Shown here: in pieces, positions 1-41,166 of the stretch | Position numbering within the stretch: the first letter of the stretch is position 1 | How the letters are laid out: each line of letters opens with the position of its first letter | From: Chlorobiota bacterium | Lineage (GTDB): Bacteria; Bacteroidota; Ignavibacteria; Kapaibacteriales; NICIL-2 | Assembly (NCBI GenBank): GCA_026416585.1 | Contig: JAOAEV010000044.1 | Location: 1 to 41,166 of the forward strand | Reading direction: 5' to 3' | DNA length: 41,166 bases | The notes under the pieces: generated by a model | Seen by the model: only the letters and a program-made list of their open reading frames with translations | Database searches by the model: none | Told to the model about the DNA's origin: nothing | Program-made: the position numbers and the translations under genes

Positions 1-3000
1 CAGGGTGCCAGTTGAGGTATTGACCTCGACAGCTTGTCCCCAGAATGGGGCATCAGAAAATTCGATGCGTGAGGTATCGTTTTCGCCGAGTGCAGCCCAT
101 CCCGTAAGAATTGCCAGTGTGTCGGTGGTGCTCAATGCTCTTAGGATTTGAATTGTTGCGAGACGACGATCGCTGATTCGCTCGGAGGAAAGCAGCAGCC
201 CCCGACCGTGCCGAGTGAGCACACTATCTGGCATGAATGCACGTGCGTGCAATGCGATGCGCATCGTACACTCGAGCGGATCTCCGTAGTGGTAATTCGA
301 AGTAAACCGCACAAGAATTGGAATGTTGGCACGCCCACGAACATCAGCCTGGACATCTGGAAGCGACAGCTCTGCACGACCAGCAAAGCGAACCAGCGGT
401 ATCCGCACCAAACTACCGCACGGCTCAACACGAAGCACCAGTACTGCAGTGGTCGAATCGGGTTCCTGCCACTCAATCGCCAGTGTGGTTGAATCGCCAG
501 GTTGCACGGTGCGTGGAGTTGCATCAAGGACACGGAAACCACCCGTCGGTTCGATATATGCCTCCGTGATCTGGAGGGCACCCACCTGATCATTGTGCAG
601 ACGCAGGTGTCGCACTGGATTTTCAGGAATGAATGGTAGTGGCGAGACATGTGGACGAAGTGCTCCGCCAATGCCTGTGCCACGCAGAACAATGGTGGCA
701 GTATAGTCGCGCCATCCGTAGTACAGATGCAACGTGCCCGTGACAATGCCACTTGCTGTCGGACGAAACTCAACTGTCATCACGAGAGCACTATTTCCCT
801 CGATCGTCGTATCGTGAGGTGGTCCAACTATGCGAAATGGCGAACGCAGCGCATCGTAAATCGTGGCACCACCGATGGGCAACGGAGCTAAATCGTGGTT
901 GATAAGAACGACCCGCTGCTGTTGAGTTGTTGAGCCGACGCATGTTGTGCCTACGTCGAGAGTGTCAGGGAATGTCACGTGCCGTTCTCGTGCAGTACCG
1001 ATAACGGGGAGCCGCCAGAGACGATCGCACCAGGAGACGACAAACGAGCCACGGTACTGGCCAGGTCTCGTTGGTGAAAAACGAAGTGAGACATCGGCGC
1101 ATTGCCCCGGGTGTAGCGTGTCTGGAATTGTTCCCCCTACAAGACGGAAGGTTGGCTCACCCTCGACCCAGCGGCTTCGGAGCACAATAGGCACAGTTCC
1201 CGTGTTGCACAGCCGAGAGCGGAAGATTGTGTCCGCTGATGTGTAGGCATATACCGTGTCGAATTGAAGTGTGTCGGTCGCAAGCTTGAATGTCCCAATT
1301 GTTAGCGGTGAACTGACAACTGTCTCGGGGAACAAGAAAGTCTGCAGCGTGAGTTCCAGTGGTGATGTTGCTGAGGATGATGTAACCGAACGCTGGTCTG
1401 GCGAAAACTGAATGTATCCCAGCGCGCCTTGGTGTGTTGTAACCTGACCGAGAAACTGATTGACTGCTAAATCCCAGAGGGGCGATTGCGGCTGCCCGCG
1501 AAAGCCAAACACAAGGTAGCGTGAGTCAGCGCTTGCTGTGACAGCAATTGGTGTTGATGCTGCACGGCGATCCGAACGGATAATCTGGCGGCTGGGGAAG
1601 TCCAGCACATAGACTGGTGCAGAGATCGCCTGAGTTACCGACGGTTGTGCAACAGCGCAACCAATAGCTATACGTCTGCCGTCGGGCATCGCGTGGAGGA
1701 GTGCAACATGTTGCAGGTACGGTACTGTCAGTTCGTCGAGCAGTGTCCACTGAGGTAAACTGTATCGCTGGAGTGTGCTTGTGCGAAGCGCAACGATAGC
1801 CACACCATTACCAACTGTAAGAGCTGTTGCTGGCAACAGAAGCGATACAGTACGCAACGGTATTATCGCATCAGTTGTTATGCTATACACCTCGATTTGT
1901 GAGCTGAGTGTTGTCAGTAGTGCAACAGTGTTCGATGCAGTATCGAAGGCTACAGATTCGATCGTTTTTCCGGTAAGCTGTCCACTCCATAATGGTGAAG
2001 ACCTACCACGCTGGAAGAGCGTGGCATAACCGGCGCCGCCAGCGTTGTAAAATTCAACGATTCGCATCGAATCAACATACCCGACATAGACAGGCTGAAT
2101 ACGCCCGACATCAGGGGGCATCGCTCGCCATGCGATGGCAATTGGATTGAGCGTCCACTCGACGACTTCGCCGTTGACAGCGTGCATTGCTATCAATCGC
2201 TTCCCATCGGAGCGGTAAGCGAGACGTCCAATTGCAGTCGTATTGCCGTCATCGAGTGATGTGCTACGGCTGGCAGCATCAATCTGACGCAGTCGAAATC
2301 GGAGTCGTTCGGTTGGCTCATTTGGTACTGTCCATTCAATGCTGCTGTCGCTGGTTATGCCGATTGGTGTCCAGCTTGAGCCATCGTCGGTTGAATAGTC
2401 GAGCGCTATACGTGCAGATGGTGCCGAGCCGCTCCACGCGAGGGTGACGGTAGAACAGGGTGCCAATATTGTGTCGCCTCGCGGGCTGGTCAGACGGAGT
2501 CTTTGTGGTGCCGGCAAGGGGAAGTTATTGCACTGTACCGGTATCGAAAATGAAAGCGCGCCGTCGTAGTAAAGGGTGATTGTTCCGCTGTGGAAGTTTG
2601 TATCTGGTGGTGTGCAGTGTACGCGAACGAGATAGAGCAGCGGAGAATATACCTTTGTTGGCAACGATGACCCAGAAGCCCAACCTACCCATTCGACTCG
2701 AAAGACTGGCGAACTCGAAACGATCGAATCAAGCACAATCGGACGTTCGCTCATTCCGCTGCTATCAGAACGACCAGCAAAGAGTTGCACATAAAAGCGT
2801 GCTGTCGAGCTTGTGCCTGCTTCGACTTGCCCGAACATTACTTCTTCGACTGGTTCGCCACGTTGGTTGACCACCCGAACGATAGGCATCCGGGGGAGAC
2901 GTACGCTATCGCTGGCTACGAGTGTGCCTTTCCAGACGATGAGACGAGAGTACGTTTCGGTTTGAAGGCGTGGATCAGCGAGCCACGTGACACGACACAT

Positions 3001-3222
3001 TCCACTTTGCACATCGAGTACATCAATGCGTTGGGATGGAATGCTGTAGCGTGACGATGAAATCAGAGCACCATCAGGAGTAGTCGGATTTCCGTTGAGG
3101 GTTAGTCGTGCTATGGCTGACAGAAGTGGATACGAAGAGGAATCCACTGCTGAGAGAACACGCAATTGGAGCTGAGCAGCGGCACTTGCTGCAAGTACAA
3201 ATCCGAGAACAAACCATCGCAT
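1..3222 (-). CDS. Large secreted beta-propeller / Ig-like / choice-of-anchor-D protein, C-terminus outside window
   Basis: One reading frame stays open from an ATG at 3222 to the left edge, 1074 codons with no stop, so the gene is 3'-truncated by the window. The start MRWFVLGFVLAASAAAQLQL is a typical signal peptide with a cleavage-like AAA-Q site, implying export. Around residues 235-310 there is an Ig-like module (TVTLAWSGSAP ... DYSTDDGSSW ... IEWTVP) that matches the N-terminal module of the plus-strand protein at 35335-37263. Residues about 325-635 look like irregular WD40-type propeller blades. Residues about 640-870 hold repeated choice-of-anchor-D (ASH-like) beta modules, with phrases such as LHPGQCADVSLRFSP and ALVMTVEFRPTASG. 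No catalytic motif is visible. Such proteins in this phylum usually end in a T9SS sorting domain; that end is not visible here. Function unknown, probably surface or extracellular scaffold or adhesin. Confidence 0.85.
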   Translation of the reverse strand, partial: MRWFVLGFVLAASAAAQLQLRVLSAVDSSSYPLLSAIARLTLNGNPTTPDGALISSSRYSIPSQRIDVLDVQSGMCRVTWLADPRLQTETYSRLIVWKGTLVASDSVRLPRMPIVRVVNQRGEPVEEVMFGQVEAGTSSTARFYVQLFAGRSDSSGMSERPIVLDSIVSSSPVFRVEWVGWASGSSLPTKVYSPLLYLVRVHCTPPDTNFHSGTITLYYDGALSFSIPVQCNNFPLPAPQRLRLTSPRGDTILAPCSTVTLAWSGSAPSARIALDYSTDDGSSWTPIGITSDSSIEWTVPNEPTERLRFRLRQIDAASRSTSLDDGNTTAIGRLAYRSDGKRLIAMHAVNGEVVEWTLNPIAIAWRAMPPDVGRIQPVYVGYVDSMRIVEFYNAGGAGYATLFQRGRSSPLWSGQLTGKTIESVAFDTASNTVALLTTLSSQIEVYSITTDAIIPLRTVSLLLPATALTVGNGVAIVALRTSTLQRYSLPQWTLLDELTVPYLQHVALLHAMPDGRRIAIGCAVAQPSVTQAISAPVYVLDFPSRQIIRSDRRAASTPIAVTASADSRYLVFGFRGQPQSPLWDLAVNQFLGQVTTHQGALGYIQFSPDQRSVTSSSATSPLELTLQTFLFPETVVSSPLTIGTFKLATDTLQFDTVYAYTSADTIFRSRLCNTGTVPIVLRSRWVEGEPTFRLVGGTIPDTLHPGQCADVSLRFSPTRPGQYRGSFVVSWCDRLWRLPVIGTARERHVTFPDTLDVGTTCVGSTTQQQRVVLINHDLAPLPIGGATIYDALRSPFRIVGPPHDTTIEGNSALVMTVEFRPTASGIVTGTLHLYYGWRDYTATIVLRGTGIGGALRPHVSPLPFIPENPVRHLRLHNDQVGALQITEAYIEPTGGFRVLDATPRTVQPGDSTTLAIEWQEPDSTTAVLVLRVEPCGSLVRIPLVRFAGRAELSLPDVQADVRGRANIPILVRFTSNYHYGDPLECTMRIALHARAFMPDSVLTRHGRGLLLSSERISDRRLATIQILRALSTTDTLAILTGWAALGENDTSRIEFSDAPFWGQAVEVNTSTGTL

Positions 3223-4052
3223 GACAAACGGGTCCTAACCGTGAGTGAATGCAAAGCTACCGTGCATCACGGTGTAATGACACGGCTCAGTGTACAGCGT
3301 TTCCTGCCGAGTTGCCTAAGACGGAAACTTATCGAGAGCATTGAAATTGCTGGTAGTAACAATGATAACTAATCCTTGTAGGGGGAAGTCGCTTAGTCTT
3401 GCCGTTGTCACATTAACCAGATAGAGTGTCCAGAGAATGCGAGTTGTTCCGGGTGAGGACTTTCCGGAGAGCTCGTGATATTGGATATCCTCATTGGTAT
3501 CGCTTTCCGGAGGCTTGGTGCCTTGGTTCAGAAAGACTGATGAAGGTGCTCGAAGTTGACAGACCAAAACAGGATGCTTCTCAGCTGAGCCGTAGGGGAA
3601 CGTTCCGTTAGTACCCGGGATAGCAATGTCACGGGGAAATGACTGGAAGCTGATCTGCAATTAATTGGTGAAGAGGGAGCTGTGCAGTGGTGTACATCAC
3701 GTATATGAAGCTGTAGCTGGTGTTGCGATGGTTTCTTTGAAGGGAGTATATGGCTTGATTGGTTGCTAACTATAGCTTATATGAGAACATTAGGTAACAC
3801 CATTATACGTGTCGCTACCCTATGAGCCAGTTCGCTTTCGCGGTTGTTTGTCACTGCGATGACGATGATGTGTCTCATACTGGTTAATAACGATATCATG
3901 ATAGGCAAAGTAGCTTCAACAACAATAATGAGAGGATTGGTTAAGGATGATGCTTTATGGTTTTACAGACACAACATCTTGCCTTATGCACGTAAGACAG
4001 GGGGTAGTAGACTAAGTCGTGTTATGACACAAGTGAAGATTCTTTCGTTTGT
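3223..4052. other. Intergenic stretch of about 830 bp without a convincing gene
   Basis: The segment separates the secreted protein from cheA. It is AT-richer than the flanks, especially 3660-4050. The longest minus-strand frame (3660-3316, 114 codons) would need a TTG start lying directly after an in-frame TAA, has no ribosome binding site and resembles no family I know. The plus frame at 3844-4278 runs into the antisense of cheA. Apart from the promoter/palindrome near 3252-3273 I see no tRNA, repeat or terminator. It may be a decayed gene remnant or an insertion scar. Confidence 0.5.
3252..3273 (-). promoter_or_regulatory. Candidate promoter -7 element with adjoining palindrome, upstream of the 3222 gene
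   Basis: On the minus strand TAGCTTTG (3259-3252) is an exact match to the Bacteroidota -7 element TAnnTTTG and lies 29 nt before the ATG at 3222. The perfect dyad ACCGTG-CAT-CACGGT (3259-3273) touches it on the upstream side, where a repressor could block the promoter. No clear TTTG -33 element is seen. The same TAGCTTTG octamer occurs upstream of rlpA. Confidence 0.4.
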
Positions 4053-5873
4053 TCACGCGGCGATAGGAGCAGATGCCAGTAATTCAGCCATAGGTAGCGG
4101 ACGTGCACGCTCGTTAAGTAATTCTTCGATATCCACGATCAGGATAACATCACCTTCACCAGAGAGCGTTGCACCTGCAATGCCACGGACTTTAAGTCCT
4201 TGCACCGGTTTGATGACGACATCGTCCCGACCAACAAACTCCTCGATCCCGATGACCAGACGTAAATCTCCTACGTGAATAACAATCCCATAGCGCGGTA
4301 TGCGATGCAATTGCCAACCGAGTAATATTTCCAGTGGAATTAGGGGTAGAACCTCATCTCGGATTTGCATTGTTGCTTTTCCACTGACTTCGTGGATGTC
4401 TGGAGAGTTGATAGGAATGATTTCGCGTACGACAGTCAGAGGTAGTGCAATTGGATAGCTATTCGATTTAACTATCAGTACCGGTAAAATTGCCAGTGTC
4501 AGTGGGAGCGTAATGTGAAAGGCTGTACCGTTTCCAACAATGGATTCAATGTCTATTTTACCATTCAGGCGTGCGATGTTCGTTCGCACGACGTCCATAC
4601 CAACACCACGTCCCGAGATATCGGATACTTGTTCTTTGGTTGAAAAACCAGGCATGAAAATAAGCTGCAAGGCTTGCTTGTCGTCGAGAGAGCTTGCTGC
4701 TTCATTACTAAGAAGCCCTTTACGAGTCGCACTTTGCCGGAGCTTTTCTGGATCGATACCACGACCATCGTCGGCGATTGTGATGTGAATTTGATCACCA
4801 GTTTGCTCTGCGTGTAAGCGAATTGTTCCTGCTATTGTCTTGCCAGCTGCCGAACGTTCTTCTGGAGATTCGATACCATGGTCGATAGCATTTCGAAGTA
4901 GATGCATAAGTGGATCACCGAGCTCTTCAATCATCGTCTTGTCCAATTCAGTTTCTGCTCCTTCAATGATCAAGTCAACCTCGCGACCGAGTTGACGCGC
5001 AGTATCACGCACAATGCGTGGAAATTTTTGGAATAATCGTCCAATTGGCTGCATGCGGGTTTTCATCACTGCATTCTGCAGATCGGTTACCAGAACATCC
5101 AGCAAGCCGACAGCTTCATCGAGTGCTTTATAGGTTACTGCTGTTGCACGGTTACCAAGAATATCTCCACGAATGCTGATAAGGCGATTTCGGATAAGCC
5201 CAATCTCACCAGAAAGATTGAGTACATAATCCAGACGCGTTGTCTCGACGCGCATAGTTGTTTCCCCGTTGACATGCTTTGATAGTGAATGAGGGAATAA
5301 ATCCTCTATTTGCATAGATGATGGACTAGTGCTTCTGTTACTACTGGTCGCATCTTTATCCTTACCGTCGGATATCTGTTCTGTCACGGTATCTCGGCTA
5401 TTTGCGGGTGTTAATATTGCGTGGTATTCTCTGAGAGTGTGCTTGGACTGATTAGTCCCCGTATCTTGTATCGGATCAGGAAGTTCTAGTTGATTATCGA
5501 GTATCGCTGCCAACCGAGAGATCAGAGATGGGTCTGCGGATGTGGGGTATTCGCCAGAGGCTAGTTGTTCGATCATTCGGTGTATGTAAGCGGTTGACTG
5601 GAGGACAACATCGAGTAATGATGAGGTCAATTTCAATTGACCGTTGCGAAGCTTGTCAAAAATATTCTCTGTGTTGTGACAGAGCTCAACTAGTGTAGTG
5701 GCATTGACAAAGCCTGCTCCTCCTTTGATCGTGTGAAACCAACGATATACCTTGTTGAGAATGTCACGATTCTCTGGATCTTTCTCGAGCAAGACAAGAG
5801 CTTCATCAACATTAGCGATAAGTTCACGTGCCTCTATAGTAAAATCGTTGAGCAATTCGTTTGGGTAATTCAT
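4053..5873 (-). CDS. cheA: Chemotaxis histidine kinase CheA, lacking P2
   Basis: CheA autophosphorylates on histidine when driven by receptor arrays and passes phosphate to CheY and to CheV receivers. The 606 residues show P1/HPt (about 1-105) with FHTIKGGAGF, phosphosite His47; a polar linker (about 130-205) in place of a P2 CheY-binding domain; P3 dimerisation (about 207-270, SGEIGLIRNRL); P4 HATPase (about 275-455) with N box HLLRNAIDHG (Asn328), G1 DDGRGID (Asp368) and G2 GRGVGMDVV; and P5 CheW-like (about 457-600). There is no C-terminal receiver domain. It is the last gene of the che operon, 20 nt after cheZ, with TGGAGA upstream of the ATG as ribosome binding site. Absence of P2 is seen in some lineages and usually lowers the efficiency of phosphotransfer to CheY. 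Confidence 0.96.
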   Translation of the reverse strand: MNYPNELLNDFTIEARELIANVDEALVLLEKDPENRDILNKVYRWFHTIKGGAGFVNATTLVELCHNTENIFDKLRNGQLKLTSSLLDVVLQSTAYIHRMIEQLASGEYPTSADPSLISRLAAILDNQLELPDPIQDTGTNQSKHTLREYHAILTPANSRDTVTEQISDGKDKDATSSNRSTSPSSMQIEDLFPHSLSKHVNGETTMRVETTRLDYVLNLSGEIGLIRNRLISIRGDILGNRATAVTYKALDEAVGLLDVLVTDLQNAVMKTRMQPIGRLFQKFPRIVRDTARQLGREVDLIIEGAETELDKTMIEELGDPLMHLLRNAIDHGIESPEERSAAGKTIAGTIRLHAEQTGDQIHITIADDGRGIDPEKLRQSATRKGLLSNEAASSLDDKQALQLIFMPGFSTKEQVSDISGRGVGMDVVRTNIARLNGKIDIESIVGNGTAFHITLPLTLAILPVLIVKSNSYPIALPLTVVREIIPINSPDIHEVSGKATMQIRDEVLPLIPLEILLGWQLHRIPRYGIVIHVGDLRLVIGIEEFVGRDDVVIKPVQGLKVRGIAGATLSGEGDVILIVDIEELLNERARPLPMAELLASAPIAA

Positions 5874-5893
5874 GTTGGTTTCTCCATAGAGGT

Positions 5894-6613
5894 TCAGAAT
5901 CCAAGCGATTCGAGTAATGCATCTACTTGCTCTTGGTTAACAACGACATCGCCATCCCGTTCGGGGTTGACGACGGGGCCATTGAGCAAACGCTGTTCGA
6001 TGGTCGCCTTTCGAGTCGGTGGAATACCGCTAACAAGGAGTTTGATTAGTTCTGATTCGACGGTTTTTGTAATCTCGATGGCGCGACTGAGAACTTGGTT
6101 TGTGCGGTCCTGAAAGTCCTGCGCCATAATGATTTGTGTGATGTTGGTGTGCAGAGTCTCCAGCATCTCTGGGGCTTGGTGGAAAAAGGATTTGGTATCT
6201 GTTGCTAATTTTTTGAACTGATCCAAATCGAGTTCACCACTAAGACAGCGTTGCCATGCTGATCCGAGTTGCTCGATGTGCAAACGCAAGTGGTAGTAAA
6301 TCGGTTTGATGGCGTCTGTTGCATCAAGCACTTTTGTCGCGGCTTCTGCTGTTACTCGGCGAACATAATCGAGACGCTCGACGGTGTCGGGAAGCGCATT
6401 CCCAACCGCATATTCGATGCTCTGATCGTAACCAAGCTGTTTGAGGGTAGAGTGAAGATGGCGTAGCAATTGTCCTAATTGAGAGTAGTATGGTTCTGGG
6501 ATGCCTTCATTCGGGCTTTCAGCTTCTTGCAAGGATTGTGCTGCGCGGGTGCTATCATGAACTTGCTCATAAATGTCGTCGAACAATGCTTCCAATTCCG
6601 GTGAGTCGTTCAT
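5894..6613 (-). CDS. cheZ: CheZ-type CheY-P phosphatase
   Basis: CheZ removes phosphate from CheY-P to terminate the signal. The 239-residue protein is largely helical and carries the family core IIMAQDFQDRTNQVL, in which Asp169 and Gln173 correspond to the catalytic pair Asp143/Gln147 of E. coli CheZ. It ends in QVDALLESLGF, the C-terminal CheY-tethering peptide of the family. The cheY stop and cheZ start share one base (TGATG at 6613), so the two are translationally coupled. CheZ is best known from Proteobacteria and Campylobacterota; finding it in an apparently Bacteroidota-related genome is unusual and fits transfer of the whole operon. Confidence 0.93.
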   Translation of the reverse strand: MNDSPELEALFDDIYEQVHDSTRAAQSLQEAESPNEGIPEPYYSQLGQLLRHLHSTLKQLGYDQSIEYAVGNALPDTVERLDYVRRVTAEAATKVLDATDAIKPIYYHLRLHIEQLGSAWQRCLSGELDLDQFKKLATDTKSFFHQAPEMLETLHTNITQIIMAQDFQDRTNQVLSRAIEITKTVESELIKLLVSGIPPTRKATIEQRLLNGPVVNPERDGDVVVNQEQVDALLESLGF

Positions 6614-7026
6614 CAGTGTGCTCCGTGTGTTGTTGCGATCCGTTCGAAGACTTTATTGAGTTTTTCGACGAGTGTTTCGGGCGTAAATGGCTTGACGATG
6701 TAGCCTGTTGCACCAGCCTGGGCGGCAGTGATAATGTTTTCTTTGCGAGCTTCCGATGTCACCATCAGTACGGGAATCGAGTTCCATGCTGGTACTGACC
6801 GAATCAGCTTGAGAAGCTCTAATCCGGTCATCGTTGGCATATTCCAGTCGGTGATGACAACGTCAATTTTATGTTGTTTGAGCTTTTCGAGAGCAGTGGA
6901 TCCATCATCAGCCTCAACGATTGCAGTAAATCCGTTGTCTACAAGAACATTTCTTACAATGCGACGAATCGTGGGTGAATCATCCACAACAAGGAAAGCC
7001 GTTTGCGATGGTGCATTGATGGGCAT
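6613..7026 (-). CDS. cheY: Chemotaxis response regulator CheY
   Basis: A single-domain receiver of 137 residues. The phosphorylation pocket is complete: Asp15/Asp16 (VVDDSPT), phosphoacceptor Asp60 ([11 protein letters not shown]), Thr90 (VTSEA) and Lys112 (VKPF). The TDWNMP phrase is typical of flagellar-motor CheY rather than of generic receivers. There is no output domain, so CheY-P should act by binding a motor or switch protein, which is not encoded here. A ribosome binding site AGAGAGGA lies just upstream of the ATG, 8 nt after the first CheV gene ends. The partners cheZ and cheA follow directly. Confidence 0.95.
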
Positions 7027-7034
7027 AATCCTCT

Positions 7035-7973
7035 CTATCCTCCAGTGATTGACAGTGCTTTGCGTATAGTTTGGGCCAGTTCAACGGGGTCGAATTTGGC
7101 TACATAGAAATCTGCACCAGCACGAAAGCCGGTTGTCTTATTCGTATTCGATGACAGCGATGAATGCATGATGATAGGAATGCCATTGAATCGAGAATCT
7201 GCTTTGATTTTCTGGGCAAGTGTGTATCCGTCCATTTCTGGCATTTCAATGTCCAAAAGGATTGCATTGAGAAGCGAATGAGTACTCCTACCGTCATTAG
7301 CAGCATTTTCTGCAATCCCTTGAAGCTTAAACCATGCTTCTGTTCCCGTTGCAGCTTGATGATAGCGTACACCCATCCGTTCAAGTACGCGGACAATTTC
7401 TTTACGTGCTAATGGGGAATCATCAGCAAAAAGAACGGATGCACTTCCGTTTAGTTTTTCGATCATATCGGTCAGTGTGGGGAGCTCAACGACCCCAGCT
7501 AATATTTGCTCGACATCGAGTAAGGATACGATCTGCTCCTCCCATCGAAAAAGTGCTGACAAGTATGAATTTGTTGACGCAATTGATTGTGTCGGTGGAT
7601 GAACAATATCCCACGGGACACGGACAATCCGTTCTACATGTGCGACAATGAATGCTTGTAGGTGGCGAGAATATTCAGTCACGATCAGTGTCGTTTCATG
7701 TTCACTCGATCGGGGGTGGTCCAGAATATCGCGGATGGAGAGCACCGGGAGAATGCTACCACGAAGACTAACGACGCCACGTACACATCCGGGTGCATGA
7801 GGAAGTGGTGTAATCTTGGGTGCGCGTAGTACTTCTCGCACCTTGAATACGTTGATGCCAAATAGTTCTCGAGTCCCGATATGAAATAGCAGGACTTCCA
7901 TCATATTCGAGCCAGCTAAACGGCTTCGCGACTCGATCTCGTTCATCCACTCGACAGCGTGCTGATTATGCAT
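7035..7973 (-). CDS. cheV: CheV: CheW-like coupling domain fused to receiver (copy 1)
   Basis: CheV couples CheA to receptors through a CheW-like domain and adjusts coupling through its own phosphorylation. The 312 residues divide into CheW-like (about 20-165; [26 protein letters not shown]) and receiver (about 178-310) with Asp184/Asp185, phosphoacceptor Asp241 in [12 protein letters not shown], Ser271 in MHSSLS and Lys293 in AKFDP. HSSLS and KFDP are family hallmarks. The gene overlaps the preceding cheV by 8 nt. With no cheW in the operon, the two CheV proteins probably supply the coupling function. Confidence 0.93.
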
Positions 7974-8943
7974 AAGTCACGTTCCCGGCAAGATGTTCGA
8001 GAATCTGGCGTAGGGTATCTGCAAGACGTGATGGCTCGAACTTTGAGACATAAGCATCAGCGCCGACAGATCGTCCAAGGTGCTCGTTAGCTGTACCGCT
8101 CAACGATGAGTGTAACACCACTGGAATGGTGCGCAGTATATGGTCTGCTTTGATACACCGTGTCAGTGCAAAACCGTCCATCTCTGGCATTTCAATATCA
8201 CTTAAGACCAAACTGACAAGTTGAGTTACTGGGATATTCTGAGAATTTGCTATTGCTGCGCACTGCTGAAGGTAGTCCCATGTACGCTTGCCGTTCGGGA
8301 AGCTAATACCCTCGACACCGAAGCGCTCCAATGTTTGCTCAATTTGTCTACGCGCAACAAGTGAGTCATCGCAGTACACCACACGATGTGTGCGATTGGT
8401 TTTTAATGGTTCGACAGCACCGTATGCTGCGTCATCGTGTTTTACGCCTATCGTATCGAGTAGAATTTTCTCAACATCCAGTAGAAGTATCAGTCCACGG
8501 CTGGCAGTTTCAACAACAGCAGTTATGATGCCATGTCCATCACTTGATGCGAATGTGGGCGGTGGTGTGCGTACCTGGGACCAGTCACAACGGTAAATTG
8601 TCTCGACTCTTTCGACGAGAAAACCTTGAGTATGATCATTGTATTCCGTGACGATAAGTACCTTCGGTGGTTCGCTAACTACTGTTCCACAATATGCAGG
8701 GAGGTTGACAACCGGAATCAGAGACCCTCGTAAGCTCAGCATCCCTTCGATCTCTGTTTGTCGCTGTGGTGGATGGTGTAGGCGCGGTGCAATCATAATC
8801 TCACGCACCTTGAACACATTGATGCCGTAGGTCTCAACAGTGCCAGTTGCTGGATCGCTACCGATCTGGAAGAGGAGTAGCTCAACTTTATTGGTTCCAG
8901 CCAGTTTTGTTCGAGCATCTATAATACGTAGTAGCTCAGACAT
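7966..8943 (-). CDS. cheV: CheV: CheW-like coupling domain fused to receiver (copy 2)
   Basis: A 325-residue paralogue of the next gene with the same layout: CheW-like domain (about 15-165; [26 protein letters not shown]) and receiver (about 186-322) with Asp192/Asp193, phosphoacceptor Asp249 in [12 protein letters not shown], Ser279 in LHSSLSG and Lys301 in SKFEP. The two copies differ clearly outside the motifs, so the duplication is not recent. This copy has an insertion after the first CheW strand (about residues 29-38). It lies 20 nt after the receptor gene and overlaps the next cheV by 8 nt. A plausible division of labour is coupling by one copy and phosphate sink or adaptation by the other; that is inference. 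Confidence 0.93.
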   Translation of the reverse strand: MSELLRIIDARTKLAGTNKVELLLFQIGSDPATGTVETYGINVFKVREIMIAPRLHHPPQRQTEIEGMLSLRGSLIPVVNLPAYCGTVVSEPPKVLIVTEYNDHTQGFLVERVETIYRCDWSQVRTPPPTFASSDGHGIITAVVETASRGLILLLDVEKILLDTIGVKHDDAAYGAVEPLKTNRTHRVVYCDDSLVARRQIEQTLERFGVEGISFPNGKRTWDYLQQCAAIANSQNIPVTQLVSLVLSDIEMPEMDGFALTRCIKADHILRTIPVVLHSSLSGTANEHLGRSVGADAYVSKFEPSRLADTLRQILEHLAGNVTYA

Positions 8944-8963
8944 AGCTTCTTTGTGTATTCGTA

Positions 8964-10049
8964 TTATTGGCTGGATAAAACGGATGCCTCTGCAGCTTGC
9001 GCCATCCGCTCGAGAAGATCAAGCACCTGCAGCGAAGCTTGCTCCATTTTGCTGAGAGCAATAATTGCATCGGTAGCTTTACCCTCTTTCAGAGAATTAA
9101 GTGCTGCCACACCATTGATATGAACTTGTTTATGTGGTTCTTCTAATTCGACGTAACCAGGCAAGTGTGAGAATTGTTGTCGCCCAGCACCCTCGTAGTA
9201 CCATTTGCCCAATCGGCAAGCAGTATGGAGAGCAAAATCATCAGGTGATTTTGCAGATTCGCCCATGAACACCTTATACACTTCATACTTCCAGACCAAG
9301 TGATCTATCTTAACTAATTCGACAAATGATCGTAAAGCAGTGCTGGTCATTGTCTGATCCATGCTTTTTGCATGATTCATCATTTTCATGATTTTTTCCA
9401 TTGCCGCATCCCCTTCACTCGAAAATTGCGATGATTGGCGTGCGGATTGTTCCATTTGAGCACGTGCTTGTTGAATCTCTGTTTGGATCCCCGATACGAG
9501 TGCAGAAATTTCACGAGTGGCGTTCGATGTGCGTTCGGCAAGTTTCCGCACCTCATCAGCGACTACGGCAAATCCACGACCCTGTTCTCCTGCTCGTGCT
9601 GCTTCGATGGCCGCATTGAGAGCAAGTAAATTTGTTTGATCAGCGATTTCCTTGATCATTTGTACAATGCCGCCAATCTGTCCAGCTCGTGACGATAGTT
9701 CTTCGATAGAGCGGGCTGCTTGCTCGATAGTATACCCCATCGTATTGAAACTGGCAGAAATCATACCCAACGAGTCTTTTGCGTGCACCGCTTCATCGGC
9801 GATCTTATGTGCTTTTTGCTTTTCGCTATCCAGGTGTTGTGCTACACGTACAAAGGATTCCTGGATAGCTTTCACTGAGTCGCCAAACTGCCCAAGAATT
9901 CGAAAAAAATCTTTCTGGCTAATGTGGTCTTTTCCTTGTCCGGTTGTGTAGCCATTCGATTGTGTGGTCCGTTTTACTTGTGCAACTTTTGACATGCCAG
10001 GTGCGAAAACAATGTGGAACAAACCCATTTTTTTCCCACGTATCGGCAT
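8964..10049 (-). CDS. Soluble methyl-accepting-type chemoreceptor with C-terminal CZB zinc domain
   Basis: A 361-residue cytoplasmic receptor. No transmembrane segment or extracellular domain is present. Residues about 80-240 form the MCP signalling coiled coil with the conserved hairpin tip [20 protein letters not shown] and [14 protein letters not shown]. The C-terminus is a CZB (chemoreceptor zinc-binding) domain: His250, Cys278 in CRLGKWYY, then His306 and His310 in PHKQVH, the three-His one-Cys ligand set. This matches TlpD-type receptors of Helicobacter, which respond to oxidants such as hypochlorous acid and to zinc. The signalling helices are short. It is first in the che operon, 74 nt after argH on the same strand, so read-through from the arginine operon is possible. 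An alternative start is Met8. Confidence 0.92.
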
Positions 10050-10123
10050 TACCCATCAAAACATTAGTTACCATGCTACGTATCCCACCGGCTGTCGCCG
10101 AGAAATCGAAAGTGGAAAACCAA

Positions 10124-11422
10124 TTAGCCGGGTTTAGTAGGATCGAGGTTTTGGATTTGTTGCTCGATTGCGGCTAATGCCTCTACCTCGAGTGTGGCCA
10201 GATAGGTTGGCACATCCACTACCTCCTCGGGCGTCACATGTTTTATTTCTTCTGCCACAGCCCGGTATGCTGTCCGGAAACTTTCTCCTGTCGTGCACAT
10301 CCGATCATGAATGCGTTCGACGCTTCGAATAGCGCGGTATTCCTCACGCTGGAGTGACCCCTCGACTGCTTCAAGGTGTGGCAGTACATGTGCGAGGACA
10401 CGTGTGCATTGGTCAAAATCATCCCATGCTGGCAGCAGTATTTCTTTCAAAAGTTGATAATCACGATGGTAACCAGATGGTAGGTTCATAGTCACTGCTA
10501 TAATCTCGTTGGGAAGCATTTGCAAGCGGTTAAAACGAGCGCGCAGCAACTCGAAAACGTCGGGGTTTTGCTTGTGTGGCATAATGCTCGAGCCCGTCGA
10601 AAGCCAATTCGGTAATCGCAGCAAGCGATAGCCCGGTGAGAGAAAAAGCACGATGTCCATCGCTAGTCGCCCTAGGGTCGCTGACTGTGCCGCCAATGCA
10701 CTGACTACGGCACGTTCTTGCTTGCCGCGGAGAAACTGCGCCGCTGCAGGACTGGCAACAGTCTGTGCGAAACCGAGCAGTGCAGTTGTACGCTTGCGGC
10801 AAATAGGAAAATTGCTACCGTAACCTGCTGCTGTGCCGAGAGGATTTTTGTTAGCCAGTTCGAAAGCAGGACGAGCAAACACGATATCCTCGAGCAATGA
10901 CTCGGCAAAAGCAGCCATCCAGAGCGCAAACGTTGTCGGCATCGCTGCTTGCATGTGTGTCATACCTGGCATAAGCATCCCACGATGCACTTGTGCCCAA
11001 TCGAGCATTACGCGTAACAGCTGGAGTGTCGAACTGATAGTGCTGGTAAGACGATCTCGCACATAGAGCGATAATGCTGTGAGCACTTGATCGTTGCGCG
11101 ACCGTGCCGTGTGAATTTTTTCTCCTACAGTACCGAGTGCACGGATCAATTCAACTTCGAGCTGGGAATGAACATCCTCGATACCGTCTTCAATGCGAAA
11201 TTCACCTTGATCTATACGCTTGCCAATACGTTCTAACTCGGCGATGAGCAGTGCGGCTTCGTCAGTTGTGATGATCCCAACGTCCCCGAGCATACGAGCA
11301 TGAGCAATCGAGGCGCGAACGTCGTAGCGAGCCAGTGCAAGGTCGAGCTTCGGATCTTGCCCAATAGTGAATTGCTCAACGAGCGGATCGAGTTGAGAGT
11401 CGGGTTTCTCCCAAAGTTTCAT
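10124..11422 (-). CDS. argH: Argininosuccinate lyase
   Basis: Last step of arginine synthesis: argininosuccinate to arginine plus fumarate, in the cytoplasm. The 432-residue protein has the fumarase/aspartase superfamily signature GSSIMPHKQNPD and the upstream motifs EDVHSQLE, TARSRNDQV and MPGMTHMQAAMP. Length is slightly under the usual ~455 because the C-terminal part is shorter. The start overlaps the end of argE by 4 nt (ATGA), which suggests coupled translation. It closes the seven-gene arginine operon. The following gene on the strand is the chemoreceptor, with no obvious terminator between. Confidence 0.96.
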   Translation of the reverse strand: MKLWEKPDSQLDPLVEQFTIGQDPKLDLALARYDVRASIAHARMLGDVGIITTDEAALLIAELERIGKRIDQGEFRIEDGIEDVHSQLEVELIRALGTVGEKIHTARSRNDQVLTALSLYVRDRLTSTISSTLQLLRVMLDWAQVHRGMLMPGMTHMQAAMPTTFALWMAAFAESLLEDIVFARPAFELANKNPLGTAAGYGSNFPICRKRTTALLGFAQTVASPAAAQFLRGKQERAVVSALAAQSATLGRLAMDIVLFLSPGYRLLRLPNWLSTGSSIMPHKQNPDVFELLRARFNRLQMLPNEIIAVTMNLPSGYHRDYQLLKEILLPAWDDFDQCTRVLAHVLPHLEAVEGSLQREEYRAIRSVERIHDRMCTTGESFRTAYRAVAEEIKHVTPEEVVDVPTYLATLEVEALAAIEQQIQNLDPTKPG

Positions 11423-12492
11423 TGTTCCTCCGTGGGTGTATGACGAAGTTCATCTGCCAGGGTCAACAGAAAATGCCGATAGCCGCCGATACCAGCACTT
11501 AATTCGTCGAGGGTGATGTACTCATCGGCAGTGTGTGATCGCTGCGAATCGCCCGGTCCCATTTTGATGCTTGGCATCGGCAGTAGCGCTTGATCGGAGA
11601 GTGTCGGTGATGCGTAGCACTCGATGCCGAGTTTTTCAGCAACGCGGACGAAAATGTGCCCTTCGGGGAGTCGGGAAGGACGCAGCCGCAGTGAGACACT
11701 TTCAATGCGCGAACGAATCTGGCGCTGCAGAACGTCGAGAATTTCTTCGTGTGTGTATGCGTCAGTCGTGCGAATGTCCACAGTAAACATGCAGCGATCA
11801 GGAACGACGTTGTGCTGCGAGCCACCAGAAATCATCGTTACAGTCACGCGAACGCGACCAAGTGCGGTGCTGGTGCGTTCGAATGGTTGTGTGTGTAGCC
11901 AGGCGATGTCGTCGAGTGCGATATCAATGGCATTGATGCCCGTACCGTGAGCAGCATGACCGGCGACACCTTCGGCAATGCAACGAACGACCATCAATCC
12001 GCGCTCGGCGATCGCCACGCGCATGGACGTCGGTTCACCCACAATCGCTGCTGTAATTGGCGGTAGTTGTGGCAGCAACGATGCAATTCCGCCCTCGCCA
12101 CTGATTTCCTCTTCTGCAGTTGCAGCAAAAACGAGGTTGTAGGGAAGTCTCTCTCGTGCTAATTCAACAAATACTGTCGCTAAGGCGACTACGCTTGCAC
12201 CGGCATCGTTGCTACCGAGACCGTAGAGCTTGCCATCTTCAATTGTCGCTGTGTGTGGATCTCGCTGCCAGCCAGCACATGGACGCACGGTGTCCAGATG
12301 CGAGTTGAGCAGAATTGTTGGAGCCAAATTGTCGAAGTGCAGAGACTGTGCCCAGACGTTATTCCCCAGGTGTTGCGGTTTGATGCCGTGTCGGAGCAAG
12401 AACGATGCGATGATGTCCGCACGCTCACATTCGTGGCCTGATGGAGCCGGTGTCGCAATTAACTGGCATAGCAGTGTGAGTGCGTCATTCAT
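11419..12492 (-). CDS. argE: M20 metallo-deacylase, N-acyl-citrulline / N-acyl-ornithine deacylase (ArgE-like)
   Basis: A 357-residue M20-family hydrolase with dinuclear zinc motifs: NSHLDTV (His65, Asp67), GLGSNDAGAS (Asp96), ATAEEEISG (catalytic Glu about 127, ligand about 128) and VGEPTS. The dimerisation domain lies near residues 170-275. In pathways with an acyl-ornithine carbamoyltransferase, as here, the ArgE homologue removes the acyl group from N-acylcitrulline and gives citrulline to ArgG. Its physical coupling to argB (4-nt overlap) and argH (4-nt overlap) supports this. Whether the acyl group is acetyl or succinyl is not determined from this sequence; see argF'. Confidence 0.9.
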   Translation of the reverse strand: MNDALTLLCQLIATPAPSGHECERADIIASFLLRHGIKPQHLGNNVWAQSLHFDNLAPTILLNSHLDTVRPCAGWQRDPHTATIEDGKLYGLGSNDAGASVVALATVFVELARERLPYNLVFAATAEEEISGEGGIASLLPQLPPITAAIVGEPTSMRVAIAERGLMVVRCIAEGVAGHAAHGTGINAIDIALDDIAWLHTQPFERTSTALGRVRVTVTMISGGSQHNVVPDRCMFTVDIRTTDAYTHEEILDVLQRQIRSRIESVSLRLRPSRLPEGHIFVRVAEKLGIECYASPTLSDQALLPMPSIKMGPGDSQRSHTADEYITLDELSAGIGGYRHFLLTLADELRHTPTEEQ

Positions 12493-13265
12493 CGTGTTAC
12501 TTCCTGCTGTGCAACGATGCGCGTGCCGAAACGGTGCGGGAGGGTCTCTGCACTAATGATCGCAACATCGACACCGCATTCAGCAGCAGATAGTGCCGCG
12601 TCAATTTTCGGTAAAATGCCGTCACGAGCAATACCACGTTCAACCAATGCGGCATAGCCTGCACGGTCAAGCTGTAGCATGATTTGACCATCGCTATTGC
12701 GGACACCTCCACTCGGTGTACACAGTGAAAGTTCAACAGAATGCCCATGTACTGCGAGCATGACAGCAATGGTTGCAGCGATTGTGTCTGCATTGGTATT
12801 GAGAAGATGTCCCCATCCATCGTGTGTGATTGGTGCGGCGACGAGAGTAAATCCCCGTTCGAGCAGTGACAGAAGCAACGAAGCATCGGAATGGACAGGA
12901 TCGCCGACTAAACCAAAAGAGATCTCGCCGGTACGCTGCATAGAGCGGATTGTCCCTCCATCAAGAGCAGAAATTCCAACAGCACGAACACCAGCTGCTA
13001 ACAGTGCAGCGACAAACCGCTTGTTGATTGCACCGGCAATTGTCATCACAAGAACTTCGAGCGTTGCTTCGTCAGTGATGCGGCGACCGTTGTGGAAGCG
13101 TGTTTCGATGCCAAGTCGTGCAGCAAGCTCCGTGGTTTGGCGCCCGCCGCCATGAACAATCACCAGTGGTTGTGGGAGGAGCGCAATTCGCCGTGCTATT
13201 GTGCGAATCTGTTCGTCTGTGCTGAGCAATTCCCCACCGATTTTGAGTACATGAAGAGATGTCAT
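12489..13265 (-). CDS. argB: N-acylglutamate kinase (ArgB)
   Basis: Phosphorylates the gamma-carboxylate of N-acylglutamate, second step of the pathway. The 258-residue amino-acid kinase fold shows the N-terminal phosphate-binding VLKIGGELL, the second glycine loop VIVHGGGRQT, NGRRITDEATLEV, the Asn-containing LLNTNADTIAA, and the C-terminal DGILPKIDAAL. There is no N-terminal helical extension of the kind found in many arginine-inhibited hexameric kinases, so allosteric feedback by arginine at this enzyme seems less likely (inference). It overlaps argF' and argE by 4 nt on either side. Acyl preference (acetyl or succinyl) is open. Confidence 0.94.
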   Translation of the reverse strand: MTSLHVLKIGGELLSTDEQIRTIARRIALLPQPLVIVHGGGRQTTELAARLGIETRFHNGRRITDEATLEVLVMTIAGAINKRFVAALLAAGVRAVGISALDGGTIRSMQRTGEISFGLVGDPVHSDASLLLSLLERGFTLVAAPITHDGWGHLLNTNADTIAATIAVMLAVHGHSVELSLCTPSGGVRNSDGQIMLQLDRAGYAALVERGIARDGILPKIDAALSAAECGVDVAIISAETLPHRFGTRIVAQQEVTR

Positions 13266-14212
13266 AACGACTCCAGCATGGTACGCAATACCGCTTGTGC
13301 TGCGGGAACACGATTTGCTGCCTGTTCGACAACGATCGAACGAGGCGAATCGAGCACTGCGTCACTGGCAATCATGTTGCGCCGAATTGGCAAACAGTGC
13401 ATGAAATATCCTTCGCGTGTGAGAGCCATCTTTTCAGGTGTGATTTGCCAGCGCATGTCCTGCGATAGAATCTTGCCATAGTCACGATAGCTCGACCAGT
13501 TTTTGGCGTACACAAAGTCTGCGCCGTCAAGCGCTTCGTTCTGATCGGTCGTTATCGCTGCACCATTTGTGAAACGCTCGTCCAACTCATAGCCTGGAGG
13601 GTGAGCAATAACCACATCGTATCCCATTGCGAGTGTCCACTCGGCAAAAGAATTCGGTACAGCCTGTGGCAGTGCCTTGGGATGAGGTGCCCACGTAAGC
13701 ACCACGCGTGGACGCTCGTAACGCTTGAATTGCTCAATGGTCATGATGTCTGCCAGTGATTGGAGTGGATGTCGCGTCGCTGATTCAAGGCTGACAATCG
13801 GAACGCCCGAAAGCTCGGCGAAACGCTCAAGCACTGTTTCGGCGTAGTCTTCCAACCGATCGTGCAAGCGTGCGAATGCACGAATGCCGAGCACGTCAAC
13901 ATAGCGACCCATTACTGCCGCAGCCTCACGGATATGCTCAGCTGCAGCAGCGTCCATAATCGTACCATCGCGTGTTTCGAGCGTCCACACATCTGCTCCA
14001 ACAGTCATTGCGACAACGTCCATACCAAGCAGCGAGGCAGCACGGTGAGTACTCACACGTGTTCGCAGGCTTGGATTGAAGAACACCATGCCAAGAATTC
14101 GTCCATTGCCGAGAGTGCGCCATGCGTGTGGTGAGTGCTTGCATTCGAACGCGCGCTCAATCAGGTGCTCGCGATCGGGTACGTCTGCAAGTTTTGTGAA
14201 CTGTTTCATCAT
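13262..14212 (-). CDS. argF': N-acyl-ornithine carbamoyltransferase, predicted succinyl type (ArgF')
   Basis: Transfers the carbamoyl group to N-acyl-L-ornithine. The 316 residues have the carbamoyl-phosphate loop FFNPSLRTR, the HPLQSLADI motif and HCLPIRRN. The segments ESATRHPLQSLAD and TWAPHPKALPQAVPNSFAEW are nearly those I recall for Bacteroides fragilis succinylornithine carbamoyltransferase and unlike true ArgF. The known specificity residue, Glu92 in Xanthomonas (acetyl) and Pro90 in B. fragilis (succinyl), aligns by eye to Ala91 here (DAAAAEHI). From memory, changing the Xanthomonas Glu to Ala, Ser, Pro or Val switches it to succinylornithine, so the succinyl pathway is predicted. 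The gene starts 15 nt after argC and overlaps argB by 4 nt. Confidence 0.92.
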   Translation of the reverse strand: MMKQFTKLADVPDREHLIERAFECKHSPHAWRTLGNGRILGMVFFNPSLRTRVSTHRAASLLGMDVVAMTVGADVWTLETRDGTIMDAAAAEHIREAAAVMGRYVDVLGIRAFARLHDRLEDYAETVLERFAELSGVPIVSLESATRHPLQSLADIMTIEQFKRYERPRVVLTWAPHPKALPQAVPNSFAEWTLAMGYDVVIAHPPGYELDERFTNGAAITTDQNEALDGADFVYAKNWSSYRDYGKILSQDMRWQITPEKMALTREGYFMHCLPIRRNMIASDAVLDSPRSIVVEQAANRVPAAQAVLRTMLESL

Positions 14213-14227
14213 GAACTTTAAGTAGTG

Positions 14228-15169
14228 TTACCAACCAATTGCACGAAGGGGCAAACCGTCGCACTCATTGAATCCGAGTGCAAGATTCATGTTCTGTACT
14301 GCTTGCGCAGCAGCACCTTTGAGCAGATTGTCGAGTGTGCAGACGATAGCTGCAGATCCGCTGACAACTGTGGTATTAAGCACAGCGCGTGCGGTGCCAA
14401 CCACGTACTTGAGATCAGGGATTCGGTCGCTGATTCTGACCATTGGGTGTGGTGTGTAATAGTCGCGATAGAGTTGGTCGAGTTCGTGCTCTTTCAGCGC
14501 TGTGTCGAAAACACATGTTGTCACAATGCCGCGAGTGAAACTGCCGCGATACGGCACGAAACGGAGCCTGGCAGATATCGCTAATGCTGTTGTTACCTCG
14601 GTCACATGTCGATGGCAGAGGATGCTGTACGGTTGTGCGTTTGCAAAGCGCCAGGAGAAATGTAGAGTCGGACTCATTTCTGCGCCTGCACCAGTGGAGC
14701 CTGTGATCCCACTTGCATCAATGGTAGCGGGGAGCTCACCGTTTTTTGCCAGCGGGAGGAGCGAAAGCAGCAGTGCTGTTGCAAAGCAACCGGGGTTTGC
14801 AATTCGCCGAGCAGCGCCAATGAGATCACGGTTGAGTTCCGGTGAGCCGTAAACAAATGCTGAATCAGCGCGGTGATCGCTGCTCAGGTCAATGACGATA
14901 CTATCGAGCAGGTGGGGAAACTCGGCAAGTATTGGCTGCGCTGCACTGTGTGGCACCGCCAGGAACACCACGTCAGCATCGCCTGCAGGTGTAGCAACAA
15001 GCTTGATCTGACACACCCCAGCAAGATCAGGTGCAATCTGTGTAAGGGATGCTCCTGCGCGGGAGCGGCTGACGGCATAGGCGATTTCTACGTGCGGATG
15101 AAATGCCAAAATGCGCAATAATTCTATGCCGACAAAACCACTGGCACCAATGACACCGACACGAATCAT
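14228..15169 (-). CDS. argC: N-acyl-gamma-glutamyl-phosphate reductase
   Basis: NADPH-dependent reduction of N-acylglutamyl phosphate to the semialdehyde. The frame is open further upstream (to 15253), but the correct start is the ATG at 15169: the protein then begins MIRVGVIGASGFVGIELLRI, the normal N-terminus with its Rossmann GxxGxxG, and the ATG overlaps the argG stop by 4 nt like its operon neighbours. That gives 313 residues. The catalytic cysteine is Cys128 in IANPGCFATA, and a histidine in the segment YSILCHRHVTEV would be the base. The partner enzymes ArgB, ArgF' and ArgE follow. The aminotransferase (argD) that must act next is not in this window. Confidence 0.94.
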   Translation of the reverse strand: MIRVGVIGASGFVGIELLRILAFHPHVEIAYAVSRSRAGASLTQIAPDLAGVCQIKLVATPAGDADVVFLAVPHSAAQPILAEFPHLLDSIVIDLSSDHRADSAFVYGSPELNRDLIGAARRIANPGCFATALLLSLLPLAKNGELPATIDASGITGSTGAGAEMSPTLHFSWRFANAQPYSILCHRHVTEVTTALAISARLRFVPYRGSFTRGIVTTCVFDTALKEHELDQLYRDYYTPHPMVRISDRIPDLKYVVGTARAVLNTTVVSGSAAIVCTLDNLLKGAAAQAVQNMNLALGFNECDGLPLRAIGW

Positions 15170-16356
15170 TGCGTGCCCCCATTGACGGTGTGAAAGATGC
15201 GAACTTGTTGAGCCATGATCCGGGCAAAACCGCGAACGTCGTCGGCGTTCCAATCGGCGGCATGTTCACCATAGCTGCCAAAGCGGGCGTTCATTAGATC
15301 ATGTGGCGAAGTAATTCCCTCCAGCTCGAAGCGTTTCGGGGCGAGTCGTACGACAACGCTGCCGGTGACTGTACGCTGGGTATCGGTGAGAAACGCTTCA
15401 ATTGCCCGCAGCGACGGCTCTTCGAACATACCTTCATGGAGCAGTTGACCGTACCAGAGCGCAAGCTGTTCTTTGAGTATCAACTGCCACTTGGTAAGCG
15501 TGTGCTTTTCGAGAAGGTGATGTGCTGCGATGGTGACCAGTGGCGCTGCTGCCTGGAATCCGACGCGTCCTTTGGTACCGATGATCGTATCGCCGACGTG
15601 AATGCCGCGACCAATCCCAAGCGGGGCTGCCAGATGCTCCAGCGCGGCGATTGCCTCGAGCGGATGTCTGTAGTGCTTCTCGTCGAGAGCGAAGAGTTCG
15701 CCGCACTTGAAATGGAGCGTAATGCGCTGCTCGCTCTGCGCGGTCAATGGGGTTGGATATGCGTCATCGGGTAGTGGTTCATGCGACGTGAGAGTTTGGC
15801 GCCCGCCGACGGTTATTCCCCAAATGCCACGATTGATCGAGTATGGCGGACGATCATGCTCGAGAGCTACACCGTGTGCGTGTAAAAACTCCAACGCTTC
15901 ATGGCGTGAAACGTTGCCATCGCGAACTGGTGTGAGGATTTCAATGTTGGGCGCGAGAATATGCCACGCAGCATCGAAGCGAATTTGATCGTTACCCGCA
16001 CCGGTGCTACCATGCGCCAGCGCGTCGGCACCCATTGAACGTGCGTATGCAGCAAGCAAACGTGCTTGGATAGCACGCTCTGCACTGACCGAGAGTGGAT
16101 AGGTCCCATAGCGCAGCACATTGCCGAACACCAAATAGCGCAGGCATTGATCGTAGAGAGGCTTTGTTCCATTGAGTGTGGCGTGGGATGATGCACCAAG
16201 CGAATGCGCACGCTCTTCAATTGCACTAAGTTCGTCGGCGGTGAATCCGCCAGTGTCCACAGTAACAGTGTGAACAGCAAAACCGCGCTCGCGCAAGAAC
16301 AACAGGCAATATGTTGTGTCTAAACCGCCGCTAAAAGCGAGAACGACTTTTCTCAC
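15166..16356 (-). CDS. argG: Argininosuccinate synthase
   Basis: ATP-dependent joining of citrulline and aspartate. The 396-residue protein opens with the PP-motif AFSGGLDTTYCLLFL and has HGSTGAGNDQIRF, the citrulline/aspartate-binding ERAIQARLL segment and the C-terminal ELFALDEKHY region. Length fits the family. It is the second gene of the operon and is joined to its neighbours by 4-nt overlaps (GNAT gene at 16353-16356, argC at 15166-15169). Placing argG directly after the GNAT gene is an arrangement I associate with arginine clusters in Bacteroidota. Confidence 0.96.
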   Translation of the reverse strand: MRKVVLAFSGGLDTTYCLLFLRERGFAVHTVTVDTGGFTADELSAIEERAHSLGASSHATLNGTKPLYDQCLRYLVFGNVLRYGTYPLSVSAERAIQARLLAAYARSMGADALAHGSTGAGNDQIRFDAAWHILAPNIEILTPVRDGNVSRHEALEFLHAHGVALEHDRPPYSINRGIWGITVGGRQTLTSHEPLPDDAYPTPLTAQSEQRITLHFKCGELFALDEKHYRHPLEAIAALEHLAAPLGIGRGIHVGDTIIGTKGRVGFQAAAPLVTIAAHHLLEKHTLTKWQLILKEQLALWYGQLLHEGMFEEPSLRAIEAFLTDTQRTVTGSVVVRLAPKRFELEGITSPHDLMNARFGSYGEHAADWNADDVRGFARIMAQQVRIFHTVNGGTQ

Positions 16357-16979
16357 GGTTGCTCAGCTGTTGGTGATTGGGAAACAAGTGGTAATGGATG
16401 CTCGATATGCTCAAGCGGATCGTAGAGTAAACCGGTGCATAGGCACATTGTGCGCCCAGTTCGCTGCAGGATGTCGTAGTTACGGCATGATTGGCACCCA
16501 CGCCAGAATTCATCGTCGCTTGTGAGTTCAGAAAAGTGTACGGGACGAAAACCAATCTCGCTGTTGAGTTTGAGGACAGCAGCACTCGTGGTAATGCTGA
16601 AAATTTTCGCTGTCGGATAGAGCTTGCGAGATAACGCAAAGGCTGCCCATTTGATACGGCGTGCGATGCCATGTCGGCGATAGGAAGGTGCAACAATAAG
16701 ACCCGAATTGGCAACGTATCGTCCATGCTCCCATGTTTCGATGTAACAAAAGCCAACAAGTTCGCCGGTGTAGTGCGCGATGATTGCTTTCCCTTCGCGC
16801 ATTTTTTGGCGAATGTAATCCGGGGGACGCCGCGCGATACCTGTGCCGCGTTGCAATGCCGATTGCTCGATAAGCTCTGATATCCGCTCGGCAAAATGCT
16901 CGTGCGAGTTAGTAGCAACTTCGACAGTGATGCTGTCTGCATCAAGGTCTGGTGGATTTGCGATGATTGTCTGTTCCAT
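16353..16979 (-). CDS. GNAT acyltransferase, probable N-acylglutamate synthase
   Basis: A 208-residue GNAT protein heading the arginine operon. The acyl-CoA loop is GLIVAPSYRRHGIARRIK (about 93-110), preceded by GKAIIAHYTGELVGFCYIETW and followed by the EIGFRPV strand. The operon lacks argJ and a classical argA, so this enzyme most likely acylates glutamate in the first step; if the pathway is succinylated, succinyl-CoA would be the donor (inference). The C-terminus has an unusual cysteine set, Cys162-x2-Cys165 and Cys179-x-Cys181, which might bind a metal or sense redox state. A GAGG ribosome binding site sits just before the ATG at 16979. Expression should depend on the attenuator 30-200 nt upstream. 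Confidence 0.85.
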   Translation of the reverse strand: MEQTIIANPPDLDADSITVEVATNSHEHFAERISELIEQSALQRGTGIARRPPDYIRQKMREGKAIIAHYTGELVGFCYIETWEHGRYVANSGLIVAPSYRRHGIARRIKWAAFALSRKLYPTAKIFSITTSAAVLKLNSEIGFRPVHFSELTSDDEFWRGCQSCRNYDILQRTGRTMCLCTGLLYDPLEHIEHPLPLVSQSPTAEQP

Positions 16980-17000
16980 TGTGCCTCTACGTCGTACAAC

Positions 17001-17039
17001 AAAAACAAATGCCGCTTCCTGGTTGGCACAGGAAGCGGC
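17001..17039 (-). terminator. Intrinsic terminator in the arginine operon leader (attenuator)
   Basis: On the minus strand GCCGCTTCCT (17039-17030), a 9-nt loop GTGCCAACC and AGGAAGCGGC (17020-17011) form a perfect 10-bp stem, followed by ATTTGTTTTTG (17010-17000). It points toward the arginine operon and ends about 22 nt before the GNAT start codon, with no upstream gene on this strand that it could serve. It is therefore a premature terminator. The 5' arm and loop can pair instead with the upstream hairpin arm at 17129-17120. Confidence 0.75.
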
Positions 17040-17078
17040 GCGATTGTGTGTCGTTTTTTGGTTAGTGTGCTCTGGCTA

Positions 17079-17183
17079 TCATGATGTAATCACTCGACTC
17101 GCCGACAACGCGCGTGCTATCCTGTGCCACTGGTGGCAGGATCGTCGCACGTGTCGTCGTCGAATCGAGCAGAACAAACGCAT
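17079..17183 (-). CDS. Arginine-rich leader peptide of the arginine operon attenuator (34 aa)
   Basis: A short ORF, ATG at 17183-17181 and TGA at 17081-17079, encoding 34 residues beginning MRLFCSIRRRHVRRSCHQWH. Nine residues are arginine; positions 8-14 read Arg-Arg-Arg-His-Val-Arg-Arg, and all five of those arginines use CGA. The Arg codon cluster (17162-17142) ends exactly where the first leader hairpin begins. This is the arrangement of trp, his and leu leader peptides, where a ribosome stalled for lack of charged tRNA lets the antiterminator form. No strong ribosome binding site is visible (TTTGAG just before the ATG), and translation could be leaderless. The peptide itself needs no function. 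The main doubt is chance: CGA-rich runs do occur in this genome. Confidence 0.65.
   Translation of the reverse strand: MRLFCSIRRRHVRRSCHQWHRIARALSASRVITS
17119..17142 (-). promoter_or_regulatory. Pause / antiterminator hairpin of the arginine operon leader
   Basis: Minus-strand arms ATCCTGCCAC (17142-17133) and GTGGCACAGGAT (17130-17119) form a hairpin with a 2-nt loop and a 2-nt bulge. Within its 3' arm, TGGCACAGGA (17129-17120) is perfectly complementary to TCCTGTGCCA (17033-17024) in the terminator's 5' arm and loop. The two pairings exclude each other. A ribosome held on Arg codons 13-14 would cover the 5' arm, free the 3' arm and favour the antiterminator; free flow would restore this hairpin and the terminator. 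Confidence 0.7.
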
Positions 17184-17186
17184 ACT

Positions 17187-17215
17187 CAAAGTACTTGAAC
17201 AAAAACGGCTACAAA
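17187..17215 (-). promoter_or_regulatory. Possible promoter of the arginine leader
   Basis: On the minus strand TTTG (17215-17212), 18 nt, then TACTTTG (17193-17187), one base short of TAnnTTTG. If used, transcription would begin close to the leader ATG at 17183, giving a leaderless leader peptide. A second weak -7, TATATTCG at 17232-17225, lies further upstream. Neither is a perfect match. Confidence 0.3.
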
Positions 17216-17288
17216 ATCGGGGCGCGAATATACGGCACTATATTGCTAATTGTACCTATGCGGCACGTTCTGTATTGATATCGCCTTC

Positions 17289-17315
17289 CTCCGTGTGGGT
17301 ACTTGGCACACAGAG
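17289..17315. repeat. Inverted repeat in the arginine operon / thiolase divergent region
   Basis: CTCTGTGTG and CACACGGAG (minus strand, 17315-17289) flank a 9-nt spacer and pair over 9 bp with one G-U. It lies between the divergent arginine operon and thiolase gene. With no T-tract after it, it looks more like an operator or leader structure than a terminator. Confidence 0.3.
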
Positions 17316-17396
17316 TCGCTGCATTGTTTAAAAAGACGTGCACAATGAAGTATTGACGCTCACTGCACGCGTCACCGGAAGTGTGTCAAAGAAGTG

Positions 17397-17425
17397 TTGT
17401 AGTATTGAGTGACGCTGTATTTTTG
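17397..17425 (+). promoter_or_regulatory. Candidate promoter of the thiolase gene
   Basis: TTG (17397-17399), 18 nt, then TATTTTTG (17418-17425), an exact TAnnTTTG. The predicted start of transcription near 17432 leaves a short 5' leader before the ATG at 17458. The surrounding GACGCTGTATTTTTG nearly repeats in front of rplM (GACACTGTATTTTTG). Confidence 0.5.
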
Positions 17426-17457
17426 TTTTGCTCTCACCAATGAAGAGGTTCCCCCAA

Positions 17458-18636
17458 ATGCCATCAACCGTAATTTTATCGGCAGCGCGGACACCGATCG
17501 GTGCATTCATGGGTTCACTGTCATCGCTGGCGGCACCACAACTCGGCGCGATTGCAATAGAGGCAGCACTTCGGCGCGCAGACGTTGCCCCGGAGCATGT
17601 GGACGAAGTCGTTATGGGCAACGTCCTGACTGCCGGCGTCGGGCAGGCACCAGCACGACAGGCAGCGCTTGCTGCTGGATTACCGAAGACGACACCGTGT
17701 ACGACGATCAACAAAGTTTGTGGGAGTGGATTAAAAGCGGTTATGCTTGCTGATCAAGCGATTCGTTGTGGCGATGCGGAGGTCATTATCGCTGGCGGAC
17801 AAGAATCCATGAGCAATGCGCCATATCTATTACCGAAAGGGCGAACAGGCTACCGCTACGGGCATGGTCAAGTACTTGACTCGATGTTGCTTGATGGATT
17901 GACCGATGCATATCAGCCACACGCGATGGGAGCCTTTGCTGATCGCTGTGCTGCCGAATGCAATATCTCCCGCGCTGAGCAGGATGAATATGCCATCGAA
18001 AGTTATCGTCGCGCCCTTTATGCGCAGGAGCTGGGATACTTTGCTGATGAGATTGTGCCGGTGACTGTTGCTTCAGGGAAAACAGAAACTGTCGTTGCAC
18101 TCGATGAAGAACCACAGAAGGTCAAGTTTGAAAAAATCCCTGAACTCAAGCCAGTGTTCACCAAAGACGGGACAGTAACAGCCGCCAATGCCAGTTCGAT
18201 CGACGATGGCGCTGCTGCACTTGTTCTTGCTAGCGATGAATGGGCACTCACTCATGGTAAAGTTGCGATGGCGCGCATCGTTGCACAAGCTATGTATGCT
18301 CATGATCCAGCAGACTTCAATACTGCACCAATCTACAGCATCGAGCGATTGCTGGCAAAAGTGGGGATGACTGTCGGCGATGTTGACCTGTTCGAAATCA
18401 ATGAAGCATTCGCTGTAACAGCCCTGGCGGCGAAAAAGCAGCTCGGCATTCCGCTCGAGAAACTCAACGTCCATGGGGGAGCGGTTGCACTTGGGCATCC
18501 AATTGGCGCCAGTGGTGCACGGATCTTGACGACGCTGCTGTACGCTCTGCGCCGCTATAGCAAGCGTTATGGTGTTGCTGCGCTCTGCATCGGCGGCGGT
18601 GAAGCGACGGCTGTATTGGTTGAGATGCTCGACTAA
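17458..18636 (+). CDS. Acetyl-CoA C-acetyltransferase (thiolase)
   Basis: Condenses two acetyl-CoA or cleaves acetoacetyl-/3-ketoacyl-CoA. The frame opens at 17428, but I choose ATG 17458: it gives the standard N-terminus MPSTVILSAARTPIGAFMGS, is preceded by GAAGAGG, and yields 392 residues, the normal thiolase length. The acyl-enzyme cysteine is Cys88 in TTINKVCGSGLKA; the C-terminal HGGAVALGHPIGASG histidine and CIGGGEATA cysteine complete the active site. The gene is followed 22 nt later by isocitrate dehydrogenase. Whether the role is biosynthetic (atoB/phaA-like) or in beta-oxidation (fadA-like) cannot be settled; no fadB or phaB neighbour is present. Confidence 0.94.
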   Translation: MPSTVILSAARTPIGAFMGSLSSLAAPQLGAIAIEAALRRADVAPEHVDEVVMGNVLTAGVGQAPARQAALAAGLPKTTPCTTINKVCGSGLKAVMLADQAIRCGDAEVIIAGGQESMSNAPYLLPKGRTGYRYGHGQVLDSMLLDGLTDAYQPHAMGAFADRCAAECNISRAEQDEYAIESYRRALYAQELGYFADEIVPVTVASGKTETVVALDEEPQKVKFEKIPELKPVFTKDGTVTAANASSIDDGAAALVLASDEWALTHGKVAMARIVAQAMYAHDPADFNTAPIYSIERLLAKVGMTVGDVDLFEINEAFAVTALAAKKQLGIPLEKLNVHGGAVALGHPIGASGARILTTLLYALRRYSKRYGVAALCIGGGEATAVLVEMLD

Positions 18637-18658
18637 AAACACTACACGTACACTGGCG

Positions 18659-20056
18659 ATGACACTACCACGACGTGTTACCCTCATTCGGGGCGATGGT
18701 ATTGGTCCGGAGATTACCAATGCTGTCGTTAGCATCTTTGACGCTGCACGCGTTCCCATCGAGTGGGAAGAAGCAGATGCTGGCTTGGCATGTTATCAGA
18801 AACACGGCACGCCGCTTCCTCAGGAAACACTCGAGTCGATTTTGCGCAATGGTGTTGCACTCAAAGGTCCGACAACCACACCCGTTGGCGAAGGATTTAA
18901 AAGCGTCAATGTTACCATCCGCAAGGCGCTCGACCTGTTTGCGAACGTGCGACCGACGAAATCGCTGCCGGGTGTGGTCACGCGTTTCGGTAATGTTGAT
19001 ATTATCGTCGTGCGGGAGAACATCGAGGATACGTACGGTGCTATCGAGCACCGCCAAACCCCAGATGTAGCGCAGACATTGCGCATCATTACACGGCAGG
19101 GAAGTATGCTTGTACACCGCTATGCATTCGAGATGGCGCGGCAGCTTGGTCGGCGTCGTGTCACCTGCGTCCACAAAGCCAATATTCACAAGCACGGCGA
19201 CGGATTATTTCTGGAATGCTTTCGCGCTGTCGCGAGCGATTATCCTGATATCGTTGCTGATGATCTCATTGTTGACAATGCCTGCATGCAGTTAGTCGTG
19301 CGGCCAGAAACATTCGATGTCCTTGTGCTACCGAATCTATTCGGCGATATTGTTAGCGATTTGTGTGCTGGCTTGGTTGGAGGACTCGGTGTTGCGCCTG
19401 GTGGGAACATCGGCCGCCACCATGCTGTGTTCGAAGCAGTTCATGGCTCTGCGCCGGATATTGCAGGAAAAGGAGTTGCCAACCCGACAGCGTTGCTACT
19501 ATCAGCATTGCAAATGCTCGATCATCTCGGGATGAGCAGCTATGCACGCTATATCGAACATGCGCTTACTGCGACGCTTAAGGCTAATATCCGCACGCGC
19601 GATCTTGGTGGTGTTGCCACTACGCGCGAGTTCACTGAAGCAATCATTGCACGATTGGCGGAAGTACCTGCGCACGCCGAGCATGAGTACAGCCGTGTCA
19701 TTACTGTTCCTGAACCGCCGCCACCGACGTCGGGATTGAACTGGTCGCTTGTTGGTGCTGATGTGTTTGTGGAGTGGAATGATATTGCCCACTTACCAGC
19801 GATGCCGGAACAGGTTGCGCGGCTCTCGCTTCGGATGATGTCCAATCGCGGCACAAAGGTGTATCCTCCACCGACACCGCCCATCACAATGGTCAACTGG
19901 TACCGCTGCCGTTACCTGGCAAGCCAGCCGATTGATGTGGCAGATGTCCACGCATTGCTCGAGGAGCTTCGGCAGCGCGGTATTCGGTGGATGCAGGTAG
20001 AGCTTCTTTGTGCTGATGGCGATACCCCAATGTTTTCTAAAGCACAAGGTGAATAA
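18659..20056 (+). CDS. icd: Isocitrate dehydrogenase, Thermus type, predicted NAD-dependent
   Basis: Oxidative decarboxylation of isocitrate to 2-oxoglutarate in the TCA cycle. I start at ATG 18659 (MTLPRRVTLIRGDGIGPEI), not at the upstream open frame that overlaps the thiolase gene; this gives 465 residues. Substrate motifs are SVNVTIRKALDLFANVRP, Tyr126 in EDTYG and Lys173 in VHKANIHK, and metal aspartates lie in GDIVSDLCAG. After the ~330-residue catalytic domain comes a proline-marked linker (EPPPPTSGL) and a ~120-residue C-terminal domain, as in Thermus-type enzymes. The cofactor loop reads HGSAPDIAGKG: Asp267-Ile268 replaces the Lys-Tyr pair of NADP enzymes and predicts NAD use. The stop overlaps the next ATG by one base. 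Confidence 0.92.
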   Translation: MTLPRRVTLIRGDGIGPEITNAVVSIFDAARVPIEWEEADAGLACYQKHGTPLPQETLESILRNGVALKGPTTTPVGEGFKSVNVTIRKALDLFANVRPTKSLPGVVTRFGNVDIIVVRENIEDTYGAIEHRQTPDVAQTLRIITRQGSMLVHRYAFEMARQLGRRRVTCVHKANIHKHGDGLFLECFRAVASDYPDIVADDLIVDNACMQLVVRPETFDVLVLPNLFGDIVSDLCAGLVGGLGVAPGGNIGRHHAVFEAVHGSAPDIAGKGVANPTALLLSALQMLDHLGMSSYARYIEHALTATLKANIRTRDLGGVATTREFTEAIIARLAEVPAHAEHEYSRVITVPEPPPPTSGLNWSLVGADVFVEWNDIAHLPAMPEQVARLSLRMMSNRGTKVYPPPTPPITMVNWYRCRYLASQPIDVADVHALLEELRQRGIRWMQVELLCADGDTPMFSKAQGE

Positions 20057-21774
20057 TGACGGTACACCGAACATTTGATACATTCGATCAATTGCCGTAT
20101 CAACGACCGAGCTACGACGCATTCGTCACGCAATGGAACGATTCGCTCGATCGCTTTCGTAAGGCAGCGAGTGCTGAAGAGCAATCAGATCTGCTCGGAG
20201 CAATGAATGCGATGCGTGTAGAACTCGATACTGCATCAACGATTGTTTCGATTCGGCATTCCTGTGATACTGGTGACCAGTTCTACAGCGACGAGCAGAA
20301 GTACATGGATACTATACGTCCGCTTGTCGCTGAACATGTCAATGACTTGTACCGAGCACTCATTGGATCGCCGTTTCGCAGTCAACTTGAACAGCGGTGG
20401 GGGGTGCAGTTATTCCGTATTGCAGAGATATCCATCCGCTGTCAATCGCCGGATGTCATCGAGCTATTGCAGCGCGAAAACGAGCTGGCAACCGAGTATC
20501 AGAAACTGCTTGCCTCGGCGGAGATTCTTTTCGACGGTAAGACGTTGAACCTATCGAGTATTGTGCCCTATTTGCAACATACCGATCGCTCGGTACGGCG
20601 TGCGGCATCGGATGCTAAATGGGAGTTTTTCCGTGCCAATGCTGCCGAGCTGGATCGACTCTACGACGAGTTGGTCCGTGTGCGTACCGAGATCGCGCAG
20701 CGATTGGGGTATCGTTCCTTTACTGAGTTGGGCTACATGCGCATGTTGCGCTCCGACTACACAGCTGCTGATGTGGCACGTTATCGGCAGTACGTGTTGC
20801 AGTACATCGTGCCGATCGTTGTACGGTTGCGCCAACGCCAAGCGATGCGGCTTGGTCTGGAGCGACTGACATACTACGACGAGCCGCTGCACTACCGAAG
20901 CGGCAATCCCACACCCAAAGGTGATCCTGACTGGATCATCGCACAAGCCGAGCAAATGTACAAAGAAATGTCGCCGGAAACCCACCAGTTCTTCCAGCTC
21001 ATGCACGAGCGTCGCCTCATGGATTTATTGACACGTCCCCGCAAAGCGACCGGCGGCTACTGCACATTTTTGGCAGCATATGGTGCGCCGTTCATTTTTG
21101 CAAACTTCAACGGCACAGCACATGATGTCGATGTGCTCACCCATGAATTCGGTCATGCCTTTCAATGTTACTCGAGCCGGCATCACGCAGCACCCGAATA
21201 TTGGTTCCCGACCTATGAGGCATGCGAAATCCACTCGATGAGCATGGAGTTTTTCGCCTGGCCATGGATCAAGCGCTTCTTTGGCGAGGACGAAGACAAA
21301 TATCAGTTCCAGCACTTGAGTGGTGCGCTGTTGTTTCTGCCGTATGCGACGCTGGTGGATCACTTCCAGCATGAAGTGTATGACAATCCGACTATGACAT
21401 CTGAAGAACGTAAGCAATGCTGGCGCCGCTTAGAACAGCAGTATCTCCCATTCCGTGACTATGATGGCAATGAATTTCTCGAATCGGGGGTTGTCTGGCA
21501 GCAACAGCGGCACATCTACGAATCGCCGTTCTACTACATTGACTATGCGTTAGCACAAGTGTGTGCGTTGCAGTTTTGGGTTCGCGCCAAAACTGATCGC
21601 ACAAGTGCCTGGACGGACTATCTCGAATTATGTCGAGCTGGTGGTACACGCTCGTTTACTGAATTGGTGGCACTGGCGCATCTGCACTCGCCATTCGATG
21701 AACGAAGTTTTACCGATATTATCGGCGATATTACTGCGCGACTCGATGGTGTACCCGATTCTCACTTTGACTGA
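20056..21774 (+). CDS. M3-family oligoendopeptidase (PepF-like)
   Basis: A 572-residue zinc peptidase predicted to cut short oligopeptides in the cytoplasm; no signal peptide is present. The zinc motif is His363-Glu364-x-x-His367 (LTHEFGHAF), and the downstream EACEIHSMSMEFF supplies the third ligand. Helical N-terminal regions resemble the oligoendopeptidase F family (YGAPFIFANFNG before the zinc site, IDYALAQVCALQFW after it). The ATG at 20056 shares its A with the icd stop (TAATG), so translation is coupled although the functions are unrelated. The exonuclease gene follows 15 nt later. Confidence 0.9.
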   Translation: MTVHRTFDTFDQLPYQRPSYDAFVTQWNDSLDRFRKAASAEEQSDLLGAMNAMRVELDTASTIVSIRHSCDTGDQFYSDEQKYMDTIRPLVAEHVNDLYRALIGSPFRSQLEQRWGVQLFRIAEISIRCQSPDVIELLQRENELATEYQKLLASAEILFDGKTLNLSSIVPYLQHTDRSVRRAASDAKWEFFRANAAELDRLYDELVRVRTEIAQRLGYRSFTELGYMRMLRSDYTAADVARYRQYVLQYIVPIVVRLRQRQAMRLGLERLTYYDEPLHYRSGNPTPKGDPDWIIAQAEQMYKEMSPETHQFFQLMHERRLMDLLTRPRKATGGYCTFLAAYGAPFIFANFNGTAHDVDVLTHEFGHAFQCYSSRHHAAPEYWFPTYEACEIHSMSMEFFAWPWIKRFFGEDEDKYQFQHLSGALLFLPYATLVDHFQHEVYDNPTMTSEERKQCWRRLEQQYLPFRDYDGNEFLESGVVWQQQRHIYESPFYYIDYALAQVCALQFWVRAKTDRTSAWTDYLELCRAGGTRSFTELVALAHLHSPFDERSFTDIIGDITARLDGVPDSHFD

Positions 21775-21789
21775 TCAAGGTTGCCAGCA

Positions 21790-22524
21790 ATGGAAAAATT
21801 TCTGGTCATAGATATTGAAACGTCGCCGCTTGAATGGGAGAGCTTCGATGAAATGCAGCAAGCGTATTTGCTTGCACGAGCGGAGACCCCCTTAGAGCAA
21901 GAAGAACGTAAAAAACAAATGGCGCTGGCGCCTCTGACGGGATTTGTTGTGTGTATTGGGCTGTACTTGGTCGAACGGGATAAACAGTCCGTTGTTGAGC
22001 GCAAGCGTATCTGTTTGATGAACGATCGAAGTGACGCTGATCGTCGCGGGGATGCTATCGAGTTAACGAGTGGGGGTAAACTCTATACTTACTCCGAGCG
22101 CGCAATTCTCCGCGATTTTTGGAACTACCTTCGTACTGATGAGTGCAAAGGTGCACACTACATTACTTTCAATGGACGAATGTTCGACTTTCCGTTTTTG
22201 ATGCTCCGTTCGGCAGTACTGGGTGTGCGTCCCTCGGAGAATTTGTTGCGTGGGACGCGCTATTCCTACGAACACCACACCGATCTGCTTGATGAGTTCA
22301 CTTTTTATATGCCGCAATCGATAGGTGCAACACGTCGGTACAATCTTGACTTTCTGACTAAAGCGTTTGGGATCATTTCCCCGAAAAGTCACGGTGTGGA
22401 CGGCACTAAAGTTGCTGCACTTTATGCCGAGGGTGAATATGCAACAATTGCCGAGTATTGCCTGGCAGACGTAGTTGCAACTTGGCAGCTCTACCAAGTT
22501 TGGGAGCGATACCTTAAGTTTTAG
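21790..22524 (+). CDS. Predicted 3'-5' exonuclease, RNase H-like DEDDy type
   Basis: A 244-residue protein related to the exonuclease domain of B-family polymerases. The start is ATG 21790 (MEKFLVIDIETSPLEW), preceded by AAGG; a TTG three codons earlier is less likely. Exo I is VIDIET (Asp8, Glu10), Exo II is ITFNGRMFDFPFL, and Exo III is YCLADVVATW, with the YxxxD spacing of DEDDy enzymes. No polymerase or helicase domain is attached. It probably takes part in DNA repair or RNA processing; substrate unknown. Its 3' end overlaps the convergent yihY-like gene by 11 bp. Confidence 0.85.
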   Translation: MEKFLVIDIETSPLEWESFDEMQQAYLLARAETPLEQEERKKQMALAPLTGFVVCIGLYLVERDKQSVVERKRICLMNDRSDADRRGDAIELTSGGKLYTYSERAILRDFWNYLRTDECKGAHYITFNGRMFDFPFLMLRSAVLGVRPSENLLRGTRYSYEHHTDLLDEFTFYMPQSIGATRRYNLDFLTKAFGIISPKSHGVDGTKVAALYAEGEYATIAEYCLADVVATWQLYQVWERYLKF

Positions 22525-23434
22525 TCTGGTGCTGTTCCCACCAATACTGGGCGGCTTCAGCAGCAGCCACCACAATCAGTGCAGTGTAATACATCCACAG
22601 CGCGGCGACCACCACAAGTGAAAATGTTCCGTACACTGCACCGAGCGAACGAGCATGTTCAATGTATACCGTAAAAACAAGGCGAGCGAGTTCCCACAGC
22701 CCAAGCGCCACGATGCTTGCCCGAATAATGATGAATAGCGGCTGCGGTCGGCTTGGCACAAAATGGTAGAGGAGATACATAAGCACAAATGCTCCGAGGA
22801 CATTTGCTCCAAAACCGATCCATCCGGACAGATGCAACTGTTCCAGTAGCGGCACTGCTTCGGTCAAGTTCGAACTCAGCAACGAAAGCAACGGTGTTAC
22901 TAATAACATTGCGACGACTATCGCTACCAGTACCAGTGTCAGGAGCACGTCGCGCAATTTGTACCATACAAACGAACCTGGTGTTGGGATGCTAAAGATT
23001 GCGTTGAGTGCTGTGCGAAGCGAGCTCAATAGTGCGGATGCCATCCACAACAACACAGCGCTAGCAACAATTGTTGCCGTTAGTGCATAGGTGCGAACGC
23101 GATCAAGTTCAGCAACAAGACGGTCGAGTAAGGCAGCTACCTGCTGCGTTGGGGGTAGTACGCCCGCGACCGTATCGGTGATTGCTGCGCGGACATCTTC
23201 CGGCGGTAGTACGAGCGATGCGACAACAATGACCAAGCCCAGCAGCGGCAACACGCAGAGCAATACGTTGAACGCGATTCCTGCCGCTATAAGGAAAACA
23301 TGCCGGCGCTCAAGCCGCTCGACGATGGCAGTTGCATGCTGCCAATAACGATACACCAATTGCCGGAGCGCAAAGCGCTCAATGAGTGATCGCACGGATG
23401 TAGTTGTCTTCGACTTTTTCCCAGTTGACGACAT
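22514..23434 (-). CDS. YihY / BrkB-family integral membrane protein
   Basis: A polytopic inner-membrane protein with about six hydrophobic segments: IAAGIAFNVLLCVLPLLGLV, ATIVASAVLLWMASALL, LLTLVLVAIVVAMLLVTPLL, GFGANVLGAFVLMYLLY, an IIIRASIVALGLWELA segment and LVVVAALWMYYTALIVVAAA. The family is conserved but of uncertain function; older names (RNase BN, virulence factor BrkB) are unreliable. The start is ambiguous: ATG 23434 (306 residues) overlaps the sod gene by 56 nt, while GTG 23395 (293 residues) overlaps it by 17 nt and may be the true one. It ends the GT9 - rluB - sod - yihY run. Confidence 0.85.
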   Translation of the reverse strand: MSSTGKKSKTTTSVRSLIERFALRQLVYRYWQHATAIVERLERRHVFLIAAGIAFNVLLCVLPLLGLVIVVASLVLPPEDVRAAITDTVAGVLPPTQQVAALLDRLVAELDRVRTYALTATIVASAVLLWMASALLSSLRTALNAIFSIPTPGSFVWYKLRDVLLTLVLVAIVVAMLLVTPLLSLLSSNLTEAVPLLEQLHLSGWIGFGANVLGAFVLMYLLYHFVPSRPQPLFIIIRASIVALGLWELARLVFTVYIEHARSLGAVYGTFSLVVVAALWMYYTALIVVAAAEAAQYWWEQHQTKT

Positions 23435-24080
23435 TCCACCAGGCCTTAATATAGTCAGCGCGTCGGTTCTGATACTTGAGGTAATAGGCGTGCTCCCACA
23501 CGTCAAGTCCCATGATGGGTACAACACCCCAGGGCGAAAGTTTATGCTGATTTTCTGCTTGGAGGACGATCAAACGTCCATCGTTCGGTCGCACATGGAG
23601 CAACGCCCAGCCGCTACCTTCTACGGCTGCTGCTGCTGCGCTGAAGTGTGCGCGAAATGCTTCGACCGAGCCGAAACTGTCCTTGAGTGCTGATTCCAGC
23701 CTTGGTGGAATTTTGCTGCCACCCCCTTTTGTGGGTGCTGCCATAATTTCCCAAAACATCGAGTGTAAAAAATGCCCGCCGCCGTTGAATGCTGCTTTCT
23801 TCGACCAGTACTCGACAGTTGAATAATCGCCGCCTGCACGCGCTTTTGCCAGCTCTGCCTCGGCTTTGTTGAGACCGTCTACGTATGCCTGGTGGTGCTT
23901 GGAATGGTGAATTTCCATTGTCTTGGCGTCAATGTATGGCTCCAGCGCGTCGTACGGATAGGGAAGCGGAGGGAGGACGTGTTGAGTCTGCTGGGCGTTG
24001 TTTTTTGCCATTGCCGTTGGCGAAACTGCAAAAGCTGTTGCGGCAGCTAACCCAAATTCGACAAATTGGCGACGATTCAT
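23379..24080 (-). CDS. sod: Tat-exported Fe/Mn superoxide dismutase
   Basis: Converts superoxide to hydrogen peroxide and oxygen. The 233-residue protein has the usual SOD core plus an N-terminal export signal, MNRRQFVEFGLAAATAFAVS followed by PTAMA, with twin arginines and an AxA site, so the enzyme should fold in the cytoplasm and act in the periplasm. Metal ligands are His58 (MEIHHSKHHQ), His106 (GHFLHSMFW), Asp193 and His197 (GLDVWEHAYY). Iron versus manganese is not decided. It lies between rluB and the yihY-like gene. The nearby CZB receptor gene class also responds to oxidants, though it is 13 kb away. Confidence 0.93.
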   Translation of the reverse strand: MNRRQFVEFGLAAATAFAVSPTAMAKNNAQQTQHVLPPLPYPYDALEPYIDAKTMEIHHSKHHQAYVDGLNKAEAELAKARAGGDYSTVEYWSKKAAFNGGGHFLHSMFWEIMAAPTKGGGSKIPPRLESALKDSFGSVEAFRAHFSAAAAAVEGSGWALLHVRPNDGRLIVLQAENQHKLSPWGVVPIMGLDVWEHAYYLKYQNRRADYIKAWWNVVNWEKVEDNYIRAITH

Positions 24081-24108
24081 GGTGAAACTCTCTGATTAGT
24101 GCAACAAT

Positions 24109-24855
24109 TCATGCAAGACCAACTAATTTGCGCAAGGAGAGAACTTCTTGTCGGCTTAGATGACGGTATTCGCCACGTGCTAACCCGCGCACACTGATCG
24201 TGCCGTAGCGGTTCCGATGCAACTTGCGAACCGCATAGTCGAAATGCTCGAACAGCCGACGCACCTCGCGGTTTTTGCCTTCTCGCAAAATGATACACAC
24301 CTGCCGGGCATCCTTGGGTGATATGATTACCTCTGCTGGTCCGGTCGTGTCATTATCGAGTTTGATGCCACGAGCAATTTCTGCAGCATGGCGTGGGTCG
24401 AGTGGCTTATCCAGTCCGACGAGATATTCTCGCTCAACACCGTAGCGTGGATGCGTCAATCGAGCAGCAAGTTCACCATCATTGGTCAGGAGCAAAACAC
24501 CAGTTGTATTCCGATCGAGTCGCCCGACGGGATAGATGCGCGTTTTGAGCGGCACTAAATCGAGCACGGTTTTACGGCCACGTTCATCATGGGTAGTTGT
24601 AATGTAGTCTTTGGGTTTGTTGAGTACAAGGTATGTCAAGTGCTTGTAGGGTGAGACGGGTTTCCCCTCGACGGTGATCAAATCTCCTGGATGCACTTTG
24701 GCGCCAAGTTCGGTGACGACGCAACCATTGACTTTGACGGCGCCACTGGCGATCAATTCATCGGCTTTTCGACGCGATGCGATCCCGGCATCGGCGAGAA
24801 ACTTATTGAGCCGAATATGCTGGTCCTTGTGCTCGTGCGATGGGGTAGATTTCAT
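24109..24855 (-). CDS. rluB: 23S rRNA pseudouridine synthase, RsuA/RluB family
   Basis: A 248-residue rRNA-modifying enzyme. An S4 RNA-binding domain (about 14-60; RLNKFLADAGIASRRKADEL) precedes the catalytic domain, where the nucleophilic aspartate is Asp114 in GRLDRNTTGVLLLTNDG. LVLNKPKDYITT and REGKNREVRRLFEHF are family motifs. Without comparison to rRNA substrates, RluB is the best guess; RluE and RsuA are possible but less likely. Its ATG overlaps the end of the GT9 gene by 4 nt, and sod follows after 28 nt. Confidence 0.92.
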   Translation of the reverse strand: MKSTPSHEHKDQHIRLNKFLADAGIASRRKADELIASGAVKVNGCVVTELGAKVHPGDLITVEGKPVSPYKHLTYLVLNKPKDYITTTHDERGRKTVLDLVPLKTRIYPVGRLDRNTTGVLLLTNDGELAARLTHPRYGVEREYLVGLDKPLDPRHAAEIARGIKLDNDTTGPAEVIISPKDARQVCIILREGKNREVRRLFEHFDYAVRKLHRNRYGTISVRGLARGEYRHLSRQEVLSLRKLVGLA

Positions 24856-25877
24856 GCAAGGGAGCTTTGAACAATTGTGCGAACTCGCTCAAAGACGTCT
24901 TCTACTACAATGGAGTGCATGCAGTCGAGTGTACCTCGCGGGCATTGCCGTCGCCCGTGATCGGTACACGGTCTGCACGGGAGCGGCGGCGGTTCGACAA
25001 CGACTGAAGCCGGTGCCCGTGGCGCAAAACCGAATTCAGGGATGGTTGAACCGAAGATCGTCACTGTTGGGCATGCTGCCAACGTTGCCAAGTGTGTCGG
25101 TGCGCTATCGTTGGCAATGAGCACGGAACAGTGGCGAAGAAATGCAACAGTTTCTGCAGGATCGAGCGTACCAGCGAACGAAACACCACCACTGCGTGCG
25201 GCTAATTGTTTGCACAATGCAATATCCGCACTGCCACCGATGAATGCTACCGATAAACCTTCACTGCGCAGGCGAAGAGCGACATCTGCAAATCGCTGGG
25301 GAAGCCAGCGTTTTGTTTCCCACACAGCACCCGGAGCAATTGCCGCTATTGGTCTGTTGCCACATTGTGCAACGGCTTCATCGCAACGTTGCTGCTGCTG
25401 GTTGTCGAGTTGAAGCCTCAGTGGTAGTGAGGGGGGTGGTGGCTCGATCCCGAGCGCAGATAGGAGAGAAGCATTACGTTCGATTTCGTGCCACTTGGTT
25501 CGATAGGGGACGCAGTGAGTCAGGAGCCACCGTCCTTGTGCGGTCTCGAATCCGATCCGGATTGGTGCTCCGCAGGCACGGGCAACGAACGCTGTCCGTA
25601 TGCTCCGCTGCAAACACAGCGTAATGGTGACGTGTTGCTGCTTGAGTTGCTGAGCAATGCGACGTATGCCTCCTATGCCACGATCGCGTCCTCGCTTGTC
25701 GAAAACAATCGTGCGACTGATGGCAGAATTGGCGCGAGCTAAGCGCTCACTGTCTGGACGGCAAACGAAAACAATTTCCGATTGAGGAAAGGCGCGATGC
25801 ACTTGGTCAGCGAGAATCATGCTCAGTGCAGCATCGCCCAAGAATGCTGTTTGAATGAGCGCGATGGTTGTTGGCAT
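24852..25877 (-). CDS. Glycosyltransferase family 9 (LPS heptosyltransferase-like)
   Basis: A 341-residue GT-B enzyme of the ADP-heptose:LPS heptosyltransferase family, expected at the cytoplasmic face of the inner membrane adding a core sugar. N-terminal ALIQTAFLGDAALSM is the acceptor-side glycine region; the C-terminal donor domain has IAPGAVWETKRWLPQRFADV, FIGGSADIALC and IANDSAPTHLATLAACPTV, all characteristic. A late cysteine cluster (CRPCTDHGRRQCPRGTLDCM) is common in WaaF/RfaF-type proteins. It opens a four-gene minus-strand run, and 68 bp separate it from the divergent nbaC gene. Confidence 0.9.
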   Translation of the reverse strand: MPTTIALIQTAFLGDAALSMILADQVHRAFPQSEIVFVCRPDSERLARANSAISRTIVFDKRGRDRGIGGIRRIAQQLKQQHVTITLCLQRSIRTAFVARACGAPIRIGFETAQGRWLLTHCVPYRTKWHEIERNASLLSALGIEPPPPSLPLRLQLDNQQQQRCDEAVAQCGNRPIAAIAPGAVWETKRWLPQRFADVALRLRSEGLSVAFIGGSADIALCKQLAARSGGVSFAGTLDPAETVAFLRHCSVLIANDSAPTHLATLAACPTVTIFGSTIPEFGFAPRAPASVVVEPPPLPCRPCTDHGRRQCPRGTLDCMHSIVVEDVFERVRTIVQSSLA

Positions 25878-25945
25878 AACATGTGCAATTTACACCGGAT
25901 GCGTAATTTGCGGGCGGAGTTGTTCCATCTATCGCATGTGCAGCA

Positions 25946-26473
25946 ATGGCAGTCGCAGCGCCGATCAACTTTCTCCAGTGGATCGAGGAACATCGCCACC
26001 TCCTTAAACCACCAGTAGGCAATCAATGCATCTATGACAGCGGTGACTTCATTGTGATGGTGGTGGGTGGACCGAATTCACGTAAAGATTATCACTATGA
26101 GGAGGGAGAGGAATTGTTCTACCAAATTGAGGGTGATATCACGGTCAAGATTATTGACGATGGCACACCACGCGACGTTCACATCCGCCAAGGTGACATG
26201 TTTTTACTACCAGCACGCGTGCCCCATTCGCCGCAACGTGGTGCCAATACGGTTGGTTTGGTTATTGAGCGCAAGCGCCATTCAAATGAGCTTGACGGTT
26301 TCATGTGGTTCTGTGAGCAGTGCGGAGAAAAGCTCTACGAAGAGTTTCTGCATGTCTCTGATATTGTCAAACAGCTGCCGCCGATTTTTGAGCGATTCTA
26401 CGGTAGCATTGAGAATCGCACGTGTAAGCGCTGTGGTGCAGTGATGGAGCCACCTGCACCACCGAAAGCCTGA
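25946..26473 (+). CDS. nbaC: 3-hydroxyanthranilate 3,4-dioxygenase
   Basis: Opens the ring of 3-hydroxyanthranilate to 2-amino-3-carboxymuconate semialdehyde, a kynurenine-pathway step. The 175-residue cupin carries the catalytic iron ligands His50 and Glu56 (DYHYEEGEELFYQ) and His94 (RVPHSPQRG), with Arg46 just before. The second, rubredoxin-like iron site of bacterial enzymes is complete: Cys123-x2-Cys126 and Cys160-x2-Cys163. Ligand positions and length closely follow the Cupriavidus enzyme. The next gene encodes the following enzyme of the pathway, 15 nt away. Confidence 0.95.
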   Translation: MAVAAPINFLQWIEEHRHLLKPPVGNQCIYDSGDFIVMVVGGPNSRKDYHYEEGEELFYQIEGDITVKIIDDGTPRDVHIRQGDMFLLPARVPHSPQRGANTVGLVIERKRHSNELDGFMWFCEQCGEKLYEEFLHVSDIVKQLPPIFERFYGSIENRTCKRCGAVMEPPAPPKA

Positions 26474-26488
26474 TTGAGTCGGTACGCT

Positions 26489-27568
26489 ATGCCGCGCATT
26501 GATATTCATGCTCATATCATGCCCGAACGGTGGGAGCCGCTCCACGAACGATTCGGGTATGGTGGCTTTATCGTCTTGGATCACTACCGCGACGGCGCCG
26601 CGCGGATGATGCGCGACGATGGGACCTTTTTTCGCGACGTTGGTCGCAATGCGTGGGACCCCGCCGCCATCATCGAAGACATGGATTCCCATGGTGTCGA
26701 TATCATGGTTCTCTGCACGGTCCCAGTATTGTTCTACTACTGGGCAAAACCTGAGCATACGCTCCAGTGGGCGCAATTTGTCAATGATCATTTAGCATCA
26801 GTCGTCGAGCGCTTCCCTGATCGGTTTATTGCACTTGGAACGGTGCCGCTTCAAGATACCGAGCTTGCAATCGCAGAAATGGAGCGCTGCATACGCCAGC
26901 TTGGTATGCCAGGCATCGAAATTGGATCGAATGTCAACGGCGTCAATCTCGATAATGAACAACTCTTTCCTTTCTACCAAGCAGCAGAGTCATTAGGTTG
27001 TGCGCTGCTTGTTCACCCCTGGAACATGCTCGGTGCTGATCGGCTTGGGCGTTACTGGGGAGAGTGGCTCGTTGGAATGCCTGCCGAGACAGCACTGGCA
27101 ATTCATTCGTGCATCTGTGGTGGCGTCTTTGATCGCTTCCCACGACTCCGAATGCTGTTTGCGCATGCAGGGGGAGCATTCCCCTTTACGCTCGGTCGAA
27201 TTTCCCATGGCTGGCGCGCTCGACCTGATTTGTGTAATGTTAATAAGACACGAGATCCACGCGACTATGCAGGACATTTCTGGGTCGATAGCATAACCCA
27301 CGACGGTCGTGCGCTGGAGTTCTTGCTCAATGTTATTGGTCCTGAGCGTGTCGCAATGGGTAGCGACTATCCTTTCCCGCTTGGTGATCTGGAACATGGG
27401 CGGTTCATCGAAGAGCTTCCATTGCCCAGCGAAACAAAAGAGCGCATTTTTTGGAAAAATGCGCTCGACTTTCTTGGACTTGACAGAATGCGCCTTGCTC
27501 GTTATGGCAGCAATGCTGCCAATGAATCTTCGCTTCGCACCAGCGGAGATAACCGAACAAGTGCATAA
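26489..27568 (+). CDS. nbaD: 2-amino-3-carboxymuconate-6-semialdehyde decarboxylase (ACMSD)
   Basis: Decarboxylates the unstable product of the preceding dioxygenase, diverting it from quinolinate/NAD synthesis toward 2-aminomuconate catabolism. I start at ATG 26489 (MPRIDIHAHIMPERW), giving 359 residues. Zinc ligands are His7 and His9 (DIHAHI), His176 (LLVHPWNM) and Asp293 (GSDYPFPLGD); His226 (FAHAGG) is the catalytic base. These follow the Pseudomonas enzyme. The last ~20 residues (from about Tyr337) look non-homologous and run over the end of the convergent rlpA gene by 67 bp. Confidence 0.94.
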   Translation: MPRIDIHAHIMPERWEPLHERFGYGGFIVLDHYRDGAARMMRDDGTFFRDVGRNAWDPAAIIEDMDSHGVDIMVLCTVPVLFYYWAKPEHTLQWAQFVNDHLASVVERFPDRFIALGTVPLQDTELAIAEMERCIRQLGMPGIEIGSNVNGVNLDNEQLFPFYQAAESLGCALLVHPWNMLGADRLGRYWGEWLVGMPAETALAIHSCICGGVFDRFPRLRMLFAHAGGAFPFTLGRISHGWRARPDLCNVNKTRDPRDYAGHFWVDSITHDGRALEFLLNVIGPERVAMGSDYPFPLGDLEHGRFIEELPLPSETKERIFWKNALDFLGLDRMRLARYGSNAANESSLRTSGDNRTSA

Positions 27569-28230
27569 CGCAATGCTACGGATCCATCGATACTGGGCAA
27601 CACTGCCAATGCAATGTCATGATCAGCAATATGCAAGCGGTGTGCACGAAGCGCGGTACTGAAGCTGGGGAATTCCTCGATAACGCTAAATGCACTCGCC
27701 TCAGCGCGGTAAGGCTGGTAATGCATACCGATAAACAGTAATGCCAACGAATCACTTACAATATCGGACGGTGTGAATCCTTCGGCACGGACGATACCTA
27801 AACGGAGATTCAGCGCATTGGCTGCAGCATATGACAAATCGAGCACACGGCGCTTGGCATAGGGTCCCCGGTCGTTGATTTCGACGAGCAGGCACTCTCC
27901 GTTTTGTGGATTCATGACACGAAGAATCGAGCCGAATGGGAGCTTTCGGTGTGCAGCGGTGAATTCGTACATGTTGAAGCGTCCGCCATGCGCGGTGCGA
28001 CGACCGTGAAACGCATGAGCATAGTACGATGCAACTCCTTCGAACGCAACCGTAAATTGTGCCTGCTCGATACGTGGTACCGGCGGCGACGCTATAGGCA
28101 CACTATCACTTGCTGCCGCGATACTGAGCTTCGACAGCAGCACGACAGCACTAGCTACAGCGATGAGCGTCGCTGCGGGGATGCTCACCAGTCGAACACG
28201 GTATCGTGTCCACTGTGTGGGTACCTGCAT
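27502..28230 (-). CDS. rlpA: RlpA-like septal-ring lytic transglycosylase family protein
   Basis: A 242-residue envelope protein. A short basic N-terminus precedes a hydrophobic signal/anchor (LVSIPAATLIAVASAVVLLS). No lipobox cysteine is visible, so it is probably a plain signal peptide or uncleaved anchor. Residues about 64-150 are the double-psi beta-barrel of the RlpA family: GVASYYAHAFHGRRTAHGGR, KLPFGSILRVMN, VEINDRGPYAKRRVLDLS. The C-terminal ~75 residues may be a SPOR-like domain, which would target denuded septal peptidoglycan (inference). Its 3' end overlaps the convergent ACMSD gene by 67 bp. The promoter at 28280-28309 is the best match to the phylum consensus in this window. Confidence 0.9.
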   Translation of the reverse strand: MQVPTQWTRYRVRLVSIPAATLIAVASAVVLLSKLSIAAASDSVPIASPPVPRIEQAQFTVAFEGVASYYAHAFHGRRTAHGGRFNMYEFTAAHRKLPFGSILRVMNPQNGECLLVEINDRGPYAKRRVLDLSYAAANALNLRLGIVRAEGFTPSDIVSDSLALLFIGMHYQPYRAEASAFSVIEEFPSFSTALRAHRLHIADHDIALAVLPSIDGSVALRYALVRLSPLVRSEDSLAALLP

Positions 28231-28259
28231 GGCGCTCTCTCTTGATGAAACAGCTTGGA

Positions 28260-28309
28260 TGTACCCCTATTGGGGCATACAAAGCTACGAAAACAATAAT
28301 GAAGACAAA
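28260..28309 (-). promoter_or_regulatory. rlpA promoter with GC hairpin at the predicted transcript start
   Basis: On the minus strand TTTG (28309-28306), exactly 18 nt, then TAGCTTTG (28287-28280): a full match to the Bacteroidota consensus TTTG-N~19-TAnnTTTG. Just downstream, CCCC-AATA-GGGG (28275-28264), flanked by TGTA and TACA, forms a small dyad at or near the expected transcript start, about 45 nt before the ATG. It could be an operator or a 5' stabilising hairpin. Confidence 0.6.
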
Positions 28310-28428
28310 ATGAATCATCAAACTTGGATTCTGAACGTGGGGTAACGAGTCTTCTAACTGATGTACTGAATATCTGACTATTGATGCAGAACGTGTTCCG
28401 ACATCTATTGTGGTGTTTAGTCAAGACC

Positions 28429-28443
28429 CTGAACTGCGTTCAG
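28429..28443. repeat. Short inverted repeat after hpt
   Basis: CTGAAC-TGC-GTTCAG, a perfect 6-bp dyad 35 nt beyond the hpt stop codon. It lacks a strong T-tract on the minus strand, so it is at best a weak terminator of the dusB-GT2-tilS-hpt operon. The rest of 28310-28477 shows nothing recognisable. Confidence 0.3.
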
Positions 28444-28477
28444 ATTGACCAGTGAAGTAACGTGCGTGTAATCGTGA

Positions 28478-29062
28478 CTATTTATCCACCACGCGGTAAA
28501 TATCGGGAAGATTCCGTCCCAGTTCGTTGTAGTCAAGCCCATACCCGACGACAAATACGGGCGGAATTTCGATTCCCACATAGTCAAGCGGAACTCGTCC
28601 GCCATGGACGGCAGGCTTCGAGAGTAGCGTTGCGACAGCGATTGAACGCGGTGAGAATTGCTCCAGATGAGCAACAAGTGCTGCAAGCGTGGTACCACTG
28701 TCGGCAATGTCTTCGACAACGATAACATCACAATCTTGAACACTACGGAGCGTACCATCGAGTTCAACTGTCCCAGAACTACGCATTGCTGCGCCGTAGC
28801 TGGATGCCCGCACAAATTCAATGCGAAGCGGAATACGCAGCATCCGCACCAAATCAGCAGCGAACAACAATGCGCCTTTGAGAACAATGACGAGTACGAC
28901 CTGACGACCACTGTAGTCACGCTCAATCTGGGCGGCAATCTTTTCGACTGCACGAGCAATCTCGTCGCGCTCGATAAAACATTCGAACGTGCGGTTATGG
29001 AGAGTTACGCGACGTTGTTCAAGTTCGTTGGAAGGTTGCACGGATGATGCGTCGTGTTTCAT
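28478..29062 (-). CDS. hpt: Hypoxanthine phosphoribosyltransferase
   Basis: Purine salvage: hypoxanthine (and guanine) plus PRPP to the nucleotide. The 194-residue protein has the PRPP-binding loop VIVVEDIADSGTTLAAL (about 113-129), the N-terminal VLKGALLFAADL, and the C-terminal VVGYGLDYNELGRNLPDIY segment of bacterial HPRTs. It is the last gene of its operon, and its start overlaps the tilS coding end by 44 nt. Pairing of tilS with hpt is common across bacteria, which supports both calls. A later in-frame start would shorten the overlap but would remove only the divergent N-terminus. Confidence 0.95.
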   Translation of the reverse strand: MKHDASSVQPSNELEQRRVTLHNRTFECFIERDEIARAVEKIAAQIERDYSGRQVVLVIVLKGALLFAADLVRMLRIPLRIEFVRASSYGAAMRSSGTVELDGTLRSVQDCDVIVVEDIADSGTTLAALVAHLEQFSPRSIAVATLLSKPAVHGGRVPLDYVGIEIPPVFVVGYGLDYNELGRNLPDIYRVVDK

Positions 29063-31151
29063 TCGTCAGTTTGAACATTTCGCTCATACGGTAGCCGCAG
29101 AGCCAGACAATGCTATCGGTGGTTGATAGGACGGCAGCAGTACGGCGGTCGTGTTCACTGACTTTGGCATTTGTCAGGTAATCAGCAACGAGTACGCGCT
29201 CGCCATGCATACCGATCGGTGCAAAACGGTCTCCTGCTTGCCAGGTGCGCAAGAACAGGCGATAGGGGAGCTTGTCATAGTCGAAATACTCGATGTTCGG
29301 GTCAGTACCAAGCCGGACGTCGTTACGACTGACTTCTTCGAGCGTAATTGAGAAGCGTCCGATCGAGTAAGTGCCAAGCTTGAAAATGGGAAGATATACC
29401 GCTTGTTCTGCTTGCTCATCGCTAAGAACGATAGCGTGACGATCGGCGAGTGCTTCGATTCCACCGATGACACTGTGGCGTGTCCCAATGTCTGCGGTAA
29501 GTATGCCGAGTACACGCTCGACAGCTGCGCGTGATACTGCCTTCCCAGCAGTTAATTCGCCGATGGCGCGTTCGATGATTTCCCCTTGAACAAATGGATG
29601 TAGGTGCACTAATTGCGTGCGATCGAGCTCGACTCTGCCATCCCGAACCGTTGCAATTTGCGCATATGTGCTTTCAAGAAGAGATTCGATAAAACCATCC
29701 GCTTGCCGTAGAAGGGCTGCCGTCCGAGCAAGTGTCTCGACAATACGTGGATTGAAGTGCTCTTTGAGTGTTGGTAAAATGTCGAGACGAAGACGGTTCC
29801 GCCGGTACGCACGCTCGGTATTTGAGCTGTCTTCAACCCAGCGGAGGTTGCGGGCATTTGCATAGGATACAATTTCTTCCCGTGTGATCCCCAAGAGCGG
29901 TCGAATCAGTTGTGCTTTTTTTGTCAGCGGCCGTTTCGGCGGAATAGACGAAAGTCCTGTTAGCCCGGAGCCACGAAAGAGATTCAGTAGTAACGTCTCT
30001 GCGGTGTCGTCCGCAGTATGCGCAACTGCGCAGTACTGTGCATGAACAGTGCCGCACATCTGGCGCAGGAAACGATACCGCAGCTCGCGTGCGGCTTCCT
30101 CGATACCGAGCCGATGCTGACGGGCAAATGACTCTGTCTCGACATGTGTAATATGGCACGAAAGATCATAGTGCTTGGCAACTGAACGCACAAATGCCTC
30201 ATCGCGGTCGGACTCACCGCTACGCAATCGGTGATTGACGTGTGCGATGTGGAGTGCGTAGCCGTGCTCATATGACAAAATGAAAAGCACATCCAGCAAG
30301 ACAATGGAATCGATACCACCGCTGAGAGCAACAACAATCGTGGCACCTGTTTCTACCGCTAACTCATTACGGAGTGTTCGCTCGATTCGCTCGATAAAAG
30401 ACACACAGTCATTGGGAATGTCTGGCATCTGAACAAGGTCGCGCACAACAAATACGCGACGTGGTTGTCGTGGGCGTTGTTGTTCGCGCAAGCGGGGATA
30501 AGTAGGAGTGGATTTCTGTTGTGCGCTTGTAGTCTGGTGCGGTCCAGCGGATAGTGGCAGCTCCTTTTGTTCGCTCGTGGTTGCTTGGGACTCAGGATGC
30601 TGCGGAGCAGAAGCAGCGTCAGCAGTATTTTGACGCTGCTTGCCACGATTACGGCGGCGTCGACGAGATCGTTTGCTGTCAGGTACTTGCTGTGGAGGGG
30701 GTGTTTGCGAACCGTTTGTAATCTCTGCTTGTTCGATTCGGTTGCTCGGTGGTGTATCTGCATCTTTCTCTCTGTTGCTTGGTCGAGCAGCTGGTTGCAA
30801 GTCAGATGATTCTGGAGCAGCTGTCGGCGTAATCTGTTTCTGCTGAGATTGTCGGGAGCGTCCTTTGGATCGGGAATGTTTCTGGGATTCTGAAGACTCT
30901 ACTTGTGATGTTGCTGTCGATGCCTGTCCTGCGTGAGGTAGATTGTCGGCACGCTGTTTACCTGTTGCGTCAGATTTGGATGGCGCGGTGTTACCGTTGC
31001 GGGTCTGTTCGGCCGATGATGTCGCTTGTGTATTATTGACATCGGTTGCTTTCCGACGTGTGCGTCGAACAGAACGAGATTGGGGAGCTTCGTGTTGCTC
31101 TGTTTGTTCTGCGGCTTGCGCAGGGCGTTGTTTTTTTCGCGTTGTTGGCAT
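29019..31151 (-). CDS. tilS: tRNA(Ile)-lysidine synthase with long basic low-complexity N-terminal extension
   Basis: Adds lysine to C34 of tRNA-Ile(CAU), converting its decoding from AUG to AUA; essential in most bacteria. The ATP-pyrophosphatase core begins near residue 250; the P-loop is Ser277-GGIDS in VVALSGGIDSIVLL, followed by IAHVNHRLRSGESDRDE and AVAHTADDTAETLLLNLFRG. The TilS C-terminal domain is present (WQAGDRFAPIGM). The core is ~465 residues, normal for the family. In front stands a ~235-residue stretch rich in Ser, Gln, Thr, Arg, Pro and Ala (including RSRRRRRNRGK), which looks disordered. The frame is open throughout and starts 26 nt after the GT2 gene. Met242 (30428) is the alternative start if the extension is not translated. 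Confidence 0.9.
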   Translation of the reverse strand: MPTTRKKQRPAQAAEQTEQHEAPQSRSVRRTRRKATDVNNTQATSSAEQTRNGNTAPSKSDATGKQRADNLPHAGQASTATSQVESSESQKHSRSKGRSRQSQQKQITPTAAPESSDLQPAARPSNREKDADTPPSNRIEQAEITNGSQTPPPQQVPDSKRSRRRRRNRGKQRQNTADAASAPQHPESQATTSEQKELPLSAGPHQTTSAQQKSTPTYPRLREQQRPRQPRRVFVVRDLVQMPDIPNDCVSFIERIERTLRNELAVETGATIVVALSGGIDSIVLLDVLFILSYEHGYALHIAHVNHRLRSGESDRDEAFVRSVAKHYDLSCHITHVETESFARQHRLGIEEAARELRYRFLRQMCGTVHAQYCAVAHTADDTAETLLLNLFRGSGLTGLSSIPPKRPLTKKAQLIRPLLGITREEIVSYANARNLRWVEDSSNTERAYRRNRLRLDILPTLKEHFNPRIVETLARTAALLRQADGFIESLLESTYAQIATVRDGRVELDRTQLVHLHPFVQGEIIERAIGELTAGKAVSRAAVERVLGILTADIGTRHSVIGGIEALADRHAIVLSDEQAEQAVYLPIFKLGTYSIGRFSITLEEVSRNDVRLGTDPNIEYFDYDKLPYRLFLRTWQAGDRFAPIGMHGERVLVADYLTNAKVSEHDRRTAAVLSTTDSIVWLCGYRMSEMFKLTNETRRIIRATFQRT

Positions 31152-31177
31152 ACAGAATAGCTCAGCTCAAAACACGA

Positions 31178-32005
31178 TTATGCACGATTCGGAGCACTGG
31201 TAGAATGCTCCCATAGCTCTGCTAAGAAAATTTCTCGCTGCAAATACACACTAGCGCCCAAGAGAGCGATTGCCCATCCGCGCCAGCCTGCTCGATACCC
31301 ACGTTTGAATACAAAACTTTTTAAGAAGCGAAGAAATGCTCGCAGCAATGCGTGTACAAACAGTGGTCGGCGTCCACGAGCAAATCGCATCTGAGCACCG
31401 AGCATACTATAGCGAATGTTTCGGCTCATGTGATCGCTTGTTGACAAGTACGAGTAATGCAGAAGCTCTCCATCAAGCCGTTTGCGACGAGCGTCAGACT
31501 CGATAATGAGATGTTCGTGAACAAGATCATTACTCCACCGAGCAACGTCGCGACGGAACAACCGCCACTGGATGTCAGGATACCAATCGCTGCAACGAAT
31601 CTCTGTGCCAATGTAGATCGGGATTCGCAGCAGTGCGTATGCATCAGCACTCCATTTACCTTTTTCACGGAGAATTATGTCCCGCAGTTGTGGCGAGAGC
31701 ACTTCATCGGCGTCAAGTGAGAAAATGTATCGCCCGCGTGCTTGTTTATTGCCAAAGTTTTTCTGCTGACCGTAGGTGTCGAAAGAGCGCTGGAACCAGC
31801 GTACCAGCGGATGTGCACACGCAATCTGTTGTGTTGCATCGGTTGAGCCGCTATCAACGATGATGATTTCATCGGCGACGCCATTGAGTGCCTCCAGTGT
31901 GCGGGGTAGGCATTCTTGTTCATTGTAAGTGATGATAACCACCGACAGCTCCAAAGAGGGGCGGACGTCAGTCTCGTATCCCAAGGCAGAGGTCTCAGCA
32001 GGCAT
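31178..32005 (-). CDS. Glycosyltransferase family 2, WaaE/KdtX-like
   Basis: A 275-residue GT-A enzyme: ELSVVIITYNEQECLPRTLE (nucleotide-binding strand), EIIIVDSGSTDAT, the DxD-type SLDADEVL and the acceptor region SDWYPDIQWRLFRRD. These resemble small GT2 enzymes of lipopolysaccharide core synthesis (WaaE/KdtX). A C-terminal basic-hydrophobic region (GYRAGWRGWAIALLGASVYL) suggests membrane association. The frame opens earlier (32074); I choose ATG 32005, which has GGATG seven bases upstream and overlaps the dusB end by 11 nt. ATG 32014 is the alternative. Sugar donor unknown. Confidence 0.86.
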   Translation of the reverse strand: MPAETSALGYETDVRPSLELSVVIITYNEQECLPRTLEALNGVADEIIIVDSGSTDATQQIACAHPLVRWFQRSFDTYGQQKNFGNKQARGRYIFSLDADEVLSPQLRDIILREKGKWSADAYALLRIPIYIGTEIRCSDWYPDIQWRLFRRDVARWSNDLVHEHLIIESDARRKRLDGELLHYSYLSTSDHMSRNIRYSMLGAQMRFARGRRPLFVHALLRAFLRFLKSFVFKRGYRAGWRGWAIALLGASVYLQREIFLAELWEHSTSAPNRA

Positions 32006-33023
32006 ATGTTTCATCCATTGTTTCAATCTCTTCGAGTGGCAGCGAGCCGTACTGAGTTTGGAGTTCCTCGGCATATCGGAGCAAGCGCTCCTCGACCGGC
32101 AGGTAGGATTCGAATGCCATTAGCTCACGCCGAACGTTAGCCGCGTGAGGAAGGGCTTTGAGATAGCCCGCATAAAACTTGCGGAACTCGATAGTCGCTC
32201 GTCGTTCATCGCCGCAGTGCTCAATGAGGAGACAGAGGTGTTCCAAACACACCGCAATCCGCTCATCGGCACTCGGTAATGGTTCGGGTTGTCCCGTGCG
32301 GAGCAATGCCCTCGCTTGACGGAAGATAAACGGATTGCCAATGGCGGCGCGCCCAATCATCACGGCATCGCATCCAGTCTCGCGAAACGCACGCTGCACG
32401 TCCTGAGCACTCTTGACATCGCCATTGAGAATGACCGGTATTGACACAACATCTTTGACCCGTGCTACCCAAGACCAATCAGCAGAGCCACTGTGCCCCA
32501 TATCACGTGTGCGACAGTGAATTGCCAATGCTGCAATACCAACATCTTCGAGCATCCGAGCAACATCACAGATGACAATCGACGTACGGTCCCACCCCAA
32601 TCGAGTTTTGACCGTTACTGGTAGTGGTACTGCTTCAACTAACGCACGAGCCATTGCCACCATGCGCGGCGGGTCCTTGAGCAGAGCGGCGCCAGCATTG
32701 CGGGCGACGACGTTTTTCACCCAACAGCCACAGTTGATATCGAGAAAATCCGGATTACTTTGCATCGCTACACGTGCAGCCTCGACCATCGTCGGAATAT
32801 CGCCACCGAAGATCTGCACGGCGATTGGGTGTTCTTCGGGCTGAATTTTGAGTTTTTGGAACGAGCGTGGCGCGTTGCGCACCAAGCCATCACTGGAAAT
32901 GAATTCGGTGTAAACAATGTCGGCTCCGAAATGCCGGCAGATGCGGCGAAATGGGGAATCGCTCACATCCTCCATCGGGGCGAGCAAAATGCCTTGTTCG
33001 ATATCGAGCGAGCCGATTTTCAT
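31995..33023 (-). CDS. dusB: tRNA-dihydrouridine synthase, DusB-like
   Basis: FMN enzyme that reduces uridines in tRNA D-loops. The 342 residues have the TIM-barrel start LLAPMEDVSDSPFRRICRHF, the catalytic cysteine region DINCGCWVKNVVARNAGAAL (Cys100), TVKTRLGWD, IHCRTRDMGHSG and the phosphate-binding LNGDVKSAQD and VMIGRAAIGNPF. The usual Pro after the catalytic Cys (GCPxxKV) is Trp here, an odd substitution. It opens the dusB-GT2-tilS-hpt operon, two of whose genes modify tRNA. A promoter candidate lies just upstream. Confidence 0.93.
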   Translation of the reverse strand: MKIGSLDIEQGILLAPMEDVSDSPFRRICRHFGADIVYTEFISSDGLVRNAPRSFQKLKIQPEEHPIAVQIFGGDIPTMVEAARVAMQSNPDFLDINCGCWVKNVVARNAGAALLKDPPRMVAMARALVEAVPLPVTVKTRLGWDRTSIVICDVARMLEDVGIAALAIHCRTRDMGHSGSADWSWVARVKDVVSIPVILNGDVKSAQDVQRAFRETGCDAVMIGRAAIGNPFIFRQARALLRTGQPEPLPSADERIAVCLEHLCLLIEHCGDERRATIEFRKFYAGYLKALPHAANVRRELMAFESYLPVEERLLRYAEELQTQYGSLPLEEIETMDETYAC

Positions 33024-33048
33024 TTTGTTTGATGCAAATTGCGCAACA

Positions 33049-33075
33049 CAAAACTACAACGCTTCTGCCAGGCAA
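33049..33075 (-). promoter_or_regulatory. Candidate dusB promoter
   Basis: On the minus strand TTG (33075-33073), 16 nt, then TAGTTTTG (33056-33049), an exact TAnnTTTG. The start of transcription would fall near 33042, about 20 nt before the dusB ATG. The -33 spacing is a little short. Confidence 0.45.
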
Positions 33076-33166
33076 GCAGTGGCACCTCTGCACACGAAAG
33101 GCAGATGTCGTCCGTTTGTGCGCGTTGCTCAGCGTAACTTCGAGAGGACCTTTCCGACGACGCACG

Positions 33167-35260
33167 ATGCAGTTTTTCAATCCACTCATGCTTTTGGGGC
33201 TGGCCGCAGCGGCAATCCCCATTCTGCTGCACCTGCTCAATCTCCGTAAGCTGCGACGTATCGATTTTAGCACCTTGCGCTTTCTGCATCAGCTGCAGCG
33301 GTCGCAAGTTCGACGCCTCAAAGTTCAGCAGTGGTTGCTGCTCGCGCTTCGAACTGGCATCGTTGTTTTCGCCGTGATTGCATTTGCTCGCCCGGTGATT
33401 ACAACATCGCTGCCGATTCTCGGTGCGACAGTGCGCAGTAGTGTGGTGATTGTGCTGGATAATTCGCCAAGTATGGATTTACGTGATGAACAAGGGCAGC
33501 GTTTCCGTGTTGCAATTCGTAAAGCTCGCGCCATTGTCTCGGCACTGCGCAATGGGGATGAAGTAGCACTTGTGACGACTGGTGACTTGCTGGCTGGCAA
33601 GAGCGTCGAAATGACAACAGCTCTTGGTTCGGTGCTCGAGCAGCTTGAATCGCTGCCACTGGCTTACGGCAGTGTCTCGATCGATGAAATGCTCGGAGTT
33701 GCCCAGAGCCTGCTGGAATCTGCACACAACGCACATCGCGAATTGTACCTGATTGGAGACTTCCAGGCGCACATGTTTCGATGGAACGACTCGACACAGC
33801 AGCGTCTTCTTGCGGAACGCATAATCGTTGTTCCCGTCTCACAGCGACCGGTACTCGATCAGATCGATCTTGCAATAGATTCGGTCGATGCTGTCACACG
33901 TGTTATCGAACCTGGAAAGCCTATCGAGATCACCGCACGTATCCGAAACAATTCGACAAAGTCTGTAACAGGTGCTGTCGTGCGTTTGCAGTTCAACGGT
34001 ACTCATGTCGCACAGCGCGCGCTGGATATACCTGCGCAACAGGTTCGCGTGCTGACTCTGCAAGCCCCAGCGCCAACTGATGGATTTATCGAAGCTGTTG
34101 TAGAACTCGAACCTGATGCCTCCGATGTCAACAACCGACGTTCGATGGCGTTTATCGTACCGCCAATGCCACGGGTGTTGCTGATTGGTTCGCAGAGCGA
34201 TGTCGTCTATGTCGCTTCAGCACTGGAAGCTCTGAGCGAACATCGCTCACCGCTCGTGCGGCATGTAGAGCCAACAGCTCTCGGTACAGTAACGCTGGAC
34301 GAATACGACGTGCTGGTACTGACCGAACCGCTCAGCTCCCCCAATATCGAGCGTGTGCGGGCGTATCTGGAAGCTGGGCGTGGTAATACCATCGTGTTTG
34401 CAAACAGCAGAGCAGCAGCCGTTCAACAACAGCGATTTGCTGCTGATTTGGGGTTAGGCAACATCGAGTTGCTACCGCCGCGTTCTGGGCAGCACTATCA
34501 GTTAGGGGATCTCGATTTGCGGCATCCGTTGTTCGCCGGTGTATTCCGTACAGAGTCCAGCGCACAGGCGATGCTCGAATCTCCTGCAATTGAACAGGCA
34601 CTGGTAAGTAAATCCGGCGTCGTTCTCGTTGGACTTGAACATGGTGCATTTCTTAGCGAGCATGTCATTGGCTCTGGTCGGGCGATCTACTGCGCAGTGC
34701 CACCAACATTTGCATGGAGTGCGCTGCCAACGTCAGGATTATTCCCGATTATCGTCGCACGTGCAACGCTCTACTTATCGGCGAAAGAAGCAGTTGGTAC
34801 AATGCTGACAGTCGGCGAGCGATGTCGCTTGCCTATACCGTCCCGGTATTCAATGAGCGATGTATTTCATGTTCGTGATGCAGCGGGGACACAAATAGCA
34901 GTAGGTTCAATCCGACTTGCAGGTAGTACGATAGTGGACCTCGGAACACAATTAGTACCCGGGTGCATTGTTGTTCGTGCTCAGCAGACGTCTGAACCCA
35001 TTACTGCCGCGACAGTGAATATTCCATCGTCGGAAGCTGTGCAGAATCAGGTAGCGCCCGAGCGTGTTGTGTCGTATATTACATTCCGGGTTGGGAGTGA
35101 AGATGTCGAGTTAGCTACCGATGCCGCATTATTAGGAACTCTCGTCGCACGGCAGCGACAGCGAGCAGAACTATGGCCATGGCTTGCCAGCGCTGCAGTA
35201 CTATGTGCACTTGGTGAAATGATTGTTGCTGGTCGGCTTGCACGTCGAACAGCAGCATAA
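33167..35260 (+). CDS. BatA-type membrane protein with von Willebrand A domain
   Basis: The frame opens at 32951, but the start is ATG 33167, giving 697 residues that begin MQFFNPLMLLGLAAAAIPIL, the N-terminal BatA double-transmembrane domain (segments about 5-25 and 55-75, with basic LRKLRRIDFSTLRFL between). A VWA domain follows with the metal-site motif Asp98-x-Ser100-x-Ser102 (VIVLDNSPSMD). Residues about 285-370 look like an Ig/CARDB-type beta module, and about 380-600 like a glutamine-amidotransferase-like fold, as in other Bacteroidota relatives. One C-terminal membrane helix (LWPWLASAAVLCALGEMIV) ends the protein. Probably inner membrane with a periplasmic middle part; role in envelope maintenance is inferred. 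dusB is divergent, 143 bp away. Confidence 0.88.
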   Translation: MQFFNPLMLLGLAAAAIPILLHLLNLRKLRRIDFSTLRFLHQLQRSQVRRLKVQQWLLLALRTGIVVFAVIAFARPVITTSLPILGATVRSSVVIVLDNSPSMDLRDEQGQRFRVAIRKARAIVSALRNGDEVALVTTGDLLAGKSVEMTTALGSVLEQLESLPLAYGSVSIDEMLGVAQSLLESAHNAHRELYLIGDFQAHMFRWNDSTQQRLLAERIIVVPVSQRPVLDQIDLAIDSVDAVTRVIEPGKPIEITARIRNNSTKSVTGAVVRLQFNGTHVAQRALDIPAQQVRVLTLQAPAPTDGFIEAVVELEPDASDVNNRRSMAFIVPPMPRVLLIGSQSDVVYVASALEALSEHRSPLVRHVEPTALGTVTLDEYDVLVLTEPLSSPNIERVRAYLEAGRGNTIVFANSRAAAVQQQRFAADLGLGNIELLPPRSGQHYQLGDLDLRHPLFAGVFRTESSAQAMLESPAIEQALVSKSGVVLVGLEHGAFLSEHVIGSGRAIYCAVPPTFAWSALPTSGLFPIIVARATLYLSAKEAVGTMLTVGERCRLPIPSRYSMSDVFHVRDAAGTQIAVGSIRLAGSTIVDLGTQLVPGCIVVRAQQTSEPITAATVNIPSSEAVQNQVAPERVVSYITFRVGSEDVELATDAALLGTLVARQRQRAELWPWLASAAVLCALGEMIVAGRLARRTAA

Positions 35261-35334
35261 TGGAAGGCAGAACAGTTTTCGGCCGATGTGCCGATACATA
35301 CAGACAAAGTTCAATACGTCGTATCTAAGCGACT

Positions 35335-37263
35335 GTGCGGACGGTTTACGCCCTTATTTTCTTGTATGCTGCAACTGCAGCGGTCGGGCAGGTTCAGCTT
35401 CGTGTGCCGAGTCCGGAGCAAGTGATTTATCCGGGACGTGTGCTACGCATTGAGTGGGAACACAATGCCGCGTTGCCTGTTGATATTTTGTTCTCGACAG
35501 ATCGGGGTGGCTCCTGGATTCCGATAGCTACCGCAGTTTCCGGGAATGGGATCGAGTGGATGGTACCGCAACTCGATACGGGTCGTGTGCTCGTGGCAGT
35601 GCAGTTGACCGCTACAATCGGATTAAAAACCATATTCACCATGAACGTACCTGATTCCGTTCAGGGTGCATGGTGGAATGATCCAGCTTCTATCGTTACA
35701 TTGTGCCGAGGCGGAACTATCAGCCAGATCAATGCACAGAATGGCTCTGCCCGTGGGGTACAAATTCAAGGAAGGATATCCACGCGTTGCATTTGTCCGT
35801 ATCCTACGGTGCAGGATTCTGTGGTGGTTGCCTTTGAGACTGATTTGGGTGTTGTCTCAATTGAAAAAGGCATATCCTCGGAATCATTTGGTGCGGTGCC
35901 GGGCGCAAACGTTCTTACCGTCGCGGCACATCCGACACTACCGATTGTTGCTGTTGGATATAGCGATGGACACGTCCGGTTATGGAGTATACCGGAGCGA
36001 CGTATTATCGGTGAGGTGCTATCACAGGCGCTTGGTGGAGTCAATGCGATTGCTTTTGATCCGAGCGGTAAACTACTGGCGCACTCCGGTGCTGATGGGG
36101 TGATCATCGTTGAACCCTGGGAAAACCTCGGAAGCAGTACTGAGCGTGTGTATCTGCTTGGTCATGGTAATGGAACGCCTGGCTCGAGTTGTGTTCGGGC
36201 GGTAACATTCCTGCCGCAGAGTACCTATCTTGCCTCAGCGGGTGAAGACAGCACTGTTCGGGTGTGGAATTACGCCAGTTGGCGAGCTGAACGAGTGTTC
36301 GCGGGTATGGTTGATATTGTTCAAGCACTGGCGCCGAGTGCTGATGGTAGCCGCTTGCTTGCAGGGACGCGCTCGGGGGTGCTCTACCACTGGAGTTTGG
36401 TAAGCGGTGAAGCAGTCCATCCGCCATTGTCGGTTGGTGAGGCGATTGTGGCGATGGGATGCCAGCCGCAGAACGATACTGTTTTTGTAGCGACCGCCAG
36501 TGGCACAGTAAGTGTCGCTGTTTTAGACCGTGTGCTACTTGCCAGAGATAGTGTCGCTGTGATGGTGCAATATCCATTCGGTCTCAAAGTGGGGACGTGT
36601 CGAGGAGTAATCGGTGACACAGTGCTGCTACCGATTTTTCTCGACCGAATGTACGCGGTGCCGTATTTCGAACATTCACACTTTGTAGCCCGTTGTACAG
36701 TTGTGTTGCCACCATCAGTGGCGATTGCCGGGAATCGCTGGCAGTACACCGAATATCCTCGTCGCTCAGCGTGGGACACGGTTGCTGTTCGGCTAACATT
36801 CGGTCAAGGCGATACTGTTGCGCGTATTCCGCTGGTTGTCATTGCAGCGCGCCCAACACAGCATCAAATTCGTGTGCTTGGGTCCCGTCCCATCGAATGG
36901 GAGCACTCGGTCACCGGGTTTGTTCTTGAGCGAGTCGTTGAAGGGGAAATTGTGATCGATACGCTCTGTGGTGTACAAACGCAGAGACTACCGGTTTTCA
37001 CTGAAGACATCGAAACGTCAGTGCAACCCAATCCAGCACAGAGTGTGATCGAGTTGGTGTTCTCAGCCATCGAGAGTGGAGCGTATCGTATCGAGTTACA
37101 GAGCCTCACACGTGGTGATGCTGCGGCACTATATGAAGGGCAGCTCGAACGCGGTCGGCAACGCTTAGTGCTCAACATTGCAGCCTTTTCAACCGGAGCC
37201 TATCGCATAGGGATCATTGGACCATCCACGTACCGCGCTGTAAGTTTGCTCATCGTTTGGTGA
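35335..37263 (+). CDS. Secreted WD40-repeat protein with Ig-like N-module and T9SS-type C-terminal domain
   Basis: A 642-residue protein from a GTG start: MRTVYALIFLYAATAAVGQ is a signal peptide. Residues about 22-105 match the Ig-like module of the protein at 1-3222 (VLRIEWEHNAALPVDILFST, GGSWIPIA, IEWMVP). Residues about 110-400 are WD40 blades, for example DGHVRLWSIPERRIIGEV and EDSTVRVWNYASWRAERV. The last ~80 residues (VQPNPAQSVIELVFSAIESG, ELQSLTRGD, FSTGAYRIGI) fit the T9SS type A sorting domain, predicting outer-membrane export and surface attachment or release. It lies 74 bp after the BatA-like gene, and no promoter is evident between, so cotranscription is likely. Ligand unknown. 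Confidence 0.88.
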   Translation: MRTVYALIFLYAATAAVGQVQLRVPSPEQVIYPGRVLRIEWEHNAALPVDILFSTDRGGSWIPIATAVSGNGIEWMVPQLDTGRVLVAVQLTATIGLKTIFTMNVPDSVQGAWWNDPASIVTLCRGGTISQINAQNGSARGVQIQGRISTRCICPYPTVQDSVVVAFETDLGVVSIEKGISSESFGAVPGANVLTVAAHPTLPIVAVGYSDGHVRLWSIPERRIIGEVLSQALGGVNAIAFDPSGKLLAHSGADGVIIVEPWENLGSSTERVYLLGHGNGTPGSSCVRAVTFLPQSTYLASAGEDSTVRVWNYASWRAERVFAGMVDIVQALAPSADGSRLLAGTRSGVLYHWSLVSGEAVHPPLSVGEAIVAMGCQPQNDTVFVATASGTVSVAVLDRVLLARDSVAVMVQYPFGLKVGTCRGVIGDTVLLPIFLDRMYAVPYFEHSHFVARCTVVLPPSVAIAGNRWQYTEYPRRSAWDTVAVRLTFGQGDTVARIPLVVIAARPTQHQIRVLGSRPIEWEHSVTGFVLERVVEGEIVIDTLCGVQTQRLPVFTEDIETSVQPNPAQSVIELVFSAIESGAYRIELQSLTRGDAAALYEGQLERGRQRLVLNIAAFSTGAYRIGIIGPSTYRAVSLLIVW

Positions 37264-37288
37264 TACTTTACATCGGGCAGGCGTTTCA

Positions 37289-38215
37289 ATGGCGGACGAA
37301 GCAGCCATTGTTGTTCATCCGGCAGTTGTGTTCTACCGATGCGGACTTGTCCAGTTGCAACTGCAGTTGCGTGATGTGCTTAGTCAGTGGTTCTATGCGG
37401 TGGTTGAGCAGCGTCCTCTGCTACTGGATCGGTACGCGGCATTGTTCGGAGAACTCGAGCATCAGCTCCAGGTCGAAACATTGCGTGCATCAATGCTTCG
37501 ACGGTTGTGCGAGCTGGTGCAGCTGTATCGGCGTCGGGGAGAAGCGATAACACCGGAACTACTTAGACGTATGTGCCAGCTGGTCGAACGTGAATACCGT
37601 AACTATCGGCAAGGTGTGATGTCAACAGCGGCGACAACACGTGGTGGAACAGCTACCAGGGAAAGCGAACGTTCCTTCGAGATGAGCCAGCGTGCGCGAC
37701 AGTGTGTGGATCTATACCGAGATTTGGTTAAGCGGCTTCATCCTGATCGCGAAGGGGATACGGATTTGTTTGAACGGTACTGGAACATCATGCAACAAGC
37801 GTATGAAGCCGGTGATCTAGAGCGTTTGCGGACAGTGCACGGCATTGTTTGTATCGAGTCACAATTTCGTGTTGGTGCAGGCGAAACACTAGAGGGTCTG
37901 CAGCGGACATACAGGCGTTTGTTGTACCGACTCGACTATGAGCGTCGTCGGCTGGTCCGTTTACAGCAACAGGAACCATGGGTATTTGCCGAGCAATTGG
38001 ACGATCTGAGTTGGATTGCCCGACGGCGTACAGAGTTGGAGCAACTCATCGAACGACAGCGTCGGGTAGCGGAACTTGCAATCGAACAGCTCCATGAAAG
38101 CGATGCACGGAATTGGCAAGAGTATCTCAGCCGTGCATATACTGACGAAGTGCCTGATGATATGTTCGCTGATGAATTTTTCCGGAACACGTACTTTTCC
38201 TCTGTGCGAGGTTAG
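37289..38215 (+). CDS. Uncharacterised helical protein with a J-domain-like segment
   Basis: 308 residues, strongly helical and rich in Arg, Leu, Gln and Glu; no signal peptide or membrane segment. Around residues 133-180, MSQRARQCVDLYRDLVKRLH followed by PDREGD resembles helix II and the HPD loop (His151-Pro152-Asp153) of DnaJ domains, then DLFERYWNIMQQAYEAGD resembles helix III. It would be a divergent J-domain able to stimulate an Hsp70. The flanking regions (about 1-110 and 205-290) look like coiled coil. It lies 25 nt after the WD40 gene and before the ribosomal protein operon. I cannot assign it to a named family. Confidence 0.75.
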   Translation: MADEAAIVVHPAVVFYRCGLVQLQLQLRDVLSQWFYAVVEQRPLLLDRYAALFGELEHQLQVETLRASMLRRLCELVQLYRRRGEAITPELLRRMCQLVEREYRNYRQGVMSTAATTRGGTATRESERSFEMSQRARQCVDLYRDLVKRLHPDREGDTDLFERYWNIMQQAYEAGDLERLRTVHGIVCIESQFRVGAGETLEGLQRTYRRLLYRLDYERRRLVRLQQQEPWVFAEQLDDLSWIARRRTELEQLIERQRRVAELAIEQLHESDARNWQEYLSRAYTDEVPDDMFADEFFRNTYFSSVRG

Positions 38216-38257
38216 GTACTCGTCCTGCCTACTGTATCGGAAAAAGAAGCGACACTG

Positions 38258-38265
38258 TATTTTTG
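38258..38265 (+). promoter_or_regulatory. Candidate -7 element of the rplM-rpsI-rpsB-tsf operon
   Basis: TATTTTTG, an exact TAnnTTTG, within GACACTGTATTTTTG, nearly identical to the thiolase promoter context. A good -33 TTTG is not present at the usual spacing. It is 43 bp before the rplM start. Confidence 0.4.
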
Positions 38266-38308
38266 CAGACTTGCAATACGGATTGTTCATTTTTCCTTGC
38301 TTGTTACG

Positions 38309-38761
38309 GTGAAACCGACAGACACGATTACACGTTCGGTACGAGCTGACCACGTCGAGCGGCGGTGGTGGGTTGTTGATGCTGCGGGGCAAACTCTGGG
38401 GCGTCTGGCTTCCCGGATTGCTACACTTATTCGTGGTAAGCACAAGCCATCGTTTACGGCGCATGTGGATTGTGGCGATTACGTTATCGTCGTTAACGCC
38501 GAGAAAGTGATTCTCACGGGCAAACGCCCTGAACAAAAACAGTACTTTCGATACACAGGCTATCCGGGTGGAGCACGGTTCGATTCGTTTCGAGAATTGA
38601 TCGAACACAATCCTGCAGCAATTATCGAACATGCTGTCTATGGTATGCTCCCGAAAAATCGGCTCGGTCGGCGTATGCGGCTCAAGCTCAAAGTCTATGC
38701 TGGTCCGAATCACCCGCATCATGCGCAGAAGCCGGAGTCGTATCCTCTCACATCAGCATAA
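38309..38761 (+). CDS. rplM: 50S ribosomal protein L13
   Basis: 150 residues, one of the early 23S rRNA-binding assembly proteins. ERRWWVVDAAGQTLGRLASR, RGKHKPSFTAHVDCGDYVIV and the C-terminal NRLGRRMRLKLKVYAG are characteristic. Start choice is uncertain: I use GTG 38309 (KPTDTITRSV after the initiator), in keeping with family length; a TTG at 38297 is the alternative. There is no clear ribosome binding site. rpsI follows 24 nt later, the usual L13-S9 pair, and the operon continues with rpsB, tsf and pyrH. Confidence 0.95.
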   Translation: MKPTDTITRSVRADHVERRWWVVDAAGQTLGRLASRIATLIRGKHKPSFTAHVDCGDYVIVVNAEKVILTGKRPEQKQYFRYTGYPGGARFDSFRELIEHNPAAIIEHAVYGMLPKNRLGRRMRLKLKVYAGPNHPHHAQKPESYPLTSA

Positions 38762-38785
38762 TATCCATCGTTTAGCAGCTACAGC

Positions 38786-39172
38786 ATGAAAGACTTTTAC
38801 GGCACTGGACGGCGTAAAGAGGCGACTGCCCGCGTGCGTATTCGCCCTGGCAGTGGTACCATCACCGTCAATGGTCAACGTTTTGAAGAGTACTTCCCCG
38901 TCGTCACCACGCGTCTGACGGTACTCAAGCCACTGCACGTGACAGCGACGGAGGGGAAATTCGACGTGATAGTGCTCGCTGACGGTGGGGGCAAAAGCGG
39001 TCAAGCTGGTGCTATTAGCCACGGATTGGCGCGCGCATTAGTTGAATACGACGCGTCGTTCCGCGCAGTTTTACGCCAACATGAATTGCTCACCCGTGAT
39101 CCTCGAATGGTTGAGCGCAAAAAGTATGGTCAGAAAAAAGCACGGAAGCGTTTCCAATTTTCCAAACGCTGA
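38786..39172 (+). CDS. rpsI: 30S ribosomal protein S9
   Basis: 128 residues, a normal length. [19 protein letters not shown] at the N-terminus, [17 protein letters not shown] in the middle, and the conserved basic tail [17 protein letters not shown] that reaches the P-site tRNA. It is placed between rplM and rpsB as in most Bacteroidota. Confidence 0.97.
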
Positions 39173-39304
39173 TGTATTTGGCAGCGGGCAGCTGCTCAAC
39201 GCTACCATGCTCTGGAATTCCACGCGCGGTGTGTTCCTGCAACAGTGCAGGAATGGGCGTGGTATGTGAACAGAGCAGATGTTCAACACCACTGGTTACA
39301 CTCT
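39173..39304 (+). ncRNA. Structured leader upstream of rpsB, candidate S2 autoregulatory RNA
   Basis: The 132-nt gap between rpsI and rpsB holds two hairpins. The first: outer arms CCACGC (39220-39225) and GCGTGG (39257-39262) and inner perfect arms TTCCTGC (39234-39240) and GCAGGAA (39247-39253) around a 6-nt loop, an interrupted helix with internal loops. The second: TGAACA (39267-39272) and TGTTCA (39280-39285). No T-tract follows either, so translational control by S2 is more plausible than termination. I cannot match it to a described leader family. Confidence 0.5.
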
Positions 39305-40156
39305 ATGGTTAGTCTCGAACAACTATTGGAAGCCGGCGCGCATTTTGGTCACTTGCGGCGTCGGTGGAATCCCAAAATGCGTCCATTCATCTACGGAGAA
39401 CGCGAAGGGATTCACATTATTGACCTCCGCAAAACGGTCGTTCTTCTCGATCTGGCTCGGCAAGCGGCGTTGGACATCGCTGCCGAAGGGAAGGTTGTCC
39501 TCTTTGTTGGGACCAAGCCCCAGGCAAAAGAAGCGATCAAAGCTGCTGCACAACGATGCGGTATGCCCTACGTTGTCGAACGCTGGCTTGGCGGTATGCT
39601 CACGAACTTTTCCACAATCCGCCGCAGCATCAAACGGCTTGCAACCATTGATAAAATGGAAGCCGACGGCACGTTCGACAAGCTGACCAAGAAAGAGCGT
39701 TTACTCCTGAGCCGAGAGCGCGACCGCTTGCGATTGGTCTTTGGCGGTATCGAAGACATGACGCGTCTCCCGGGTGCACTCTTTGTTGTTGACATCAAAA
39801 AAGAGGATATAGCCGTCCAGGAAGCGCATATCCTCGGGATTCCGGTTATCGGCATTGTGGACACCAACAGCAACCCGGAAGAGGTAGACTACCCCATTCC
39901 AGCTAATGACGATTCAGTCAAAACGATCGATCTGGTGGCGAGTGTTATTAGCGAAGCCATCGTTGAGGGCAAACAAATCGCGAAAACACGGGCAGCCGAT
40001 CTTGCTGCATCCGGCGAACGCGAAGCAAAGGAAACAGAAACCGCACCCGTTGCGGAAGAATCGCCGAGGCGACGATTGCGTCAGCGCCGCCGCACGGGTG
40101 GACGCGCCAATACCGACCGGCCGGCCGGCACTTCGCAACAATCCAGCGACGAATAG
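39305..40156 (+). CDS. rpsB: 30S ribosomal protein S2
   Basis: 283 residues from ATG 39305 (MVSLEQLLEAGAHFGHLRRR); the upstream open frame to 39245 runs through the leader hairpin and is rejected. Diagnostic segments are RRRWNPKMRPFIYG, IIDLRKTVVLLDLA, FVGTKPQAKEAI, RWLGGMLTNFSTIRRS, PGALFVVDIKKE and GIVDTNSNPEEVDYPIPAND. A ~45-residue C-terminal tail beyond the S2 fold is basic then polar (SPRRRLRQRRRTGG), which resembles in composition the TilS extension. tsf follows after 30 nt. Confidence 0.97.
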   Translation: MVSLEQLLEAGAHFGHLRRRWNPKMRPFIYGEREGIHIIDLRKTVVLLDLARQAALDIAAEGKVVLFVGTKPQAKEAIKAAAQRCGMPYVVERWLGGMLTNFSTIRRSIKRLATIDKMEADGTFDKLTKKERLLLSRERDRLRLVFGGIEDMTRLPGALFVVDIKKEDIAVQEAHILGIPVIGIVDTNSNPEEVDYPIPANDDSVKTIDLVASVISEAIVEGKQIAKTRAADLAASGEREAKETETAPVAEESPRRRLRQRRRTGGRANTDRPAGTSQQSSDE

Positions 40157-40186
40157 TTCTTGTGTTCAACTGTTGACAATAGCAAG

Positions 40187-41026
40187 ATGGTTACGCTTGA
40201 AATGATCAAACGACTCCGCGAAAAAACTGGCGCGGGAATGTCCGATTGCAAAAAAGCTCTCGAAGAATCCAGTGGTGATATGGATGCCGCCATCGAATAC
40301 TTACGGAAAAAGGGCGCTGCATCGGCAGCAAAACGTGCGGATCGCGTTGCCAAAGAAGGCGTCGTGTTGGCAGTAGCAACCCCCGATGGCAGACGTGCAG
40401 CGATTGTCGAGGTCAATTGCGAAACCGATTTCGTCGCACGCAATGAGGAATTTGTCAATTTTGTCCGTGCCGTTGCTAATGCGGTCTTGGAGACCGGAAC
40501 AATCGAGGGCGATGCACTCTGGCATTACTCGCTGGGCGATAAAACACTCGGGAACTTGCGCGATGAGGTACTTGCTAAATTCAACGAACGTATCGAGCTG
40601 CGCAGAGCAGAGTTTTGGCAAACCGACGGCGTGATTGGATTATACAATCACTTTGGTAATCGGCTCTCAGTGTTGGTCGAGTTCGCTGGGAATATTACGC
40701 CGACAAATCCAGTTGTCAATGATATCGCGATTCAAATTGCTGCGATGAATCCACAATATGTCTCGCGCGAGGATATTTCCGGCGAAACGCTTGCCAAGGA
40801 ATTAGAAATTGGCAAAGAACAAGCACTCAACGAAGGAAAAAAGCCTGAAATTGCCGAGCGAATTGCAAGAGGTCGACTCGAAAAATTCTTCCAGGAACAG
40901 TGCCTGTTGGAGCAATCCTTTGTCAAAGGCAATGGCGATCAAACGGTCGCGGCTGTCCTCCATCAACTCGGCGACTCGGTGAAAGTTGTTCGTTTCCGTC
41001 GTTACGCACTCGGAGAGTCGGCATAA
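40187..41026 (+). CDS. tsf: Elongation factor Ts
   Basis: 279 residues from ATG 40187 (MVTLEMIKRLREKTGAGMSD). Ts recycles EF-Tu by exchanging GDP for GTP. The N-terminal UBA-like domain has TGAGMSDCKKALEESSGDMD, and the core has VEVNCETDFVARNEEFVNFV, which contains the TDFV motif that inserts at the EF-Tu Mg site. The C-terminal module GKKPEIAERIARGRLEKFFQ is typical. It sits between rpsB and pyrH, the conserved gene order. Confidence 0.97.
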   Translation: MVTLEMIKRLREKTGAGMSDCKKALEESSGDMDAAIEYLRKKGAASAAKRADRVAKEGVVLAVATPDGRRAAIVEVNCETDFVARNEEFVNFVRAVANAVLETGTIEGDALWHYSLGDKTLGNLRDEVLAKFNERIELRRAEFWQTDGVIGLYNHFGNRLSVLVEFAGNITPTNPVVNDIAIQIAAMNPQYVSREDISGETLAKELEIGKEQALNEGKKPEIAERIARGRLEKFFQEQCLLEQSFVKGNGDQTVAAVLHQLGDSVKVVRFRRYALGESA

Positions 41027-41044
41027 ATATCACGGAGAAGTTCT

Positions 41045-41166
41045 ATGGCGACGCCGAAGTATCGCCGCATACTGCTCAAGCTCAGCGGCGAGTCCTTGAT
41101 GGGCACGCAGAGCTATGGCATTGATCCGGCGATGTTGCGGCAGTTCGCCACCGATATAGCTGACGT
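41045..41166 (+). CDS. pyrH: UMP kinase, N-terminal part (cut by window edge)
   Basis: Begins at ATG 41045, 18 nt after tsf, and runs off the right edge after 40 complete codons. [20 protein letters not shown] is the N-terminus of bacterial UMP kinase, which phosphorylates UMP to UDP, and the lysine-rich KLSGE glycine loop binds the phosphates. Position after rpsB-tsf agrees with the usual order, where frr would follow. Confidence 0.93.

Follow-up and report, generated by a model that had tools for sequence, protein, structure and literature searches.

Ribosome-mediated attenuators are known from the trp, his, leu, ilv, thr and phe operons of enteric bacteria and others. In 2010, a survey could list peptide attenuators for Proteobacteria and Actinobacteria and, as a new addition, for Firmicutes, but for no other phylum (PMC2965389). 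In Flavobacterium psychrophilum, attenuation by leader peptides has also been inferred for amino-acid operons from the transcriptome maps of a 2021 study, the operons being unnamed in the main text (PMC9723704). Arginine codons are used in leaders of other kinds: orf34 of the Salmonella speF leader holds consecutive Arg codons, and pausing at low arginine alters the folding of the RNA (PMC6386406), and the Arg-codon leader peptide rbfL of Staphylococcus aureus senses arginine limitation (PMC13009471). For an arginine biosynthesis operon we found no report of a peptide attenuator in the open-access literature, in agreement with an earlier note on this DNA, which knew of none described in the phylum. 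Here, we analyze the leader of an arginine operon in a 41,166-nt window (the whole stretch of DNA under study), which belongs to a 2.06-Mb genome with the Candidatus Kapabacteria / Chlorobiota assemblies KatS3mg039, KatS3mg040, SKW43 and J074 as nearest named relatives. Judged from sequence, the leader probably controls the operon by ribosome-mediated transcription attenuation in response to charged tRNA-Arg, and replaces ArgR.

The arginine operon and its leader

The operon has the order GNAT-argG-argC-argF'-argB-argE-argH on the minus strand, directly behind the leader (Table 1). The product of its first gene, a GNAT acetyltransferase for which NCBIfam gave no match, is likely N-acetylglutamate synthase. 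The arginine pathway is kept in the genus, while those to histidine and tryptophan are apparently missing; the HisG and chorismate-binding (TrpE) families were searched for in four genomes of the genus (G000, G003, G004 and G005) and neither was found, so that no comparison with a his or trp attenuator is possible within the genus.

Table 1 Positions of the leader elements, the operon genes and the related leaders.
Feature	Position	Strand	Remarks
Promoter-like element TATATTCG	17225..17232	-	Resembles Bacteroidota type TAnnTTTG; candidate by sequence
Leader ORF	17183-17079	-	34 codons; encodes MRLFCSIRRRHVRRSCHQWHRIARALSASRVITS; nine Arg codons; read directly
Outer stem around hairpin 1	17099..17164, limits approximate	-	RNAalifold consensus
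Hairpin 1:2	17119..17142	-	Segment 1 = 17142-17133, segment 2 = 17130-17119; conserved in five species
Antiterminator part of segment 2	17120..17129	-	10 nt able to pair with 17033-17024 (2:3)
Terminator hairpin 3:4	17011..17039	-	11 bp, loop of 7; segment 3 = 17033-17024
Terminator T-rich tract ATTTGTTTTT	17001..17010	-	Read directly
GNAT acetyltransferase, first gene	16353..16979	-	Heads the arg operon
argG, argininosuccinate synthase	15166..16356	-	Clear NCBIfam match, below cut-off
argC	14228..15175	-	TIGR01850 above curated cut-off
argF', N-acetylornithine carbamoyltransferase	13262..14212	-	NF003384 above curated cut-off
argB	12489..13265	-	TIGR00761 above curated cut-off
ArgE/DapE family deacylase	11419..12492	-	Clear match, below curated cut-off
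argH, argininosuccinate lyase	10124..11422	-	Clear match, just below cut-off
Family f2 leaders	L040:2727-2821, L046:2820-2909, L047:2866-2960 and nine others		Alignment A4, model R2
Marinifilaceae ORF	L066, L067, L073, L074, L089, L109, L097		Ends 25-31 nt before the GNAT gene

The remark in the earlier note that regulation in this phylum is usually attributed to ArgR-type repressors does not fit this lineage. ArgR (PF02863) is present in 3 of the 123 genomes of the order and missing from the remaining 120, as it is from the family of the window; the profile search found it neither in G000 nor in any genome of family f1, and the same search did detect it in 8 of 14 control genomes. The three ArgR-bearing genomes belong to family f3, where GNAT was mostly not found. 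Another form of control is therefore more likely.

Five of the nine Arg codons of the leader ORF fall within the control cluster RRRHVRR (codons 8-14), where codons 8-10 and 13-14 are each CGA and codon 14 occupies 17144-17142. CGA makes up 6/9 Arg codons of the leader vs 16% in the neighbouring genes (binomial tail 0.0008), and it may have been chosen as a slow codon or for pairing with TTGTCG. Among the 824 short ORFs of the window, 6 have at least five Arg within seven codons, and dinucleotide shuffling of the leader gave such an Arg-cluster ORF in 33 of 2000 cases. A 162-aa plus-strand ORF over the leader (16843-17331) was considered as an antisense protein gene and rejected, given that antisense frames vary in length and sequence among the relatives.

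Hairpin 1:2 starts at the third position of Arg codon 14 (17142) and is enclosed by an outer stem, whose arms lie at approximately 17164-17145, which holds the Arg codons, and 17116-17099, with CGACGA pairing to a conserved TTGTCG. The 3' arm of hairpin 1 is perfectly complementary over 10 bp to the 5' arm and loop of the terminator (TGGCACAGGA at 17129-17120 vs TCCTGTGCCA at 17033-17024), and when hairpin 1 was shuffled, 9 bp or more with the terminator arm were reached in 13 of 20000 cases. The terminator itself, GCCGCTTCCTG-TGCCAAC-CAGGAAGCGGC (17039-17011), ranks first in stem pairs and in G-C pairs among the terminator-like sites in 8 kb. Only 21 nt separate the end of its T-tract from the start codon of the first gene (ATG at 16979), a gap in which a usual promoter is unlikely to fit. 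Isolated energies for the window leader are -9.5 kcal/mol for the inner 1:2 hairpin, -19.5 for the 2:3 duplex and -20.4 for 3:4.

Every element that the earlier note had read in this region was found again at the coordinates it gave. The leader ORF with its nine Arg codons and five of them among codons 8-14 was confirmed base by base, and the hairpin at the end of the Arg cluster and the 10-nt complementarity are both in place. The terminator and T-tract are likewise present close before the first gene, although the stem has 11 bp where 10 had been counted and the gap is 21 nt where 22 had been given. A transcript starting downstream of 17011, which the note had named as an outcome that would speak against it, is disfavoured by the scarcity of space for a promoter there and by the conserved promoter-like element upstream of the leader. 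This element (TATATTCG/TATTTTCG) is identical or near-identical in five congeners, the sequence of L033 starting inside it; no sigma-70 match was found at 17225..17232, and transcription would be expected to start a few nucleotides downstream of the element.

Conservation in the genus and a proposed mechanism

The genus sample comprises six genomes including that of the window, five with the operon and one without argG. In 5/5 argG-bearing congeners one complete leader, and no second, stands immediately upstream of the GNAT gene, matched at E-values of 2e-34 to 9e-41 by a covariance model that was built from those five leaders, so that the values speak for uniqueness and not for independent discovery. 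No further convincing full copy was found in the 123 genomes of the order, just terminator-like noise, and a plasmid search with the leader gave no match. The sixth genome, G001, is a congener at 99% completeness and lacks argG, the GNAT gene and the leader.

Relatives with the operon but with neither a conserved Arg-codon cluster nor covarying stems had been named in the earlier note as a finding that would count against it; the cluster and all stems are kept in all five. The leader frame is open throughout, with the shared pattern RRRxxRR(R)xC..WH......LS and the peptide cores RRRHVRRSCHQWH, RRRQVRRPCQQWH, RRRTLRRPCLLWH and RRRSLRRRPCQQWH (the last in two species), and the leader peptides differ in length by one codon, in frame, within the Arg cluster. 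In every case 29-31 nt lie between the end of the terminator hairpin and the first gene. The loop region of the terminator keeps GTGCC, the partner of segment 2, in all five, where terminator function alone would normally leave the loop free to drift. Across the five species the 2:3 pairing holds in 49/50 cells (98%) vs 39-57% for slid partners. Two species have gained CC before GTGCC in the terminator and carry A->G in segment 2, such that GGCACGG still meets CCGTGCC, which, depending on how the sequences are aligned, amounts to compensation or to a G-U pair. As to the covariation of stems that the earlier note had proposed as a check, the evidence within the genus is thin: pairing is conserved, but no 2:3 pair of the alignment has a double change among the five sequences, and the signal for 2:3 in the genus is one of conservation in five sequences as opposed to statistical covariation.

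Chance was rejected as the origin of the arrangement: the individual features are uncommon, and here they stand together and in order ahead of an arginine operon, an arrangement that five species conserve. The terminator is stronger than any other single element, as it would be if it merely ended a small constitutive leader RNA or cut operon expression by a fixed, unregulated amount. Such a role has very little probability, given that it leaves unexplained why five species keep the terminator loop, a hairpin 1 complementary to it and a suitably spaced Arg cluster, in an operon with hardly any space for its own promoter past the terminator.

A ribosome-mediated switch would account for these features as follows. 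Transcription would begin approximately 40 nt ahead of the leader ORF, with a translating ribosome trailing RNA polymerase. When arginine is plentiful, the ribosome would cross the Arg codons and finish at 17079, and hairpin 1:2 would form or re-form; segment 3 would then be free for the terminator 3:4, and transcription would stop before the GNAT gene. When arginine is scarce, the ribosome would stall at codons 13-14 with its leading edge over segment 1, to approximately 17131; segment 2 would be left free to pair with the emerging segment 3, the terminator would be blocked and the operon transcribed. The ribosome footprint extends approximately 12 nt past the codon being translated (PMC4833913), hence an A site at codon 13 or 14 would place its edge at approximately 17131, covering segment 1 and leaving segment 2. 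A stall at codons 8-10 would leave segment 1 unmasked and hairpin 1:2 free. These codons may serve timing, given that more control codons make attenuation more sensitive in a model (PMC1183508), and the proximal RRR run would probably slow the ribosome and sharpen the response.

The earlier note had proposed that a stall at codons 13-14 masks the 5' arm of hairpin 1 and favours the antiterminator, and folding supports the second step: with segment 1 masked and segment 4 absent, the mean 2:3 pairing probability is 0.92, 1.0, 0.97, 0.79 and 0.91 in the five species. For free RNA at equilibrium without a stalled ribosome, the values in some intermediates are 0.81, 0.42, 0.97, 0.0 and 0.90. The antiterminator can thus form without a ribosome in some species; therefore, the order of folding matters and hairpin 1:2 must form first.

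The residues after the Arg run, PC..WH, are conserved in the congeners, as they might be if the leader encoded an arrest peptide responding to free arginine or a metabolite related to it instead of charged tRNA-Arg. Such peptides exist, in that SpeFL senses ornithine and the fungal arginine attenuator peptide senses arginine. An Arg-codon leader of another logic is also known in Salmonella speF orf34 (PMC6386406). However, the conserved residues are encoded by the sequence of hairpin 1:2, so that RNA pairing accounts for them, and a stall caused by arginine at this place would favour read-through, the wrong sign for a biosynthetic operon. We hence regard an arrest peptide as improbable.

The codon usage bears on a further alternative, in which the switch works without translation, as a riboswitch or as a leader bound by a protein (an RNA-only attenuator); the CGA repeats would then serve as one arm, the 5' one, of a long hairpin closed by TTGTCG, and the Arg-rich ORF would be incidental. 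The clustered control codons are CGA in 5/5 species, with no variation within the genus, and lie in or beside the 5' arm of the outer stem; since CGA is invariant and pairs with TTGTCG, the Arg run is possibly a product of selection at the nucleotide level. The variable columns of the leader core, 6, 6 and 8 by codon position in five sequences, are flat and do not favour coding. On the other hand, the frame is open in all five species and no Rfam family matches: a search with the window gave no match at the gathering score and nothing of weight at E 10, and the only two matches in 16950-17300 were both far below gathering. An RNA-only leader seems unlikely on balance, also in view of the codons used in other lineages (below).

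Arg-run reading frames beyond the genus

Short sense ORFs with RRR lie upstream of the GNAT gene at 23 of 80 loci, compared with 5 for the next amino-acid run and 10 for Arg in antisense; the 80 loci come from species in which a related GNAT occurs, congeners in four cases, and as the loci are related the count is descriptive. Arg-run ORFs of a different build precede the same operon in another family of the order, and probably in other Bacteroidota as well.

The second family, f2, has an ORF with RRRLPLRE followed by a hairpin, another build than the leader of the genus. This hairpin covaries, with 5 pairs changed on both sides and 22 double-change cells vs 8.3 +/- 2.0 in shuffled and at most 11 in slid alignments. 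The model R2 matched 12 genomes strongly, once each, and 12/12 matches lie approximately 40-280 nt before a GNAT gene. No T-tract terminator was seen in the f2 leaders, and the readout may therefore differ. The two arms of the f2 hairpin are GCTGCGGG and CCCGCAGC, the former also being able to pair locally with CCCGGCAGC, and in several of these leaders the stop codon of the ORF falls just before the 3' arm.

Marinifilaceae carry a conserved 46-codon ORF with RRRCFRE directly before the arg operon (pN/pS 0.09 among six), in which the Arg positions persist through synonymous AGA, CGA, CGC and CGG. A search of a phylum sample with this leader peptide gave no match, the sample being one without a positive control. 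Terminator-like hairpins are seen inside the ORF. In two Saprospiraceae (L048 and L056), the short ORF upstream of GNAT encodes RRFRRRPSGR(A/V), with Arg codons other than those of the CGA run; its PSG is encoded by a CCTTCGGGG hairpin. Emticicia has an Arg-containing short ORF, MKIRLPITPVRRFRYINIRQ and relatives, upstream of GNAT (L070, L085, L086, L092, L058 and L081). The same upstream region contains a TTTTGC...GCAAAA hairpin that varies on both sides, and a long stretch, GGATACAGCGTCTCCGTTTGAGGGAAAGCCCAATAAATGACGATG, is conserved immediately ahead of GNAT. ArgR is absent from the tested genomes that carry the f2, Marinifilaceae, Saprospiraceae and Emticicia forms.

Other genera of the window's own family (L023 and L024, from G007 and G006) have short ORFs ending in ...SYY directly before GNAT, one with RRR and the other with RSR; no terminator was seen between these ORFs and the GNAT gene. 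In family f9 (G015, G023, G035, G049, G053 and G072), GNAT lies within open frames of approximately 590-630 aa, suggesting a fusion with another protein.

The Arg runs of the other lineages, before the same operon, use CGC, CGT, AGA and AGG and come with other structures, which argues against the RNA-only alternative and supports the codon reading. Arg-run leaders are not universal, given that many Cytophagales with the same GNAT gene, those tested being without ArgR, show no Arg-run ORF. We tentatively entertain the broader view that ArgR-less Bacteroidota, Kapabacteria and several families among them, have repeatedly built Arg-codon leader switches of different RNA architecture before the arg operon, and that this could be the usual arginine control in a large part of the phylum.

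Relation to described attenuators

The attenuation described in F. psychrophilum shares the broad phylum and the general mechanism with the leader proposed here; the main text of that study contains no arginine leader (PMC9723704). The Salmonella speF leader differs in controlling ornithine decarboxylase via Rho, RNase G and ornithine, with no arginine biosynthesis operon and no intrinsic-terminator switch (PMC6386406). In S. aureus, rbfL acts on translation by blocking the ribosome-binding site of a biofilm regulator, and scarce arginine lowers expression (PMC13009471). ArgR/AhrC acts on the same pathway and in the direction expected of the leader, but is a DNA-binding repressor. The leader would offer an answer to how the pathway is controlled in an ArgR-less lineage, and a case of an RNA switch replacing a repressor, and the related Arg-run leaders provide candidates in culturable Bacteroidota (Labilibaculum, Marinifilum and Emticicia).

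The closest likeness is to the enteric-type attenuators, with which the leader shares the cluster of end-product codons, the mutually exclusive 1:2, 2:3 and 3:4 pairings and an intrinsic terminator, predicted here, before the first gene. It differs from them in its proposed arginine specificity, its arginine operon, its occurrence in Kapabacteria/Bacteroidota and the absence of an Rfam leader match. Hence, the attenuation mechanism itself is known, whereas the amino-acid specificity would be new as far as we could find, and an arginine attenuator before an arginine operon would add a specificity to a limited set of attenuators.
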